64,000 bases of DNA, from NCBI RefSeq assembly GCF_947504145.1, contig NZ_CANNGQ010000004.1:434001-498000 (forward strand), read 5' to 3'. Positions 1 to 64,000 of this stretch are shown one piece after another (position 1 is the stretch's first letter; each line of letters starts with the position of its first letter). The notes below the pieces were generated by a model. It saw only the letters and a list, made by a program, of their open reading frames with translations. It was not told where the DNA came from and did not search any database. Position numbers and translations under genes: made by a program. Source of the stretch: an uncultured Microbulbifer sp. (GTDB lineage: Bacteria; Pseudomonadota; Gammaproteobacteria; Pseudomonadales; Cellvibrionaceae).

Positions 1-74
1 ATCATGGCCAGGCGAAAACGCCAGTCTTTCTTGTAGTTTTTTCGCAGTTCGGTGATGTCGGATTCCACATCCAT
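1..74 (-). CDS. ctaA: COX15/CtaA heme A synthase, N-terminal fragment (partial)
   Basis: Only the first 24 codons lie in the window; the gene continues beyond base 1. The ATG at 72-74 on the minus strand follows a purine-rich GGGAGAGAGCG ribosome-binding site. The peptide starts MDVESDITELRKNY and reaches RFRLAM, where the first membrane helix of heme A synthases usually begins. Heme A synthase converts heme O to heme A for cytochrome c oxidase. The call rests mainly on position: in gammaproteobacterial cox clusters this gene follows SURF1 and the SCO-like gene. Any other inner-membrane protein of the cluster cannot be excluded from so short a piece. Confidence 0.5.
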   Translation of the reverse strand, partial: MDVESDITELRKNYKKDWRFRLAM

Positions 75-102
75 TTCGCTCTCTCCCGAGTCAATAGGGC
101 CG

Positions 103-759
103 CTACTTTTCGTAGGAGTACTTCAGCAGTCGTTTGATATCTTTGAGCAACTGGTTACCACTGTGACCGTTGTCGTAAACCATCATGGCAAAACCATTCT
201 GATCCACCAGCAGTGCGCTGGGTCGCGGCAGTTGTGCGTAATTACTGTCTGCCAGCCACTGCTCAACCTGTTGCTGATCAGCGGTGGCAAAGCGGAGCAG
301 CGGGTGCAGGCCGGCCAGGTGGCTGTGGCGCGCTTCGGCCAGCGCATCGCTGGTCACCAGTAAACGCTCTACCCGCGGCGCCTTGTCACTGAGACGGATA
401 TGGACCTGGCGAGTTGTGTACAGAAGCTTTTCGCACGCTTCCGCGCACTGTGCATCGCTCAGGATCAGGTAGCGCCACCTGGGCTCTTCCTCGGCGAGAA
501 TAATAGGTTTTCCACCGCGCTCAATCAGGTCCATTTCGGCTACCTGTTGCGCGGGCTTGAGGAGTTCTCCCTGATTGACGGTGGCTGTGGGTATGCCAAC
601 GCCGGTATAGAACACGATGTAGGCGGCCACAATAGGGAGAGCCACAGATGCGAAGACGATAAACCCGGACAGGCGGCCGAGCCCCCTGGACTTCGTCTGT
701 TCGCCGCGCCCGACATCACTTCCGATAGGTGCAGTTTGCGTCTGCGTATGCTCTGTCAC
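103..759 (-). CDS. Membrane-anchored SCO/thioredoxin-like protein of the cox cluster
   Basis: A 218-residue protein with a cytoplasmic N-terminus, one membrane helix at about residues 32-54 and a periplasmic domain. A CxxxC pair (C105, C109, in QCAEAC) follows a predicted beta strand (RYLILSD), the arrangement seen in the SCO copper-chaperone and thioredoxin-like fold. No obvious conserved histidine of true SCO proteins is apparent. Homologues of unknown function occupy this place in Pseudomonas cox clusters. It lies between SURF1 (upstream) and the ctaA start (downstream) on the same strand, about 94 bases after SURF1, so it is probably cotranscribed. A role in copper delivery to, or redox care of, the oxidase is inference. 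Confidence 0.6.
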   Translation of the reverse strand: MTEHTQTQTAPIGSDVGRGEQTKSRGLGRLSGFIVFASVALPIVAAYIVFYTGVGIPTATVNQGELLKPAQQVAEMDLIERGGKPIILAEEEPRWRYLILSDAQCAEACEKLLYTTRQVHIRLSDKAPRVERLLVTSDALAEARHSHLAGLHPLLRFATADQQQVEQWLADSNYAQLPRPSALLVDQNGFAMMVYDNGHSGNQLLKDIKRLLKYSYEK

Positions 760-853
760 GATCTGTACCTCGCTGTTGCGCCGCGGTGTACCAGCTCCTC
801 ATTGTGGTGCTCGGGTGGATAACCTGCGGTAGCTCGTTATTGTTATCGGTTGA

Positions 854-1687
854 TTATGTCTGTTCTGGCGATTTTTTAAACCACTTTTCTCGCACGATAC
901 GCCGCATATTGGTCGCCGCAAGCAGCCAGAGTACCAACAGTGCCGCAGCCATGGTAAACCACTGAACCGCGTACCCCCGGTGTTTCTGTGGGTTTGTGGT
1001 GATCAATTGCCAGTCTGTCAGCAGTGCGGTATCGGAATCGGCACTCAGGCGAATATGCCATGCAGGCTGCTGCAGCCGTAGCTGGCCGCTACTCAATGGC
1101 TGCAGAGACTGGATTCGACTGTGGGAAGACACCGCAGTTTGCTCGTCCACCGCTGTATCACCATTCGGGTACAGAAACCCGGTGATAACCTTGGCGGCCA
1201 GTGGATAAGCAATATCTGGCAGCCGGTTTCGGTCACTGCTGGCAGGCAGCCAGCCGCGGTTGATCAGCCAGCGGGCTTTTCCAGATTTGCTGTTGCCGGT
1301 TTCAAACACCTGCAGTATTTCGTAGCCGACACGGCCATTGCGGGTGCGGTTATCGAGATAAAAATATTCATCGGTATAGAAGCCGAGCAACCGAACAGGT
1401 GTGTAGACCTTTGGTTTTATCAGCTCGGAAATTTTTTGCGGTTGTGATGATAGGCGGGCATCCACTTTATCCAGAATCTGTTGCTTCTCTTCGCCCCGCT
1501 GTAATTGCCAGCTGCCCAGACCAATCAGCAGTGGAAAGAAACACAGGCACAGGATGCTGAGAGGCCAATTGCGGATAAATGCTACACTGGCGGCTCGCGA
1601 TGGTTCTCCCGCTTCCGTGGAGAGTGTTTGGGTCCCGGTGGTAAATGCATTGTCGTCAGGGTGTGACGACTTATTCGGAACTGTCAT
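854..1687 (-). CDS. SURF1 family cytochrome c oxidase assembly protein
   Basis: A 277-residue protein with the SURF1 architecture: an N-terminal membrane helix near residues 40-60 followed by GLGSWQLQRGEEKQ, a periplasmic domain with typical strands (PVRLLGFY, YFLDNRTRNGRVGYE, WLINRGWLP), and a C-terminal helix at about 240-262 after GYAVQWFTMA. SURF1 helps insert heme A into subunit I of cytochrome c oxidase. The first 35 residues are polar and Ser/Thr-rich, so the true start could be slightly downstream. It lies in the minus-strand cox cluster, divergent from the small gene at 1730. Its length fits the bacterial family. Confidence 0.88.
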   Translation of the reverse strand: MTVPNKSSHPDDNAFTTGTQTLSTEAGEPSRAASVAFIRNWPLSILCLCFFPLLIGLGSWQLQRGEEKQQILDKVDARLSSQPQKISELIKPKVYTPVRLLGFYTDEYFYLDNRTRNGRVGYEILQVFETGNSKSGKARWLINRGWLPASSDRNRLPDIAYPLAAKVITGFLYPNGDTAVDEQTAVSSHSRIQSLQPLSSGQLRLQQPAWHIRLSADSDTALLTDWQLITTNPQKHRGYAVQWFTMAAALLVLWLLAATNMRRIVREKWFKKSPEQT

Positions 1688-1729
1688 GCCAACAATACTT
1701 CTGTTTACTTCTATGGGTGGCGCTAAATT

Positions 1730-1954
1730 ATGTGGCTAAAAGCAATTATCGTGTTGCTGTTTCTCGCCGTGCTGGCCAGTTTGACCAGCGCTCTGCTATT
1801 TATGTTGCGCGATATGGGCGCGCCGCAATCTAAGCGTACCCTCTATACGCTGGGCATTCGCATAACCCTGGCGGCATTGCTGCTTATTGCCATCTGGTAT
1901 GGCTTTCACAGCGGGATGCTTTCCAACACGGCACCCTGGGCGAACAAATATTAA
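1730..1954 (+). CDS. DUF2909 family twin-transmembrane protein
   Basis: A 74-residue protein made almost entirely of two membrane helices (about residues 4-25 and 42-63) joined by a short polar loop with LRDMGAPQSKRTLYTLG. This matches the small DUF2909 family often found beside cytochrome c oxidase genes in gammaproteobacteria. Its function is unknown; a link to oxidase assembly or stability is inferred only from gene context. It is the only plus-strand gene inside the cox cluster, lying between the divergent SURF1 gene and the convergent cox3. Confidence 0.75.
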   Translation: MWLKAIIVLLFLAVLASLTSALLFMLRDMGAPQSKRTLYTLGIRITLAALLLIAIWYGFHSGMLSNTAPWANKY

Positions 1955-1965
1955 TGTTTAAATCT

Positions 1966-1992
1966 ATGGTGGATGCACATCGCACCCACCAT
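1966..1992. terminator. Stem-loop between convergent DUF2909 gene and cox3
   Basis: ATGGTGG at 1966-1972 pairs with CCACCAT at 1986-1992, with further pairing possible inside the loop. It lies between two convergent stop codons. No clear T-run follows on either side, so its role as a terminator is uncertain. Confidence 0.35.
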
Positions 1993-2003
1993 TGCCGGTC
2001 TGG

Positions 2004-2894
2004 TTACGCACCGAGTACGTAAACAAAGATAAACAATCCTACCCACACCACGTCCACAAAGTGCCAGTACCAACTGGCAGCTTCAAAGCCGAAGTGATCA
2101 TCAGGCTTGAAGTGATGTGCAATCACCGAGCGCAGCAGCATGATCAATAGCATGATGGTGCCCAAGGTAACGTGCGCGCCGTGGAAACCAGTCAGCATGA
2201 AGAAGGTCGTTCCGTAAATACCGGATTCCAGTGTCAACCCCAACTGCTGGTAGGCTTCCAGATATTCTTCCACTTGGAAGAACAGGAAAGTGAAGCCCAA
2301 TACCACGGTGGCACCAAGCCACAGGTTGAAACCCTGGCGCTTGCCTTTTTTCAGGTAGACGTGGGCGATGTGCACGGTAACGCTCGAGGCCAGTAGCAAT
2401 ACGGTGTTCAGCAACGGCAGGTGCCAGGGGTCGATAATGCCCTTGGGCCCAACCACTTTGGCCGAATCACCGGCTACTGCCTGTTCTGGGGTGACCATAA
2501 GCGGCCAGGTATTCTGGAAGCCATCCCACAGCATATTGGAAGAGCCGCGGTCACCTTCGCCTCCAAGCCATGGCAATGCGAAGGTGCGAATGTAATACAG
2601 CGCGCCAAAGAACGCTGCGAAGAACATCACTTCCGAGAAAATGAACCAGCCCATACCCCACACATAAGAGCGCTTGAGCTGATCACTGTTGAGCCCCTGC
2701 ATATTTTCCTTGATCACCGTGGCAAACCAGAACCACAGTACCGTGGCCATGGACAGCGCACCGGCGAAGAAAATATAGGAGCTCCCGCCATTGATCCAGC
2801 TGGCGGCACCGAAGGCCGTCAGAAAAAGGCCGATGGTGGCGAAGATAGGCAGCCGGGACTGCTCGGGAACATAGTAGCTGCTTTCAGTGGCCAT
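2004..2894 (-). CDS. ctaE: Cytochrome c oxidase subunit III
   Basis: A 296-residue, seven-helix inner-membrane protein of the CoxC/CtaE family. It starts MATESSYYVPEQSRLPI and contains the family blocks SEVMFFAAFFGALYY, LLNTVLLLASSVTVHIAH, FHGAHVTLGTIML and FEAASWYWHFVDVVWVGLF near the C-terminus. Subunit III stabilises the oxidase core and the proton-uptake pathway. A GAGGG ribosome-binding site precedes the ATG. It follows cox11 by a few bases in the minus-strand operon coxB-coxA-cox11-cox3. Confidence 0.95.
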   Translation of the reverse strand: MATESSYYVPEQSRLPIFATIGLFLTAFGAASWINGGSSYIFFAGALSMATVLWFWFATVIKENMQGLNSDQLKRSYVWGMGWFIFSEVMFFAAFFGALYYIRTFALPWLGGEGDRGSSNMLWDGFQNTWPLMVTPEQAVAGDSAKVVGPKGIIDPWHLPLLNTVLLLASSVTVHIAHVYLKKGKRQGFNLWLGATVVLGFTFLFFQVEEYLEAYQQLGLTLESGIYGTTFFMLTGFHGAHVTLGTIMLLIMLLRSVIAHHFKPDDHFGFEAASWYWHFVDVVWVGLFIFVYVLGA

Positions 2895-2900
2895 AGTTTT

Positions 2901-3473
2901 TTATCCCTCTCGCTCGGGGTCGGAATTTTTGTTGTTCGCTTGTTTGGCAACTCTTTCCGTGACATCAAACAGCGTGTAGGAAAGGGTGATGGTGTTTACG
3001 CCGGGAGGCAGGTCGGGATCGACAATAAATCGTAACCCCAGCTCTGCAGTTTCTCCGGCAGCGAGTGCCTGCTGATTGAAGCAGAAGCACTCGGTCTTAT
3101 GAAAATAGCTGGCGGCCTTAAAAGGTACCAGGCTCGGGATCGCCTGACCGACCATGTCGTGCTCGGTGGGATTACGGGCAACAAAAACCGTGTCCACAGC
3201 CTCACCGGGATGCACGCGCAATTCCACCGTGCCCGGTTTGAATTCCCACGGCATATTTTCGTTGTTACTGGCAACGAACTGCACTTTCACCGTGCGCTCG
3301 GTATCCACCGCGGCGGGCACCGCTTCATAACGTCCGCCGGTCTTGCCATTGAGTCCGGTAATTTCGCAGAAGGCATCGTACAGCGGCGGCATGATGAACA
3401 GCGCAAAGCCGAGCATGCTGACCGCGAGGGTCAGCAGCTTGGCCGTGGTTTTAGCGTTTGCACTCAGCGACAT
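2901..3473 (-). CDS. ctaG: Cox11/CtaG cytochrome c oxidase copper chaperone
   Basis: A 190-residue type II membrane protein with one N-terminal helix (about residues 11-30) and a periplasmic immunoglobulin-like domain. The copper-binding CFCF motif is present (C129 and C131), as is the conserved cysteine C36 in YDAFCEITG. Cox11 delivers copper to the CuB site of subunit I. It lies between coxA and cox3, the usual place, with short spacers. Length and motifs are standard for the family. Confidence 0.95.
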   Translation of the reverse strand: MSLSANAKTTAKLLTLAVSMLGFALFIMPPLYDAFCEITGLNGKTGGRYEAVPAAVDTERTVKVQFVASNNENMPWEFKPGTVELRVHPGEAVDTVFVARNPTEHDMVGQAIPSLVPFKAASYFHKTECFCFNQQALAAGETAELGLRFIVDPDLPPGVNTITLSYTLFDVTERVAKQANNKNSDPEREG

Positions 3474-3497
3474 AATGGCTGCCCGTTAACTCAGTGA

Positions 3498-5048
3498 TTA
3501 ACGCACGACCGGCGGTGTGCTGAAGGTATGGTATGGCGCCGGTGAAGGCACACTCCATTCCAGCCCTTCTGGATTTTCCCAAACTTCATCGGTGGCTTTT
3601 TTGCCGCCCTGTACGGTGCGAATCACGTTGAACAGAAACACGATCTGCGCAGCGCCGAACAGGAAGGCACCCACACTGGCAATCTGGTTGAAATCAGCAA
3701 ACTGCAGGGCGTAATCCGGTATGCGACGTGGCATACCGGCGAGGCCGACGAAGTGCATGGGGAAGAAGGTTACGTTCAGGCCGACAAACGCCATCCAGAA
3801 ATGCACCTTGCCCATGGTCTCGTTGTACATATTCCCGGTCCACTTGGGCAGCCAGTAATAGACGCCGGCGGTGATCGAGAAGATCGCGCCAGGTACCAGC
3901 ACATAGTGGAAATGCGCCACCACGAAATAGGTATCGTGATACTGGAAGTCCGCCGGCGCGATGGCGAGCATCAGCCCGGAGAAGCCACCCAGGGTAAACA
4001 GGATTACGAAGGCGATGGAGAACAGCATCGGAGTCTCGAAGGTCATCGAGCCCCGGAACATGGTGGACACCCAGTTGAACACCTTCACCCCGGTAGGCAC
4101 GGCAATCAGCATGGTGGCGTACATGAAGAACAGCTCACCGGCAATCGGCATTCCCACGGTAAACATGTGGTGCGCCCACACGATAAAGCTGAGGAAGGCG
4201 ATGGATGCGGTGGCGTACACCATGGAGCTGTAGCCGAACAGCGGCTTGCGCGCGAAGGTGGGGATGATCGCCGACACGATACCAAACGCCGGCAGAATCA
4301 TGATGTACACCTCGGGGTGGCCGAAGAACCAGAACACATGCTGGAACAGTACCGGGTCACCGCCGCCGGCCGCGCTGAAGAAGCTGGTGCCGAAGTGGAT
4401 ATCCATCAGCATCATGGTCACTACACCGGCCAGTACCGGCATGACCGCAATCAGCAGGTAGGCAGTAATCAGCCAGGTCCACACGAACAATGGCATCTTC
4501 ATCAGGGTCATGCCCGGCGCGCGCATGTTCAGGATGGTGGCGACGATGTTGATCGCCCCCATGATCGATGACGCACCCATGATATGCACGGCGAAGATGA
4601 AGAAGGTTACGCTCGGCGGTGCGTATTCGGTGGACAGCGGTGCGTAGAAGGTCCAACCAAAGTTGGGCGCGCCACCCTCCATAAACAGAGTGGAGGTCAA
4701 CATCGCAAACGCGAAGGGAAGAATCCAGAAGCTCCAGTTGTTCATGCGCGGCAGCGCCATGTCCGGAGCGCCGATCATCATCGGCACCATCCAGTTGGCG
4801 AGGCCAACGAAGGCCGGCATCACCGCACCGAATACCATGATCAGACCGTGCATGGTGGTCATCTGATTAAAAAATTCCGGCTGCACTATCTGCAGGCCGG
4901 GTTGGAACAATTCGGCGCGGATAACCAGCGCCATACAGCCGCCCAGCAGGAACATCGCAAAACTGAACCACAGATACATCGAGCCGATGTCTTTGTGGTT
5001 AGTGGTGTAGAGCCAGCGGGTAAATCCGGGTTTGGGACCGTGTGCCAT
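3498..5048 (-). CDS. ctaD: Cytochrome c oxidase subunit I (aa3 type)
   Basis: A 516-residue, twelve-helix heme-copper oxidase subunit I. The binuclear-centre region HPEVYIMILPAFG (CuB His and cross-linked Tyr), the following WAHHMFTVG, and the heme-ligand block YFVVAHFHYVLVPGA are all present. It catalyses four-electron reduction of oxygen to water with proton pumping. The ATG at 5048 has a strong GAGGAG ribosome-binding site. It lies directly downstream of coxB and upstream of cox11. No key residue appears missing. Confidence 0.97.
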   Translation of the reverse strand: MAHGPKPGFTRWLYTTNHKDIGSMYLWFSFAMFLLGGCMALVIRAELFQPGLQIVQPEFFNQMTTMHGLIMVFGAVMPAFVGLANWMVPMMIGAPDMALPRMNNWSFWILPFAFAMLTSTLFMEGGAPNFGWTFYAPLSTEYAPPSVTFFIFAVHIMGASSIMGAINIVATILNMRAPGMTLMKMPLFVWTWLITAYLLIAVMPVLAGVVTMMLMDIHFGTSFFSAAGGGDPVLFQHVFWFFGHPEVYIMILPAFGIVSAIIPTFARKPLFGYSSMVYATASIAFLSFIVWAHHMFTVGMPIAGELFFMYATMLIAVPTGVKVFNWVSTMFRGSMTFETPMLFSIAFVILFTLGGFSGLMLAIAPADFQYHDTYFVVAHFHYVLVPGAIFSITAGVYYWLPKWTGNMYNETMGKVHFWMAFVGLNVTFFPMHFVGLAGMPRRIPDYALQFADFNQIASVGAFLFGAAQIVFLFNVIRTVQGGKKATDEVWENPEGLEWSVPSPAPYHTFSTPPVVR

Positions 5049-5072
5049 AACTAAACTCCTCTCGGCTCCTGC

Positions 5073-6233
5073 TTACTTATTCTTGAAATTGAGAATGTCG
5101 ATGGGCTGCACGGTGTCGCCCATATTGTTGCCGAAGGCATTGCGCTGGTAGGTGATGACCGCAGCGAGATCCACTTCATTCAACTGTGCACCGAAGGCCT
5201 GCATCGCCGGATTATTCGGCGAGCCGTTCACTACCATACTCAGGTGGCTATCCATTCCACCGGTAGCAACCTGGGAGCCGGCGATCGCCGGGAAGGCCCC
5301 GGGCACACCCTGGCCATTGGGCTGGTGACAGGCGGCACAGGCACTGTTGTAAACTTTTTTGCCGCGCTCGTAGAGCTCGTCGAAGGTGAAGGTTTTATTC
5401 GTCAGCTCCTTGATCAGTGCAGCCTGTTCGGCGCGCTCGCTCAACCAGGAGTGGTACTCGTCTTCCGGCACGGCCTTAACCACAATCGGCATAAAGCCGT
5501 GGTCTTTACCGCAGAGCTCGGCGCACTGGCCGCGGTAGATTCCCGGCTCATCGATACGGGTCCAGGACTCGTTGACGAAGCCGGGGATCGCATCTTTTTT
5601 CACGGCAAGGTCCGGCACCCACCAGGCGTGAATCACGTCGTTGGCGGTAATCAGGAAGCGGATCTTTTTATTGATCGGCACCACCATCGGCTCATCCACT
5701 TCCAGCAGGTAGTTTTCGGTTTTCGCCTGCTGGTTGTTGATCTGCGTGAGGGGGGTGGAAAGATTGGAGAAGAAGGAGACATCGGAACCCAGGTAATCGT
5801 ATTTCCACTTCCACTGGTAGCCGGTGATCATGATATCGAGATCGGCTTCCTTGGTATCGTAGATATCGTACAGGGTTTTAGTGGCCGGAAAGGCCATGCC
5901 GACGAGAATCAGGGTGGGAACGATGGTCCAGGCCAGCTCCACCAGTGTGCTCTCGTGAAATTGAGCCGCCTTGTAACCCTTGCTTTTGCGGTGACGCCAC
6001 ATGCTGTAGAACATCACCCCAAACACCACAACGCCGATTGCCACGCAGATCCAGAAAATCAGCATGTGCAGATCGTAAGTGGTACGGGAAACTTCGGTTA
6101 CCCCCTGGGTCATATTGACCCCCCAGCGCTGAACGCCCTCCTGTGCTTTTTCTGCCGCTTCTTGAGCGAAAGCACCGGGAGCGAGAGCCGAAAGGGTCAG
6201 AAAGGCGAACAGCCGTTTTAAGCCCATCAACAT
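5073..6233 (-). CDS. ctaC: Cytochrome c oxidase subunit II with fused cytochrome c domain
   Basis: From the chosen ATG at 6233 (an alternative ATG lies at 6227) the protein has 386 residues: a signal peptide ending near AFAQ, two membrane helices (about 55-77 and 97-117), a cupredoxin CuA domain, and a C-terminal class I cytochrome c domain. The CuA ligands are complete: H202 and the CAELCGKDHGFM block (C237, C241, H245, M248). The heme c motif CAACH is at 299-303, with M344 as a likely axial ligand. It accepts electrons from cytochrome c and passes them to subunit I. Longer upstream reading is possible but lacks a signal peptide at its N-terminus, so it was trimmed. Confidence 0.95.
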   Translation of the reverse strand: MLMGLKRLFAFLTLSALAPGAFAQEAAEKAQEGVQRWGVNMTQGVTEVSRTTYDLHMLIFWICVAIGVVVFGVMFYSMWRHRKSKGYKAAQFHESTLVELAWTIVPTLILVGMAFPATKTLYDIYDTKEADLDIMITGYQWKWKYDYLGSDVSFFSNLSTPLTQINNQQAKTENYLLEVDEPMVVPINKKIRFLITANDVIHAWWVPDLAVKKDAIPGFVNESWTRIDEPGIYRGQCAELCGKDHGFMPIVVKAVPEDEYHSWLSERAEQAALIKELTNKTFTFDELYERGKKVYNSACAACHQPNGQGVPGAFPAIAGSQVATGGMDSHLSMVVNGSPNNPAMQAFGAQLNEVDLAAVITYQRNAFGNNMGDTVQPIDILNFKNK

Positions 6234-6651
6234 CGCCTGCAGATCTCCATGTTTGTTATTCTCGCGAGCCGCTTTCCTGCGGTCACAGCACTGCGAGCCG
6301 GCACACTGAAATTGCGTGCGCAGTCGCGGTATTGAAAACCACAAAATAGCAAAACCCTGTAACAGCGGTTGGCCGTTCGGAGGACTGGAGTCTGCCCCCG
6401 ATCCACAGATCGGGGTATGTTCCACACATCATCATGTGGACATGCTGTAGTAAACCAAGACTACATACACTGGTTCGCACACCGGGCGAGGACCTCGACT
6501 GCGCGATACTGCTTGTCAGTGCAACTTGTTATTTTTACTTCAGATGTCGTCGCCCGGAAGGTACAACCAACAACCTGTGTCTTTTTGTCGCATCTAGCAC
6601 GTTCAAAAGAAACACATTGCCAGAAGAAAGTCAATTAAACCGCCAACTTAC
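6234..6651. other. 418-base divergent control region between coxB and the MATE gene
   Basis: No credible gene was seen. The region must hold the coxB promoter (leftward) and the MATE promoter (rightward). It has two adjacent inverted repeats: an 8-bp arm stem-loop at 6396-6415 (CCCCGATC, loop CACA, GATCGGGG) and CCACA/TGTGG at 6422-6439. Either could be an operator or a leader hairpin for the oxidase operon. The stretch 6520-6650 is AT-richer than its surroundings. No promoter matched consensus well enough to call. Confidence 0.4.
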
Positions 6652-8016
6652 ATGAAAAATTCACAGGCGCGCCGAAGTGCCATTTCGCGCCGATTTTCCG
6701 CGCCCTACGTGCGGGTATGGCAGCTCGCCTGGCCCATGATCCTGAGCAACATTACTGTGCCTCTGCTGGGTGCCGTAGACACTGCCGTGCTCGGGCACCT
6801 GCCTAGCCCGGAATACCTTTCCGGCGTTGCCATTGGCGCCAGTGTGATTTCGATGCTGCTGTGGGCGTTCGGTTTTTTGCGTATGGGAACCACCGGGCTG
6901 GTTGCGCGCGCCGGCGACGATCGTGCCGGTGTCGCCTGGCTGCTGCGCGCCCTGTGCCTGGCGGCACTACTGGGATTTATGCTGCTGTTGCTAGCGTCAC
7001 CACTGCTACCGCTAATCACCCAGTGGATGAACGCCAGCGCCGAGGCCAGCCCCCACGCGCAGGATTATCTGCAGATAAGGTTACTGAGCGCGCCGCTGGT
7101 ACTGGCCAATTTCGCGCTGCTCGGGTTTTTCATCGGTCGCCAGGACAGCCGCGCGCCGCTGGCGATTCTGGTGACCGCCAACCTGCTGAATATCCTGCTG
7201 GACCTGCTGCTGATCCTCGGCCTGGACATGGGTGCGCGCGGCGCGGCCTGGGCCTCGGTGAGTGCGGACGTCTGCAGTTTTACACTGGGGTTTTGGTTGC
7301 TCGGCAAACGTCACCGGCCTGCACTGGTGGAATTGCGCAGGGTGCTGAAGAGCGTGGACTTCTGGCCGTGGCAAAATACTGGCCCCTGGAGAGAGCTGCT
7401 GCGGATCAACACCGACCTGTTTATCCGCACCTGCCTGCTGCTGTTCACCCTGACATTTTTCACTGCCCAGGGCGCCGCACAGGGAGATACGGTGCTGGCG
7501 GCCAACGCGATACTGCTGCAACTGCTGATGATGACTTCCTACGCGCTGGACGGCTTCGCCCACGCCACCGAGTCCCTGGTTGGTCACGCAGTAAGCCGCG
7601 GCTCCATGGCCCAGTTCAAGCGCACCAATACCGCTGCCGGGGTCTGGGCGCTGGCATCCGCGATGTTGATCACGCTGGTCCTGGTCGTCGGAGAAAGCTG
7701 GATATTGGCGATGTTCACCAATATTCCTGACGTTTTAGACGCAGCTGCGGTCTTTTATCCATGGCTGTGCGCATTGCCACTGGTGGCGGTTTGGAGTTAT
7801 CAGCTTGACGGGGTTTTCATCGGGGCGGGAAAAAGCAGACAGATGCGTGACACCATGTTCATTGCAACTGTGATGGTGTTTTTGCCCTGCTGGTGGTTTA
7901 CGCGCCAGTGGGACAACACTGGCATCTGGTTCAGCCTTTTTTTGTGGTTTGTCGCACGTTCCGCCGGATTAATGGTCTACTTTTACAACTACACTAAGAA
8001 CAATTATTGGCTGTAA
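6652..8016 (+). CDS. MATE family efflux transporter (DinF-like)
   Basis: A 454-residue inner-membrane protein with about twelve helices in two related halves. The N-terminal block WQLAWPMILSNITVPLLGAVDTAVLGHL is the characteristic MATE start, and the pattern fits the DinF branch. MATE proteins export organic cations, drugs or other toxic compounds against a Na+ or H+ gradient. The first 20 residues are basic and the ATG has no strong ribosome-binding site, so the exact start is uncertain. It stands alone on the plus strand, divergent from coxB. Its substrate cannot be told from sequence. Confidence 0.88.
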   Translation: MKNSQARRSAISRRFSAPYVRVWQLAWPMILSNITVPLLGAVDTAVLGHLPSPEYLSGVAIGASVISMLLWAFGFLRMGTTGLVARAGDDRAGVAWLLRALCLAALLGFMLLLLASPLLPLITQWMNASAEASPHAQDYLQIRLLSAPLVLANFALLGFFIGRQDSRAPLAILVTANLLNILLDLLLILGLDMGARGAAWASVSADVCSFTLGFWLLGKRHRPALVELRRVLKSVDFWPWQNTGPWRELLRINTDLFIRTCLLLFTLTFFTAQGAAQGDTVLAANAILLQLLMMTSYALDGFAHATESLVGHAVSRGSMAQFKRTNTAAGVWALASAMLITLVLVVGESWILAMFTNIPDVLDAAAVFYPWLCALPLVAVWSYQLDGVFIGAGKSRQMRDTMFIATVMVFLPCWWFTRQWDNTGIWFSLFLWFVARSAGLMVYFYNYTKNNYWL

Positions 8017-8172
8017 CTGGAGCTACGGTACCGATTCCACGTCCAACGTTAAGCAGTCTTGTCCGCACACTTTTTTAGCCTATGGATAGGCTATGCAGAG
8101 TCAGGAATACTCTGGGGAGGGGCATGCGAACAAAGAAACGGGGAGGCGGTTTCGCCGTTTTCGTTTTGATGT

Positions 8173-8832
8173 ATGTCTGACCATTACCAATTAATTCAGG
8201 ACTGTATCGACCGTGCGGTCGCCGCCGAACAGGCGCGCGGGCGTTTTCGCCGTTCGCTGCACGATACCCTGCCGAACCTGCACCGCAGCATTCATCTGCC
8301 ACAGCGGGACGCGCCCCTGCACATCACCTGTTTTGTGATTCGCTATATCCAGGCGATACCCACCTGGCTAAAGCGGCTGGACCAGATGTGTGATGCCGGC
8401 GGCCTGAATTTCCACCCGGTGCGGGAGCTGATTCTGCACAGTTTCAGTGAAATCCCCGAGCGCCAACCCCACGAGCACGGCCTGGGCTCGATTCTCGATG
8501 AGGCCTATCTGGCCCACCGCACCATGGAAGAAATCAACGATATGCTGCAGCCCCTGTGCGGCACACCGCTGCTGCCGATGGACCCGATGGTGGCCAACCT
8601 GGTGGTGCGGGAGTTACTGGGAGAAACGCTGGCGTGCCAGCTGGACGACCTCGCCGAAGTATTGCTGCAGCGCTTTGAGCCGGCGGAGCTGGATCCGGCA
8701 CGGCTGGTTTCCATGATCCTGCACAAGCAGCGCTACGATGACGCGCCGGGCGAATGGCCGGACTTTGCCCAGCATATGCAGATCGAATTACGCACGCCAA
8801 CCCTTACCCGCCACATGGATCTGTCGCACTGA
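8173..8832 (+). CDS. Conserved-looking hypothetical protein, 219 residues
   Basis: I do not recognise this family. The protein is soluble, with no signal peptide or membrane helix. It is rich in predicted alpha helix, His, Leu, Asp and Glu, and it has two cysteines at most in conserved-looking places (ITCFVIRYIQ and MCDAGG). Codon use and third-position GC resemble neighbouring genes, which supports real coding. It stands alone on the plus strand after a MATE gene and converges with the 268-residue gene at 8866. The ATG is preceded by GGGGAGG, but at an unusually long distance (about 20 bases). No function is proposed. Confidence 0.7.
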   Translation: MSDHYQLIQDCIDRAVAAEQARGRFRRSLHDTLPNLHRSIHLPQRDAPLHITCFVIRYIQAIPTWLKRLDQMCDAGGLNFHPVRELILHSFSEIPERQPHEHGLGSILDEAYLAHRTMEEINDMLQPLCGTPLLPMDPMVANLVVRELLGETLACQLDDLAEVLLQRFEPAELDPARLVSMILHKQRYDDAPGEWPDFAQHMQIELRTPTLTRHMDLSH

Positions 8833-8865
8833 CGGAGACTGGCACCGGCGAACCGTTGTAACCGC

Positions 8866-9672
8866 TTACTGCTCTACAATCTGGCGCCAGTTACTAAAGA
8901 AATCCACTTCACCCTGCAGTAGAGACCGGTTCAGGTCATCTGCCCTGCGGTGCATTTTTTTATTGTAAAAATACAGACTGCCGCCGCGCAGGGTAAAACC
9001 TTTCGGGTTGTCTGTGAGCAATTGGTAAAACTCTTTCTGACGCTCCAGATATTGCAGAACCCGCCGCTTGCTGAAGCGTCCCCTGTGATATTTCTTGAAA
9101 ATATTTTCCTGCAGCTGCTGCTGTGTCAGCGCCTGCGCCTCGGGAGAAATCCGGCTGACATCCAGCAATCGATTCACATCGGCACTCAGATCATCCAGAT
9201 AACGGTCCGCCGCTTCCGCGGCAACTTTGGTGCGATAGATCGCTTTTTTGCGCCGCTCCTGAAACTGTTCACTTTTCGCCGTTTGCAGACTCCACATTTC
9301 CTTTTTCGCCATCTCCGTCAGCGGCCGGAAAATGGTTTTGTGCTGGCGATTGGAATTTACCGTAAGGCGATCACAGACTTCCAGCGCGCCCTGCCAGTCA
9401 GAAAATGGCTTGCCGTCGTACACTGCATTTGGCAATGTCGCCACACGCTGTTTGAGGCGTTTTTCTTCCGCATTTAACTGCCCGGGATTTTCCGCCCAGT
9501 CATTCGCCTGCAAAGTAAATAGAGATAGCAGTCCCTGATTAACGCAACGGGTTATTAGATGCGCGGTATGAGTCTGCTGTAGCGCGCGCACCTCACGGTA
9601 ATGCTCGAGGCCATAAAAAGCAGCAATCGTCAGTACAATTGCCAGTGCAATCAGGGGATAGATTTTTTTCAA
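8866..9672 (-). CDS. Hypothetical membrane-anchored or secreted coiled-coil protein
   Basis: A 268-residue protein with an N-terminal hydrophobic segment (residues 4-19, signal anchor or signal peptide). The remainder is largely helical and strongly basic, with possible coiled coil between about residues 125 and 215 (many Lys, Arg, Glu and Gln). Two cysteines (in RCVNQG and VCDRL) could form a periplasmic disulfide. No known domain is recognised. It is on the minus strand downstream of yheV with a spacing of about 18 bases, so it may be cotranscribed with prlC-yheV. Confidence 0.7.
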   Translation of the reverse strand: MKKIYPLIALAIVLTIAAFYGLEHYREVRALQQTHTAHLITRCVNQGLLSLFTLQANDWAENPGQLNAEEKRLKQRVATLPNAVYDGKPFSDWQGALEVCDRLTVNSNRQHKTIFRPLTEMAKKEMWSLQTAKSEQFQERRKKAIYRTKVAAEAADRYLDDLSADVNRLLDVSRISPEAQALTQQQLQENIFKKYHRGRFSKRRVLQYLERQKEFYQLLTDNPKGFTLRGGSLYFYNKKMHRRADDLNRSLLQGEVDFFSNWRQIVEQ

Positions 9673-9690
9673 GGGAACACTGTTTGTGGA

Positions 9691-9960
9691 TTATTTTTTA
9701 CCGGCCGGCCCGGCGGGTGGTTGCAGTATTTTTACCGCGGTTTCTTCCACTTCCCTGTCTTCGGTCTGATTCACGCGGGTATCCAGTTCCCGCGGCGATG
9801 CCTGTAGGCGGATCTCGTCTTTGAAACCACAGGCCACGCATTCGCGATAGTTTTTATCGCCCAGTTTGTAATTGACGATCTTGTCCATTTCGCTGCAGCG
9901 CGGACAGACCGCGCCGGCAATAAACCGGCGCTTCATGGGTTTTTCAAATTCGTCGCTCAA
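9691..9960 (-). CDS. yheV: YheV family zinc-ribbon protein
   Basis: An 89-residue protein with the YheV signature RFIAGAVCPRC, followed by a second cysteine pair: C19, C22, C41 and C44 form a CxxC...CxxC zinc ribbon. The family is conserved in gammaproteobacteria, usually right after prlC, as here (36 bases downstream on the same strand). Function is unknown. The C-terminal 40 residues are polar and low in complexity. A start at the internal Met9 (MKRRFIAG) is also possible. Confidence 0.85.
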   Translation of the reverse strand: MSDEFEKPMKRRFIAGAVCPRCSEMDKIVNYKLGDKNYRECVACGFKDEIRLQASPRELDTRVNQTEDREVEETAVKILQPPAGPAGKK

Positions 9961-9995
9961 AGCTTACCTCTTTAAAACCATTTCGCTTAAAAACG

Positions 9996-12044
9996 TCACT
10001 CAATGCCCGAGTGGCGCAGCAACGCGTCTATTGTAGGGGCGCGACCGCGAAATTCCGTGAACAGGTCCTGCGCGTCGCGGCTGCCCCCCTGCTCCAGCAC
10101 GGTGGTCAGGAATCGGTTGCCTGTGGCCGGGTCGAAAATCCCCGTCTCTTCAAACAGCGAAAACGCATCCGCACTCAGCACTTCCGCCCACTTGTAGCTG
10201 TAGTATCCCGCCGCGTAACCGCCGGCAAAAATATGACTGAAACTGTTCTGGAAGCGGTTGTCCGGGGATACCGGCACCACCGAAACCCGAGCGCGCACGT
10301 CATTGATCAACCGCTGGATTTCATCCGCATTGGCGCCTTCCGGGCGCGAGTGCAGCAGGAAATCGAACAGGGCAAACTCCAGTTGGCGCACAGTGAACAT
10401 CGCGGACTGGAAGTTTTTCGCGGCGAGCATTTTATCCAATAACGCCTGCGGCAGGGGCTCTCCGGTCTCAAAGTGCCCGGAAATCATCGCCAGAGCCTCC
10501 GGCTCCCAGCACCAGTTCTCCAGGAACTGGCTGGGCAACTCTACCGCATCCCAGGCCACACCGTTAATCCCGGATACCGCCGCCACATCCACCTGGGTGA
10601 GCATATGGTGCAGACCGTGGCCGAATTCGTGAAACAGGGTGGTGACCTCGTAGTGGGTCAGCAGGGCTGGTTTGTCTTTAGACGGGCTAGAAAAGTTACA
10701 AACCAGGTAGGCGACGGGCAGCTGCAGCCCCGCCACCGTCTGGCGGCGCACCCGCGCGTCGTCCATCCAGGCACCGCCGCGCTTCTTCTCACGGGCATAA
10801 GGATCGAGATAAAAACCGGCGATCGGCTCGCCGCCGCGCTTCAGCCAGTAGAAGTGCACGTCTTTGTGGTAGCTGGCCACGCTGTCGTCCCGCTCCGCCA
10901 CCACCCCAAACAGCTTCTCCGCCACCGCAAACAGGCCGGACAGCACCTTCGGGTAGGGGAAATAGGGGCGCAGATCTTCCTGGCTTACCGCGTAGCGGGA
11001 TTGCTTGAGCTTCTCCGCCGCCCAGGCCACATCCCAGGGCTGCAACTTGTCGAGGCCCAGTTCGTCGGCGGCAAACGCCTGCAGTTCGGCAAACTCCTTC
11101 ACGGCGGCGGGCTTGGCGCGCTTGGCCAGATCCCACAGGAAGGTCTCCACCTCTTCCGGCGATCCGGCCATTTTGCTGGCCAGGGAGCGCTCGGCGTAAT
11201 GCTTCATGCCCAGCAGATGCGCCTGTTCCGCGCGCAGAGACAGGATTTCCGCCATCACATTGGCGTTATCAAACTCACCGGCATTGGGGCCCACGCTGGA
11301 GGCGCGGGTGATAAACGCGTAGTGCATCTTGTGGCGCAGCTCGCGGCTTTCCGCGTGGGTCATCACCGCGAGGAAACAGGGCCCATCGAGAGTCAGTCGC
11401 CAACCCTGTTCGCCTTTTGATTCCGCCGCGGCGCGGGCGGCGGCCAGTGCGGACTCGGGGATCCCCGCCAGTTCAGCCTCGTCGGTGACCGTCAGGCTCC
11501 AGGCATTGGTGGCATCCAGTACATTGTTGGCGAACTGACTTTTCAGCTCCGCCAGACGCTTGCTGATGGTGGCGTAGCGCGCGCGCTTCTCGCCTTCCAG
11601 AGCCACACCGCCGAGATGCATATCCCGCAACCCGTGGCGCACTGCCTGCTTGCGCGCCTGGGGCCAGCCGGCAAACTCCTCGGACTTGGCCAGCGCGCGG
11701 TACACTGCAAACAGTTCCGGGTTCTGCCCCAGCTCGGTCCAGTATTCCGTCACCTGCGCCAGACACGCCTCGTAGGGCGCGCGCCAGTCGCCACTCAACA
11801 CACTGTTCAGGTGCGAGACCGGCGAAAATGCCTTGCTCAACAGATCCTGCGCCTCCTCCAGGGGTGCCATGGTCTCATTCCAACTGGGGCCATCTTCCCG
11901 GTGTTTCAGGCAGGATTGCAGCTGTTCGCGGCAGTTGGCGATAAGCTCCTTAATGGCGGGCTCCGCGTGCTGGGGCTGGATGGTATCGAAGGGCGGCAGC
12001 AGCGGGGCAGTCAGCAACGGGTTGACGGAGGAAGAATCTGACAT
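9996..12044 (-). CDS. prlC: Oligopeptidase A (M3 metallopeptidase)
   Basis: A 682-residue cytoplasmic zinc peptidase. The HEFGH zinc motif is at 472-476 in TTLFHEFGHGLHHML, and the third-ligand glutamate lies in the downstream block WDAVELPSQFLENW. Other family blocks are present (GGAWMDD, FPYPKVLSGLF). The enzyme degrades short peptides, including cleaved signal peptides. Length matches E. coli PrlC. It heads a minus-strand unit with yheV, as in other gammaproteobacteria. Confidence 0.96.
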   Translation of the reverse strand: MSDSSSVNPLLTAPLLPPFDTIQPQHAEPAIKELIANCREQLQSCLKHREDGPSWNETMAPLEEAQDLLSKAFSPVSHLNSVLSGDWRAPYEACLAQVTEYWTELGQNPELFAVYRALAKSEEFAGWPQARKQAVRHGLRDMHLGGVALEGEKRARYATISKRLAELKSQFANNVLDATNAWSLTVTDEAELAGIPESALAAARAAAESKGEQGWRLTLDGPCFLAVMTHAESRELRHKMHYAFITRASSVGPNAGEFDNANVMAEILSLRAEQAHLLGMKHYAERSLASKMAGSPEEVETFLWDLAKRAKPAAVKEFAELQAFAADELGLDKLQPWDVAWAAEKLKQSRYAVSQEDLRPYFPYPKVLSGLFAVAEKLFGVVAERDDSVASYHKDVHFYWLKRGGEPIAGFYLDPYAREKKRGGAWMDDARVRRQTVAGLQLPVAYLVCNFSSPSKDKPALLTHYEVTTLFHEFGHGLHHMLTQVDVAAVSGINGVAWDAVELPSQFLENWCWEPEALAMISGHFETGEPLPQALLDKMLAAKNFQSAMFTVRQLEFALFDFLLHSRPEGANADEIQRLINDVRARVSVVPVSPDNRFQNSFSHIFAGGYAAGYYSYKWAEVLSADAFSLFEETGIFDPATGNRFLTTVLEQGGSRDAQDLFTEFRGRAPTIDALLRHSGIE

Positions 12045-12184
12045 CGGAATTCCTTGTCGATGGGCGACCGGCAGCGGGGCGCGGATCGCGGGGACGGGTT
12101 AACATATGCCCAATATTCTAGTGGATTGCACTCGCTCGTTGCACACTAACACCTTGCTCGAAAGCCCGGAGGTCAGCTTTACCC

Positions 12185-12733
12185 ATGTCCGAATTACCCC
12201 AACCTACCCTGCGCGCGCACCGCGGCCACAGCCCGAAACTGGGTGAGCGCGTATTTATCGACCCCCAGAGCACGGTAGTCGGCGACGTGGAACTGGGCGA
12301 CGACTGCTCCGTATGGCCCATGACCGTCATCCGCGGCGACATGCACCGGGTGCGCATCGGCGCCCGCACCAGCGTGCAGGACGGCTCGGTACTGCATATC
12401 ACCCACGCCAGCGACTTCAACGAAGGCGGCTGGCCGCTCACCATCGGCGAAGACGTCACCATCGGCCACAAGGCGTGCCTGCACGGTTGTACAGTGGGCA
12501 GCCGCGTATTGATTGGCATCGGTGCGATAGTGCTGGATGGCGCGGTGATCGAAGATGAAGTGGTACTGGCCGCCGGCGCGCTGGTGCCGCCGGGCAAGCG
12601 GCTGGAAAGTGGTTATCTGTATGTGGGTTCGCCGGCAAAGCAGGCGCGGCCGCTGTCGGAAAAGGAAAAGAAATTCTTCACTTATACCGCAGGCAACTAC
12701 GTAAAGCTGAAAGACGAATACCTCGCCGGTTAA
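12185..12733 (+). CDS. Gamma carbonic anhydrase family protein (YrdA-like)
   Basis: A 182-residue left-handed beta-helix protein with hexapeptide repeats. Putative zinc ligands are H71 (in VLHITH) and H95 and H100 (in IGHKACLHG), the three-histidine pattern of gamma carbonic anhydrases. RGDMHRVRIGARTSVQDG is the family core. Many members of the YrdA branch have weak or no measured carbonic anhydrase activity, so the activity is family-based inference. It is divergent from prlC and has a different strand context from yheV. Confidence 0.9.
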   Translation: MSELPQPTLRAHRGHSPKLGERVFIDPQSTVVGDVELGDDCSVWPMTVIRGDMHRVRIGARTSVQDGSVLHITHASDFNEGGWPLTIGEDVTIGHKACLHGCTVGSRVLIGIGAIVLDGAVIEDEVVLAAGALVPPGKRLESGYLYVGSPAKQARPLSEKEKKFFTYTAGNYVKLKDEYLAG

Positions 12734-12903
12734 TCCTGCAGTAACTGCATTTAGCGCGCGCTGATTCCGCAGGATCACCGCGCGGAGCGATCGAGATCAA
12801 CAATCAGAAGTTCTGCCTCGCGGCACAATGGTTCCAGCATCTGTACTAAACCTGATGTACAGAATGTAAGTACGCATAACAACTTCTGATTGTGGACAAC
12901 TCG
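12734..12903. promoter_or_regulatory. Intergenic region with a 13-bp inverted repeat abutting the hydrolase start
   Basis: This 170-base spacer contains arms at 12800-12812 (ACAATCAGAAGTT) and 12881-12893 (its exact reverse complement), separated by 68 bases. It also holds a smaller CTGTAC/GTACAG pair at 12841-12846 and 12857-12862. The right outer arm ends 10 bases before the ATG of the downstream hydrolase and covers the zone where its ribosome-binding site should be. A leader structure or operator is possible. This reading is inference. Confidence 0.4.
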
Positions 12904-14151
12904 ATGACCGACAACCGCCAACTGCGTATTAACGGCCAGCGCCTGTGGGACTCCCTGATGGAGATGGCGCAGATCGGCGCCACCGACAAGGGCGGCTGCA
13001 ACCGCCAGGCCCTTACCGACCTGGACAAGCAGGGCCGTGACCTGTTCGTAGAGTGGTGCGAAGACGCCGGCTGTACCGTCACCATCGACGATGTGGGCAA
13101 TATCTTCGCCCAGCGTCCGGGAAAGAATCCCGACCTGCCTCCGGTGCTCACCGGCTCCCACCTCGATACCCAGCCCACCGGCGGCAAGTTTGACGGTGTT
13201 TACGGCGTACTCTCCGGCCTTGAAGTCATTCGCTCTCTCAATGACGCCAATGTGGAAACCGACGCCCCTGTTGAAGTCGCCGTATGGACCAACGAAGAGG
13301 GCGCCCGCTTCTCCCCCGCCATGATCGGCTCCGGCGTCTGGGCCGGCGAGTTCGACCTCCATTACGCCTACGCCCGCGAGGACAAGGAAGGCAAAACTTT
13401 CGGCGAAGAACTCGCACGCATTGGCTACAAAGGTGACATCCCGGCCAAGCCGCGCCCCCTCGCCGCCGCTTTTGAGGTGCACATCGAACAGGGCCCCATC
13501 TTAGAGGCCGAAGAAAAAACCATCGGCGTATTGAGCGGAGTCCAGGGCATGAACTGGTACGACCTCACCCTCATCGGCCAGCCCTGCCACGCCGGCCCCA
13601 GCCCCATGGAAACCCGCCGCGATCCGTTTATGGGGCTGCACCGCGTACTCGACGAACTCTACAAACTCGCCGAAGAACACGCCCCCTGGGCCCGCGCCAC
13701 CTTCGGCGACATCCGCGTCGAACCCGGCAGCCGCAACACCGTGCCAGAAAAACTCGTCCTCGCCGTCGACCTGCGCCACCCGAACCAGAAAATCCTCGAC
13801 AGCATGGACCAGCGCTTCCGCGAAATCGCCGCCCGCGTGGCCGACGACATCGGCCTCGAACAGCAGATCCGCGAAGAGTGGCGCTCCCCCGCCGTCGCCT
13901 TCGATTCCAAATGTGTGGAAGCCGTGCGCAGCTCTGTAGCCGAGCTGGGTTACAGCAACAAGGAAATGGTCTCCGGTGCCGGTCACGACTCCGTGTATAT
14001 CTCCCGCGTCGCGCCCACCAGCATGATCTTTGTGCCCTGTGAAAAAGGATTGAGTCATAACGAAGCGGAAAATGCGGAACCGAAGGATCTGGAGGCGGGA
14101 GCGAATGTGCTGCTGCACGCGATGCTGAAGATGGCAAACAAAAAAGGCTAA
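12904..14151 (+). CDS. M20 family Zn-dependent hydrolase (N-carbamoyl-L-amino acid hydrolase/allantoate amidohydrolase type)
   Basis: A 415-residue amidohydrolase of the HyuC/AllC/ureidopropionase branch. Metal-site residues are visible: H86 and D97 in GSHLDTQPTGGKFDG, E131-E132 in TNEEGARF, H193 in HIEQGP, and H385 in LSHNEAE. The lid-domain region QPCHAGPSPMETRRDP is typical. These enzymes remove a carbamoyl (ureido) group from N-carbamoyl amino acids or allantoate and release ammonia and CO2. A GTG at 12892 is an alternative start; the ATG gives the usual N-terminus (LRINGQRLWDSLMEMA). The next gene, an amidinotransferase-fold enzyme on the same strand, may supply its ureido substrate. The exact substrate is unknown. 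Confidence 0.85.
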   Translation: MTDNRQLRINGQRLWDSLMEMAQIGATDKGGCNRQALTDLDKQGRDLFVEWCEDAGCTVTIDDVGNIFAQRPGKNPDLPPVLTGSHLDTQPTGGKFDGVYGVLSGLEVIRSLNDANVETDAPVEVAVWTNEEGARFSPAMIGSGVWAGEFDLHYAYAREDKEGKTFGEELARIGYKGDIPAKPRPLAAAFEVHIEQGPILEAEEKTIGVLSGVQGMNWYDLTLIGQPCHAGPSPMETRRDPFMGLHRVLDELYKLAEEHAPWARATFGDIRVEPGSRNTVPEKLVLAVDLRHPNQKILDSMDQRFREIAARVADDIGLEQQIREEWRSPAVAFDSKCVEAVRSSVAELGYSNKEMVSGAGHDSVYISRVAPTSMIFVPCEKGLSHNEAENAEPKDLEAGANVLLHAMLKMANKKG

Positions 14152-14182
14152 CGAAGCTAATTACCTAGATGCGAAGCGGCTG

Positions 14183-14280
14183 CTGCCGGTACCGATTCGC
14201 CAGACCTTCCGCGAGAGGGACCTCGCGGAAGAGCCCCCAGGGATGGGTTCACGGCGTGTCTGGCGAATCGGTACCGGCAG
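14183..14280. repeat. Palindromic intergenic element A (23-bp perfect arms, two inner hairpins)
   Basis: Perfect inverted arms lie at 14183-14205 and 14258-14280 (CTGCCGGTACCG... and its reverse complement). Pairing can extend outward a further eight or so bases with two wobble-type mismatches. Inside are two hairpins. One is 14206-14231, a 10-bp stem (CTTCCGCGAG) with loop AGGGAC. The other is 14236-14247, CCCA/TGGG around loop GGGA. The element fills the space between two plus-strand genes. It shares its inner architecture with the element at 25292-25385. It encodes no protein and shows no transposase. Confidence 0.85.
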
Positions 14281-14335
14281 TGGCCGCGCCAACAGAGCTA
14301 GAACAAAGCTCCGAAAAAGATTCGAGAAAAAAACC

Positions 14336-15253
14336 ATGACCGAATTTACTTACAAACACCGCAACGACAACGGCAACACCGCGCCGCTGAAAAACTGGGG
14401 CATCGACTCCGAATACGGCGTGCTCACCGACCTGCTCGTCGGCCCCATCGACAACTACACCTGGCAAATGGGCAACGCCGCCAGCCGCCGCTCCGTACGT
14501 CTCGGCCGCCAGTTCGACGCCACCGTCGCCAAACAACAGCATCGGGAAATGCTCGACGCCTACAAACAGGCCGGCGTCACCACCCACCTGCTCCCCGCCG
14601 ACAGCAACCTCCCCTACCAGCTCTACGCCCGCGACAGCAGCGTCATGACACCCTGGGGGCCCATCGTTACGCAGATGTACTCCCCCTGGCGCCGCGGCGA
14701 ATGGGTCGACGTGGTAAAGACTTACCAAAAGCTGAATATTCCGATTTACGACATCATCACCGCCGGCAGCCTAGAGGGCGGCGACTTTATGGTGCTCGAG
14801 CCCGGCGTCATCCTGTGCGGCTACAGCGGCGAGCGCACCTCACCGCAAGGCTTCAACCAGATGAAAGGCTGGATCGAAAAAGAAGGCTGGGAAGTGAAAG
14901 GTTACGAATTTGACCCCTACTTCCTGCATATCGACGTACTGGTAGCGGCGCTCGCAGAAAAGCTCGTCGCCGTGTGTGTGGATGCGGTAGAGCCAGAACT
15001 GATTCAGTGGTTCAAAGCCCGCAACTTTGAAATCATCGACATCTCCTACCCGCAGGTGATGGAGCTCGGCGTCAACGTCGTCGCCCTCGGTAACGACCGC
15101 GTCATGCTCCCCGCCGACAACACCGAACTGAAAGAAAAGTGCCGTGCCCACGGACTGGAAGTGATTGACCCGGATATCTCCATGATCACCGCCGGCGGCG
15201 GTGGCGTGCACTGCATGTGTCAGCCACTCGCACGGCAAGTTGCCACCAAATAA
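14336..15253 (+). CDS. Amidinotransferase-fold hydrolase (arginine deiminase/DDAH-related)
   Basis: A 305-residue protein of the guanidino-group modifying superfamily. The catalytic set is visible: D100 in LYARDSS, E147 in LEGGDFM, H198 in FLHIDV, and a nucleophilic cysteine (C293 or C295) in GGGGVHCMCQPL. Such enzymes hydrolyse or transfer the amidino group of arginine, methylarginine or guanidino acids. The active site looks complete, but the substrate cannot be assigned from sequence. The start ATG has a GAGAAAA ribosome-binding site; upstream reading would run through the palindromic element and was rejected. It follows the M20 hydrolase by 184 bases and ends at a strong terminator. Confidence 0.85.
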   Translation: MTEFTYKHRNDNGNTAPLKNWGIDSEYGVLTDLLVGPIDNYTWQMGNAASRRSVRLGRQFDATVAKQQHREMLDAYKQAGVTTHLLPADSNLPYQLYARDSSVMTPWGPIVTQMYSPWRRGEWVDVVKTYQKLNIPIYDIITAGSLEGGDFMVLEPGVILCGYSGERTSPQGFNQMKGWIEKEGWEVKGYEFDPYFLHIDVLVAALAEKLVAVCVDAVEPELIQWFKARNFEIIDISYPQVMELGVNVVALGNDRVMLPADNTELKEKCRAHGLEVIDPDISMITAGGGGVHCMCQPLARQVATK

Positions 15254-15265
15254 TGTGGCGCAAAC

Positions 15266-15294
15266 AAAAATGGCGACCGGTGGTCGCCATTTTT
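15266..15294. terminator. Bidirectional intrinsic terminator
   Basis: AAAAATGGCGACC at 15266-15278 pairs perfectly with GGTCGCCATTTTT at 15282-15294 around a short loop. The A- and T-runs give it the shape of a terminator on both strands. It sits between the convergent amidinotransferase-like gene (stop at 15253) and the membrane protein gene (stop at 15304). Confidence 0.9.
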
Positions 15295-15303
15295 GTATCT
15301 GAT

Positions 15304-15705
15304 TTACTTCCCCTGAGCCCGCAACCACCCCGACCCGGCGATCCCGCCTGCCGCGCAGGCCAGAATAATCACCAGCGGTGTCAGCGTCCCCAGCGCCAGC
15401 GCGCCAATACCCAGACCGCGCATCGGCAGCAATACCAGCAACAGAATCCCCGCCGGTATCAGCGAAAGCAGAAAGCCGCGGGTAATCCAGCTCTTGCGCC
15501 AGGGCAGCAGGAAAATCAGCCCGCAGATACCGCCCCACACAACCCGCTGATAAATGTACGCATTGGAAAGGTGCGGCGCGATGTCGACCGACAGCGCGCG
15601 GGTAAACCCGTAGTGGCCCAGCGCCCACAGGCCGAGTGCGTAACCGAGCCCGGCGATACCGCCGGCGGCAAAACAGATAGAAAGGTTTTTTATAAATTCG
15701 CGCAT
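15304..15705 (-). CDS. Hypothetical four-helix membrane protein
   Basis: A 133-residue hydrophobic protein with about four predicted membrane helices (near residues 7-25, 48-65, 70-95 and 98-125) and few charges. The family is not recognised. The ATG at 15705 has a GGGGGA ribosome-binding site; a GTG at 15726 and an ATG at 15711 are possible but less well placed. It is on the minus strand downstream of purK, with an 11-bp imperfect stem-loop between them. Function is unknown. Confidence 0.65.
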   Translation of the reverse strand: MREFIKNLSICFAAGGIAGLGYALGLWALGHYGFTRALSVDIAPHLSNAYIYQRVVWGGICGLIFLLPWRKSWITRGFLLSLIPAGILLLVLLPMRGLGIGALALGTLTPLVIILACAAGGIAGSGWLRAQGK

Positions 15706-15728
15706 AAACATCCCCCGATTCTTCACGC

Positions 15729-15754
15729 CCCCGTCAGGAAATTTCCTAACGGGG
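15729..15754. other. Stem-loop between purK and the membrane-protein gene
   Basis: CCCCGT at 15729-15734 pairs with ACGGGG at 15749-15754, and AGGAA pairs with TTCCT inside, with one mismatch. No T-run follows on the minus strand. It could be a processing or weak termination site after purK. Confidence 0.35.
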
Positions 15755-15809
15755 TAATTGGGGAAAGTATGCCAGAACTAACAGAAAAGACCGCTAACGG
15801 GTTTGAATA

Positions 15810-16925
15810 TCAGGCGGGGCGTTTGCTGGGGCCGTAGAGTTCTTCCAGCATCGCATCGATATGTTCGGCCAGTGCTTCCTGGGTATCGTCCAGCAAGATC
15901 ACATGGCCCATCTTGCGACCCGGGCGCAGCTCCTTGCCGTAGGACCAGACACCGTCATTTTGCAGCGTAGGTTTTTTGTCCACACCCAGCATATTGATCA
16001 TCACTGCCGGGCGCTCTGCAGTAGTAGCGCCCAGTTCCATGCCGAGAATCGCACGTACATGGTTGGCAAACTGGCTGGTCTTGGCACCGGCTAACGTCCA
16101 GTGGCCACTGTTGTGTACCCGCGGTGCCAGCTCGTTGATCAGCAGGCCGTCGTCGGTGACGAAACACTCCATCGCCAGCACACCCACGTAATCCCAGGCA
16201 TTCATGAGAGTGGACAGATATTCTTGCGCGGTAGTCTGCAGCTTTTCATCCACATGCGGCGCCGGTGCAGTAGAGACCAGCAGAGTGCCGTTGTAGTGAT
16301 CGTTCTCCGCCAGCGGGTACGTCACTACGTTTCCATCGGCGGTGCGGGCGCCGATTAAAGAAACTTCGCGGGAGAAGTTGATGCCTTTCTCTACCACGTA
16401 TTCCTGCGCGGGTACCTGGTCGGCGATTGCGGCGAGGTCTTCGTCGCTGTTCACCCGCCACTGGTTCTTGCCGTCGTAGCCGTTTTCACAGCTTTTAATA
16501 AACGAGGGGTAACCCAGCTCTTTGACCGCCGCACAGATCTCGTCGTAATTGTTGGCGGGGCGGAAAGGGGCCACCGGCAGGCCGGCATCGGTGATCGCGG
16601 TTTTTTCGCGCACCCGGTGTTGGGTTTTTTCAAACGCATCCGGGCGCGGGTACACCGGGCAGAATTTTTCCAGTGCGCGCAACAGGCCTGCATCCACACC
16701 TTCGCGCTCGGCAGTGATGACTTCCGGGCTGCCCATCGCCTTGTACAACGTTTCGATATCTGAGCCATCGCCGGCGTCCACGATGGTACCCAGCCCTTCC
16801 ACGCAGGTGGTGTTCTCACCACCCTCGGCGAGAAAACTGAATTCGATACCCAGCGGGCGGGCCTCCTGGGCCATCATCTGCGCCAGCTGACCACAACCGA
16901 CTATACCTACACGTCTGGCTGTCAT
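15810..16925 (-). CDS. purK: 5-(carboxyamino)imidazole ribonucleotide synthase
   Basis: A 371-residue ATP-grasp enzyme of purine synthesis that makes N5-CAIR from AIR, ATP and bicarbonate. The N-terminus MTARRVGIVGCGQLAQMM is the classic PurK start, and the ATP-grasp blocks (YPSFIKSCENGYDGKNQW, AMECFVTDDGLLINELAPRVHNSGHWT) are intact. The ATG at 16925 has a GAGG ribosome-binding site; a TTG at 16961 would add 12 residues and was rejected. It follows purE closely on the minus strand, the usual purEK operon. Confidence 0.96.
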   Translation of the reverse strand: MTARRVGIVGCGQLAQMMAQEARPLGIEFSFLAEGGENTTCVEGLGTIVDAGDGSDIETLYKAMGSPEVITAEREGVDAGLLRALEKFCPVYPRPDAFEKTQHRVREKTAITDAGLPVAPFRPANNYDEICAAVKELGYPSFIKSCENGYDGKNQWRVNSDEDLAAIADQVPAQEYVVEKGINFSREVSLIGARTADGNVVTYPLAENDHYNGTLLVSTAPAPHVDEKLQTTAQEYLSTLMNAWDYVGVLAMECFVTDDGLLINELAPRVHNSGHWTLAGAKTSQFANHVRAILGMELGATTAERPAVMINMLGVDKKPTLQNDGVWSYGKELRPGRKMGHVILLDDTQEALAEHIDAMLEELYGPSKRPA

Positions 16926-16966
16926 TTCCGCTATACCTCGTAATCGTTCACTAGTCGCCAAGCAAT

Positions 16967-17458
16967 TTATTCAACTTCGAAGGGCACACCGGCGGTCTGC
17001 TTCTCGCGCCAGGCGATCAGGCGCTTTTGCAGTTCTGGATCCGTCAGGGACAGTATCTGTGCTGCCATCAGGCCCGCATTGAATGCGCCGGAGGCACCCA
17101 CGGCCTGGGTCGCCACGGCCACGCCTTTGGGCATCTGGACAATGGACAGCAGGCTGTCCATACCGGTCATGAATTTGCTCGCCACCGGCACACCAATCAC
17201 GGGCAGCGGGGTCATGGCCGCGATCATGCCCGGCAGGTGCGCGGAGCCGCCGGCGCCGGCGATGATCACCTCGGTACCGCGCTCATGGGCGGTGGTAGCA
17301 AACTCAGTCATGCGCTGGGGGGTGCGGTGGGCAGAAACCACGGCGGTGGCGAAAGGCACACCCAGATCGGTGAGGGGCTTGGTGGCCATTTCCATGGTCG
17401 GCCAGTCAGACTGGGATCCCATCACGATGGTGACTTTTTCGAAGGGAAGCTCATTCAC
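16967..17458 (-). CDS. purE: N5-carboxyaminoimidazole ribonucleotide mutase
   Basis: A 163-residue class I PurE. It has the substrate loop [10 protein letters not shown], the SAHRTP motif with the catalytic histidine, and the [11 protein letters not shown] block. It converts N5-CAIR to CAIR for de novo purine synthesis. The start is a GTG at 17458, with GGAG ten bases upstream; reading further upstream would add an untypical 58-residue extension. It is followed 41 bases later by purK. No classical PurR operator was recognised in the 276-base upstream spacer. Confidence 0.95.
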
Positions 17459-17734
17459 TTTCGCATAACTCCAGGATTTCGCGGGCACGGGCCCCAAAAA
17501 ATTAGGGGCGGAAGGATACCAAAACTCCGCCAGAAAAGTACGCCATACGGCGCTTTCCGCTGTGTTTCCGTCGCGATTGGGGTGAAATCTTACCGGCGAG
17601 GGCCCTATTCGGGGCCCCGGCGATGCTTTCACACTGCCAAAATCCCTACGATAGCGTCCGATAGGGTGTTCTGGTGGTCACTAGTCGATCCCGTGACCAT
17701 CAGGTATTGGAAGGTTTTCGAACACTAGAGGCTG

Positions 17735-18574
17735 TTATTTAGCGGTGTCTGCGAGCTTTTTGCGCAGCGCATCCCGCAGCATCGCCAGTACAGGCTCTAC
17801 AGCAGGCCGGACGCCGCGCCACACATAGAATGCCTCCGCGGCCTGCCCCACCAGCATCCCCAGACCATCAGCCGTGCGCGCGCCCAGAGGTTCCGCCCAG
17901 CGCATAAGCGCCGTGGGCTCGGCGCTGTACACCATGTCATAGACGCAACAATCCGGCCCCACCACCGACTCGTCGATCTGTGGCCGCTCACCGGAAAGCC
18001 CCGCCGCACTGGCGTTGATGATCAACTCAAATCCCGCCGGAATCCGATCCAGGCCGCCGGCCGTCACAGCCCCATAGGCCGCAAAATCCTCGGCCAACTG
18101 CTCTGCCTTGGACGCGGTGCGGTTGGCGATATGCAATTGCGCCGGCTGCTCTTTCAGTAGCGGCAGCAAGGTCCCCCGCGTCGCGCCACCGGCACCGAGC
18201 ACCAGCACCTTCTTGCCCTGAATCATCCAGCCCAGATGATCGCGAATATCTGACACCAGCCCGGGGCCGTCGGTGTTGTCGCCGAGCAAAGAGCCATCGT
18301 CTTGCAGCGCCAGCGTATTCACCGCACCGGCTGTGCGCGCGCGCTCGGTGAGCGTATTGGCATAGGCAAATGCATCCAGCTTGAACGGGGCCGTCACATT
18401 CAGCCCTTTGGCGCCATCGGCAAAGAATGCGTCCACCACCGGTTTGAAACCATCCGGTTCTGCAAACAGTTTGCCGTACTCCAACGCCTGCCCGGTCTCC
18501 TGCGCGAAAGCGCTGTGGATCACCGGGGACATGGATTGTTTGATTGGATTGCCAATTACCGCGTACTTATCCAT
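17735..18574 (-). CDS. aroE: Shikimate dehydrogenase (NADP+)
   Basis: A 279-residue AroE. It has the N-terminal substrate block GNPIKQSMSPVIHSAF, the catalytic lysine/aspartate region (NVTAPFKLDAF and NTDGPG), the dinucleotide motif GAGGATRGTL, and the NRTASKAEQL segment typical of NADP(H) binding. It reduces 3-dehydroshikimate to shikimate in aromatic amino acid synthesis. It lies in the minus-strand series tsaC-hemF-NTF2-like-aroE, matching the origin-proximal order in Pseudomonas. It has the normal family length. Confidence 0.96.
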   Translation of the reverse strand: MDKYAVIGNPIKQSMSPVIHSAFAQETGQALEYGKLFAEPDGFKPVVDAFFADGAKGLNVTAPFKLDAFAYANTLTERARTAGAVNTLALQDDGSLLGDNTDGPGLVSDIRDHLGWMIQGKKVLVLGAGGATRGTLLPLLKEQPAQLHIANRTASKAEQLAEDFAAYGAVTAGGLDRIPAGFELIINASAAGLSGERPQIDESVVGPDCCVYDMVYSAEPTALMRWAEPLGARTADGLGMLVGQAAEAFYVWRGVRPAVEPVLAMLRDALRKKLADTAK

Positions 18575-18589
18575 GTTCTCTCTGGTCCG

Positions 18590-19018
18590 TTATTTTTGTA
18601 ATGCCTGTTTCAGCTGACTGGTTTCGTTCACACCAATCAAGCCGTCAATTTTCAAGTCGCCTTCATACTCACACACCATGTAGCGGGTGACCGCGCTGTA
18701 AATCTGTTTTGGTTTTTCGCCACTGCCATCCAGCAACACCCAATTCAGGGTGGCGAGGCTGGTGTTTTCATTCAGCTCGATCACATCAGTCACCGCACCG
18801 ACGATCTGGCTTACGCCCAATTTCTCATAAAACTTCAGCAGCTTGTTTACCCGCCCGATGAAATATTCCCGGGAGAGCTGGGATTTTTTACCATTGGAGA
18901 AATAGTAGTGGAGCGGAAAACGATAGAAGTCCGCGATCTGTTCTGCATCGCGGGCTTCAAACAGGCGACGGTATTCCAGGAACAGTTTGTTAATATCTTC
19001 CAGGCGGGCCTTGTGCAT
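18590..19018 (-). CDS. NTF2/SnoaL-like small protein
   Basis: A 142-residue protein with the look of the NTF2-like cone fold: an N-terminal helix (LEDINKLFLEYRRLFEARDAE), a segment FYRFPLHYYFSNG, and a series of beta strands in the second half. NTF2-like proteins range from isomerases to binding proteins, so no function can be given. The ATG at 19018 follows AAAGGA at good spacing. It lies between hemF and aroE with short spacers, suggesting cotranscription. It is an addition to the order known in Pseudomonas. Confidence 0.65.
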   Translation of the reverse strand: MHKARLEDINKLFLEYRRLFEARDAEQIADFYRFPLHYYFSNGKKSQLSREYFIGRVNKLLKFYEKLGVSQIVGAVTDVIELNENTSLATLNWVLLDGSGEKPKQIYSAVTRYMVCEYEGDLKIDGLIGVNETSQLKQALQK

Positions 19019-19053
19019 ACCTATTTCCTTTAGAAAAATCCCACAATACTGAG

Positions 19054-19977
<924 letters not shown>

Positions 19978-20006
19978 TCAAGCGTTGCGGGCGCAGCAAG
20001 GGGCAT

Positions 20007-20594
20007 TCAGCCTGCGCGCACGATGCGGCCACTGGACGCATCGCGGATCTCGCTGGGCGCGGCACGACCGCCGGTGCTGCCGCCGCCGACAAAGTCCAGA
20101 TCGGCACCAAAATAGCGTAGTACCTGAAATTTTTGCCGCGCCGGCTGGCAGCCCGCCGGATTGGCGGAGGTGGATACGATGGCACCACCAAATGCCCGTG
20201 TCAGTGCCGCAGTAAACGGGTGGTCGGTATGGCGCAGGGCCACACTGTGATGCACACCACTGACCCAGGGTGGCACCTGATCAAAGTGTGGCACCAGCCA
20301 GGTCACCGGGCCGGGCCAGGTGGCGTCGATGCGCGCGCGCTGATCGCCGGAAAGATTGTGCAGTAGACCGGAAAAGTCGCCCACATCACCGGAAACCAGA
20401 ATCAATCCTTTCTCAAGCGGGCGATTTTTCAGCGCCACAAGGCGCGCCACTGCATCGGGGTTGCCGGGATCGCAGGCGAGCCCCCATACGGATTCTGTGG
20501 GATGAGCAATCACGCCGCCGGCGGCCAGGGCGCGTGCGGCGCAGGCCAGAGTCAGACGTTGGCTGAAGGTGGTTGGGCAATTCTCGGAGGACAA
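20007..20594 (-). CDS. tsaC: L-threonylcarbamoyladenylate synthase
   Basis: A 195-residue YrdC/Sua5-fold protein. It has the motif GGVIAHPTESVWGLACDP, the KNRPLEKGLILVSG block (substrate and ATP binding) and the STSANPAG motif. It makes threonylcarbamoyl-AMP for the t6A37 modification of ANN-decoding tRNAs. The start appears to be TTG at 20594, preceded by an AAAGAG ribosome-binding site. There is no C-terminal Sua5 domain, so it is the short TsaC type. It precedes hemF. Confidence 0.93.
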   Translation of the reverse strand: MSSENCPTTFSQRLTLACAARALAAGGVIAHPTESVWGLACDPGNPDAVARLVALKNRPLEKGLILVSGDVGDFSGLLHNLSGDQRARIDATWPGPVTWLVPHFDQVPPWVSGVHHSVALRHTDHPFTAALTRAFGGAIVSTSANPAGCQPARQKFQVLRYFGADLDFVGGGSTGGRAAPSEIRDASSGRIVRAG

Positions 20595-20919
20595 GGGCAG
20601 GAACTCTTTGGGAATGCTTTAGGGTCTCGTTCGGGGCGCTTCATGCCTCGAGCCTGGGATTAACCAGCGCGGCAATTTAGCGAATAGTACCAGCCTAGAC
20701 AAGGCAGGTGCGGACTGACGCATTTTTTACTCGCGCCACAAACGAAAAGGCCAGCACTAAGGCTGGCCGTCATCCCGTGAGGATGAAAAGGGGTGGCGCG
20801 TTTCGCGGGCAATCCAGCCGTTGCGGATTGCGCTTTAATTTCCGTGTCAGCTATTCAGCTCACCCCACGCCTTCGAGTAAATGCAATCCGTACTGCGCGG
20901 CTCAAAGTCATTCGCCCGA
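20595..20919. other. 325-base intergenic region with a minus-strand terminator
   Basis: No gene was seen. A stem-loop at 20749-20768 (listed separately) probably ends the sorbosone-dehydrogenase-like transcript. A second small hairpin, TCATCC/GGATGA, adjoins it at 20770-20786. The left part should hold the tsaC promoter. No consensus promoter was convincing. Confidence 0.45.
20749..20768 (-). terminator. Intrinsic terminator downstream of the sorbosone dehydrogenase-like gene
   Basis: GGCCAGC at 20749-20755 pairs with GCTGGCC at 20762-20768. Read on the minus strand, the stem is followed by TTTTCG. It lies about 150 bases past the stop of the minus-strand gene at 20920. Confidence 0.65.
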
Positions 20920-22089
20920 CTATTCACCCGTATAGGTAACACGATAGATTGCGCCGGCGTAGTCGTCCGATATCAGCAAAGCGCCGTCTGGCATCACCAG
21001 TACGTCCACCGGGCGGCCCCAGCGTTCTTCGCCCTGTAGCCAGCCGTCGATAAACGGTTCGTAAGACGTGGCTTCGCCCTTCTCGTTCAGGCTCACCCGG
21101 GTCACCCGGTATCCGATCTTGTTGCTGCGGTTCCAGGAGCCGTGTTCAGCAATCAGTATCTGGTTTTTGTAGTCTTCCGGAAACTGTTCCCCGGTATAGA
21201 ACTTTACACCCAGTGCGGCCACGTGGGGGCCGAGCTTCTGTACCGGCGGCACATAGTCACTGCACTGTTTGCCGTATCCGCCCTCTGCTCCTCCAAACTC
21301 GGGATCGAGGATGTCGCCAGCATGACAGTAGGGATAGCCAAAGTGCAGACCTTGTTTCGGTGCCCTGTTCAGCTCATCCGGTGGCATATTGTCGCCGAGC
21401 ATGTCGCGGCCATTGTCGGTAAACCAGAGTTCGCTGGTCTCCGGGTGCCAGGTAAAGCCGACCGTATTGCGCACCCCTTGGGCCCAGGTTTCGGTTTTTG
21501 CCACCTTGTCGCCCTCGATTTTGAGGCGCTGGATGTTGGCGTAGCCTTTCTCGTCACAGATATTGCAGGGGGCGCCGATGGGAACATACAGCCAGCCGTC
21601 CGGACCGAAGGCGATGTATTTCCAGCCGTGGTGCTTATCGGGAAACTGCTCGGTGATGGTGACGGGCTTGGGTGGGTTGTCCAGGTTCGCCTCGATGTCG
21701 TCGAACCGGAGAATACTGGTGGTGGCGCTCACATAGAGGTCGCCATCTTTGAGGGCAACACCGGTGGGATGCTTGAGCCCCTCCGCAATGACCTTTACTT
21801 CATCCGCCTTGTTGTCGCCATCTTTATCCAGCACCGCATACACCTTGCCCTCCCCTCGCGAGCCCACAAACAGGGTGCCGCTGTCACTCAGTGCCATATG
21901 GCGGGCATTGGGAACATCTTCGGCGTACACCTCGATTTTGAAACCTTCCGGCAGGTTCAGCTTGTCGAGATGAATATCGCCTTTGGCGGCGAATGCGGTG
22001 GCGGTAAACGAAAAGGCCACTGCCGTACCGGCAATGGTAACTGCGCGGCGGGGCATGTGATTGCGGAACAGGCTGGTTAGCAGACCCAT
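20920..22089 (-). CDS. PQQ-dependent sugar dehydrogenase-like (sorbosone/glucose dehydrogenase family) exported protein
   Basis: A 389-residue protein with a signal peptide (positive MPRRAV, then a hydrophobic run ending at AFA) and a six-bladed beta-propeller of the soluble glucose/sorbosone dehydrogenase type. Visible repeats include LPEGFKIEVYAEDVPNARHM, YIAFGPDGWLYVPIGAPCNIC, QGVRNTVGFTWHP, ELWFTDNGRDMLGDN, AEHGSWNRSNKIGYRV and DALLISDDYAGAIYRVTY-like ends. Such enzymes may oxidise sugars in the periplasm using PQQ, but many members are uncharacterised and no PQQ gene is in the window. The ATG at 22089 has a GGGAG site that is partly within a hairpin. It interrupts the usual dprA-tsaC neighbourhood. 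Confidence 0.85.
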   Translation of the reverse strand: MGLLTSLFRNHMPRRAVTIAGTAVAFSFTATAFAAKGDIHLDKLNLPEGFKIEVYAEDVPNARHMALSDSGTLFVGSRGEGKVYAVLDKDGDNKADEVKVIAEGLKHPTGVALKDGDLYVSATTSILRFDDIEANLDNPPKPVTITEQFPDKHHGWKYIAFGPDGWLYVPIGAPCNICDEKGYANIQRLKIEGDKVAKTETWAQGVRNTVGFTWHPETSELWFTDNGRDMLGDNMPPDELNRAPKQGLHFGYPYCHAGDILDPEFGGAEGGYGKQCSDYVPPVQKLGPHVAALGVKFYTGEQFPEDYKNQILIAEHGSWNRSNKIGYRVTRVSLNEKGEATSYEPFIDGWLQGEERWGRPVDVLVMPDGALLISDDYAGAIYRVTYTGE

Positions 22090-22099
22090 GGTTTTGGAC

Positions 22100-22118
22100 T
22101 CCCTGATATTTTCAGGGA
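22100..22118 (-). promoter_or_regulatory. Hairpin overlapping the ribosome-binding site of the sugar dehydrogenase-like gene
   Basis: TCCCTGA at 22100-22106 pairs with TCAGGGA at 22112-22118 around a five-base loop. In the minus-strand mRNA the 3' arm contributes AGGGA to the AGGGAG ribosome-binding site, about 10 bases before the ATG. Folding would hide this site, so translational control is possible. Confidence 0.4.
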
Positions 22119-22157
22119 TGACCGTAACGGCTTTTTGGTTATTCGGCCAGTGCCACC

Positions 22158-23315
22158 TCAATCTTCTGCCAATGCCAGTAGTGCTTTGCTGCCGCTGCCG
22201 GTGAGCTGGTAGCCCCCGGGAAGCTGCTCCACTAGCCCCTCCAGTTCCAGATGCAGCAGGCAAGCCATTAGTGCACCGGTATCGCCGTCGGTGTCCCGCG
22301 CCAGCTGTTCGATACTGCGGGGATCGGTGCCCAGCGCACGCATGACATCGCGCTGCTCACTGGGAAGCGACACGGAAATCGCGGGTGCCGGCTCGAACAG
22401 TCCCGGCTGCGTCGCCATTCCCGACAAAAGACCGCCCAGGTGCTGAACGATATCCGCGCTGGTTTCTACCAGATGTGCGCCATGTTTGATCATGTGGTGG
22501 CAGCCCCGCGCCATCGGATTGTGGATGGAGCCGGGGATGGCAAATACCTCGCGATTCTGCTCCAGGGCCAGTCGTGCGGTAATCAGCGAGCCGGAACGCA
22601 CCGCGGCCTCCACCAGCAGGGTACCGAGGCTCAGGCCAGAAATAATGCGATTGCGGCGGGGAAAGTTGCCCGCTTCCGGGGCAGTGCCGAGAGGCATTTC
22701 ACTGACGATGGCGCCGTCGGCGGCGAGGATCTGCTCGGCCAGCGCCGCATTGCGCCGCGGATACACCCGGTTAACCCCGGTGCCCAATACTGCGATGGTA
22801 CGCCCCTCGCCCTGCAGTGCGCCCGCATGTGCGGCGGCATCCACACCCAGGGCGAGACCGGAGGTGATAGCAAAGCCGGCGGCGGCGAGATCGGCCGAGA
22901 AGGCCTGGGCGTTGTCGAGCCCGGCGCGACTGGATCGACGCGCGCCGACGACTGCCACCTGGGGCAACGACAACACATTCGGATTGCCACGAACATACAG
23001 TACCGGTGGCGGACGGGAGATTTCTTTCAGCAGCGCGGGGTAGTTTTCATCATCCCGATGCACGAGATAAATGCATTCCTCCGCACAGCGCTGGCGCTCG
23101 GCCAAGGCCCACTGGCCCAGTTCGCTGTCCATCTCCAGGCGCTGATATTCCGCCAACTGTGCGCGGGCACGATCGGGGAGTTTGCGGGAGAGTTGTTCGG
23201 GGGGGAGCTGCAGTGCGGCGAGAGCGGAGCCGAAACGCTCCACCAGTTGCCAGTAGCTGCTGGGGCCTATGCCCTCAAGCCGCAGAAGAGAAAGAGAAGC
23301 GGTCAGCGCATCCAT
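22158..23315 (-). CDS. dprA: DNA-processing protein DprA/Smf
   Basis: A 385-residue protein with an N-terminal helical (SAM-like) domain, a Rossmann core (VAVVGARRSSRAGLDNAQ, ITSGLALGVDAAAHAGAL, IAVLGTGVNRVYPRRN, SEMPLGTAP, NRIISGLS) and a C-terminal winged-helix domain. DprA loads RecA on incoming single-stranded DNA during natural transformation. The ATG at 23315 has a strong GGAGG ribosome-binding site. It lies between the LysM gene and the sugar dehydrogenase-like gene on the minus strand. The LysM-dprA pairing is conserved near the origin in Pseudomonas. Confidence 0.95.
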   Translation of the reverse strand: MDALTASLSLLRLEGIGPSSYWQLVERFGSALAALQLPPEQLSRKLPDRARAQLAEYQRLEMDSELGQWALAERQRCAEECIYLVHRDDENYPALLKEISRPPPVLYVRGNPNVLSLPQVAVVGARRSSRAGLDNAQAFSADLAAAGFAITSGLALGVDAAAHAGALQGEGRTIAVLGTGVNRVYPRRNAALAEQILAADGAIVSEMPLGTAPEAGNFPRRNRIISGLSLGTLLVEAAVRSGSLITARLALEQNREVFAIPGSIHNPMARGCHHMIKHGAHLVETSADIVQHLGGLLSGMATQPGLFEPAPAISVSLPSEQRDVMRALGTDPRSIEQLARDTDGDTGALMACLLHLELEGLVEQLPGGYQLTGSGSKALLALAED

Positions 23316-23381
23316 GCGCGAGTACCTCCGGGGATTGTCTTTTATCTGAGTGCGGCACACGGCCGCACTCGATGCCCCTGC

Positions 23382-24449
23382 TCAGGGGTTTCTTACCAGA
23401 TCCATAACGGCGAGTGGCTTGTCGGCTTCCAGCACCAGGCCAAGGCTCATTTTTTCGAAGCTGCGGAATACCATCAGTACACCGGCGCGCTCGTCCGGCA
23501 GTTTCACGCTCTCGCGGGCCAGCTGGTCGCGCACGGTGGCACCGCGCTTGTAGATGGCGAGGACGTGGCCGGGCTGCAGGCCTTCGCGCAAGCCGCGGTT
23601 GAGAGCAACCACATCGTATTTGGCAACCTGAGTCACACCCTCTTCCACACCAAGAATGACGCCATCGACGGGAACCGACGGAGCACCGGGCTGGAACAGC
23701 GCGGCGATCGCGCGCTCCTCAACCGGCAGCAGGCGGTCCTGCAAGCGGATGTCGCGGCTGGTGCGGGTCACGTCCATAGTGGCCACGGCGTATTCGGTGT
23801 TGGCGTTGTCGGTGTCCAACTGACGCAGGTCTACGGAGCCAATATCCAGGGCCTGCTGCCCCAGTTCTTCACCGGTATAGGGGTCGGCGTAGACCGGGCC
23901 CGGGCGGTAAATGCCGTAGGAGGACAGGGGCTCGCGGAAGTCGCCGCGGGCGTATATTTTTTCACCGGCGCCCATGAGGATGCGCTGGTCCTGTCCGGAA
24001 ATCACGTAGGGTACGCCCTGGAAGGCGCCCGGGCCGACGATGCGGGTGCGGGACAGGAAGGCGTTGATTGCATCCAGCGGGATCGCCGGGATGGCACTAC
24101 CAATGGGCTCGCGACGCACGGACGGGCCCAGGCGGTTGTTGCTGGTGGGGCTCAGCTTGTAGGCCGTGGGCGCACGCTCCAGCTCCAGGCGGGGCTGACC
24201 GTCGATATAGACGAGGTTCAGGCGGTCGCCGGGGTAAATCAGGTGCGGGTTCTCAACCTGGGGGTTTACCTGCCAGATTTCCGGCCAGTACCAGGGCTGG
24301 GAGAGGAAGGTGCCGGAGATATCCCAGAGGGTGTCGCCTTTCTGCACAACGTAGGTGTCCGGATGGTCGGGCTTGAGGCGCGAATCTTGCGCCTGCAGGC
24401 CAATGGTCACCAGCAGGGTTGCGGCGGCGGCCAGGATTATTTTTTTCAT
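23382..24449 (-). CDS. Secreted LysM-domain protein
   Basis: A 355-residue protein with a signal peptide (MKKIILAAAATLLVTIGLQAQ) and one LysM peptidoglycan-binding domain near residues 31-82 (YVVQKGDTLWDISGTFL, then IWQVNPQVENPHLIYPGDRLNL). The remaining 270 residues form a conserved region of unknown function found in this gammaproteobacterial family. It is a homologue of the LysM gene next to dprA/smf in Pseudomonas. A periplasmic cell-wall role is likely. It heads the minus-strand unit with dprA and diverges from def. Confidence 0.88.
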   Translation of the reverse strand: MKKIILAAAATLLVTIGLQAQDSRLKPDHPDTYVVQKGDTLWDISGTFLSQPWYWPEIWQVNPQVENPHLIYPGDRLNLVYIDGQPRLELERAPTAYKLSPTSNNRLGPSVRREPIGSAIPAIPLDAINAFLSRTRIVGPGAFQGVPYVISGQDQRILMGAGEKIYARGDFREPLSSYGIYRPGPVYADPYTGEELGQQALDIGSVDLRQLDTDNANTEYAVATMDVTRTSRDIRLQDRLLPVEERAIAALFQPGAPSVPVDGVILGVEEGVTQVAKYDVVALNRGLREGLQPGHVLAIYKRGATVRDQLARESVKLPDERAGVLMVFRSFEKMSLGLVLEADKPLAVMDLVRNP

Positions 24450-24562
24450 GGAAGCATTCCTATGCTTTTTTTGTCGCTAGCGCTGAGGCCTTGTAGTTTG
24501 CTGAAAGTGCTTGCTGAATCCCGGGGTGCGCCCGGGCGGCTATCACTGAGGGTTTATATCGC

Positions 24563-24568
24563 TATAAT
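24563..24568 (+). promoter_or_regulatory. Candidate -10 element upstream of def
   Basis: TATAAT lies in the 290-base divergent spacer between the LysM gene and def. No good -35 hexamer is found at 16-18 bases upstream, so the promoter call is weak. The rest of the spacer shows no gene. Confidence 0.3.
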
Positions 24569-24739
24569 CTCACAGCGCTGAACCGGTGGCGGCTGACGTC
24601 GCCGGGGTGGGGAGTAAAAGAACGCCATCTGGCCCGTCGGCCAGTGCGCGGATACCACTCCCAATTCAGCAAATTTCAAGCGCGATCATTATGTTATCAG
24701 CGCAAGTTCCACTAAGACTAGAAGTTTGTCACAGGTGTT

Positions 24740-25246
24740 ATGGCCAAACTGGAAATCCTCGAATTCCCCGATCCCCGTCTGCGCAAGGTGGCGGAACCCG
24801 TCACTGAGGTGACAGACACTCATCGCACGCTGATCGATGACATGTTTGAAACGATGTATGAAGCGCCGGGTGTGGGCCTGGCGGCGACGCAGATCAATGT
24901 GCACGAGCGCATTGTGGTGATTGATGTGTCAGAAGATCAGAGTGAGCCGCTGGTGCTGATCAACCCGGAGGTTGAGGTGCTGGATCCGGAGATTCACAAG
25001 TACGATGAGGGCTGCCTGTCTGTTCCCGGTTTCTATGAAACGGTGCAGCGGCCGCGCAAAATCCGCCTGAAGGCGCTGGATCGCAACGGCGAGACCTATG
25101 CGCTGGAGGCCGAGGGGCTGCTGGCGGTGTGCATCCAGCACGAGATCGATCACCTCGATGGCAAGCTGTTCGTGGATTACATCTCGCCGCTCAAGCGCAA
25201 TCGTATTCGTTCCAAGCTTGAGAAGGCGCATCGCCAGAGAGCTTGA
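24740..25246 (+). CDS. def: Peptide deformylase
   Basis: A 168-residue iron/zinc peptide deformylase that removes the formyl group from nascent protein N-termini. The three family motifs are intact: GVGLAATQ (44-51), EGCLSVP with metal ligand C92, and HEIDH with H134, E135 and H138. The ATG is preceded by AGG at suitable spacing. It starts the plus-strand series def-fmt-rsmB-trkA-trkH, though a palindromic repeat separates it from fmt. Confidence 0.97.
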
Positions 25247-25291
25247 TCCCCTAGGCCGGCGCCTTGAAGCCGGTCTTTGGGCGGCAAGGCA

Positions 25292-25385
25292 CCGGGGAGT
25301 TGCTTTCAGAACCGCTGTGTATACATCCCTGTACGCTGCGGCGGCGACGTCCCTGTCGCCGACGCTTCTGAAAGCAACTCCCCGG
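25292..25385. repeat. Palindromic intergenic element B (20-bp perfect arms, two inner hairpins)
   Basis: Perfect inverted arms lie at 25292-25311 and 25366-25385. The 54-base core holds a 7-bp hairpin at 25342-25361 (CGGCGAC, GTCCCT, GTCGCCG) and a smaller one around CATCCCTG at 25324-25331. Read on the minus strand, the core aligns with element A (14183-14280): loop AGGGAC, 18-19 bases, then GGGATG and T..CAC.GCG. The outer arms of the two are unrelated. The element lies between def and fmt and carries no gene. Confidence 0.85.
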
Positions 25386-25456
25386 CACCCTGCCTTCGCA
25401 TCCTAGTTTTAAGCTTCGTCGTCGAGCCCACTCCTTCTTTTCTGAAAGCATTTTCC

Positions 25457-26425
25457 ATGACCCTGAACATCATTTTTGCCGGCACCCCCGACTTTGCCGC
25501 CGTACACCTGCAAACCCTGCTCGACAGCGAACACAACGTCATGGCGGTCTACAGCCAGCCCGACCGCCCCGCCGGGCGCGGCAAAAAGCTGCTGGCGAGC
25601 CCGGTGAAGCAGCTGGCACTGGAGCACGGTATTCCGGTATATCAGCCGCTGTCCCTGCGAGATGAAGAAGCGCAGAAGGAGCTGGCGGCGCTGGACGCGG
25701 ACCTGATGGTGGTGGTGGCCTACGGGCTGATTTTGCCGCAGGTGGTGCTGGATACCCCGCATCTGGGCTGTGTGAATGTGCATGCCTCCTTATTACCGCG
25801 CTGGCGCGGCGCGGCGCCGATTCAGCGCGCGGTGGAGATGGGTGATGCCGAGAGCGGCGTAGCAATCATGCAGATGGAGGCGGGGCTGGATACCGGGCCG
25901 GTGCTGGTCGAGGCGCGCACGCCCATCGCGGCGGGCGAGACCGGTGGCAGCCTGCACGACAAGCTGGCGCAGCTGGGCGGGCCGGCGCTACTGGAGGCAC
26001 TGAAACTGCTGGAAAGCGGTACCGCGCAGCCGCAGACTCAGGACGACGCGCAAGCCAATTACGCGGGCAAGATATCTAAAGAAGAAGCCCGACTGGACTG
26101 GAGCCGGCCGGCGACAGAGCTGGAACGGCTGGTACGCGCGTTCAACCCCTTCCCGGTGTGCTGGACGGAGTATGTGGATAACAAGGGCAAACCGCAGCGG
26201 TTGAGGGTGTATGCGGCAAAGCTCGAGCAGGGTTGCCACACCGATGTGCCCGGGACAATTCTTTCCGCTGACGATGAAGGTATCCTGGTGGCCTGCGGGC
26301 GTGAGGCGTTGCGCCTGACTCAACTACAATTGCCGGGCAAGAAGGCGTTGCCGGTAGCGGAAATCCTCAAGGGGTACCGCGAGCTTTTCCAACCCGGTAC
26401 CCAGTTAGGCCAGAGCCATGAGTGA
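25457..26425 (+). CDS. fmt: Methionyl-tRNA formyltransferase
   Basis: A 322-residue Fmt that formylates initiator Met-tRNA. It has [19 protein letters not shown] at the N-terminus, the formyl-donor and catalytic block [19 protein letters not shown] (Asn, His), and [18 protein letters not shown]-terminal OB-type tRNA-binding domain follows. The ATG at 25457 gives normal length; upstream reading runs through the palindromic repeat and was rejected. Its stop overlaps the rsmB start by 8 bases. Confidence 0.96.
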
Positions 26426-27779
26426 TTCCCCCAAGCAAGCAGCAAAAAGTACAGGAAAAGGCGCCCGCGCCCTTGCGGCTCTCGTGATCGCCCGCCTGTA
26501 TCAGGACCGCGGCTCATTGCAGCGGCTGCTGCCCTGGGCGGAGAAACAGATCGATGACGCGCAAGGAAACGGAAAAGATCGCGCGCTGCTGCGCGAGCTC
26601 TGCTACGGCACAGCGCGCTTTGCGCCGCGACTGGAGCTGATCCTCGGCAAACTGTCGAAAAAAACCATCAAAGATGAAGAGCTCGCCGCGCTAATGCTGG
26701 TGGGCCTGTACCAGCTCGAATATACCCGCATCCCCGACCACGCCGCCATCGGTGCCACGGTCGAGGCCGCCCGCGCGCTCAAACTCGGTCACGCCACTGG
26801 CGTGGTCAATGGTGTGCTGCGTAATGCACTGCGTAATAAGGAAGCGCTTACTCGCAAACTCTCCGGCAACCCGCAGTTCAGCTCCGCGCATCCGGAGTGG
26901 CTGCAACAGGCAATCAAGGCCGCCTGGGGCACTGAAGCGAAAACGGTATTCACCGCCAACAACGAAAACCCGCCTATGACGCTGCGGGTGAATCTTTCCC
27001 GCAACAGCCGCGACGAATATCTCGCGCAACTTAAAGATGCTGGTATCCCGGCACAGCCCTGCGAATTTTCCGAAGCCGGCCTGGTACTCGAAAGCCCCGT
27101 CGCCGTCACCCGCTTACCCGGTTTCGAAGACGGCCTCATCAGCGTCCAGGACCAGTCTGCACAGCTGGCCGCCGGGCTGCTCGACCCGCAACCCGGTGAA
27201 AAAATCCTCGACGCCTGCGCTGCCCCCGGTGGTAAAACCTGCCACCTGCTGGAGCTTCAGCCGGATCTCGACCTCAGTGCCCTGGATATCGAAGAAGAGC
27301 GTCTCGACCGCGTGATCGAAAACCTCGAGCGCCTCGGCGTCGGTGCACAGCTGATATGCGCGGATGCGTCGGAGCCCGAGCACTGGTGGGATGGCGAACC
27401 CTTCGACCGCATCCTGCTCGATGCCCCCTGCTCCGCCACCGGCGTCATCCGCCGCAATCCGGACATCAAACTGCTGCGCCGGCCCGAAGATATTCCCGAA
27501 CTCGCCGAGCTGCAGGGCAAAATCCTGCGCGCAATGTGGCGCCTGTTGAAACCCGGCGGCACTCTGCTCTACGCCACCTGTTCCATACTCCCCGAAGAAA
27601 ACAGCGCTCAGGTGGCGCGCTTCATTGCGGAGACACCGGATGCGAGGGACAATACGCCGCAATTGCTGAATGAGCAGCCCTGGGGGCTGCCGCAGGATGC
27701 CGGAATACAGCTGCTACCGGGTATTCATGCGGGCGACGGGTTTTATTACGCGATGCTTGTGAAAGCCCCGAAAGCATGA
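26418..27779 (+). CDS. rsmB: 16S rRNA (cytosine(967)-C(5))-methyltransferase
   Basis: A 453-residue RsmB (Sun/Fmu) with an N-terminal NusB-like RNA-binding domain and a Rossmann methyltransferase domain. Key cysteines are C338 in DAPCSATG and C388 in [11 protein letters not shown], the two-cysteine signature of m5C RNA methyltransferases. The SAM-binding block [18 protein letters not shown] is intact. It is translationally coupled to fmt (8-base overlap), a conserved pairing. Confidence 0.96.
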
Positions 27780-27929
27780 TGCTTTGGTGGACACGCGTAG
27801 GCTTATCCACACTGCGGCTGAGCCTTTGCTCACAGCTTACGAAGAACAGAAGTAAGAACTGAAGTCGGTACTCCGACGCCACCGCGCCAGCTTTAAAAGA
27901 GCACTGCGGAACAGGCTCAAAAATCTAAT

Positions 27930-29315
27930 ATGAAAATTATTATTCTCGGCGCCGGCCAGGTCGGTGGATCACTGGCAGAAAGCCTGGCATCGGAACGCAA
28001 CGATATCGTTCTGGTAGACAGCGACGAGAAAACCCTGCGCGAACTGCGCGACCGCATCGATATCGGTGTGGTTGTGGGACACGCCTCGCACCCGGACATC
28101 CTGCAGGAAGCCGGCATCGAGGACGCGGACATACTGGTAGCCGTCACCAACAATGACGAAACCAACATGGCCGCCTGTCAAATCGCCCACTCCCTGTTCC
28201 GGGTCACCACCAAAATTGCCCGCGTTCGCGCCTCTGCATATTTGCAATACCCCGAACTCTTCTCCACTGAATCGATTCCCATCGACGTTCTCATCAGCCC
28301 CGAGCAGATCGTCTCCGAATACATCGCCCGGCTGATCGAACACCCCGGCGCCCTGCAGGTGCTGGATTTCGCCGACGGCCGCGTCCAGCTTGTCGCCGTG
28401 CGCGCCGTACAAGGTGGCCCACTGGTAGGCCACCAGTTGCGCTACCTGCGCGAACACATGCCCAAGGTCGACACCCGCGTCGCCGCCATCTATCGCCGCA
28501 ACAGCCCCATTATTCCGCAGGGCTCCACCGTGATAGAGGCCGGCGACGAAGTCTTCTTTATTGCCGCCAAGCAGGACATTCGCGCCGTAATGAGCGAACT
28601 GCGCCGGCTGGAGCAGGGTTATAAACGCATAACCATCGCCGGCGGCGGCAATATCGGTTTACGCCTCGCGCACAAACTCGAAAACCGTTACTCGGTAAAA
28701 ATCATCGAACAAGATCACGACCGCTGTATCTTTTTATCCGAAGAGCTCAGCAACAGTATCGTGTTGCACGGCAGCGCCTCTGACCAGGATCTGCTGCTGG
28801 AAGAAAACATCGAAGATACCGATGTATTCCTCGCGTTAACCAACGACGACGAAGCCAACATCATGTCGTCCCTGCTGGCCAAGCGATTGGGCACCCGCAA
28901 GGTGATGACGCTGATCAACAACCGCGCCTATGTGGACCTTGTTCAAGGCGGCGAAATTGATATCGCCATCTCACCGCAGCAGAACACCATCGGCAGCCTG
29001 CTCACCCACGTGCGGCGCGGCGATATGGTGAATGTGCACCAGCTGCGCCGCGGCGCTGCCGAGGCCATCGAGGTGATCGCCCACGGCGACAAACGCACCT
29101 CGAAAGTCGTCGGGCGCAAAATTGAAGACATCGACCTGCCCGAAGGTGCCAGTATCGGCGCCATCGTGCGCGAACGTGAGGGTGAAAGTCAGGTGCTGAT
29201 CGCCCATGACAACATCATTGTTGAGTCCGACGATCACGTGATCGTGTTCCTCGTCGACCGCCGCCATACCCGACACGTGGAGCAATTGTTCCAGGTCGGC
29301 TTCAGCTTTTTCTGA
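27930..29315 (+). CDS. trkA: Trk potassium uptake regulatory subunit TrkA
   Basis: A 461-residue cytoplasmic protein with two repeated NAD-binding RCK-N domains ([19 protein letters not shown] near the start, [18 protein letters not shown] near 230) and two TrkA-C domains. It gates the K+ channel TrkH/TrkI in response to NAD(H)/ATP. It lies 17 bases upstream of trkH and downstream of rsmB, as near the origin in Pseudomonas. The 150-base spacer before it shows no clear terminator. Confidence 0.96.
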
Positions 29316-29332
29316 CCGCGGGAACTGGATAA

Positions 29333-30784
29333 ATGCGATTTGCGGTCATAGCGCGGGTATTCGGCATTCTGTTGACGGTGTTCAGCCTGACCCTGCTGCC
29401 GCCCATTGGTGTCTCCCTGTGGTACGAAGACGGCACCCATATCGCATTTACTGTGGCCTTCGCCATCACCCTGCTGACCGGTCTGTTTATGTGGCTGCCG
29501 GTACACGACCTGAAACAGGATTTACGCACCCGCGACGGCTTTGTGGTGACTTCCCTGTTCTGGCTGATTCTCGGCAGTTTCGGTGCGCTGCCTTTTATCA
29601 TCAGCCCGCAGCCGGACTTGAGCGTGGTGGATTCCATTTTTGAATCCATCTCCGGCCTCACCACTACCGGTGCCACCACCATTACCGGCCTCGACACCCT
29701 GCCCCCCGCGATTCTCTACTACCGCCAGCAGCTGCAGTGGTTTGGCGGTATCGGTGTAATTGTTATCGCACTGGCGATTCTTCCCATGCTGGGTATCGGG
29801 GGGATGCAGTTGTACAAGGCGGAAATGCCCGGGCCGGTAAAAGATACCAAGCTGACCCCGCGTATTGCGGAAACTGCACGCGCACTTTTCGTGATTTATA
29901 TCGTGCTCACTATTCTTTGTGGCATCGGCTACTGGTGGGCGGGTATGACGGTATTTGATGCGGTGGGCCACGCGTTTTCCACCGTGGCCAACGGCGGCTT
30001 CTCCACCCACGATGCGAGCATGGGATTTTATGCCCACAACAACGCGATCATGGCGATCGCGATCATTTTCATGCTCACTGCAGCGATCAACTTCGGGCTG
30101 CATTTTGTGGCGCTCAGCAACCGCTCCGTGCGGCACTACTGGAAAGACTCCGAATTCCGCTTTTATGTAATGGTCACCATCGGCGCCAGCGCAATCATCA
30201 TCGGCTACCTGTATATGTCCGGTACCTTTGATATGCGCGGTAGTATCCTGCACGGGATTTTCCAGGTGGTTTCCATCGGCACCACCGCAGGCTTCGGCTC
30301 AGAGACCTTCGCCATTTGGCCGGCCTTCCTGCCCTACATTCTGCTGCTGCTCGGCATCATGGGCGCCTGTGCAGGCTCCACATCGGGTGGCATCAAGGCC
30401 GTGCGGGTAATGCTGATTGTGAAATCCGGGTTGCGGGAATTGAACCGCCTGGTACACCCCAATGCGGTGGTGCCAATCAAGGTCAACCGGAAAATTGTTC
30501 CGACCCGGGTTACCGATGCAGTGTGGGGATTTTTCGCGATTTATATTCTGTCGTTCTTTGTGCTCACCATTGTAGTAATGGCGACCGGAGAAGATTTTGT
30601 AACCTCGTTTTCCACTGTGGCCTCCTGCCTGAGCAATATCGGCCCGGCACTGGGAGATGCGGCGGCGCACTATGGCGAAGTCAATGAAGTGGCAAAGAGC
30701 TTTCTGATTCTTGCAATGCTGATGGGACGCCTGGAAATTTTTACCTTGCTGGTGCTACTCACCCCGGCTTTCTGGCGACACTGA
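29333..30784 (+). CDS. trkH: Trk-type potassium transporter membrane subunit
   Basis: A 483-residue TrkH/TrkI-family protein with four membrane-pore-membrane repeats. Pore-loop segments such as ISGLTTTGATTI, STVANGGFSTHDAS, VSIGTTAGFGSE and SCLSNIGPALGD are visible, each with the selectivity glycine. Gene order with trkA on the same strand supports a complete K+ uptake system. Trk systems use the proton or sodium gradient and ATP-dependent gating. It converges with the phosphatidyltransferase gene only five bases later. Confidence 0.95.
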   Translation: MRFAVIARVFGILLTVFSLTLLPPIGVSLWYEDGTHIAFTVAFAITLLTGLFMWLPVHDLKQDLRTRDGFVVTSLFWLILGSFGALPFIISPQPDLSVVDSIFESISGLTTTGATTITGLDTLPPAILYYRQQLQWFGGIGVIVIALAILPMLGIGGMQLYKAEMPGPVKDTKLTPRIAETARALFVIYIVLTILCGIGYWWAGMTVFDAVGHAFSTVANGGFSTHDASMGFYAHNNAIMAIAIIFMLTAAINFGLHFVALSNRSVRHYWKDSEFRFYVMVTIGASAIIIGYLYMSGTFDMRGSILHGIFQVVSIGTTAGFGSETFAIWPAFLPYILLLLGIMGACAGSTSGGIKAVRVMLIVKSGLRELNRLVHPNAVVPIKVNRKIVPTRVTDAVWGFFAIYILSFFVLTIVVMATGEDFVTSFSTVASCLSNIGPALGDAAAHYGEVNEVAKSFLILAMLMGRLEIFTLLVLLTPAFWRH

Positions 30785-30789
30785 TCCGG

Positions 30790-31512
30790 TTATTCAAACG
30801 TATCGTGTTTGTCGCGAAGCACTTGCCAGTAACGGGGAACGAACCTGTAGAGAATGACCAATTCAAACAGACAGCCGAGAAACGTCAGTGCATGCAATGT
30901 GCGCTGAAAAACTTTATCGGCTGCCGTACTTTTATCGAAGTACTCGATCACCACCAGGTCGGCAAACCCCAACCCCAACACCAAGAATACCAGCATCGCA
31001 GCGAATCTCGTGACCCAGTCCGGTGCAACCCTGAAGGGTTTTTTCAGCCACAGTAGTAACACGGGCAAAATACTCAACTGAATCGCGTAGCGGACTACCA
31101 CAAGAATGGTATACGCCGTTCCGATCGCACTGAAATACCACAGCAACGGAATCAGGCAGAGTACAAAAACTCGATCCGCGATCGGGTCCAGCAAGGAACC
31201 CAAATGGGACTGCCAGTTGTATCGCCGCGCCAGAAAGCCATCGAGCAGATCACTGACCACCGCCACACCAAATACCACCAGTGCCCACAGGTGTTGTTGG
31301 GCCAATGACAGCCAAATAATCGGCAGAATCAATACGACTCTCGAGATTGAGAGCACATTGGGCAGGTGGCGCCAGCGGGAAGGTGGTACCGGGCTCGCAT
31401 CCGTAGTGCTGGACCCTTTTTTACTGGTCATGATGCTGGTCGTGGTGTTGGCGGCTAGTTTTTTTAAAGGCTTAGAGCACGCGCGATGCGAACTCTTACA
31501 AACATAGACCAT
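30790..31512 (-). CDS. CDP-alcohol phosphatidyltransferase family membrane protein
   Basis: A roughly 240-residue membrane protein with the complete CDP-alcohol phosphotransferase motif DLLDGFLAR...GSLLDPIADR (DG, AR, G, then two Asp) in the second helix region, plus about five or six helices. Such enzymes make phosphatidylglycerol phosphate, cardiolipin or related lipids; the exact product is unknown. The start is uncertain: ATG at 31512 has GGGAGG almost adjacent, and ATG at 31431 is an alternative that would remove a polar N-terminus. It is downstream of the LpxL-like gene on the minus strand, so lipid metabolism is shared. Confidence 0.8.
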   Translation of the reverse strand: MVYVCKSSHRACSKPLKKLAANTTTSIMTSKKGSSTTDASPVPPSRWRHLPNVLSISRVVLILPIIWLSLAQQHLWALVVFGVAVVSDLLDGFLARRYNWQSHLGSLLDPIADRVFVLCLIPLLWYFSAIGTAYTILVVVRYAIQLSILPVLLLWLKKPFRVAPDWVTRFAAMLVFLVLGLGFADLVVIEYFDKSTAADKVFQRTLHALTFLGCLFELVILYRFVPRYWQVLRDKHDTFE

Positions 31513-31551
31513 CACCTCCCGGCAGAGTGGGTGCCGCACAAATCGGTGGAG

Positions 31552-32445
31552 CTATTTGCGGTAGATCCCGCTTTTCCCCTCGGGAATCCGGCGGAAGCGC
31601 TTGTATTCCCACTGATACTGTTCGGGCGCCTCGGCAATGCAGGATTCGACGCCGCGGTTGAGTGCCGCCAGAGACACCTTGACCTCGTCGCTATAGATCG
31701 CCTGCTCTGCAGGCAGCAGGACCAGCTCGAACCCGTCAGCAACGCGCTTGCCAAAACCGAATACCACCTTGCAGCCGGTGCGCTGAATCAGGTTGTACGC
31801 CAGGGTCATGGTGAGCGTGGGATGTCCGAAAAACGGCGCAAAATCACCGCCAGAAAGATCCGGCTCCTGGTCCGGCAAGACACCGACGATACCCCCGCCC
31901 TTCAGCGCTTTAAGCAATGCGCGGACGCCGCGCACGTTGGTGGGCACCAGCGTTGCGCCGGTGCTTTCCCGACCATCGCGGATCAATGGGTCCAGGGCTT
32001 CGATTTTGGGCGGCGCGTACAGGCTGGTGGTCGGCCCTACCGTCGCCAGGTACTGGCCAAAAATCTCCCAGTTGCCGATATGCGGTACCAGTACGAGCAC
32101 GCCACGGCCGGCTTCCACGCCGTCGGTGAGCAACTGCTGGTTGCGTATGCGGGTAATCTGGTCTTCCGCATGATTCCAGGGCTTGCGCCACAGAGTTGCC
32201 ATTTCAAATCCGGTGGCCACGGTATTCACCACGCTGGTTCTGGCCAGCTTTTCCCGCTCTTTTTCCGACATTTCCGGAAAACAGCGCGCCAGGTTGATTC
32301 TGCTGATACGCAGGCTGTCGCCCCGGGTGGCGACTGTGCCATAACCCGCCAGCTTCCCCAGACGTCGCGACCAGCCCAGTGGCAGGCTGCCGATCAGCTT
32401 CAGCGCCGCCACCGAAAATTGCCCTTTTATATCCAAACGATACAT
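31552..32445 (-). CDS. LpxL/HtrB-type lysophospholipid (lipid A) acyltransferase
   Basis: A 297-residue protein of the lipid A late acyltransferase family. The catalytic HxxxxE motif is HIGNWE at 122-127, and a downstream DQEPD block fits the family. These enzymes add a secondary acyl chain to lipid A on the inner membrane. A homologue lies near glyQ in the Pseudomonas origin region. The ATG at 32445 is preceded by AGAAGG. Whether the substrate is lipid A or another lysolipid cannot be decided from sequence. Confidence 0.87.
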   Translation of the reverse strand: MYRLDIKGQFSVAALKLIGSLPLGWSRRLGKLAGYGTVATRGDSLRISRINLARCFPEMSEKEREKLARTSVVNTVATGFEMATLWRKPWNHAEDQITRIRNQQLLTDGVEAGRGVLVLVPHIGNWEIFGQYLATVGPTTSLYAPPKIEALDPLIRDGRESTGATLVPTNVRGVRALLKALKGGGIVGVLPDQEPDLSGGDFAPFFGHPTLTMTLAYNLIQRTGCKVVFGFGKRVADGFELVLLPAEQAIYSDEVKVSLAALNRGVESCIAEAPEQYQWEYKRFRRIPEGKSGIYRK

Positions 32446-32580
32446 CCTTCTGTGTGGGCCCCATGCCCCGAAAGCTCATCGGAAACCAATCCAAATCGGC
32501 ACAAATCGCCGCGAGCTTCAATTTCTTAGCAGTATGGCCGTTTTATGGCCATCAATTTACCCTCAATACCGCGCGCGCTG

Positions 32581-32609
32581 TTTAGCGCGCAACCCGCTGC
32601 CGCTATAAT
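32581..32609 (+). promoter_or_regulatory. Candidate sigma-70 promoter of glyQS
   Basis: A perfect TATAAT at 32604-32609 lies 17 bases after TTTAGC, a weak -35. A GC-rich inverted repeat (GCGCGC/GCGCGC, 32573-32590) overlaps the -35. The glyQ start is about 43 bases downstream. Confidence 0.5.
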
Positions 32610-32651
32610 TGCGCCCCTTGTATTTTCACCCAGCTGAAACCGGAGATTGTG

Positions 32652-33653
32652 GTGTCCGAGCAAAAAACCAGCGGATCTAGCCCCGCGCAGGACCTGAGCA
32701 CCTTCCAGGGACTGATTTTTACCCTGCAGGAATACTGGGCGCGCCAAGGGTGCGTCATTCTACAGCCTCTGGATATGGAAGTGGGCGCCGGTACTTTTCA
32801 CCCCGCCACCTTCCTGCGCGCCATCGGCCCGGAAACCTGGAACGCCGCCTATGTGCAGCCCTGCCGCCGCCCCACCGACGGCCGCTACGGTGAAAACCCC
32901 AACCGGCTGCAGCACTACTACCAATACCAGGTAGTAATGAAGCCTTCCCCGAGCAATATCCAGGAACTGTACCTGGACAGCCTGCGCGCCCTGGGCATCG
33001 ACCCGGCGGTGCACGATATCCGCTTTGTGGAAGACAACTGGGAATCCCCCACCCTGGGTGCCTGGGGCCTCGGCTGGGAAGTGTGGCTGAACGGCATGGA
33101 AGTGACTCAGTTCACCTACTTCCAGCAGGTGGGCGGAATCGAATGCTACCCGGTCACCGGTGAGATCACCTACGGTATCGAGCGCATCGCCATGTACCTG
33201 CAGGGTGTGGAATCTATCTACGACCTGGTGTGGACCCGCAACGCCGACGGCACCCCGGTGACCTACGGCGATGTGTTCCACCAGAACGAAGTGGAAATGT
33301 CCCACTACAACTTTGAACACGCCGATGTGGAATTCCTGTTTGCCACCTTCGATCACTGCGAACGCGACAGCCAGCGCCTGATCGAGCTGGGCCTGCCGCT
33401 GCCCGCCTACGAGCAGGTTATGAAGGCATCCCACGCCTTCAACCTGCTGGACGCACGCCACGCCATTTCCGTGACGGAGCGCCAGCGCTTCATCCTGCGT
33501 GTGCGCACCCTGGCACGTGCGGTGGCACAGGCGTATTTCGATGCACGCAAATCCCTCGGCTTCCCGATGGCCGACGAGAAAATCCGCAATGAGGTAATGG
33601 CTCAGGCAGAAAAAGCCGAAGCCAAGGGCAAAGCGAAGAAGGAGAAGAAGTAA
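32652..33653 (+). CDS. glyQ: Glycyl-tRNA synthetase alpha subunit
   Basis: A 333-residue catalytic alpha subunit of the bacterial (alpha-beta)2 glycyl-tRNA synthetase. It has the [29 protein letters not shown] start, [23 protein letters not shown], and [25 protein letters not shown] (motif 3-like). The GTG at 32652 has GGAG six bases upstream; an adjacent GTG at 32649 is also possible. Its stop overlaps the glyS start by one base (TAATG), indicating coupled translation. Confidence 0.97.
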
Positions 33654-35734
33654 TGGCTCAGGATTTTCTGGTTGAGCTGGGCACCGAAGAGCTGCCCCCC
33701 AAAGCCCTGCACACACTGATGCAGGCCTTCGCCGACGGGATCGAACAGGGGCTGAAAGACGCCGAGCTCGCCTATGGCGCCGTCAAGGCCTACGCGAGCC
33801 CCCGCCGCCTTGCGGTTGCGGTCAGTGATCTGGCTGAACAACAACAGGATAAGCAGATTGAAAAGCACGGCCCTGCAGTGGCTGCGGCTTTTGATAAAGA
33901 CGGCAACCCCACCAAAGCTGCCCAGGGTTTTGCCCGCGGCGCCGGTGTCAGTGTTGATGAACTGGCACGCGTACAAACCGACAAGGGTGAGCGCCTCGCA
34001 TTTGTGAGTGAGCAGAAAGGTGAAGCGACCAAAAACCTGCTGGGCGATATTGTCGCCGCATCACTGGCACAGCTGCCAATCCCAAAACGTATGCGCTGGG
34101 GCGCGCGCAAAGAAGAGTTTGTACGTCCGGTGCACTGGTTGCTGATGCTGTTGGGTACCGATGTAGTCGAAGCCGAAGTCCTCGGCCTGCAATCCGGCAA
34201 CACTACCCGCGGCCACCGTTTCCACTGCAATCGCGAATTGCCCGTAGCCTCCGCCAAAGACTACGCTCAGAAGCTGCTGGATCCCGGATACGTAGTCGTG
34301 GATTTTGCCGAGCGTCGCGAGATGATTCGTGAACAGGTACAGGCCGAAGCCAATAATGTTAACGGCGAAGCTGTGATCGACGACGATCTTCTGAACGAGG
34401 TGACCGCACTGGTGGAGTGGCCAGTGGCGCTGACCGGCCGCTTTGAGAAGCGCTTCCTGGATGTGCCCGCGGAAGCCCTGATCTCTTCCATGAAAGAGCA
34501 CCAGAAATATTTCCACGTGGTAGACGAAGACGGCAAGTTAATGCCCTTCTTCATCACCGTTTCGAACATTGAAAGTACCGACGCAAAACAGGTCATTGAA
34601 GGCAACGAGCGGGTGATTCGCCCGCGCCTGTCCGATGCGGCCTTCTTTTTCGATACCGATAAAAAAACCAGTCTCGAAGCGCGACGGGAAAAACTCAAGT
34701 CCATCGTGTTTCAGCAAAAGCTGGGCACCGTGTACGACAAGACCGAACGTCTCGCCAAATTGGCCGCCGCGATCGCCGAAAAAATCGACGGCGATACCGC
34801 GCTGGCACAACGCGCTGCGCAACTGTGTAAATCCGATCTGGTTACCGAAATGGTATTCGAGTTTGCGGACCTACAGGGCATTGCCGGTTACTACTATGCG
34901 GAAAATGACGGTGAACCACTGGACGTGGCCAAGGCCATGTACGAGCAATACATGCCGAAATTTGCCGGCGATGAACTGCCGGTAAGCGAAACGGGCACCA
35001 TCATCGCACTGGCGGATCGCATTGATACGCTGGTGGGTATTTTCGGTATTGGCCAGCCACCCAGTGGCTCCCGCGATCCTTTTGCACTGCGCCGCGCCAG
35101 CCTCGGGGTACTGCGACTGCTGGTCGAGAAAAATATTGATCTGGACCTGCGCGAACTGCTGACGCTGGCGCGCGACGGCTATCCGCGCACCGCACTGGCG
35201 GAGCATGACACCGTGGTGGAACAGACGCTTGCGTATATGATCGAGCGTTTCCGTGCGCGCTTTGAGGATGCCGGTATCAAGGCAGAAGTATTCCTCGCGG
35301 TATCCGCGCGCAAACTGTCCCGTCCGCTGGATATCGACAATCGCGTAAAGGCCGTGCACAGCTTCAGCCAACTGCCGGAAGCAGAAGCGTTGGCCGCCGC
35401 CAACAAACGCGTATCCAATATTCTGGCAAAACTGGATGGCCCGGCACCGAGCGAGGTAGACCAATCCCTGCTGCAGGAAGATGCGGAAAAAGCCCTGTAT
35501 CTGGCCATTCGCGATGCCGAAGAAGCGGTGGCTCCGCTGTACGCGGAAGCCCGCTTTGAAGAGGGCCTCGCCGGTCTTTCCGGCCTGCGCGAAACCGTGG
35601 ACAACTTCTTCGACAGTGTGATGGTGATGGCGGACGACGAGCAGCTGCGCAACAATCGCCTGGCGTTACTGGCGCAGTTGCGTGCCCTGTTCCTGGAAGC
35701 CGCTGACATTTCTATGCTGGCGCCAGCCAAGTAA
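33653..35734 (+). CDS. glyS: Glycyl-tRNA synthetase beta subunit
   Basis: A 693-residue beta subunit beginning [22 protein letters not shown], with the GSRDPFALRRASLGVLRLL block and a C-terminal anticodon-binding (DALR-like) domain. It binds tRNA-Gly for the alpha-beta enzyme. It overlaps glyQ by one base and is followed 13 bases later by gmhB. Length and composition are standard. Confidence 0.97.
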   Translation: MAQDFLVELGTEELPPKALHTLMQAFADGIEQGLKDAELAYGAVKAYASPRRLAVAVSDLAEQQQDKQIEKHGPAVAAAFDKDGNPTKAAQGFARGAGVSVDELARVQTDKGERLAFVSEQKGEATKNLLGDIVAASLAQLPIPKRMRWGARKEEFVRPVHWLLMLLGTDVVEAEVLGLQSGNTTRGHRFHCNRELPVASAKDYAQKLLDPGYVVVDFAERREMIREQVQAEANNVNGEAVIDDDLLNEVTALVEWPVALTGRFEKRFLDVPAEALISSMKEHQKYFHVVDEDGKLMPFFITVSNIESTDAKQVIEGNERVIRPRLSDAAFFFDTDKKTSLEARREKLKSIVFQQKLGTVYDKTERLAKLAAAIAEKIDGDTALAQRAAQLCKSDLVTEMVFEFADLQGIAGYYYAENDGEPLDVAKAMYEQYMPKFAGDELPVSETGTIIALADRIDTLVGIFGIGQPPSGSRDPFALRRASLGVLRLLVEKNIDLDLRELLTLARDGYPRTALAEHDTVVEQTLAYMIERFRARFEDAGIKAEVFLAVSARKLSRPLDIDNRVKAVHSFSQLPEAEALAAANKRVSNILAKLDGPAPSEVDQSLLQEDAEKALYLAIRDAEEAVAPLYAEARFEEGLAGLSGLRETVDNFFDSVMVMADDEQLRNNRLALLAQLRALFLEAADISMLAPAK

Positions 35735-35747
35735 CTGGGCATTCGCC

Positions 35748-36296
35748 ATGGCTATTATCGTTCTCGACCGCGATGGTGTGATCAACGAGCACCGCGACGA
35801 TCATGTAAAAAACGCCGACGAGTGGATACCCATTTCCGGCAGCATCGATGCCATGGCTCGCCTCAGCCAGGCCGGCCATCAGCTGGTGGTCGCCACCAAT
35901 CAATGCGGGCTCGCTCACGGCCACTTTGACCTCGACGATCTCGAAGCCATGCACGCAAAACTGCGCGCACTGGTGGAAGACGCCGGCGGCGAGGTGGCCG
36001 GAGTTTTCTACTGCCCGCACCGCAAAGAAGACGAGTGCCGGTGCCGCAAACCAAAAGCCGGCCTGCTGGATGTGATCGAAGCGGAATTCGATACCAGCCT
36101 GCACGATTGTTACTTTGTGGGCGACCGTATCAGCGACCTTCAGTGTGCTGTCGCCAAAGGTTGCAAGCCGGTATTAGTGAAAACCGGATGTGGTGGACAG
36201 ACCCTGCTGTCATTGATAGAAAACCCCGATCCCCAATTAATATCTACTGCAGTATTTGACGATCTGTCGGGCTTTGCGGATTTCGCTTTGCAATAA
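35748..36296 (+). CDS. gmhB: D-glycero-beta-D-manno-heptose-1,7-bisphosphate 7-phosphatase
   Basis: A 182-residue HAD-superfamily phosphatase for LPS core heptose synthesis. The catalytic aspartates are D7 and D9 in VLDRDGVIN. A zinc-binding set C89, H91, C97, C99 is in FYCPHRKEDECRCRKP, and the motif VGDRISDLQ is present. The glyQ-glyS-gmhB order is known near the origin in Pseudomonas. The ATG at 35748 gives the normal start; upstream reading overlaps glyS and was dropped. Confidence 0.95.
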   Translation: MAIIVLDRDGVINEHRDDHVKNADEWIPISGSIDAMARLSQAGHQLVVATNQCGLAHGHFDLDDLEAMHAKLRALVEDAGGEVAGVFYCPHRKEDECRCRKPKAGLLDVIEAEFDTSLHDCYFVGDRISDLQCAVAKGCKPVLVKTGCGGQTLLSLIENPDPQLISTAVFDDLSGFADFALQ

Positions 36297-36688
36297 ACCG
36301 TACAGACGTACCAGTCTTTTCTCGGGATTCGCGATTAGTTTTGCGACAGTATTGTGAATTCCCCGACTTTTTTCTCACTAAATAATCCGATTCACGCCAG
36401 CGTATTGCCTCACCGAGTTGGTTTCCGTAGAAACCATATAGAGGGATCCTGTGCCGCGTTCTTCACGGAAGAAAAACAACAACGCGCCACGCTCCTTTCT
36501 TGAAGGAAAGAGAGGATCAGAGGTTACGGAACGACCTTATTACTCGGGCTTCGCTGTACTGGTTACCACCAGCAGAATGCTCTTCCGGTTCGCTCCGTCT
36601 CGATCTTTTCCGCCTATCTTACGGAACCACTGGCCACCATTTGCCAAAAGCAAACCGGGTGCCGGTCTATTTTTTACGGGGCAACTCT
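36297..36688. other. 392-base intergenic region before the subtilase gene
   Basis: No convincing gene was seen. The left half is AT-richer than neighbouring genes (T-runs near 36370). A perfect 6-bp hairpin lies at 36420-36435 (GGTTTC, CGTA, GAAACC). A short reading frame from a GTG at 36451 was rejected because it overlaps the subtilase in another frame and resembles no protein. The region probably holds the subtilase promoter and leader. Confidence 0.4.
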
Positions 36689-39600
36689 ATGAGTTTTTTG
36701 CGTACATCCAGGTCTCGCGCGAGACGTCTGGGGGGAAAACCTGTTGGCGCTATTTTCGGTGCCACACTCTCGGCAATACTTTCCACTCTTCTATGCACTA
36801 CTTCCATATCCGCATTGGCAGATAGCGAGAGTTCACTACCTGCGCCGGCCGAAAAAAAGAAGAAAACCTACATCGTTCAGCTGGCAGACAAACCCTTGAT
36901 CGCCTACGAGGGAAATATTCAGGGCCTCGCAGCCACCAAACCATCGCGCAACACCAGACTGGATTTTTCCAGCGGTGCGATAAAAAACTACCGTGCATTT
37001 CTCTCCGAGCGCCGACAGCAGGCGCTGGACGCGATCCCCGGAGCGCGCAAGGTGCACGATTATCAGGTAGCGTTCAACGGTTTCGCCGCGCAGATGACCG
37101 CCAAGCAGGCGGAGTTGCTGCGCGATCGCAAAGATGTGCTCGGTGTTTGGGAGGATCAGCTGATGAAGCCCCAGACCAATTCGACTTACAGCTACCTCGG
37201 GCTCGACAGAACGCCCGGACCCTGGCTGCTGGGAGCCACCGGTGAAGATGTGGTGATCGGCGTGATTGACTCCGGTATTTATCCAGAGCACCCGAGCCTC
37301 GAAAATACTCGCACGCCGAAGCGCGGTCATCGCGGCCGTCGGATTATTTACGACGAGGTGCCGGAAAGTTTTACCGGCACTGGCTGTGAATTTGGCAATA
37401 CCGAATTCAATGCCGCCGACCTCCCGTTTGACTGCAACAACAAACTCGTCAAGGCGCAGGCGTTTTCCGACGGCTTTCTTTCCGTGAACACGCTGGCCGA
37501 CTATGAATTCCTTTCTGCGCGGGATGCAGACGGCCACGGCACCCATACCGCCACCACGGCGGCGGGGAACTACGGTGTTGAAGGCATGATGAACGGCGAA
37601 GCCACCGGCACCCTGAGTGGTGTTGCACCGCGCGCGCGTGTTGCCGTGTACAAGGTGTGTTGGGATGCACCCAACCCCGACGACAGCGGCTGTTTCTCAT
37701 CGGACTCCATGGCGGCCATCGATCAAGCCGTTGCCGACGGTGTGGATGTGATCAACTTCTCCGTAGGCGGTGCCAGCACCCTGTTCAACGGTCCGGATGA
37801 TATTGCCTTCCTGTTTGCCGCCGACGCCGGTGTCTTTGTCGCAACGTCTGCGGGCAACTCCGGCCCGGGCAGTGAAACGATCGGCACACCATCCGGTGTA
37901 CCCTGGATTACTGCCGTCGGTGCCGCCGAAGACAACCAGAGTTTTGGTACCGGTCTTGAAGTGTCGGCACCGTCCGAACTCGCCGGTATTCTGGAAGGCC
38001 TGCAAGGCTCTGGCCCGGTGCAGCTTTCTGATACCGGCGCGATTGCGTCGGACGTGGTGAATGCCGAACCCCTCGACGGATGTACGCCACTCACCAACGC
38101 CGCTGCCATGGAAGGGAAAATTGCGCTGGTGATTCGCGGTGCCTGTGCGTTTAGCGACAAGTACAACCAGGCGGCTGCCGCCGGTGCCCGCGCGATCGTG
38201 GTGTTCAATGACGGCACGGCGCCGGATCGCATCGACCCGATCACTATGTCAGCACCGGACACTACCATCCCCGGGATCATGATCCGTCACCCGGATGGCG
38301 CGGCACTGGCAGCGGCGAGCGATACAGCCGGCAGTCTGAGCCCGGATATTCAGGTTCCTCGCGACAATCGCACCGCCGGTTTTTCTTCCCGCGGCGCCAA
38401 CGCTGGTGCACCAGACATCATCAAGCCCGATATCACTGCACCTGGGGTCGGGATTATTGCCGGCATTTCCCCAGTGGGCAGCGGCGAGACCTTTGGCGCC
38501 CTGAGTGGCACCTCCATGTCCAGCCCGCACATTGCCGGAGTGATGGCATTGCTGAAGCAGGTGCACCCGGACTGGACACCAGCCATGGCACGCTCAGCGC
38601 TGATGACCACCGCGCGTCAGGATATGAAGAAGTCCTTTGGTGATGAAGCGGCGGACCCGTTTGATATCGGCGCTGGCATGGTTCAACCGGCCAATGCCTT
38701 CTTCCCCGGTCTGGTCTATGACGCTGGCCTGCTGGATTACTTTGCCTTCCTGTGCGGTGCAGAACTGCAGCCGACGCTGTTGCCTGCATCGGACTGTGAC
38801 GCCCTGGAAGGTCTGGGCTATTCCACCGATTCGTCGGACCTGAACCTACCATCCATCGGGATCGCCGAACTGGTAGGCAGTCAGACGATTACCCGCCGCG
38901 TGACCAGCGTAGAGAAAGGTACTCGCTGGTACTGGGCCCAAGTGGAAGCGCCGGCGGGAATCGACGTTCAGGTGTCGCCGCGTATTCTGCGCTTGAAAGA
39001 AGGCGAGTCGGCAAGCTACCAGGTAACCTTTACCGCAACTTCGGAAGCGGCCACGGATCAGTGGGCATTTGGTGCACTGAGCTGGTCTCAGGGCTTCCGC
39101 AAAGTACGCAGCCCCATCGCGGTGAAACCGGTAGCGATTTCTGTTGCGTCTTCCATGAGCGCAGCAGGCACTGCGGGCAGCCTGGAGATTCCACTCGCGT
39201 TTGGCTATGACGGTAACTACAGCGCATCCATCAATGGTGTAGCGGAGGGATTGCCTTTCGGTGGTGCCGTTGAAGATGGTGCCGACGACCTCATCTTTTT
39301 TGAGGTGCCCGAGGGAACCAGCTTCAGTCGCGTCGCACTTTTCGATGCGGACGTGGGCGCTGGGGACGGCTCCGACGATCTGGACCTGCAGGTGCTCGGA
39401 CCGGATGTGGCAGGTTTCCCATTAGTCGGGTCCAGCGGCACACCGACGTCTGCGGAGCAGGTGGATATGGTGAACCCGGCACCCGGCCTCTATGCGGTGT
39501 TCGTTGTGGACTACGCATCGGCACCCGGACCGACCCCCTACACCCTGTTTAACTTCAACCTCCAGGGTGACAGTGGCAACACACAACTGGATGGCCCCGC

Positions 39601-39742
39601 CAATGCCACCGTTGGCGGTGATGGAGTCTTGCATCTCGAATGGATGGGGCTGAGTGGCGGCACTCGCGCGCTCGGCATCGTGCAGCACGAGAGTGACTCG
39701 GGTGTAATTGGCACCACGGAAGTGTCTATCAATACGCGTTAA
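36689..39742 (+). CDS. Secreted subtilisin-like serine protease (S8) with PA domain
   Basis: A 1017-residue exported protease. The long N-terminus carries several arginines (SRSRARRLGG), a hydrophobic stretch and a likely signal cleavage near SALA/DSE at about residue 44. A propeptide-like I9 region (KTYIVQLADKPL) follows. The catalytic triad is D194 (VIDSGIYP), H283 (DGHGTHTA) and S609 (GTSMSSPH). A protease-associated domain with a few cysteines is inserted between H283 and S609 (near residues 440-540). The C-terminal 300 residues look like beta-rich fibronectin-type and pre-peptidase-like domains. It degrades extracellular protein for nutrition, by family inference. It is followed by a terminator. 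Confidence 0.93.
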   Translation: MSFLRTSRSRARRLGGKPVGAIFGATLSAILSTLLCTTSISALADSESSLPAPAEKKKKTYIVQLADKPLIAYEGNIQGLAATKPSRNTRLDFSSGAIKNYRAFLSERRQQALDAIPGARKVHDYQVAFNGFAAQMTAKQAELLRDRKDVLGVWEDQLMKPQTNSTYSYLGLDRTPGPWLLGATGEDVVIGVIDSGIYPEHPSLENTRTPKRGHRGRRIIYDEVPESFTGTGCEFGNTEFNAADLPFDCNNKLVKAQAFSDGFLSVNTLADYEFLSARDADGHGTHTATTAAGNYGVEGMMNGEATGTLSGVAPRARVAVYKVCWDAPNPDDSGCFSSDSMAAIDQAVADGVDVINFSVGGASTLFNGPDDIAFLFAADAGVFVATSAGNSGPGSETIGTPSGVPWITAVGAAEDNQSFGTGLEVSAPSELAGILEGLQGSGPVQLSDTGAIASDVVNAEPLDGCTPLTNAAAMEGKIALVIRGACAFSDKYNQAAAAGARAIVVFNDGTAPDRIDPITMSAPDTTIPGIMIRHPDGAALAAASDTAGSLSPDIQVPRDNRTAGFSSRGANAGAPDIIKPDITAPGVGIIAGISPVGSGETFGALSGTSMSSPHIAGVMALLKQVHPDWTPAMARSALMTTARQDMKKSFGDEAADPFDIGAGMVQPANAFFPGLVYDAGLLDYFAFLCGAELQPTLLPASDCDALEGLGYSTDSSDLNLPSIGIAELVGSQTITRRVTSVEKGTRWYWAQVEAPAGIDVQVSPRILRLKEGESASYQVTFTATSEAATDQWAFGALSWSQGFRKVRSPIAVKPVAISVASSMSAAGTAGSLEIPLAFGYDGNYSASINGVAEGLPFGGAVEDGADDLIFFEVPEGTSFSRVALFDADVGAGDGSDDLDLQVLGPDVAGFPLVGSSGTPTSAEQVDMVNPAPGLYAVFVVDYASAPGPTPYTLFNFNLQGDSGNTQLDGPANATVGGDGVLHLEWMGLSGGTRALGIVQHESDSGVIGTTEVSINTR

Positions 39743-39766
39743 TCTCCGCAAATATTGAGTTCGCTA

Positions 39767-39798
39767 AGCCCGGTGGCGTTTCGCTACCGGGCTTTTTT
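39767..39798 (+). terminator. Intrinsic terminator of the subtilase gene
   Basis: AGCCCGGT at 39767-39774 pairs with ACCGGGCT at 39786-39793, and the stem is followed by a run of T up to 39798. It lies 25 bases after the subtilase stop. Confidence 0.9.
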
Positions 39799-39942
39799 GT
39801 TGCCGTATTCGCTATGGTTAACTGGTTGGTGGATCGATGGTTTCACACATTCTGTTTTTGCTTGTATTCCACGCATCAGATACCAACAATGGCGCCCCGA
39901 AATACATTCTCAGCAATACCTCAGTCAATCTGGAGCCGGACC

Positions 39943-41121
39943 GTGCAACAACTCATCCTGAACCCCCGCGCCGAGCGGCGCCTCAAGCTCGGCCACCTGT
40001 GGATTTACAGCAACGAGGTGGATACCGGCCGCAGTCCGCTCAAAGGTATCGAGCCCGGTAGCCAGTGCGAAATTCTCGACAGCAAAGGGAAAAGCCTGGG
40101 CTACGCGCTGACCAATCCCAACCAGCTTATTTGCGCCCGCCTGGTATCGCGCAAGAGTCCATTCACCACCAAGATGCTGAAGCGCAGGCTGGAATCGGCA
40201 CTGGCACTGCGCGAGCGCTACTTTCCCCACCCCAGTTACCGGATGGTGTATGGCGATTCGGATGGGCTGCCCGGTCTGGTGGTAGATCGTTTCGGCGACT
40301 ATCTGGTGGTACAGATCAGCAGCTGGGGCATGGAAAACCTGGTACAGGAAATCGTCGATACGCTGATCGCACTGGTACAACCCGCCGGTGTTCTGCTGCG
40401 CAACGACCACCAGGGCCGCAAGGTGGAAGAACTTCCAGAAGTGTGCGAAGTCGCCCACGGTGAGGTTCCGCAGATGGCGCCCTTTCAAGAGAACGGCGTG
40501 GCACTGCTGGCGCCGGTTTACGAGGGACAGAAAACCGGTTGGTTCTACGATCACCGGGACAATCGCGCACGCCTGAATCAATGGGTCAAAGGTCACAAGG
40601 TGCTGGATCTGTTCTCCTATGCCGGCGGCTGGGGTGTGCAAGCACTCGCTCACGGAGCCAGTGAGGTGACCTGCGTGGATGCCTCCGCACAAGCGCTGGA
40701 CTGGTGCGAGGAGAATGCCGCACTGAATAACCGTCAGAGTGACCTGGTTACTATTCAGGGCAAGGCGGTCGATGCGATGAAAGAATTGATCGCTGAGGGA
40801 CACCGGTACGACGCCATCGTGCTGGACCCACCGGCGTTTATCAAACGGCGCAAAGACCAGAAATCTGGCGAGTCAGCCTACCGCCATATCAACGAACTGG
40901 CATTGCGCCTGTTAGAGAAAAACGGCCTGTTAGTAAGTGCTTCCTGCTCCATGCACCTGGAATCAGATACTCTGCTGGAGATCTTGCGCGGTGCGGGTCG
41001 GCACCTGGAAAAACCCATCAGCATCATCGGCAGTGGCGGCCAGGGTGCGGATCACCCTATTCACCCGGCGATACCGGAAACCCGTTATTTGAAGGCGCAC
41101 TTTGTGCACCTCAGTGCGTAA
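39943..41121 (+). CDS. RlmI-like class I SAM-dependent rRNA methyltransferase
   Basis: A 392-residue protein with an N-terminal PUA domain (ILNPRAERRLKLGHLWIYSNEVD) and a SAM-dependent methyltransferase core: KVLDLFSYAGGWGVQALAHGA, VTCVDASAQALDW, YDAIVLDPPAFIKRRKD, and a cysteine-bearing VSASCSMHLE. This is the domain plan of RlmI (23S m5C1962), but family members differ in target, so the exact site is uncertain. The GTG at 39943 has GGAG seven bases upstream and gives the normal length; reading from an upstream ATG was rejected. It ends at a strong bidirectional terminator. Confidence 0.9.
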   Translation: MQQLILNPRAERRLKLGHLWIYSNEVDTGRSPLKGIEPGSQCEILDSKGKSLGYALTNPNQLICARLVSRKSPFTTKMLKRRLESALALRERYFPHPSYRMVYGDSDGLPGLVVDRFGDYLVVQISSWGMENLVQEIVDTLIALVQPAGVLLRNDHQGRKVEELPEVCEVAHGEVPQMAPFQENGVALLAPVYEGQKTGWFYDHRDNRARLNQWVKGHKVLDLFSYAGGWGVQALAHGASEVTCVDASAQALDWCEENAALNNRQSDLVTIQGKAVDAMKELIAEGHRYDAIVLDPPAFIKRRKDQKSGESAYRHINELALRLLEKNGLLVSASCSMHLESDTLLEILRGAGRHLEKPISIIGSGGQGADHPIHPAIPETRYLKAHFVHLSA

Positions 41122-41129
41122 ACCGGCAT

Positions 41130-41158
41130 AAAAAACCCGGCAAATTGCCGGGTTTTTT
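41130..41158. terminator. Bidirectional terminator between the methyltransferase and the TonB receptor
   Basis: Fourteen-base perfect arms, AAAAAACCCGGCAA at 41130-41143 and its complement at 41145-41158, with A- and T-runs on both ends. The converging stops are at 41121 and 41168. Confidence 0.92.
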
Positions 41159-41167
41159 ATGTGCTTC

Positions 41168-43351
41168 TTAGAAGCGGTAAGTCACGCCCACAGACGCCGT
41201 GCGCGGTCGATTGGCTCGGGCGCCGTCCGGCGCGCGGTTGATAATGGCCTGCTCGTCCAGAAGATTATCCACTTTCAGATAGCCAGCGAGATCGCCGCTG
41301 AAATCGTAGTGGGCGGCGGCATCCATTACCCACAGGGAGTCGGTACGGCTGAACAGATCGGGGGCACCGCGGTTGCAACTGTTATCCACACACATGTCGT
41401 CCTGATAGGCGGCAGTGAGATTGACGCGCCACTCGGCGCCACTGTCAATTCCAGTGGTTACCGCAAAGACGCTCTCAGGCAAATAGGCAAAATTGTCGCC
41501 TTTCGCCAGGCCATCCACGCCGCCGGAACTGACAAACTCGAGGCTGTCTTTACTGATTTCCGCATCCGTGTAGGTGTAGCTTGCCTGCAATGGAATCAGC
41601 CAGCCGTTGGCCAGTGCCCACTGGCCGGCAAGCGTTGCTTCCAACCCCTGAATTTCAGATTCTCCCAGTGCGTAGCTGCCACTGTCGTCACCATTGGCAC
41701 AGGGAACAGCAACGGAGCAGTTCTGCACGGTGCTTTCGTAGTCGCTGTAGAAGCCAATCAGTTCCAGTTGCAGGTCGCCGTTGTCGAAGCGCACACCACC
41801 TTCGTAGTTGGTGGAAAGATCGCCGGCTTCGCCATCGGAAGATCCGCTGCCGGGAGGCGCAAAGCCGCGGTGCACACCGGCGAGCAGGGTAATTGATTCA
41901 CTGATCGTATAGGTGGCGCCCAGACCGGGCAGCCACTCACTCAGCGAGTTGCCGCGATTGCTGCCTTTTTCGGTACGATCTACATCGTTGTAGCGCTGCT
42001 GACGGGTTTCCATATCCTCGTAACGCAGGGTGGCGGTCAGTGCCAGGGCGTCGGAGAACTGGATCTGGTCGTATACAAACAGGGATGTGGCATCGGCTTC
42101 GCCAATGCGGTTGTCACTGGAACCGGGATCACTGATGCCCTGAAACACCAGTTCGCCGTCGATCTGGCTGTAGTTCTCTACCGGCTGGAAGCGGTCGATT
42201 TCGTCGTAGTGGCTGCGCACACCGAATTCCAGATCGTGATCGATGGTGCCGGTCTGAAATTGCCAGTTAGCGCTTACTTGCACGCCGCGCGAGACATAGT
42301 TGCGATCGTTGTGCTTGATACCAAAGTCATGGTCCACGGTGCCGTCGAGGATACCCTGGGCATTCGCATCACCGTCGTTGGCATCGGCAATCAGCCCACC
42401 GAGACTTACCTTGAACCAGTCGCGTTTGAACTTGTTGTAGTAGGCCTGTGTGTTCAGGCTAAAACTGTCACTCAGCGCAATGCTGTGGTTCAACTGAACG
42501 GTGCTGTGGCGATTCTCCATTTCATCCAGCGCGCTGATGCCGTATCGACGGTTCGGGTCTGCCGCGAAATCAGCATCGGTGAGCCCGAGGTAGCTCATAC
42601 CGGATTCTTCTTCGGAGTACTGCAGTTTGATATCCAGCTGCTGTGGGTACTTGGTGCCTTCCGGAGAGTTCACTCGTCCCTTTACCAGATAGTCTTCCTT
42701 GGCAATATCTGCACTGCCGGCGCGGTCGATATCACGGAAGCCGTCCGCTTGCTGTTGGTGCGTTTCCACCAACCAGCCCATCGTTTCGGTGCTGTCGCCA
42801 TAGTAGGTGTGCAGGCGGTTTTCGCCGTACTGACCGGCCTCGAGCTGTACGCTACCAGCGGTAGTTTCCGGGATCGGGGTACTGATCATGTTCACTGCAC
42901 CGCCGACCGTAAACGGGCCGTATTTCAGGGTCGCCGGGCCTTTCAGCACTTCGATACTGTTCAGGCGGCCGGCGGTGGGGAAATAGTAGGCTTCCGGCGC
43001 GGAATAAGGTGCCGGGGCAACCAGTACACCGTCCTCCATCAAAGATATCTTGCCTGAACGGCCGCCGTCTGCACCGCGAATACCGATGTTGGGACGCAGC
43101 CCGTAACCATCCTCTTCACGCAGATACACACCGGGGACCGCGCGCATCATCCGGTTGATGTCGACAAACTCAAACTTCTCCAGATCTTCAGCACTGACCA
43201 GATGTGCAGAACCCGGCAATTTGCGGATTTCCTCGCTATTACCCAGCACCGAGATGGTCTCCAGTGACTCTGCTTTGTCGGCGGCGACGGCGTTGCCGCT
43301 CAGGCCGGCGATCAACGCCAGGGAAAGTGGAGTGAGGTGAAAACGGGCCAT
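41168..43351 (-). CDS. FecA-like TonB-dependent outer-membrane receptor
   Basis: A 727-residue outer-membrane receptor with a signal peptide (residues 1-23, ending AVA), a plug domain at about 40-160 (SVLGNSEEIRKLPGSAHLV, RMMRAVPGVYLREEDGYGLRPNIGIRG, IEVLKGPATLKYG, GGAVNMIST), and a 22-strand beta barrel ending in an aromatic residue (VGVTYRF). The sequence fits FecA-type iron receptors (ferric citrate or siderophore). No N-terminal signalling domain is present, so it is not a surface-signalling receptor. A Fur-box-like site lies just upstream, consistent with iron control. The ligand is unknown. Confidence 0.9.
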   Translation of the reverse strand: MARFHLTPLSLALIAGLSGNAVAADKAESLETISVLGNSEEIRKLPGSAHLVSAEDLEKFEFVDINRMMRAVPGVYLREEDGYGLRPNIGIRGADGGRSGKISLMEDGVLVAPAPYSAPEAYYFPTAGRLNSIEVLKGPATLKYGPFTVGGAVNMISTPIPETTAGSVQLEAGQYGENRLHTYYGDSTETMGWLVETHQQQADGFRDIDRAGSADIAKEDYLVKGRVNSPEGTKYPQQLDIKLQYSEEESGMSYLGLTDADFAADPNRRYGISALDEMENRHSTVQLNHSIALSDSFSLNTQAYYNKFKRDWFKVSLGGLIADANDGDANAQGILDGTVDHDFGIKHNDRNYVSRGVQVSANWQFQTGTIDHDLEFGVRSHYDEIDRFQPVENYSQIDGELVFQGISDPGSSDNRIGEADATSLFVYDQIQFSDALALTATLRYEDMETRQQRYNDVDRTEKGSNRGNSLSEWLPGLGATYTISESITLLAGVHRGFAPPGSGSSDGEAGDLSTNYEGGVRFDNGDLQLELIGFYSDYESTVQNCSVAVPCANGDDSGSYALGESEIQGLEATLAGQWALANGWLIPLQASYTYTDAEISKDSLEFVSSGGVDGLAKGDNFAYLPESVFAVTTGIDSGAEWRVNLTAAYQDDMCVDNSCNRGAPDLFSRTDSLWVMDAAAHYDFSGDLAGYLKVDNLLDEQAIINRAPDGARANRPRTASVGVTYRF

Positions 43352-43386
43352 TGGCTCTCCTTAGTCCAATCCTATAATTAATATTT

Positions 43387-43405
43387 GTAATGAGAACGAT
43401 TGTAT
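43387..43405 (-). promoter_or_regulatory. Fur-box-like operator upstream of the TonB receptor
   Basis: GTAATGAGAACGATTGTAT resembles the Fur consensus built from GATAAT units: 12 of 17 aligned bases match, including TAATGA and ATT. It lies 36-54 bases before the receptor start in an AT-rich stretch, where the promoter should be. Confidence 0.6.
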
Positions 43406-43605
43406 TTTATTTAGCGTTCTTTGTCAGTAAATGACTGGACTTTTAGTTGTACGTATGTACAAGAAATAATTATCGAGAGGTTTTGATTTCTGCGGCAACT
43501 AGCCTCACCAGTGTCTGTCTTGGTCTTCTCGCGGTACGGTTTGAGATGACATCGGCCGAGCCTACTATGGGCCGTTACATCCGTTGTCATTCGGAGCCTA
43601 GAACT

Positions 43606-44073
43606 ATGCTGAGACCGCTTCAGGAATCCGACATTGAACGCCTTTCTCAACTCTGGCTGCACCTGGCCTGCAGCAGCCATCCCAGCTTGCCGGTACGATT
43701 CTGGATGGGACAGGCCAAGGACCTCCGCCGTCAGCTCACGGCACAGCTCCGTGCCCGTGGGGCAAATCCCTCAGGTGAGAACCACTGGGTCTATACGCGG
43801 CCGGGCAGTGACTTTGCGGAGGGACTGGTGACCATCAGCGACAATTTGCGGGTGGAGACGATTTTCGTTTCCCCTGGGGAGCAGGGTCGCGGTGTGGGTA
43901 GCGAGCTAATGGAGCAGGCTAAATTCGGCCGTATCCAGCTTGAGACCTGTGTACTGGAAGAGAACCTGCGCGGGCGCTATTTCCTGCAGCAGCACGGGTT
44001 TTCGGAGAGCGAACGCACCTTCAATCAGGCAGCGAATCAGGATGAGATTGTAATGAACTGCCGGGTAGCCTGA
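43606..44073 (+). CDS. GNAT family N-acetyltransferase
   Basis: A 155-residue acetyltransferase starting MLRPLQESDIERLSQLW. The acetyl-CoA-binding motif appears as VSPGEQGRGVGSELME (Q/RxxGxG/A loop), followed by a C-terminal RYFLQQHGFSE block typical of GNAT proteins. The substrate is unknown. The ATG at 43606 has a GGAG site about nine bases upstream; an earlier start would add an untypical 53 residues. It is divergent from the TonB receptor and ends near gyrB's terminator. Confidence 0.82.
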   Translation: MLRPLQESDIERLSQLWLHLACSSHPSLPVRFWMGQAKDLRRQLTAQLRARGANPSGENHWVYTRPGSDFAEGLVTISDNLRVETIFVSPGEQGRGVGSELMEQAKFGRIQLETCVLEENLRGRYFLQQHGFSESERTFNQAANQDEIVMNCRVA

Positions 44074-44147
44074 TTGCTGGCTGCAAGATTAATATTGGCC
44101 AGGAAGAAATAGACGTAAAAATCTGTATTCGATCGCACCTGTAAAAA

Positions 44148-44174
44148 AGCCCGGGACGCGTCGCGTCCCGGGCT
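44148..44174. terminator. Intrinsic terminator between the GNAT gene and gyrB
   Basis: AGCCCGGGACGCG at 44148-44160 pairs with its 13-base reverse complement at 44162-44174. On the minus strand the stem is followed by TTTTTT, so it mainly ends gyrB. On the plus strand it could also end the GNAT transcript. Confidence 0.88.
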
Positions 44175-44200
44175 GTTTCTAGTGCAATGTTATTGCCAAA

Positions 44201-46633
<2,433 letters not shown>

Positions 46634-46725
46634 TTAACGCCGACTGTCGCCTGGCCTTATTCTCTGAGTTTTGAATTCTTTCCGGCACTACGCCCAGCGC
46701 CTGGCTGGTTGTCAGGCCTCGGCGG

Positions 46726-47832
46726 CTATTGCTCAATAGCCACTGGGCTCACAGTGCCATGTTCCACGTGGAACAATCTTGGCTCACTCCACGGATGTGG
46801 TAGCTGTAACCACGGACGAGCCGTCATCTGATGATCTATACCAGTAACCAGTACCTGACTGGCACAATCGCTGACCCAGCGCGCAAACTGCTCCTGGTTA
46901 CCCTCGTCCAGCTCAGACGGAAGATCGTCTACCAGAAAGATGGGACGCTGCCGCTGTGCTTCAGCCACCGCCGCCGCCATCGCGGTACGTAACGCACATA
47001 CCGCCATTTTCTGCTGCCCACGTGATAAAACCGCGTGGGCAGGCTGCCCGTGTATCACGAACCGTATATCCGCTCTATGCGGGCCAACACGGGTAAAGCC
47101 CTGTGCGACATCGGCTTCCAGCGCTGTCTGAAGGGCTTCAGCAAGACTAGATTCCTTTTTCCAACCGCTGCGATAGTGGATATCGAGCGCACCAAATACC
47201 GCCTCAGGTAACTCTTGCAACCGAGCCTTGAAAAGACCGTATAGCCGCTCAAATACCTTCCTACGAAGCGTATCGACTATCTGGCCGCTGGCTGCCAACT
47301 GCTGATCCCACGGCAACAGTAAATTAGGGTCGATTTTACCACGACGGAGCAGTGCATTGCGCTGCTTCAATGCACCTTGATAGGCCTTCCAGTGCGTGCT
47401 GTAGGAATGTTCCACGTGGAACACGGTCCAGTCCAGCAGCTGTCGCCTGATACCAGGTCCGCCATCCAGCGCAGCAAAGCTTTCGCTGTTAATCACCTGC
47501 AGTGGCAAGCAGGATGCCAGTTGAGAGCTACTTTCAGCGGGCGACTGGTTGATACGAATACGCCCCTGACCGTCACGGCGCTTCTCCACCCCGAGCGTGT
47601 TGCCGCCCTCAAGCCGCGCGAACGCAGTCAGCGCTTCCTGTTCATACTGAATCACGGTCTGGCTTTGCCGAGAGCGGAAGGATCGCCCGGTACCCAGCAT
47701 GTGTACCGCCTCCAGCAATGAGGTTTTACCACTGCCATTCGCACCGCAGAATAAATTCACTGCCGGCGCCAACTGAAGGTCCGCGCTCGATATATTGCGA
47801 AAACTGGCGAGGGCCAGCCTGGTCACAGCCAT
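46726..47832 (-). CDS. recF: DNA replication and repair protein RecF
   Basis: A 368-residue SMC-like ATPase with Walker A GANGSGKTSLLEAVH near residue 30, ABC signature LSRGQQKM, and Walker B PIFLVDDLPSELD. RecF with RecO and RecR loads RecA at gaps. The ATG at 47832 has a GGTGGA site; a start at 47880 was rejected as untypical. Uniquely, it contains two perfect parS palindromes, translated as FHVEH at two places. It lies downstream of dnaN after a terminator-like hairpin, with gyrB after it. Confidence 0.95.
   Translation of the reverse strand: MAVTRLALASFRNISSADLQLAPAVNLFCGANGSGKTSLLEAVHMLGTGRSFRSRQSQTVIQYEQEALTAFARLEGGNTLGVEKRRDGQGRIRINQSPAESSSQLASCLPLQVINSESFAALDGGPGIRRQLLDWTVFHVEHSYSTHWKAYQGALKQRNALLRRGKIDPNLLLPWDQQLAASGQIVDTLRRKVFERLYGLFKARLQELPEAVFGALDIHYRSGWKKESSLAEALQTALEADVAQGFTRVGPHRADIRFVIHGQPAHAVLSRGQQKMAVCALRTAMAAAVAEAQRQRPIFLVDDLPSELDEGNQEQFARWVSDCASQVLVTGIDHQMTARPWLQLPHPWSEPRLFHVEHGTVSPVAIEQ
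46760..46775. promoter_or_regulatory. parS site 1 (inside recF)
   Basis: The 16-base palindrome TGTTCCACGTGGAACA is identical to the ParB-binding site used in Pseudomonas. It lies near the 3' end of recF and encodes LFHVEHG-like residues there. Confidence 0.92.
47408..47423. promoter_or_regulatory. parS site 2 (inside recF)
   Basis: A second copy of the same 16-base palindrome lies 648 bases from site 1. It is translated as FHVEH within VFHVEHSYS of RecF. Confidence 0.92.
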
Positions 47833-47866
47833 AGAGATCCACCGGCAAAAACCGCATACCCCATAC

Positions 47867-47899
47867 GAAAAGACCGCCACCCTTCCGAGGTAGCGGTCT
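47867..47899 (-). terminator. Terminator-like hairpin between dnaN and recF
   Basis: AGACCGCCACC at 47871-47881 pairs with GGTAGCGGTCT at 47889-47899 (one mismatch) around a seven-base loop. On the minus strand the stem is followed by TTTT. It may reduce read-through from dnaN into recF or act as an attenuator. Confidence 0.6.
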
Positions 47900-47978
47900 C
47901 AACGAGGCCAAACAGGCCGTTAACGTAGCAAATCAAGATACGAAATCCCGTTGCCAATCCCCACAAACAGGCGAGCCA

Positions 47979-49088
47979 TCAAAGACGCATCGGCATAATG
48001 ACATACACCGCGTCGCCCTCCTCAGGCTGCTGCAACAGTGCACTACTGTTGGCATCACCAAGGCCCACACGAATCTGGTCACTGTGAATCGCGGCAGTCA
48101 CGTCGAGCAGATAACCCACGTTGAACCCGATCTCGAGCGGATCGCCGTGGTAATCCACCGCCAGCTGCTCTTCCGCCTCTTCCTGTTCCGGGTTGTTTGC
48201 CACAATCTGCAACATGCCCTCGGAAAGCTGCAGGCGCACACCGCGATATTTTTCATTGGAAAGAATGGCCGCCCGCTGGAACGCCTGGCGCAGCGCAACC
48301 CGGTCCGCAAAAATTTCATTGCCGGTACCGCGCGGCAGAACACGCTCGTAATCCGGGAACTTGCCGTCAACCAGCTTGGAAGTGAAGGTAAAAGGCCCAC
48401 TATTTACGCGAATATGGTTGTTGCCGAGCACCACCTCGGCGCTCGCATCGGTATCTTCCAGCAGGCGACCCAGCTCGAGAACGCCCTTGCGCGGCACAAT
48501 AGCCTGAATCGGCGACTCTACATTAAGCCCTGGTGCGTCGCGATCGCACAGCGCAAGACGGTGCCCGTCAGTCGCCACCGCGCGCAGCTGCTGCGGGCGA
48601 CACTCCAACAACAGCCCGTTCAGGTAATACCGCACATCCTGCTGCGCCATGGCGAAGCCTGTGGCCTCGATCAGACGGCGAATTTCCCGCTGAGAAATCG
48701 TAAAACGGCTCTGCGCGCTGGTCTCCTCCTGGTTCGGGAAATCACTGGCAGGCAGCGTGGACAGCTGGAACCGGCTGCGACCACTGCGCAAAATCAGGCG
48801 CTCGCCATCTCGCTCAAACTTCAATTCCGATCCATCGGGCAGCGAGCGGCAGATATCCAGCAACTTGCGAGCGGGAACCGTAACTTCCCCCTCCATTTCT
48901 GCGGGCTGATCCAGTTGCAGGCGGCCGATAATCTCAACCTCGAGATCGGTACCAGTCAGGGACAGCTCCTGCCCCTGTAGCTGCAGTAGCACGTTCGCCA
49001 ACACCGGCAGGGTCTGACGCTTTTCTACCACGCCCGCTACCAGCTGCAGCGGTTTTACCAGGGCATCGCGGCTTACGCTGAATTTCAT
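47979..49088 (-). CDS. dnaN: DNA polymerase III sliding clamp (beta subunit)
   Basis: A 369-residue clamp made of three similar domains, starting MKFSVSRDALVKPLQLVAGVVEKRQTLPVL and ending in YVIMPMRL, the usual C-terminus. It tethers polymerase III to DNA. The ATG at 49088 has an AAGG site; the upstream in-frame start at 49145 was rejected. It lies 102 bases downstream of dnaA on the minus strand, before recF. Confidence 0.97.
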   Translation of the reverse strand: MKFSVSRDALVKPLQLVAGVVEKRQTLPVLANVLLQLQGQELSLTGTDLEVEIIGRLQLDQPAEMEGEVTVPARKLLDICRSLPDGSELKFERDGERLILRSGRSRFQLSTLPASDFPNQEETSAQSRFTISQREIRRLIEATGFAMAQQDVRYYLNGLLLECRPQQLRAVATDGHRLALCDRDAPGLNVESPIQAIVPRKGVLELGRLLEDTDASAEVVLGNNHIRVNSGPFTFTSKLVDGKFPDYERVLPRGTGNEIFADRVALRQAFQRAAILSNEKYRGVRLQLSEGMLQIVANNPEQEEAEEQLAVDYHGDPLEIGFNVGYLLDVTAAIHSDQIRVGLGDANSSALLQQPEEGDAVYVIMPMRL

Positions 49089-49190
49089 AGTTATCGCCTT
49101 GATCTCAGTTAGGTCTTTCTGGTTCTTCCAGCGCAAACAAAACACACCGTTCGCGCAAAAATTCGTTAGTTATCAAACTCTTATTAATGA

Positions 49191-50900
49191 TCACGTAGTC
49201 AGGGAGCGGGTGAGCAGACGCACATCCTCGCGAATATCCCCATCGGACTCCTGCAGCTCGCGGATCTTGCGGCAGGCGTGGAGCACCGTTGTGTGATCCC
49301 GGCCGCCGAACGCGTCGCCAATCTCCGGCAGACTGTGATTGGTCAGCTCCTTGGCCAGAGACATAGCCACCTGGCGCGGACGCGCTACGGAACGGCTGCG
49401 GCGCTTGGAAAGCAGGTCCGCCACCTTGATCTTGTAATACTCCGCAACCACCCGCTGGATATTATCCACACTCACCAGCCGATCCTGTAGCGCCAGCAGA
49501 TCTTTCAGTGCCTCGCGCACCAGAATATCGTCAATGGCGCGGCCGGTGAACTGCGCGTTGGCAATCACCCTACGCAGCGCCCCTTCGAGCTCCCGCACAT
49601 TGGAGCGAATGCGCTGGGCGATAAAAAATGCGGAATCGTGGGGAAGGTCCACACCCACCTGCTCCGCTTTTTTCATCAAAATCGCCACGCGGGTTTCGAG
49701 CTCCGGGGGTTCTACCGCCACGGTCAGCCCCCAACCAAAACGGGATTTGAGGCGCTCTTCGAGACCGTCGATTTCCTTGGGATAGCGATCGCAAGTGAGA
49801 ATGATCTGCTGGCCGCCTTCCAACAGCGCATTGAAGGTGTGGAAGAACTCCTCCTGGGAGCGCTCCTTACCGGCAAAGAACTGGATATCATCAATCAGAA
49901 GCGCGTCCACGGAGCGGTAGTAGCGCTTGAAATCGCTGATCGCGTTCAGCTGCAGGGCTTTCACCATGTCCGCCACAAACCGCTCAGAGTGCAGATACAC
50001 CACTTTCGCGTTGGGGTTGCGATCTACCAGGGCGTTACCTACGGCGTGCATAAGGTGAGTCTTACCCAGACCAACACCGCCGTATATAAAGAGTGGGTTG
50101 TATGCGCCGCCGGGGTTGTCGGAGATCTGTTGAGCCGCAGCCAGCCCCAACTGGTTTGACTTACCCTCAACGAACGACGCAAAAGTGAAACCGCGATTAA
50201 GGGCACTGCCGTGCTTGATTGCGCCCTCCACTTCAACCTTGCGCTGCCCGCCAGCGCCGTTGTTTGGCACCGGGGGAGCCGAAGAGTGCAAGTCGGCAGG
50301 AAGCCTCTCCGCGGGCGTCAGGGCATCAACACCCGCCTCTTCTGCCGCGAGATGCTGTACATCCTGTGGTACACGAGCGTGAGACGTGTTGGAGGAGCGA
50401 GAATGAACGCCACCCCCGTCGCCAAAGCTACCGCCCGGCATCACCCCGGCATTGGTATTGGAATGGGAACTGCCGCCGGCACTGTGCGCCGCAGGCACCG
50501 GAGACCTGGAGCTGGCACCGGGATAGTCCCCAGGGCCACCAAACCCACCACCGGAACCGGGCTGAGCAGAGCCGGCTGACGAATGACGCTGATACCCCAC
50601 CGACTGCGGCGCGGGTTCAGTACCACCGAAACTGCGGCGGAAGCGGGAGGTGCGGCGATCCAGCGCCACCACTTCCACCGGCAGTGAACGACCGGCAAAC
50701 TGTTGCACCAACTCGCGAATACGATCGAGAAACTTGTCGCTTACCCAGTTGAGAATAAAGCGATTGGGCGCCACCAGACGCAGTTCCCCTTCGGAACTGT
50801 CGTCACTGACGCGCAGCGGCCGAATCCAGGTACTGAACTGCTGCGGCGGCAGCTCATCCTGCAAACAAGCGGCGCACTGCTTCCAAACGGAATCAGACAA
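49191..50900 (-). CDS. dnaA: Chromosomal replication initiator protein DnaA
   Basis: A 569-residue DnaA with domain I (1-82, [24 protein letters not shown]), an unusually long low-complexity linker (about 83-235, rich in Gly, Ser, Pro and His), the AAA+ domain (Walker A K280 in GGVGLGKTH, Walker B D337/D338 in LLIDDIQFF), and the DnaA-box-binding domain IV ([37 protein letters not shown]). The TTG start at 50900 has a strong AGGGGG ribosome-binding site; upstream reading gives an untypical 62-residue extension. It is divergent from rpmH, with two DnaA boxes between them. Confidence 0.96.
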
Positions 50901-51003
50901 GGAACCCCCTAAAAGACGGATCGAGGTGCGACTGCGCCCGAGTAAGCCTGCCAGCAAGCTGCTGCCCCAAAGGCCCCGGACTACACCCCAAAAGAAGGCG
51001 GCT

Positions 51004-51034
51004 AGTATATCCGTTGCACTGGGGGTTATCCACA
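51004..51034 (-). promoter_or_regulatory. Candidate dnaA promoter with overlapping DnaA box
   Basis: On the minus strand a TATACT -10 lies at 51009-51004, giving a leader near 100 bases before the TTG. The DnaA box at 51026-51034 falls at about the -35 position. This is the usual arrangement for DnaA self-repression. No consensus -35 hexamer is clear. Confidence 0.4.
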
Positions 51035-51366
51035 AATAACCCTGAATTGGGGACAACTTTCTGAAAGGAAAGCCTTGTAATATCAAACACTTGTGCAGAA
51101 ATTAATCGAGGGAAGCGCACTGAGAAACCCCAGTTATCCACAGAGACCTGTGGATACCTTGGGGTAAACCGGTGCACTTTCGCGATTACTCCTGACAATA
51201 CAATGGCTTGAGAAAATGGCGCCCGCTCCCACCGCAGTAGTGCGCGGTTACGCCAACCCACCACCCCTCCCGCACCTAATAAAGGAAGGTGGCAGGCCGG
51301 CGGGATGACAACAGCCTGCCCCCACAAAAAATACCGGGTTCCCGGGCGGAGAAGCGCACGATATCG

Positions 51367-51395
51367 TTGCTTTGGCTGGTTTCTTTCTATACAAT
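51367..51395 (+). promoter_or_regulatory. Candidate sigma-70 promoter of rpmH
   Basis: TTGCTT (51367-51372), 17 bases, then TACAAT (51390-51395). The rpmH start is about 138 bases downstream. Confidence 0.55.
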
Positions 51396-51532
51396 CCGCC
51401 GCCTTCGCAGCGCATAGCCCGCTCCGAAATCAGCCCAAATGGGCAAGCCGCAACGGGCTATTGCCGCAAGCGGTACCGAATCAGGCAAGCTCCAGGACAT
51501 AACTCCCGGACATAACTCCAGGTAGTAACACC

Positions 51533-51667
51533 ATGAAACGTACATTTCAGCCCAGCAACTTGAAGCGCAAGCGCAACCACGGCTTCCGTGCCCGTATGGC
51601 CACCAAAAACGGTCGTAAAATTCTGGCTCGTCGCCGCGCCAAGGGCCGTAAGGTTCTGTGCGCCTAA
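51533..51667 (+). CDS. rpmH: 50S ribosomal protein L34
   Basis: A 44-residue, strongly basic ribosomal protein: [20 protein letters not shown] begins the universal L34 sequence, and it ends [11 protein letters not shown]. It is too short for the usual gene-length cut-offs but unmistakable. It is the first gene of rpmH-rnpA-yidD-yidC, divergent from dnaA. It has a reasonable GG site upstream. Confidence 0.98.
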
Positions 51668-51711
51668 GATTGCCGCATTGCGAGCAACCTTATATTTGCC
51701 ACTGAATTATT

Positions 51712-52194
51712 ATGCAGTGCCCACGCAGCGACTTCGCATTCGCAAAGCCGCTGCGGCTGCTCAAAGCGGCGCAGTATCGCGCCGTTTTTGATTCTGCGCC
51801 GGTTCGCGCCGCGCAGCCCCAATTCCTGATCCTCGCCCGCCCGAACGAGCTGGAACACCCCAGGCTCGGTCTCGTCATTGCCAAAAAACACGTCCGCAAC
51901 GCCACCGACCGCAATCGCATAAAGCGCATTGCCCGGGAAACCTTTCGCCTGCGACAACACGAGCTGTTTCCGCTGGACGCGCTGGTGCTTGCCCGCGGGG
52001 GCGCCGGCGATCTGGACAATGCCGCACTGACCAAGATTTTCAACAAGCTGTGGCGGAAACTGGATCAGCGGGCGCGCAACCCGCAAGCGGACGATCGTGG
52101 ATCAGAGCGGCCACGCAATCCGCGCCGCGGAAAAAAAAGAAGTGGTAACGAAAGCAAACCGGGAGCAGCGAAAGCGCCGGGGGGGACCCCGTGA
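51712..52194 (+). CDS. rnpA: Ribonuclease P protein component
   Basis: A 160-residue basic protein; the RNase P core is present with RPNELEHPRLGLVIAKKHVRNATDRNRIKRIARETFR, the family RNR motif in the middle. It helps the RNase P RNA cleave tRNA 5' leaders. The last 40 residues are an extra, low-complexity, basic tail. It overlaps yidD by four bases (GTGA). It follows rpmH by 44 bases. Confidence 0.94.
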   Translation: MQCPRSDFAFAKPLRLLKAAQYRAVFDSAPVRAAQPQFLILARPNELEHPRLGLVIAKKHVRNATDRNRIKRIARETFRLRQHELFPLDALVLARGGAGDLDNAALTKIFNKLWRKLDQRARNPQADDRGSERPRNPRRGKKRSGNESKPGAAKAPGGTP

Positions 52195-52454
52195 CCTGGC
52201 TCGCGATCAAGCTGATCCATCTGTACCGTTTGATCGCCAGCCCCTGGGTAGGCAACCAATGCCGTTTCTACCCCACCTGCTCCCGTTATGCAGAAGATGC
52301 ATTAAAAACCCACGGATTCTGGAAAGGGGGTTATTTAACCCTGCGCCGCCTTATAAAATGCCATCCTTGGCATCCCGGCGGTCTGGATCACGTTCCCCCC
52401 GTTCGCGCACAATTAAAAACTCCGGCGGTCGACGAGACTCCGCCACCGCAATAA
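52191..52454 (+). CDS. yidD: Membrane protein insertion efficiency factor YidD
   Basis: An 87-residue protein with the YidD signature: IHLYRLIASPWVGNQCRFYPTCSRYAEDAL and LRRLIKCHPWHPGGLDHVP, with the conserved cysteines in RFYPTCS and KCHP. It assists YidC-dependent membrane insertion. The GTG start overlaps the rnpA stop (GTGA). Only 13 bases separate it from yidC. Confidence 0.95.
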   Translation: MTWLAIKLIHLYRLIASPWVGNQCRFYPTCSRYAEDALKTHGFWKGGYLTLRRLIKCHPWHPGGLDHVPPVRAQLKTPAVDETPPPQ

Positions 52455-52467
52455 GGCTATCGACATA

Positions 52468-54150
52468 ATGGATTGGCAACGCTACACGCTGGTCGGCGGC
52501 ATCGCCGCGGTCCTACTGGCCCTGGTTTACCAGTGGAATGCTTTCGAAGAGCAGCACACCCCCGCCCTCGATCAGAAAACCGTGGTGCACAGCCAGTCCG
52601 CAGACTCGGAAACGCTGCCGAGCAGCGACACCCAGGCGAGCAGCAACGGCAGCCACAGTGGGAGTCAGAATGGCAATGAACTTCCCGAAGGTGCCATTCC
52701 CGAGGTTGGAGCCACCAGCCAGCCGAAACTGATCAGTGTAAAAACCGACACCCTGAGCGTGCTGATCGACCCCAACGGCGGTGACATCGTCAAGGTCGCA
52801 CTGCGCGAGTTTTACGAGAAAATCGACACCCCGGATCGCCCGCTGATTCTGCTCAACCGCACTCGCAGCCACACCTATGTCGCCAAGAGCGGCCTCGTGG
52901 GTGGCCAGGGCAACTGCTCCGCCGGTCGCCCGGCATTCTCCAGCGACGCCAGTGAATACGCCCTGCAGGAAGGAAGCGACACGCTGACCGTCGACCTGAA
53001 GCAGAGCCAGAACGACATCGGCTTTACCAAGCGCTTCACTTTCACCCGCGGCAACTACCTGGTCAAAGTATCCTACCTGGTGGACAACGGTCGCAGTAAA
53101 CCGCTGCTCGCCGGCATCTGTGGCGAGATAGTACGCGACAGCCTGGAGCCACCGGTCGACGTGGGCCTGGGCATGGCCCCGTTCCTCGGCGCAGCCCTGC
53201 ACACCAGTGAAGAGAATTACTTCAAACAGGATTTCGAGGATATCGCCAAAAAGCCCACCAGCGAGACGATCGAAGGTGGCTGGGTTGCGATGGTGCAGCA
53301 CTATTTCCTGAGTGCCTGGGTACCCAATCAGCAGGAGCGCAATACGTTCAACCTGCAGCCCATCGGCAACGGCCTGTACAGCATGGGCTTTACCAGTCCA
53401 CAACTGCGTATCGAGCCGGGCCAGCAGGGCACTGTTGAAGCGCAATTTTACGCGGGCCCCAAAGACGTGTTCAGCCTGGAGAAAATCTCCCCCTACCTCG
53501 ACCTGACGGTAGATTACGGCTGGCTGTGGTGGCTGGCGAAGCCCATGTTCCGGGTATTGAACTGGATCCACGAACACCTGGTGGACAACTGGGGCTGGTC
53601 GATCATCCTGCTGACCGTATTCATCAAAGCGCTACTGTACCCACTGTCTGCCGCGGGCCTGAAGTCCATGGCGCGCATGCGCAAATTCGCCCCGCAGATG
53701 AAGAAGCTGCAGGAGCAGTACAAAGACAACCGTCAGAAGCTGGCGGAAGAAACCATGAAGCTGTACCGCCGGGAGAAAATCAATCCGGTGGGGGGCTGTC
53801 TGCCTATCCTGTTGCAGATGCCGGTGTTTATCGGCCTCTACTGGATGCTGATGGAGACCGTGGAATTACGCCACGCGCCGTGGATTCTGTGGATCCACGA
53901 CCTTTCGGTAAAAGATCCCTACTTTATTCTGCCGGTGATCATGGGTGCCTCCATGTGGTTAATGCAGAAGCTGCAGCCACAGCCCACCGATCCAACTCAG
54001 GCGAAGATCATGCAGCTGATGCCAATCATGATGACCTTCTTCTTCCTGTGGTTCCCGGCCGGCCTGGTACTCTACTGGATTGCGAACAACCTGATCTCCA
54101 TCGCCCAGACCTGGTTTATCAACAAACAGGTCGAGGCTGCGAGCAAGTAG
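52468..54150 (+). CDS. yidC: Membrane protein insertase YidC
   Basis: A 560-residue insertase with an N-terminal helix, a large periplasmic P1 domain (residues about 40-340) and the conserved five-helix insertase core (WGWSIILLTVFIKALLYPLSAAGLKSMARMRK, INPVGGCLPILLQMPVFIGLYWML, PTQAKIMQLMPIMMTFFFLWFPAGLVLYW). It inserts and folds inner-membrane proteins, with or without Sec. It follows yidD and is followed by a terminator and mnmE. Confidence 0.97.
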   Translation: MDWQRYTLVGGIAAVLLALVYQWNAFEEQHTPALDQKTVVHSQSADSETLPSSDTQASSNGSHSGSQNGNELPEGAIPEVGATSQPKLISVKTDTLSVLIDPNGGDIVKVALREFYEKIDTPDRPLILLNRTRSHTYVAKSGLVGGQGNCSAGRPAFSSDASEYALQEGSDTLTVDLKQSQNDIGFTKRFTFTRGNYLVKVSYLVDNGRSKPLLAGICGEIVRDSLEPPVDVGLGMAPFLGAALHTSEENYFKQDFEDIAKKPTSETIEGGWVAMVQHYFLSAWVPNQQERNTFNLQPIGNGLYSMGFTSPQLRIEPGQQGTVEAQFYAGPKDVFSLEKISPYLDLTVDYGWLWWLAKPMFRVLNWIHEHLVDNWGWSIILLTVFIKALLYPLSAAGLKSMARMRKFAPQMKKLQEQYKDNRQKLAEETMKLYRREKINPVGGCLPILLQMPVFIGLYWMLMETVELRHAPWILWIHDLSVKDPYFILPVIMGASMWLMQKLQPQPTDPTQAKIMQLMPIMMTFFFLWFPAGLVLYWIANNLISIAQTWFINKQVEAASK

Positions 54151-54179
54151 CTTTAAGGTTGTTTAACACCTGCAAACCC

Positions 54180-54206
54180 AAGGGCCGCACTACGCGGCCC
54201 TTCCTT
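54180..54206 (+). terminator. Intrinsic terminator after yidC
   Basis: AAGGGCCGC at 54180-54188 pairs with GCGGCCCTT at 54194-54202 around ACTAC, followed by CCTTT. It lies 30 bases after the yidC stop and ahead of mnmE. Confidence 0.75.
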
Positions 54207-54233
54207 TATCTGACTTTTGGATAAACTCAAAGC

Positions 54234-55607
54234 ATGTCCCAGCAAAGCCCGAGCAAAGACACCATTGTTGCTGTCGCCACGCCACCCGGTCGCGGCGGCA
54301 TCGGCGTTATCCGCCTGTCCGGCCCAAAGGCCCGGGAGATTGGTGAGCGCCTCAGCGGCAAGCCACTCAAACCGCGCTTTGCCCACTATTGCGATTTCAC
54401 CCACAAAGAGAAATTGCTGGACCAGGGGCTGGCGTTGTTTTTCCCCGGCCCCAACTCGTTTACCGGCGAAGACGTGGTGGAGCTACAGGGCCACGGCGGC
54501 CCGGTGATCCTGGATACGCTGTTGTCTGCGCTGCTGGAACTGGGGGCTCACCAGGCGCGACCGGGAGAGTTTTCCGAGCGCGCATTCCTGAATGACAAGA
54601 TGGATCTGGCGCAAGCAGAAGCGATTGCGGACCTTATCGATGCCGGAAGTGCACAAGCCGCACAGAATGCACTGCGCTCACTGCAGGGTGTTTTTTCCGA
54701 AAAAATCGAAGAGTTGTCCACGAAACTTATACATTTACGTATCTATGTCGAAGCATCGATCGATTTTCCAGAAGAAGAAATCGATTTTCTTGCCGACGGC
54801 AAAGTAGCGGCGGATGTTGATGCCCTCCTCACTCAACTGGACGCGGTGGAGGCCCAGGCACGCCAGGGAACCATCATGCGCGAGGGCATGCAGGTGGCCA
54901 TCGCCGGAAAACCCAATGCCGGCAAGTCCAGCCTGCTGAATGCACTGGCGGGAAAAGATACTGCGATTGTCACTGACATCGCTGGCACCACCCGGGACGT
55001 GCTACGGGAACATATTCATATCGACGGTATGCCCCTGCACATTGCCGACACTGCGGGGCTCAGAGACTCCCCGGATCAGGTGGAGCAGATCGGGATGCAG
55101 CGCGCCTGGAGTGAGATACGCAGTGCCGACCGCGTACTGCTGGTCGTCGATGCCGCCGAGCTCACCAGCCTCGACCCGGAGCAGGCGTGGCCGGACTTTA
55201 CCCGCCAGCTGCCGGATCCAGAAAAGCTCACATTGGTGGTCAACAAGATCGACCTCACGGACTACACCGCCGGATTACAGGCACACAGTGATGGCGTGCC
55301 GATTGTGGCGATCAGCGCGGTGACCGGTGCCGGTATCGAAACACTGCAGCAGCACCTGAAACAGTGCATGGGGTATCAGGCTGGAAACGAAGGGACTTTC
55401 AGTGCTCGGCGCCGCCACCTGGATGCACTGGCGCGAGCGCGCGCGTTTATCGTGGAAGGTCAGGCACAGCTGAATGCGAGTGGCGCCGGTGAACTGCTGG
55501 CGGAGGATCTGCGACAGGCCCAGCAGGCACTGGGGGAGATCACCGGTGCCATGACCGCCGATGAGCTACTTGGCAAGATTTTTGGCAGCTTCTGTATCGG
55601 CAAATAA
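54234..55607 (+). CDS. mnmE: tRNA modification GTPase MnmE
   Basis: A 457-residue GTPase with an N-terminal folate-binding domain ([21 protein letters not shown]), a central helical domain, an inserted G domain ([30 protein letters not shown]) and the C-terminal CIGK motif with the essential cysteine. With MnmG it makes the cmnm5 group on U34 of several tRNAs. It follows yidC, as in most gammaproteobacteria. No change in key residues was seen. Confidence 0.97.
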
Positions 55608-55665
55608 CCGTACAAACCGATTCTGGCGTGAGGCCGAGCTGTTGACCGACGCCGCCCGATCCCGC

Positions 55666-56841
55666 CTACCCGATGGCCATCTTGCGGTCGCGCCCGGCCA
55701 AGGCGCCGCAGATCGCCATCAGCAGTGTTACCGCGATCCCCGCCAACAGCGGCGCCTGCCAACTCCCCCAGCGCTCCTGCAGACCACCGGCCAGTGTGGG
55801 GCCGGATGCCGCCAGCAAATATCCGAGAAACTGCGCCATCCCCGAAAGGCTCGCCGCCTGCCCGCTACTGTGGGTGCGAAACGCCATAAACATGATGGCC
55901 AGCAAAAAGCAGCCGCTGGAGCCAAAACCAAACACCGCCACCCACAGTGCCGCCCACTCCGGGTGGACCAGCAATCCCAACAGCGCACCGGTCATCAATA
56001 GCGCCATCAGTACTGCCATCAGCTTCTGATCGCTAAAACGGGCGATCACCGGCCCCAGAAACAGCCCCGGCAGCGCCGATGCCAACTGCATCTCCCCGTG
56101 TAAGGTTCCCGCCGCAACCGGCGAAAAGCCCGCATCGGCAAGAATCGCCGGCAACCAGCTGGCCATGGAATAGAACATCAGGGAATTGAACCCCATATAA
56201 AGAGTAATCTGCCACGCCAGCGGAGATCGCCAGAGAGCGCCACCGGTCCGCTCCGCCGTGTTCGCCGCACCCCGGGGCGCAGCCCGCAACGACCAGACAC
56301 CGATAGCGGCCAGCGGCACCAAGACGATGGCCGCCAAACCCAGCTGCCACCCCAACCACATCGCCAGGGGTACCACGCAAACGGACGCGAGCGCCCCCAC
56401 GGTGCCCATAGAAATACCACTGAGGCTGGTCGCTCGGGACACGTTCTGGGGAAAGTCCGATTTCACCAGGCTGGGCAACAGCACATTACCCAGAGCAATA
56501 CCGGCGCCGATGACGGCGGTGCCGGCAAACAATGCCACCACCGATCCCGCCGAGCGCAGCAGGATACCGGCCGCAATCGCCAGCAAAGCGCCAAAAATGG
56601 TTGCCCGCAGCCCCCAGCGGCGCGCCATGGCAGCCGCACACAGAGAACCTGCACTGAACATCAGCAGTGGCAAGGTTGTAAGAAGTCCCGCCGTGGACGC
56701 GCTCAGGCCCAGCTCCAGCTGCAAGGTCCCGATAAGAGGCCCGACCCCGGTAACCGGCGCGCGCAGACAGGCCGCCATCAGCACCAAACCACCGTAAAGC
56801 ACCCAGGGGTTTACCGGCTGAGATTGACTGTTCGATACCAC
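55666..56841 (-). CDS. MFS transporter (CynX/NimT-like)
   Basis: A 391-residue twelve-helix major facilitator protein with ACLRAPVTGVGPLIGTLQ near the start, a pattern of the cyanate/nitroimidazole (CynX/NimT) branch. Loop 2-3 and 8-9 motifs are recognisable (AMARRWGLRA and SDQKLMAVLM). The substrate is unknown. A GTG start at 56841 with a GGGAG site was chosen; an upstream TTG at 56907 is a poorer choice. It lies between convergent mnmE and the candidate origin upstream of mnmG, and is a likely accessory insertion. Confidence 0.82.
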   Translation of the reverse strand: MVSNSQSQPVNPWVLYGGLVLMAACLRAPVTGVGPLIGTLQLELGLSASTAGLLTTLPLLMFSAGSLCAAAMARRWGLRATIFGALLAIAAGILLRSAGSVVALFAGTAVIGAGIALGNVLLPSLVKSDFPQNVSRATSLSGISMGTVGALASVCVVPLAMWLGWQLGLAAIVLVPLAAIGVWSLRAAPRGAANTAERTGGALWRSPLAWQITLYMGFNSLMFYSMASWLPAILADAGFSPVAAGTLHGEMQLASALPGLFLGPVIARFSDQKLMAVLMALLMTGALLGLLVHPEWAALWVAVFGFGSSGCFLLAIMFMAFRTHSSGQAASLSGMAQFLGYLLAASGPTLAGGLQERWGSWQAPLLAGIAVTLLMAICGALAGRDRKMAIG

Positions 56842-57412
56842 AGAAAAAAGGCTCCCGGACAAAAGATTCTTCCGGCGATCCTCCCGGAAAACAGACCGAG
56901 AGAACAAGAAGTAGGCAGGAAAGACAGGTTGATGCGCGGCATTCTATGTTGGCTCGATAAATTTATCGAGCCGCAACCCGGCCTGCCATAGGACTTTCTG
57001 GCTCCGTTTCCGCCAGCCCACATCCATCTAACGCGAACGAAACACAGCCCGCCCCCACCCAGACCACAAGAGTTGCCCACAATAATCCACAAGGTTATCC
57101 AGATGGACCACCTATCCAACACTGGTGCACAGCAATTTATCCCGCCAACCCACAGGTTTATTCACAATTTAGAGCGAACGCTCCTGTTGTTGCGGCGCAT
57201 GTGGACAAACCTATGGGGAAATGGTCATCAAAACCGGTACGGAAACGGGGACAAGTCGGGAGTCGCGATGAAACAGCCAAAGTTATCCCGTCTGTCCACA
57301 GCGGTGTACCGCGCTTATACCCTCGTAAAAGCAGGGGTTGAAGGGGTACTTATCATTGCCGTAAGTTACTGTTTTATAAGGGATTTATGCACCTATACAT
57401 AAAAACCACCCC

Positions 57413-57478
57413 CTCTAATAATTACTATAAATATAAACACATACATATACGTACAATATGTATAACTTTAATCATGTC
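57413..57478. promoter_or_regulatory. AT-rich tract, candidate DNA unwinding element
   Basis: About four fifths of the bases are A or T, in a GC-rich window. It includes a TACATAT/ATATGTA inverted pair at 57442-57462. It lies between the DnaA-box cluster and the mnmG leader. Confidence 0.55.
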
Positions 57479-57538
57479 GTTAAAAAGCAGCGAAAAATGA
57501 TTTTTCAAATGCCGCTTTTTTGCACAGCTCTTGGGCCC

Positions 57539-57544
57539 TATAAT
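57539..57544 (+). promoter_or_regulatory. Candidate -10 of the mnmG promoter
   Basis: TATAAT about 98 bases before the mnmG ATG. The expected -35 position holds only a T-run (57516-57521), so a weak promoter is inferred. Confidence 0.4.
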
Positions 57545-57641
57545 GTGCGGCCGAATTTTCCCCGCTGCGGTTTGCCACGACCAACCGCAGCACTTTCGGC
57601 TTCACCACCACAACACGCCAACGGCCCCTGAGCGCAACCCT

Positions 57642-59531
57642 ATGGATTACCCAACGCAATATGATGTGATCGTGATCGGCGGCGGACACGCCGGTACCGA
57701 AGCGTGTCTCGCCGCAGCGCGTATGGGGAGCCGCACGCTGTTGCTGACCCACAACATCGAAACCCTGGGGCAGATGTCCTGCAATCCGGCCATTGGCGGC
57801 ATCGGCAAGAGCCATCTGGTCAAAGAAGTCGATGCGTTGGGTGGTGCCATGGCTACCGCCACCGATCTCGGTGGCATCCAGTTTCGTGTGCTGAACGCGC
57901 GCAAGGGGCCTGCCGTGCGCGCAACTCGCGCCCAGGCGGACCGGGCCCTGTACAAGGCGGCCATCCGCAATATCCTGGAGAATCAGCCCAATCTGGATAT
58001 CTTCCAGCAAGCCGCCGATGACCTGATCGTCGAGAACGAGCGGGTTACCGGTGTCGTGACCAACGCCGGGCTGCGCTTCCTCGGCAAGACTGTCGTGATT
58101 ACTGCCGGCACCTTCCTCGGCGGTCGCATCCATATCGGCATGGATAACCACTCCGGTGGTCGCGCTGGCGACCCCCCGTCGATCGCCCTCGCCGAGCGTC
58201 TGCGTGCACTGCCATTCCGGGTGGAGCGCCTGAAAACCGGTACCCCGCCGCGCATCGACGCGCGCTCGGTGGATTTCTCCGGGTTGGAGGAGCAGTGGGG
58301 TGATCAGCCACTGCCGGTGATGTCCTATCTCGGCAGCCGCGAGCAGCACCCACAACAGGTGTGCTGCTGGATCACCCATACCAACGAGCAGACCCACGAC
58401 ATCATCCGCGGCGGCCTCGACCGCTCGCCCATGTACTCCGGGGTTATCGAGGGTATTGGCCCGCGCTATTGCCCGTCGATCGAGGACAAGGTGCACCGCT
58501 TTGCGGACAAAAACAGCCACCAGATTTTTATCGAGCCGGAAGGTCTGACCACCAACGAGCTCTACCCCAATGGGATCTCCACCAGCCTGCCGTTCGATGT
58601 GCAGATGAACCTGGTGCGATCGATCAAGGGGTTTGAAAACGCACATATCACCCGTCCGGGCTACGCCATCGAATACGATTTTTTCGACCCGCGGGATCTG
58701 CTGCCGTCGCTGGAAACCAAATTTATCGGCGGGCTGTTTTTCGCCGGCCAGATCAACGGCACCACCGGCTACGAAGAGGCTGCCGCACAGGGGCTGCTGG
58801 CTGGGGCCAACGCCGCCCTGTCGGCCCAGGACAAAGACCCCTGGGCTCCGCGCCGCGACCAGGCCTATCTGGGCGTGCTGGTGGACGACCTGATCACCAG
58901 CGGCACCAAAGAGCCCTACCGCATGTTCACCAGCCGCGCGGAATACCGCCTGCTGTTGCGGGAAGACAATGCGGACCTGCGCCTGACCGAGGCCGGCCGA
59001 GAGCTGGGGCTGGTAGATGACCACCGCTGGGCGGCCTTCTGCGAAAAGCGCGAATCCATCGAGCGCGAACAACAGCGATTGAAAGAAACCTGGGTACAGC
59101 CTGGGACGGAGGCGGCGAAAACCGTGGAGCAGAAGCTGCCGCAGCCGCTGGCGCGAGAGTACAGCCTGCAGGACCTGCTCAAGCGTCCGGAGCTGGAGTA
59201 CGTTGATATCGCCGGCCTCAGCGGAGAACCGGTGCGCGATGAGTGGGTTGCCGAACAGGTAGAGATTTCAGCCAAGTACGCCGGTTATATCGACCGTCAG
59301 CGCGACGAAATTGAACGCCTGCAGGCCTACGAAGACACCCCTCTGCCGGTAGACTTCGATTATGCCGCGGTCTCCGGACTGTCCAACGAAGTGATCCAGA
59401 AGTTGAGCGACGCCCGCCCGGATACCCTGGCTCGGGCCGGCCGTGTACCCGGTGTCACACCGGCGGCGGTGTCCCTACTGCTGATTCAGTTGAAAAAGCG
59501 CGGCCTGCTGAGCCGCAAAAAGGCGGTTTGA
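57642..59531 (+). CDS. mnmG: tRNA uridine-5-carboxymethylaminomethyl modification enzyme MnmG (GidA)
   Basis: A 629-residue FAD-dependent protein with the N-terminal dinucleotide motif [55 protein letters not shown], and a C-terminal helical domain. It works with MnmE on tRNA U34. The ATG at 57642 gives the standard N-terminus ([15 protein letters not shown]); starting at an upstream TTG would add 37 untypical residues. It is followed four bases later by rsmG. The upstream area is the candidate origin. Confidence 0.97.
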
Positions 59532-59535
59532 GCCG

Positions 59536-60180
59536 ATGGAGCAATTCCGCCCCCGCCTGCAGAAGGCCGCTGAGCAGCTGGATCTGAACCTCACTGACGA
59601 ACAGCAAGACAAGCTGTTGGCGTACCTCGACCTGTTTGCCCGTTGGAACAGCGCGTACAACCTCTCTGCGGTGCGCGACCCGGCGGAGATGCTCGAGCGT
59701 CATATCATCGACAGCCTGAGCGTGGTAAACCTGTGCGGCACCAGTGATGAAGACCGCTCGCCGCTGATCGATGTGGGGTCTGGTGGTGGACTGCCGGGCA
59801 TCCCGCTGGCCATCATCCACCCCGAGCGCCCCATCAGCCTGCTGGACAGCAATGGCAAAAAGTCCCGCTTCCAGTTTCAGGTGGCCAGCCAGCTGAAGCT
59901 TGCGAATATCAACGTGGTCAATCAGCGGGTGGAGGCCTATCAGCCGGACACCCGCTATGCCGGGGTCGTGTCCAGGGCGTTTGCGTCCCTTGCCGACATG
60001 GTTTCTGGAAGTGAGCACTTGCTAGCTCCGGGTGGCCGATTCTATGCGATGAAAGGCAAGATTCCGGAAGATGAGTTGAGTGCATTGCCAAAAGGCATTA
60101 AGGTCGAACAACTGCACGCCCTGCGAGTGCCGGGCTGTGACGCAGAGCGCCATCTGATCGTCCTCACTCGCGCGGTGTAA
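59536..60180 (+). CDS. rsmG: 16S rRNA (guanine(527)-N(7))-methyltransferase RsmG (GidB)
   Basis: A 214-residue SAM-dependent methyltransferase with LFARWNSAYNLSAVRDP and a SAM-binding block IDVGSGGGLPGIPLAIIHPE, followed by LLDSNGKKSRFQ and SRAFASL. It makes m7G527 in 16S rRNA. It follows mnmG almost directly (gidA-gidB), upstream of parA. Confidence 0.96.
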   Translation: MEQFRPRLQKAAEQLDLNLTDEQQDKLLAYLDLFARWNSAYNLSAVRDPAEMLERHIIDSLSVVNLCGTSDEDRSPLIDVGSGGGLPGIPLAIIHPERPISLLDSNGKKSRFQFQVASQLKLANINVVNQRVEAYQPDTRYAGVVSRAFASLADMVSGSEHLLAPGGRFYAMKGKIPEDELSALPKGIKVEQLHALRVPGCDAERHLIVLTRAV

Positions 60181-60390
60181 ACCGCCAGTCTGCCGGCCAG
60201 CGAGCCGAGATGGTCACCGCGAAAGCACCATCTGGCGCCACCAGATACTGAATTGAAATTCGCCACCAGCGCACCGGGCCAATGCTTCGCGAGTGCGCTT
60301 TTGCTGCCGCGCCTCCCGGAGAAACCGGCCTAGCGGCGAGCCCGGCAGGCCACAGGAAAATGCGCCACCGGGAACAACAGGACCAGAACC

Positions 60391-61212
60391 TTGAGCAAGA
60401 TTTTTGCGGTAGCCAACCAGAAAGGTGGAGTCGGCAAGACCACCACCTGCGTCAACCTCTCCGCGTCCCTCGTGGCCAACAAGAAGCGGGTGCTTCTGAT
60501 CGACCTGGACCCTCAGGGCAATGCCACCATGGGCAGCGGTGTAGACAAGAGCGAGTTGCAGTTGTCCAGTTACGACGTACTGGCCAGTCTGCTGCCGCCG
60601 CGCAAGGCCATCGTGCCCACGGCCAGCGGTTTCGACCTGATGCCGGCGAATATCGACCTGTCCGCCGCCGAAGTGGAACTGCTGGAAATGGACGGCCGCG
60701 AATCCCGTCTGCGCCTGGCGCTGGCCGATATCAGCGAAGATTACGACTACATCATCATCGACTGCCCGCCGTCTCTGAACATGCTCACGGTCAACGCTCT
60801 GTGTGCCGCTGGCGGCGTATTGATCCCGATGCAGTGTGAGTACTACGCACTGGAAGGTTTGTCCTCCCTGATCGACACCATCACCCAGGTGCAGCAGGCG
60901 GCCAATCCGAACCTCAAGATCGAAGGCATCCTGCGTACCATGTACGACCCGCGCAACAGCCTTACCAGCGATGTGTCCGATCAGCTCAATGAATACTTTG
61001 GCGACCGCCTGTACCGCACCTGCATCCCTCGCAATGTGCGCTTGGCGGAAGCCCCCAGCTTTGGCCAGCCGGCACTGGAGTACGACCGCAGCTCCAAGGG
61101 CGCCATCGCCTACCTGGCCCTCGCCGGTGAAATCACCCGCCGCCACGCCGCGGCCAACCAGAACAACAGCAATCCAAACAGTGGCCCCCGCCCAGTAGCG
61201 GAAGCGGTTTAA
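60391..61212 (+). CDS. parA: Chromosome partitioning ATPase ParA
   Basis: A 273-residue Walker-type ATPase: deviant Walker A KGGVGKTTTCVNL near residue 11, DLDPQGNATMGSG, and the Walker B-like IIIDCPPSLNML. With ParB it moves newly replicated origins apart. The start is TTG at 60391 with AGGA eight bases upstream. A 210-base spacer separates it from rsmG. parB follows after 18 bases. Confidence 0.96.
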   Translation: MSKIFAVANQKGGVGKTTTCVNLSASLVANKKRVLLIDLDPQGNATMGSGVDKSELQLSSYDVLASLLPPRKAIVPTASGFDLMPANIDLSAAEVELLEMDGRESRLRLALADISEDYDYIIIDCPPSLNMLTVNALCAAGGVLIPMQCEYYALEGLSSLIDTITQVQQAANPNLKIEGILRTMYDPRNSLTSDVSDQLNEYFGDRLYRTCIPRNVRLAEAPSFGQPALEYDRSSKGAIAYLALAGEITRRHAAANQNNSNPNSGPRPVAEAV

Positions 61213-61230
61213 TACTGAGGTAGTACACCT

Positions 61231-62139
61231 ATGGCCGGGAAACGTAAAGGCCTCGGGAAAGGGCTTTCCCATCTGATCAGCAACAACGCCAGCGACGCCA
61301 TCGCCGTGGCCACCGGTGAGCGCAACGGCGATATCGTCGAGCGTGTCGACGGCGAGCTCAAAGAGCTGCCCATCGAATTTTTGCAGCGCGGCCGTTACCA
61401 GCCCCGCCGCGACTTCCCACAGGAATCCCTGCAGGAACTGGCCGACTCCATTCGCGCCCAGGGGATCATGCAGCCCATCGTGGTGCGGCCCATCGGTGAG
61501 CGCAAATACGAAATCATCGCCGGTGAGCGCCGCTGGCGTGCCGCCCAGCTGGCTGAGTTGGAAAAGGTCCCGGCACTGATCCGCGATGTGACCGATGAAG
61601 CCGCCATCGCCATGGCGCTGATTGAAAACATCCAGCGGGAAGACCTGAATCCGGTCGAAGAGGCCAACGCTCTCAAGCGCCTGCAGGACGAATTCGAGCT
61701 GACCCAGCAACAGGTGGCGGAGGCGGTGGGTAAATCCCGTACCGCGGTAACCAACCTGCTGCGCCTGCTCAGTCTGACCGATGAGGTTCGCACCTTCCTC
61801 GAGCGCGGCGATATCGAAACCGGTCACGCCAAGGCGTTGCTCGGTCTTTCCGGTGACGGTCAGCGCGAGACCGCCCGCCAGGTCGTCGATCGCGGTCTCA
61901 CCGTGCGTCAGACCGAAGCCCTGGTGCGCAAGATTCAGGAGCAGGCGGGCAAGCCCAAGCCGAAAAAACCGGGGTTGGATCCGAATATCCGCCGCCTGAG
62001 CGACCGGTTGGCCGAAAAAATTGGCGTGCCTGTCACGATTGACCACGGTGACAAGGGCGCCGGCAAACTGGTGCTCAAGTACACCAGCCTGGATGAGCTG
62101 GACGGCATTCTCGCTCATATGGGCTACAGCGAAGATTGA
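61231..62139 (+). CDS. parB: Chromosome partitioning protein ParB (Spo0J)
   Basis: A 302-residue DNA-binding CTPase-family protein. It has the N-terminal arginine-rich ParB domain (LPIEFLQRGRYQPRRDF, IAGERRWRAAQLAEL), a helix-turn-helix region (LTQQQVAEAVGKSRTAVTNLLRL) and a C-terminal dimer domain. It binds parS, of which two perfect sites lie 14-15 kb away in recF. It is cotranscribed with parA and ends at a strong terminator. Confidence 0.96.
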   Translation: MAGKRKGLGKGLSHLISNNASDAIAVATGERNGDIVERVDGELKELPIEFLQRGRYQPRRDFPQESLQELADSIRAQGIMQPIVVRPIGERKYEIIAGERRWRAAQLAELEKVPALIRDVTDEAAIAMALIENIQREDLNPVEEANALKRLQDEFELTQQQVAEAVGKSRTAVTNLLRLLSLTDEVRTFLERGDIETGHAKALLGLSGDGQRETARQVVDRGLTVRQTEALVRKIQEQAGKPKPKKPGLDPNIRRLSDRLAEKIGVPVTIDHGDKGAGKLVLKYTSLDELDGILAHMGYSED

Positions 62140-62196
62140 GCTGGAGCCGCCCCACCCCCTCTGAAACCGTTACTATTGCAACGTTTCTGTAAAATT

Positions 62197-62231
62197 CGCG
62201 CCAAAACAGTGCGCTGTTTTGGCGCGTTTTT
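62197..62231 (+). terminator. Intrinsic terminator of parAB
   Basis: CGCGCCAAAACAG at 62197-62209 pairs with its 13-base reverse complement at 62214-62226, then TTTTTG. It lies 58 bases after the parB stop. Confidence 0.9.
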
Positions 62232-62334
62232 GTTTCTGAATGAGGTCATCAGGCAGGTAGATGTGAGTGCTCACTATCACGCTATCGTGTAGTGAAAGAG
62301 CGCGAACGCCATAGCAACTGACGAGATTTGCCAG

Positions 62335-62363
62335 TTGAACCGGCAGGCTGGTTCAGACATAAT
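62335..62363 (+). promoter_or_regulatory. Candidate sigma-70 promoter of the atp operon
   Basis: TTGAAC (62335-62340), 17 bases, then CATAAT (62358-62363). It would start transcription near 62370, ahead of the TTG chosen for atpI, and inside a longer alternative coding frame, which supports the shorter AtpI. Confidence 0.6.
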
Positions 62364-62396
62364 TCGCACGCCCAAAAATTGGGCGGAGAAGAAACT

Positions 62397-62810
62397 TTGG
62401 CCGGCCTGTTCCCGCCTATGCGTAATCCCCCAGTAGTAAAGATTTCGCTGATCCAGCTGGCTGTTGTTGTGCTGGCTGCGCTGGCGCTCGAATTCACGCT
62501 GGGACGTGTAATTGCGCTCTCCGCCCTGCTCGGCGGCACTCTGAGTGTGCTGCCCAATCTGTATTTCGGCCTGCGCGCCTTTGAGCTTTTGGGACCGAAC
62601 CGCGGCAAAGTCCGCGGTGCGCGCGCAAGCCAGCGCGTGGTAGGAAGCTTCTACCGCGCCGAAACCGGCAAGTTCGTGATGACCCTGGTGGGGTTCGCGG
62701 TGGTGTTTGCCAGCGTCAAAACGCTGAACCCCGCGGCGCTGTTTATCAGCTACGGCTTGTGCGTGATTTTGCACTGGATTCTCGTGGCCCGACTGCATAC
62801 AACGAAGTAG
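62397..62810 (+). CDS. atpI: ATP synthase subunit I
   Basis: A 137-residue membrane protein with about four helices (around residues 13-35, 37-56, 80-105 and 110-130), an AtpI-like chaperone for c-ring assembly. It leads the atp operon (atpI-atpB-atpE). The TTG at 62397 has GGAG eight bases upstream; an ATG at 62418 is an alternative. A longer frame from 62328 runs through the promoter and was rejected. Confidence 0.88.
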   Translation: MAGLFPPMRNPPVVKISLIQLAVVVLAALALEFTLGRVIALSALLGGTLSVLPNLYFGLRAFELLGPNRGKVRGARASQRVVGSFYRAETGKFVMTLVGFAVVFASVKTLNPAALFISYGLCVILHWILVARLHTTK

Positions 62811-62923
62811 CAGAGGCCGGGGAGCCTCCGATTGGATCTGCGCTGATTGAGTGAGCCGAAAAATAGACGGCCGCGCAGAGGAGAGGTTCCGCGAAACAGA
62901 TTTTTTATCTTAAAACGTGTTGA

Positions 62924-63871
<948 letters not shown>

Positions 63872-63972
63872 GGTCGTGCTTGTGCCTCGCGGTAGATAGA
63901 TTTCGTTCGTTAATTAACTTTTTTCATTCACTTTCAACTTCAACAACTCTTAACTTACTTTTGGAGAAAACA

Positions 63973-64000
63973 ATGGAAGCATTAGGTCTGGTTTACGTAG
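63973..64000 (+). CDS. atpE: ATP synthase F0 subunit c, N-terminal fragment (partial)
   Basis: Only nine codons are present (MEALGLVYV), starting at an ATG with a GGAG site seven bases upstream. It lies directly after atpB, where the c-subunit gene belongs, and the gene runs off the window end. Confidence 0.75.

Follow-up and report, generated by a model that had tools for sequence, protein, structure and literature searches.

The window analysed here, a 64,000-nt stretch of DNA from an uncultured Microbulbifer sp., contains two copies (elements A and B) of a dispersed, mobile-looking repeat. We favour, with moderate confidence, the reading that the transcript of its GGA strand, the strand that carries GGA in its hairpin loops, is a putative two-site landing pad for CsrA/RsmA. 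Both elements stand at the top of the window's inverted-repeat list (Table 1). The RNA folds of elements B and A lie 9.9 and 10.9 SD under those of shuffled versions, each beating 200 of 200 shuffles, and the two-loop pattern, for which 0.05 occurrences are expected in the window, is found twice. A chance origin is rejected by these fold scores and the pattern count, together with the 61 genome matches and the covariation described below.

Table 1. Coordinates of elements A and B, their parts and the genes next to element B in the window.
Feature	Position	Strand	Basis
def, peptide deformylase, upstream neighbour of element B	24740..25246	plus	Pfam PF01327
fmt, methionyl-tRNA formyltransferase, downstream neighbour of element B	25457..26425	plus	Pfam PF00551, PF02911
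Element B, whole hairpin	25283..25394	minus	inverted repeat I2; RNA fold z -9.9; covariance match G000:C4:459292-459384 minus
Element B, 5' outer arm P1 (differs among copies)	25366..25394	minus	inverted-repeat listing
Element B, 3' outer arm P1'	25283..25311	minus	inverted-repeat listing
Element B, hairpin P2, hexaloop AGGGAC, C-G closing pair	25340..25363	minus	fold
Element B, hairpin P3, hexaloop AGGGAT	25321..25334	minus	exact RUACARGGAUGU match at 25323-25334
Element B, conserved left end ACGAAGC...GCGAAGG	25393..25419	minus	flank consensus, 61 copies
Element A, whole hairpin, second copy in the window	14176..14287	plus	inverted repeat I1; fold z -10.9; covariance match G000:C4:448186-448278 plus
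Element A, hairpin P2, loop AGGGAC	14206..14231	plus	fold
Element A, hairpin P3, loop AGGGAT	14234..14247	plus	fold
Element A, conserved junction TTCACGGCGT	14248..14257	plus	invariant in a 33-sequence alignment whose members were retrieved by a pattern that includes this junction

Element B is located between def and fmt with its GGA strand opposite to both genes, and element A between an M20 peptidase gene and a DDAH/ADI-type gene (Pfam). A sequence-only reading had described element B as a minus-strand element that shares its loops and their spacing with element A, and rechecking the sequence bears out the letters, the strand, the loops and the spacing (GGA to GGA, 23 nt in element A and 24 nt in element B). 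The paired outer arms that it reported are present as well but extend farther than it gave them: the near-perfect outer stem spans 25283-25394, and the conserved left end reaches 25419. The inner stem pairs as it described, except that a single T-C mismatch farther down the P2 (hairpin-1) stem had been omitted.

A genome-wide covariance search, which the same reading had proposed as the test that could refute it, left the proposal standing: a model built from seven copies matches 61 places in the own 4.36-Mb genome at E 2e-5 or better, with covarying stems. Ten weaker rows comprise nine on the opposite strand of known places and one new place, and the copies make up 0.13% of the genome. From the outside in, a copy consists of conserved ends (ACGAAGC...GCGAAGG on the left and CCGCCAC on the right in the flank consensus of the 61 copies; conserved, not inverted), a long P1 stem with a freely varying middle, the hairpins P2 and P3, and the junction, which is TTCACGGCGT in the common type of copy. 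Mean arm identity is 0.62 over 54 of the 61 own copies, seven copies of 100 nt or more being omitted, and up to six pair types occur per P1 position. The P2 stem is variable and recurs as cassettes, and its loop is A(N)GGAY; the P3 loop is similar. GGA is retained in P2 of 61/61 and P3 of 57/61 own copies, which were retrieved by a model that includes the loops and favours intact ones, and three of the four P3 exceptions are extra hairpins inserted there. Seven own-genome copies carry extra modules at the tip. Where two close relatives were compared at an orthologous site, one of them has such modules as well, and further GGA-loop hairpins are present in some copies (L095; G255). Modules inserted in P3 of L087, L091, L095 and G049:C1:491942 add hairpins, some with a GGA loop on the opposite strand.

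The P2 stem ends exactly three pairs under the loop in 20 of 114 distinct diverse copies, and all 20 continue with tandem G-A/G-A pairs; a P2 with at least three pairs could not be placed in 18 of the 114. By eye, tandem G-A pairs are absent from the P2 stems of the window copies. A census of perfect hairpins (5-6 nt loops, stem of at least 8) in three regions gave an A(N)GGAY loop in 3/47, 7/68 and 12/70 cases; it adds little and did not sharpen the case.

The element was found in 27 of 38 genomes, the own genome counted. Within Microbulbifer the lowest copy numbers are 0, in an 80%-complete genome, and 1, and the highest is at least 112; a fuller search of one genome of the genus gave at least 137. 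An order sample contained the element in 48/145 genomes and 35/91 genera, a class sample searched with a second model in 29/185 genomes, and a phylum sample in 11/150 genomes, all 11 in the same class; these large surveys used stricter filters and counted the matches listed only, so that their copy numbers are lower bounds. A 29-letter tip stretch (one position G or T), exact in element A and present as a variant in element B, occurs among the matches listed in Marinobacter, Pseudomonas, Halopseudomonas, Xanthomonas, Stenotrophomonas, Shewanella, Alcanivorax, Haliea and others. Close kin of the element occur across Gammaproteobacteria. Plasmid- or phage-borne spread was rejected, as blastn gave no match for element B in plasmids and none for element A in phages. 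Two viral contigs (IMG/VR; L376, L377) hold the core pattern, and phage carriage could partly explain the wide range.

To examine the stems, we retained 62 copies of set lengths from outside Microbulbifer in which 17 or more of the 20 outer-stem pairs form, and used for covariation the 33 that are 82 nt long, leaving out 5-nt loops and the bulged P2 form. In these 33 well-paired, gap-free copies 95.2% of 1023 cells are paired, which, like the other paired percentages given here, is an upper bound owing to the pairing cut-offs on the copies. Changes on both sides are found at 21 of 31 pairs, and the covariation score is 0.688 versus 0.153 for shuffled and at most 0.161 for slid partners. In the P2 stem, which was unselected for pairing, 88.8% of the cells are paired and both sides have changed at 9 of 10 pairs. 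Of 30 def-fmt loci retrieved from 48 matched genomes, 29 gave readable spacers; 18 of these contain the element and 11 lack it. The alignment distinguishes 12 arms among the 18 copies, yet 319 of their 324 arm pairs are Watson-Crick. Selection on structure, one of the two causes that the sequence-only reading had offered, is supported by these orthologous copies and by the strand bias that follows. At L128 and L129 (def-fmt) and at G041:C1:3806458, compared with the own genome (G000) and G048, the element and a terminator-like hairpin appear as if interchangeable.

On the GGA strand of 96 diverse copies (11 of 107 with fewer than 13/20 pairs being dropped), G-U pairs outnumber A-C mismatches 63 to 16 (p 9e-8), a comparison unaffected by the cut-offs, which count both alike. 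The ratio is 13 to 6 in 111 mostly genus-level copies, alone not significant. By orientation to the neighbouring genes it is 10 to 0 in antisense copies and 17 to 6 in sense copies. The GGA strand is therefore the strand kept foldable, and because the excess is also seen in antisense copies, host transcription does not explain the strand bias. Wobble pairs are nevertheless few for a stem made of RNA (63/1920 cells in the diverse set, 13/1998 in the mostly genus-level one). The simpler reading of the folded molecule is RNA, although an ssDNA hairpin would also favour G-T over A-C.

The GGA hairpin loops of the repeat fit the published binding preferences of CsrA. Passages in PMC7652899 give the SELEX consensus RUACARGGAUGU, the CsrB repeat CAGGA(U/A/C)G and the RsmE hexaloop type ANGGAN; the hexaloops of the repeat are of this last type, and its P2 loops read CAGGATG in 30/111 and CAGGACG in 5/111 copies, as in CsrB. 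The CsrA idea preceded the genome search for the 12-letter consensus, which makes that search a test. The own genome contains the exact consensus at five places, 5/5 within repeat copies and one of them element B, and the backward control gave 0. The five are related copies of one sub-type, near one event and not five independent ones, and the exact consensus is missing from 56 of the 61 own copies. The SELEX account also indicates that very stable stems may suit CsrA poorly (PMC7652899). A distance of 10-63 nt between GGA sites is described in a passage of PMC4066749 as bridgeable by one CsrA dimer, and the spacings in elements A and B fall inside this range. In the order sample the element occurs in 48/136 genomes with CsrA versus 0/9 without (p 0.024); this co-occurrence is weak, and both genome size and descent confound it.

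The mechanism that we propose would operate as follows. Upon transcription, the GGA strand would fold three-way, with the long sequence-free P1 lifting P2 and P3, whose loops (5-6 nt, A(N)GGAY) are of the kind recognised by the dimeric RNA-binding protein CsrA/RsmA. One dimer could then clamp both loops and would be kept from its mRNA targets, so that all copies jointly might act as a scattered CsrA sponge. The sequences show the repeat family, its covarying structure, the strand kept foldable, the conserved loops and the fit to the published CsrA consensus, whereas GGA-strand transcription, CsrA binding, the mode of spread and the cellular relevance of titration are inferred. Orientation to the neighbouring genes is random: 50 genus-level copies comprise 22 sense, 18 antisense and 10 convergent, and 77 diverse copies comprise 23 sense, 23 antisense, 23 convergent and 8 divergent. 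About half of the copies would therefore need a promoter of their own, and none was recognised in the flank consensus of the 61 copies (consensus only). A sense-strand mRNA element was rejected, as orientation gives it no support.

The repeat has spread, because hairpins that are 98% alike lie in unrelated flanks (48% identity) and copy number jumps between Microbulbifer species. Close copies in two genomes are in opposite orientation in 16/16 pairs. With the origin placed by assumption 25-30 kb from def-fmt, there is no replication-strand bias in two genomes (39/43 and 31/37, from the 82 of 137 and 68 of 98 matches that were listed), and a lagging-strand preference was rejected. About 26 kb downstream of def-fmt, at window positions 51128-51163, lies an inverted repeat with TTATCCACAG, which is DnaA-box-like and which we take to mark the probable origin region. 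Among the element-free sites that were aligned, three (G000:C4:461809, G048:C2:1205047 and G049:C1:413050) retain the outer ends and probably represent deletions. G048:C2:1420792 looks truly empty when compared with G000, where the copy lies inside the loop of a terminator hairpin. No clean target duplication was found by eye at the aligned element-free sites.

The sequence-only reading had advised looking for a REP-type tyrosine transposase gene, and the suggestion is not supported: the own genome has a single weak match to the Y1 transposase family PF01797 (G000:C2:328505-328834), and the copy-rich genomes G012 (49 copies) and G022 (46 copies) have none. A REP driven by a RAYT was rejected for this reason. 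At least one Y1_Tnp match is found in 45 of 48 genomes of the genus, including element-poor ones. In the gammaproteobacterium G255 the hairpin is nested inside a longer, shared, MITE-like element, of which 17 copies were retrieved (L382-L398), with nested hairpins and several A(N)GGAY loops. Exact CAGGNTGTTGAAA ends border 13 of the 17 on one side or both (4 on both), and the central tip is inverted relative to the flanks in 4 of the 17. Such tip inversion would account for the random orientation, but in three syntenic Microbulbifer regions the listed orthologous copies are all on the same strand (by eye). An inverted pair of copies (G047:C1:453041-453214 and G049:C1:487345-487527) differs throughout between two species whose flanks are about 89-98% alike.

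The most serious alternative, unlikely as we judge it, is a selfish ssDNA repeat of REPIN or MITE kind, in which the GGA strand would fold as DNA, a transposase would recognise loops and mismatches, and the likeness to CsrA sites would be a by-product. The swings in copy number within the genus, the near-identical hairpins in unrelated flanks, the opposed close copies and the nesting in G255 all agree with it. Against this, two copy-rich genomes are without a Y1 transposase match, replication-strand bias is absent among the matches listed, variation of the loops stays within what CsrA tolerates, and pairing is kept in resident copies across 18 species, which would be unexpected of a dead insertion.

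Two further explanations are given little credence. Palindromes can undergo correction through template switching, and hairpin-templated DNA copying of this sort could keep the arms matched without selection. Such recurring copying, the other cause suggested by the sequence-only reading, may contribute, because wobble pairs are few in all; in the mostly genus-level set of 1998 cells, drawn from copies with at least 14/18 pairs, 97.8% are Watson-Crick with few intermediates, and paired changes separate copies with identical cores. But a strand-blind process would not yield the excess of G-U over A-C, and it should erase both the tandem G-A pairs of the 20 three-pair P2 stems and the stem-base mismatches, of which at least one was seen by eye in 18/18 def-fmt copies. 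Just as improbable to us is a structural 3'-end element (an mRNA stabiliser, a terminator substitute or a protein-binding site; cf. REP/BIME) for which only hairpin stability matters. The positions suit it, as 0/50 copies lie inside genes or between divergent genes (three genus-level regions, simple gene caller), convergent gaps are over-represented (23/77 diverse copies versus 89/651 gene pairs), and a G+C-rich terminator-like hairpin replaces the element in some species at the sites named above. Against it, the stem varies more than any other part of the repeat, with loops and junction fixed, though both are in the search pattern; the selection on folding tracks the GGA strand instead of the mRNA strand, and the flank consensus shows no T-run behind the element.

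The nearest named family is TwoAYGGAY (RF01731), described in PMC4333381 as a proposed CsrA binder with two AYGGAY-loop hairpins on a poorly conserved external stem and tandem G-A in a stem. The repeat has the same plan, with two NGGAY-type loops, and tandem G-A is seen in one stem of some copies (the 20 of 114 above). Unlike TwoAYGGAY, it is dispersed in dozens to more than 100 copies, and the window copies have ARGGAY loops (AGGGAC, AGGGAT), with G where Y is asked, and a P2 without tandem G-A; ATGGAT, which fits AYGGAY, is common among diverse copies. RF01731 scores 31.9, 31.7, 29.1 and 23.1 bits at diverse loci versus a gathering threshold of 43 bits, the two best falling on further copies of the repeat, and it has no match at the window copies. 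No Rfam family exceeds its threshold at the window elements or at the 18 tip-stretch loci, of 117, that were compared with Rfam. Because the scores are below threshold and unrelated hairpin models, miRNA included, score as high at the same loci, the likeness is one of anatomy, not of score; the repeat is therefore not filed under TwoAYGGAY, although it may work like it. The earlier statement that no named family could be matched with certainty thus holds for scores, but overlooked this shared architecture.

CsrB, CsrC, RsmY and RsmZ, as characterised in passages of PMC7652899, also present GGA in hairpin loops, including CAGGA(U/C)G, to which CsrA dimers are expected to bind; they are dedicated many-site genes, whereas the repeat consists of many dispersed, usually two-site units. 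REP, REPIN and BIME sequences, as described in PMC3116915, resemble it in being intergenic, palindromic and high-copy with inverted close copies. REP sequence is conserved and RAYT-linked, unlike the repeat, whose arms are free (the mean identity given above) and which does not require a RAYT. ERIC and other MITE-type palindromes are intergenic, about 100-130 bp long and conserved throughout; the repeat is a similar intergenic palindrome, but most of its stem is not conserved. In open-access literature, judged from titles, abstracts and passages, no account of this repeat was found. New in form is a free-stem, high-copy dispersed repeat that bears a paired CsrA-type site.

As a named repeat, the element would add to the annotation of spacers in Microbulbifer, Marinobacter, Xanthomonas and Stenotrophomonas. 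Its copies amount to hundreds of natural replicates in which the evolution of hairpin stems can be tested. More tentatively, a mobile repeat may possibly have adopted the CsrA hairpin as conserved cargo; with more than 100 copies in some species, and some invertible tips, it would form a distributed CsrA/RsmA sponge that scales with copy number, so that gain and loss of copies would retune a global regulator. If the RNA is made and bound, CsrA sites would be carried as dispersed repeats too, beyond dedicated sponge genes, the orphan TwoAYGGAY motif would gain a genomic setting, and copy number would be a heritable dial for a global regulator.
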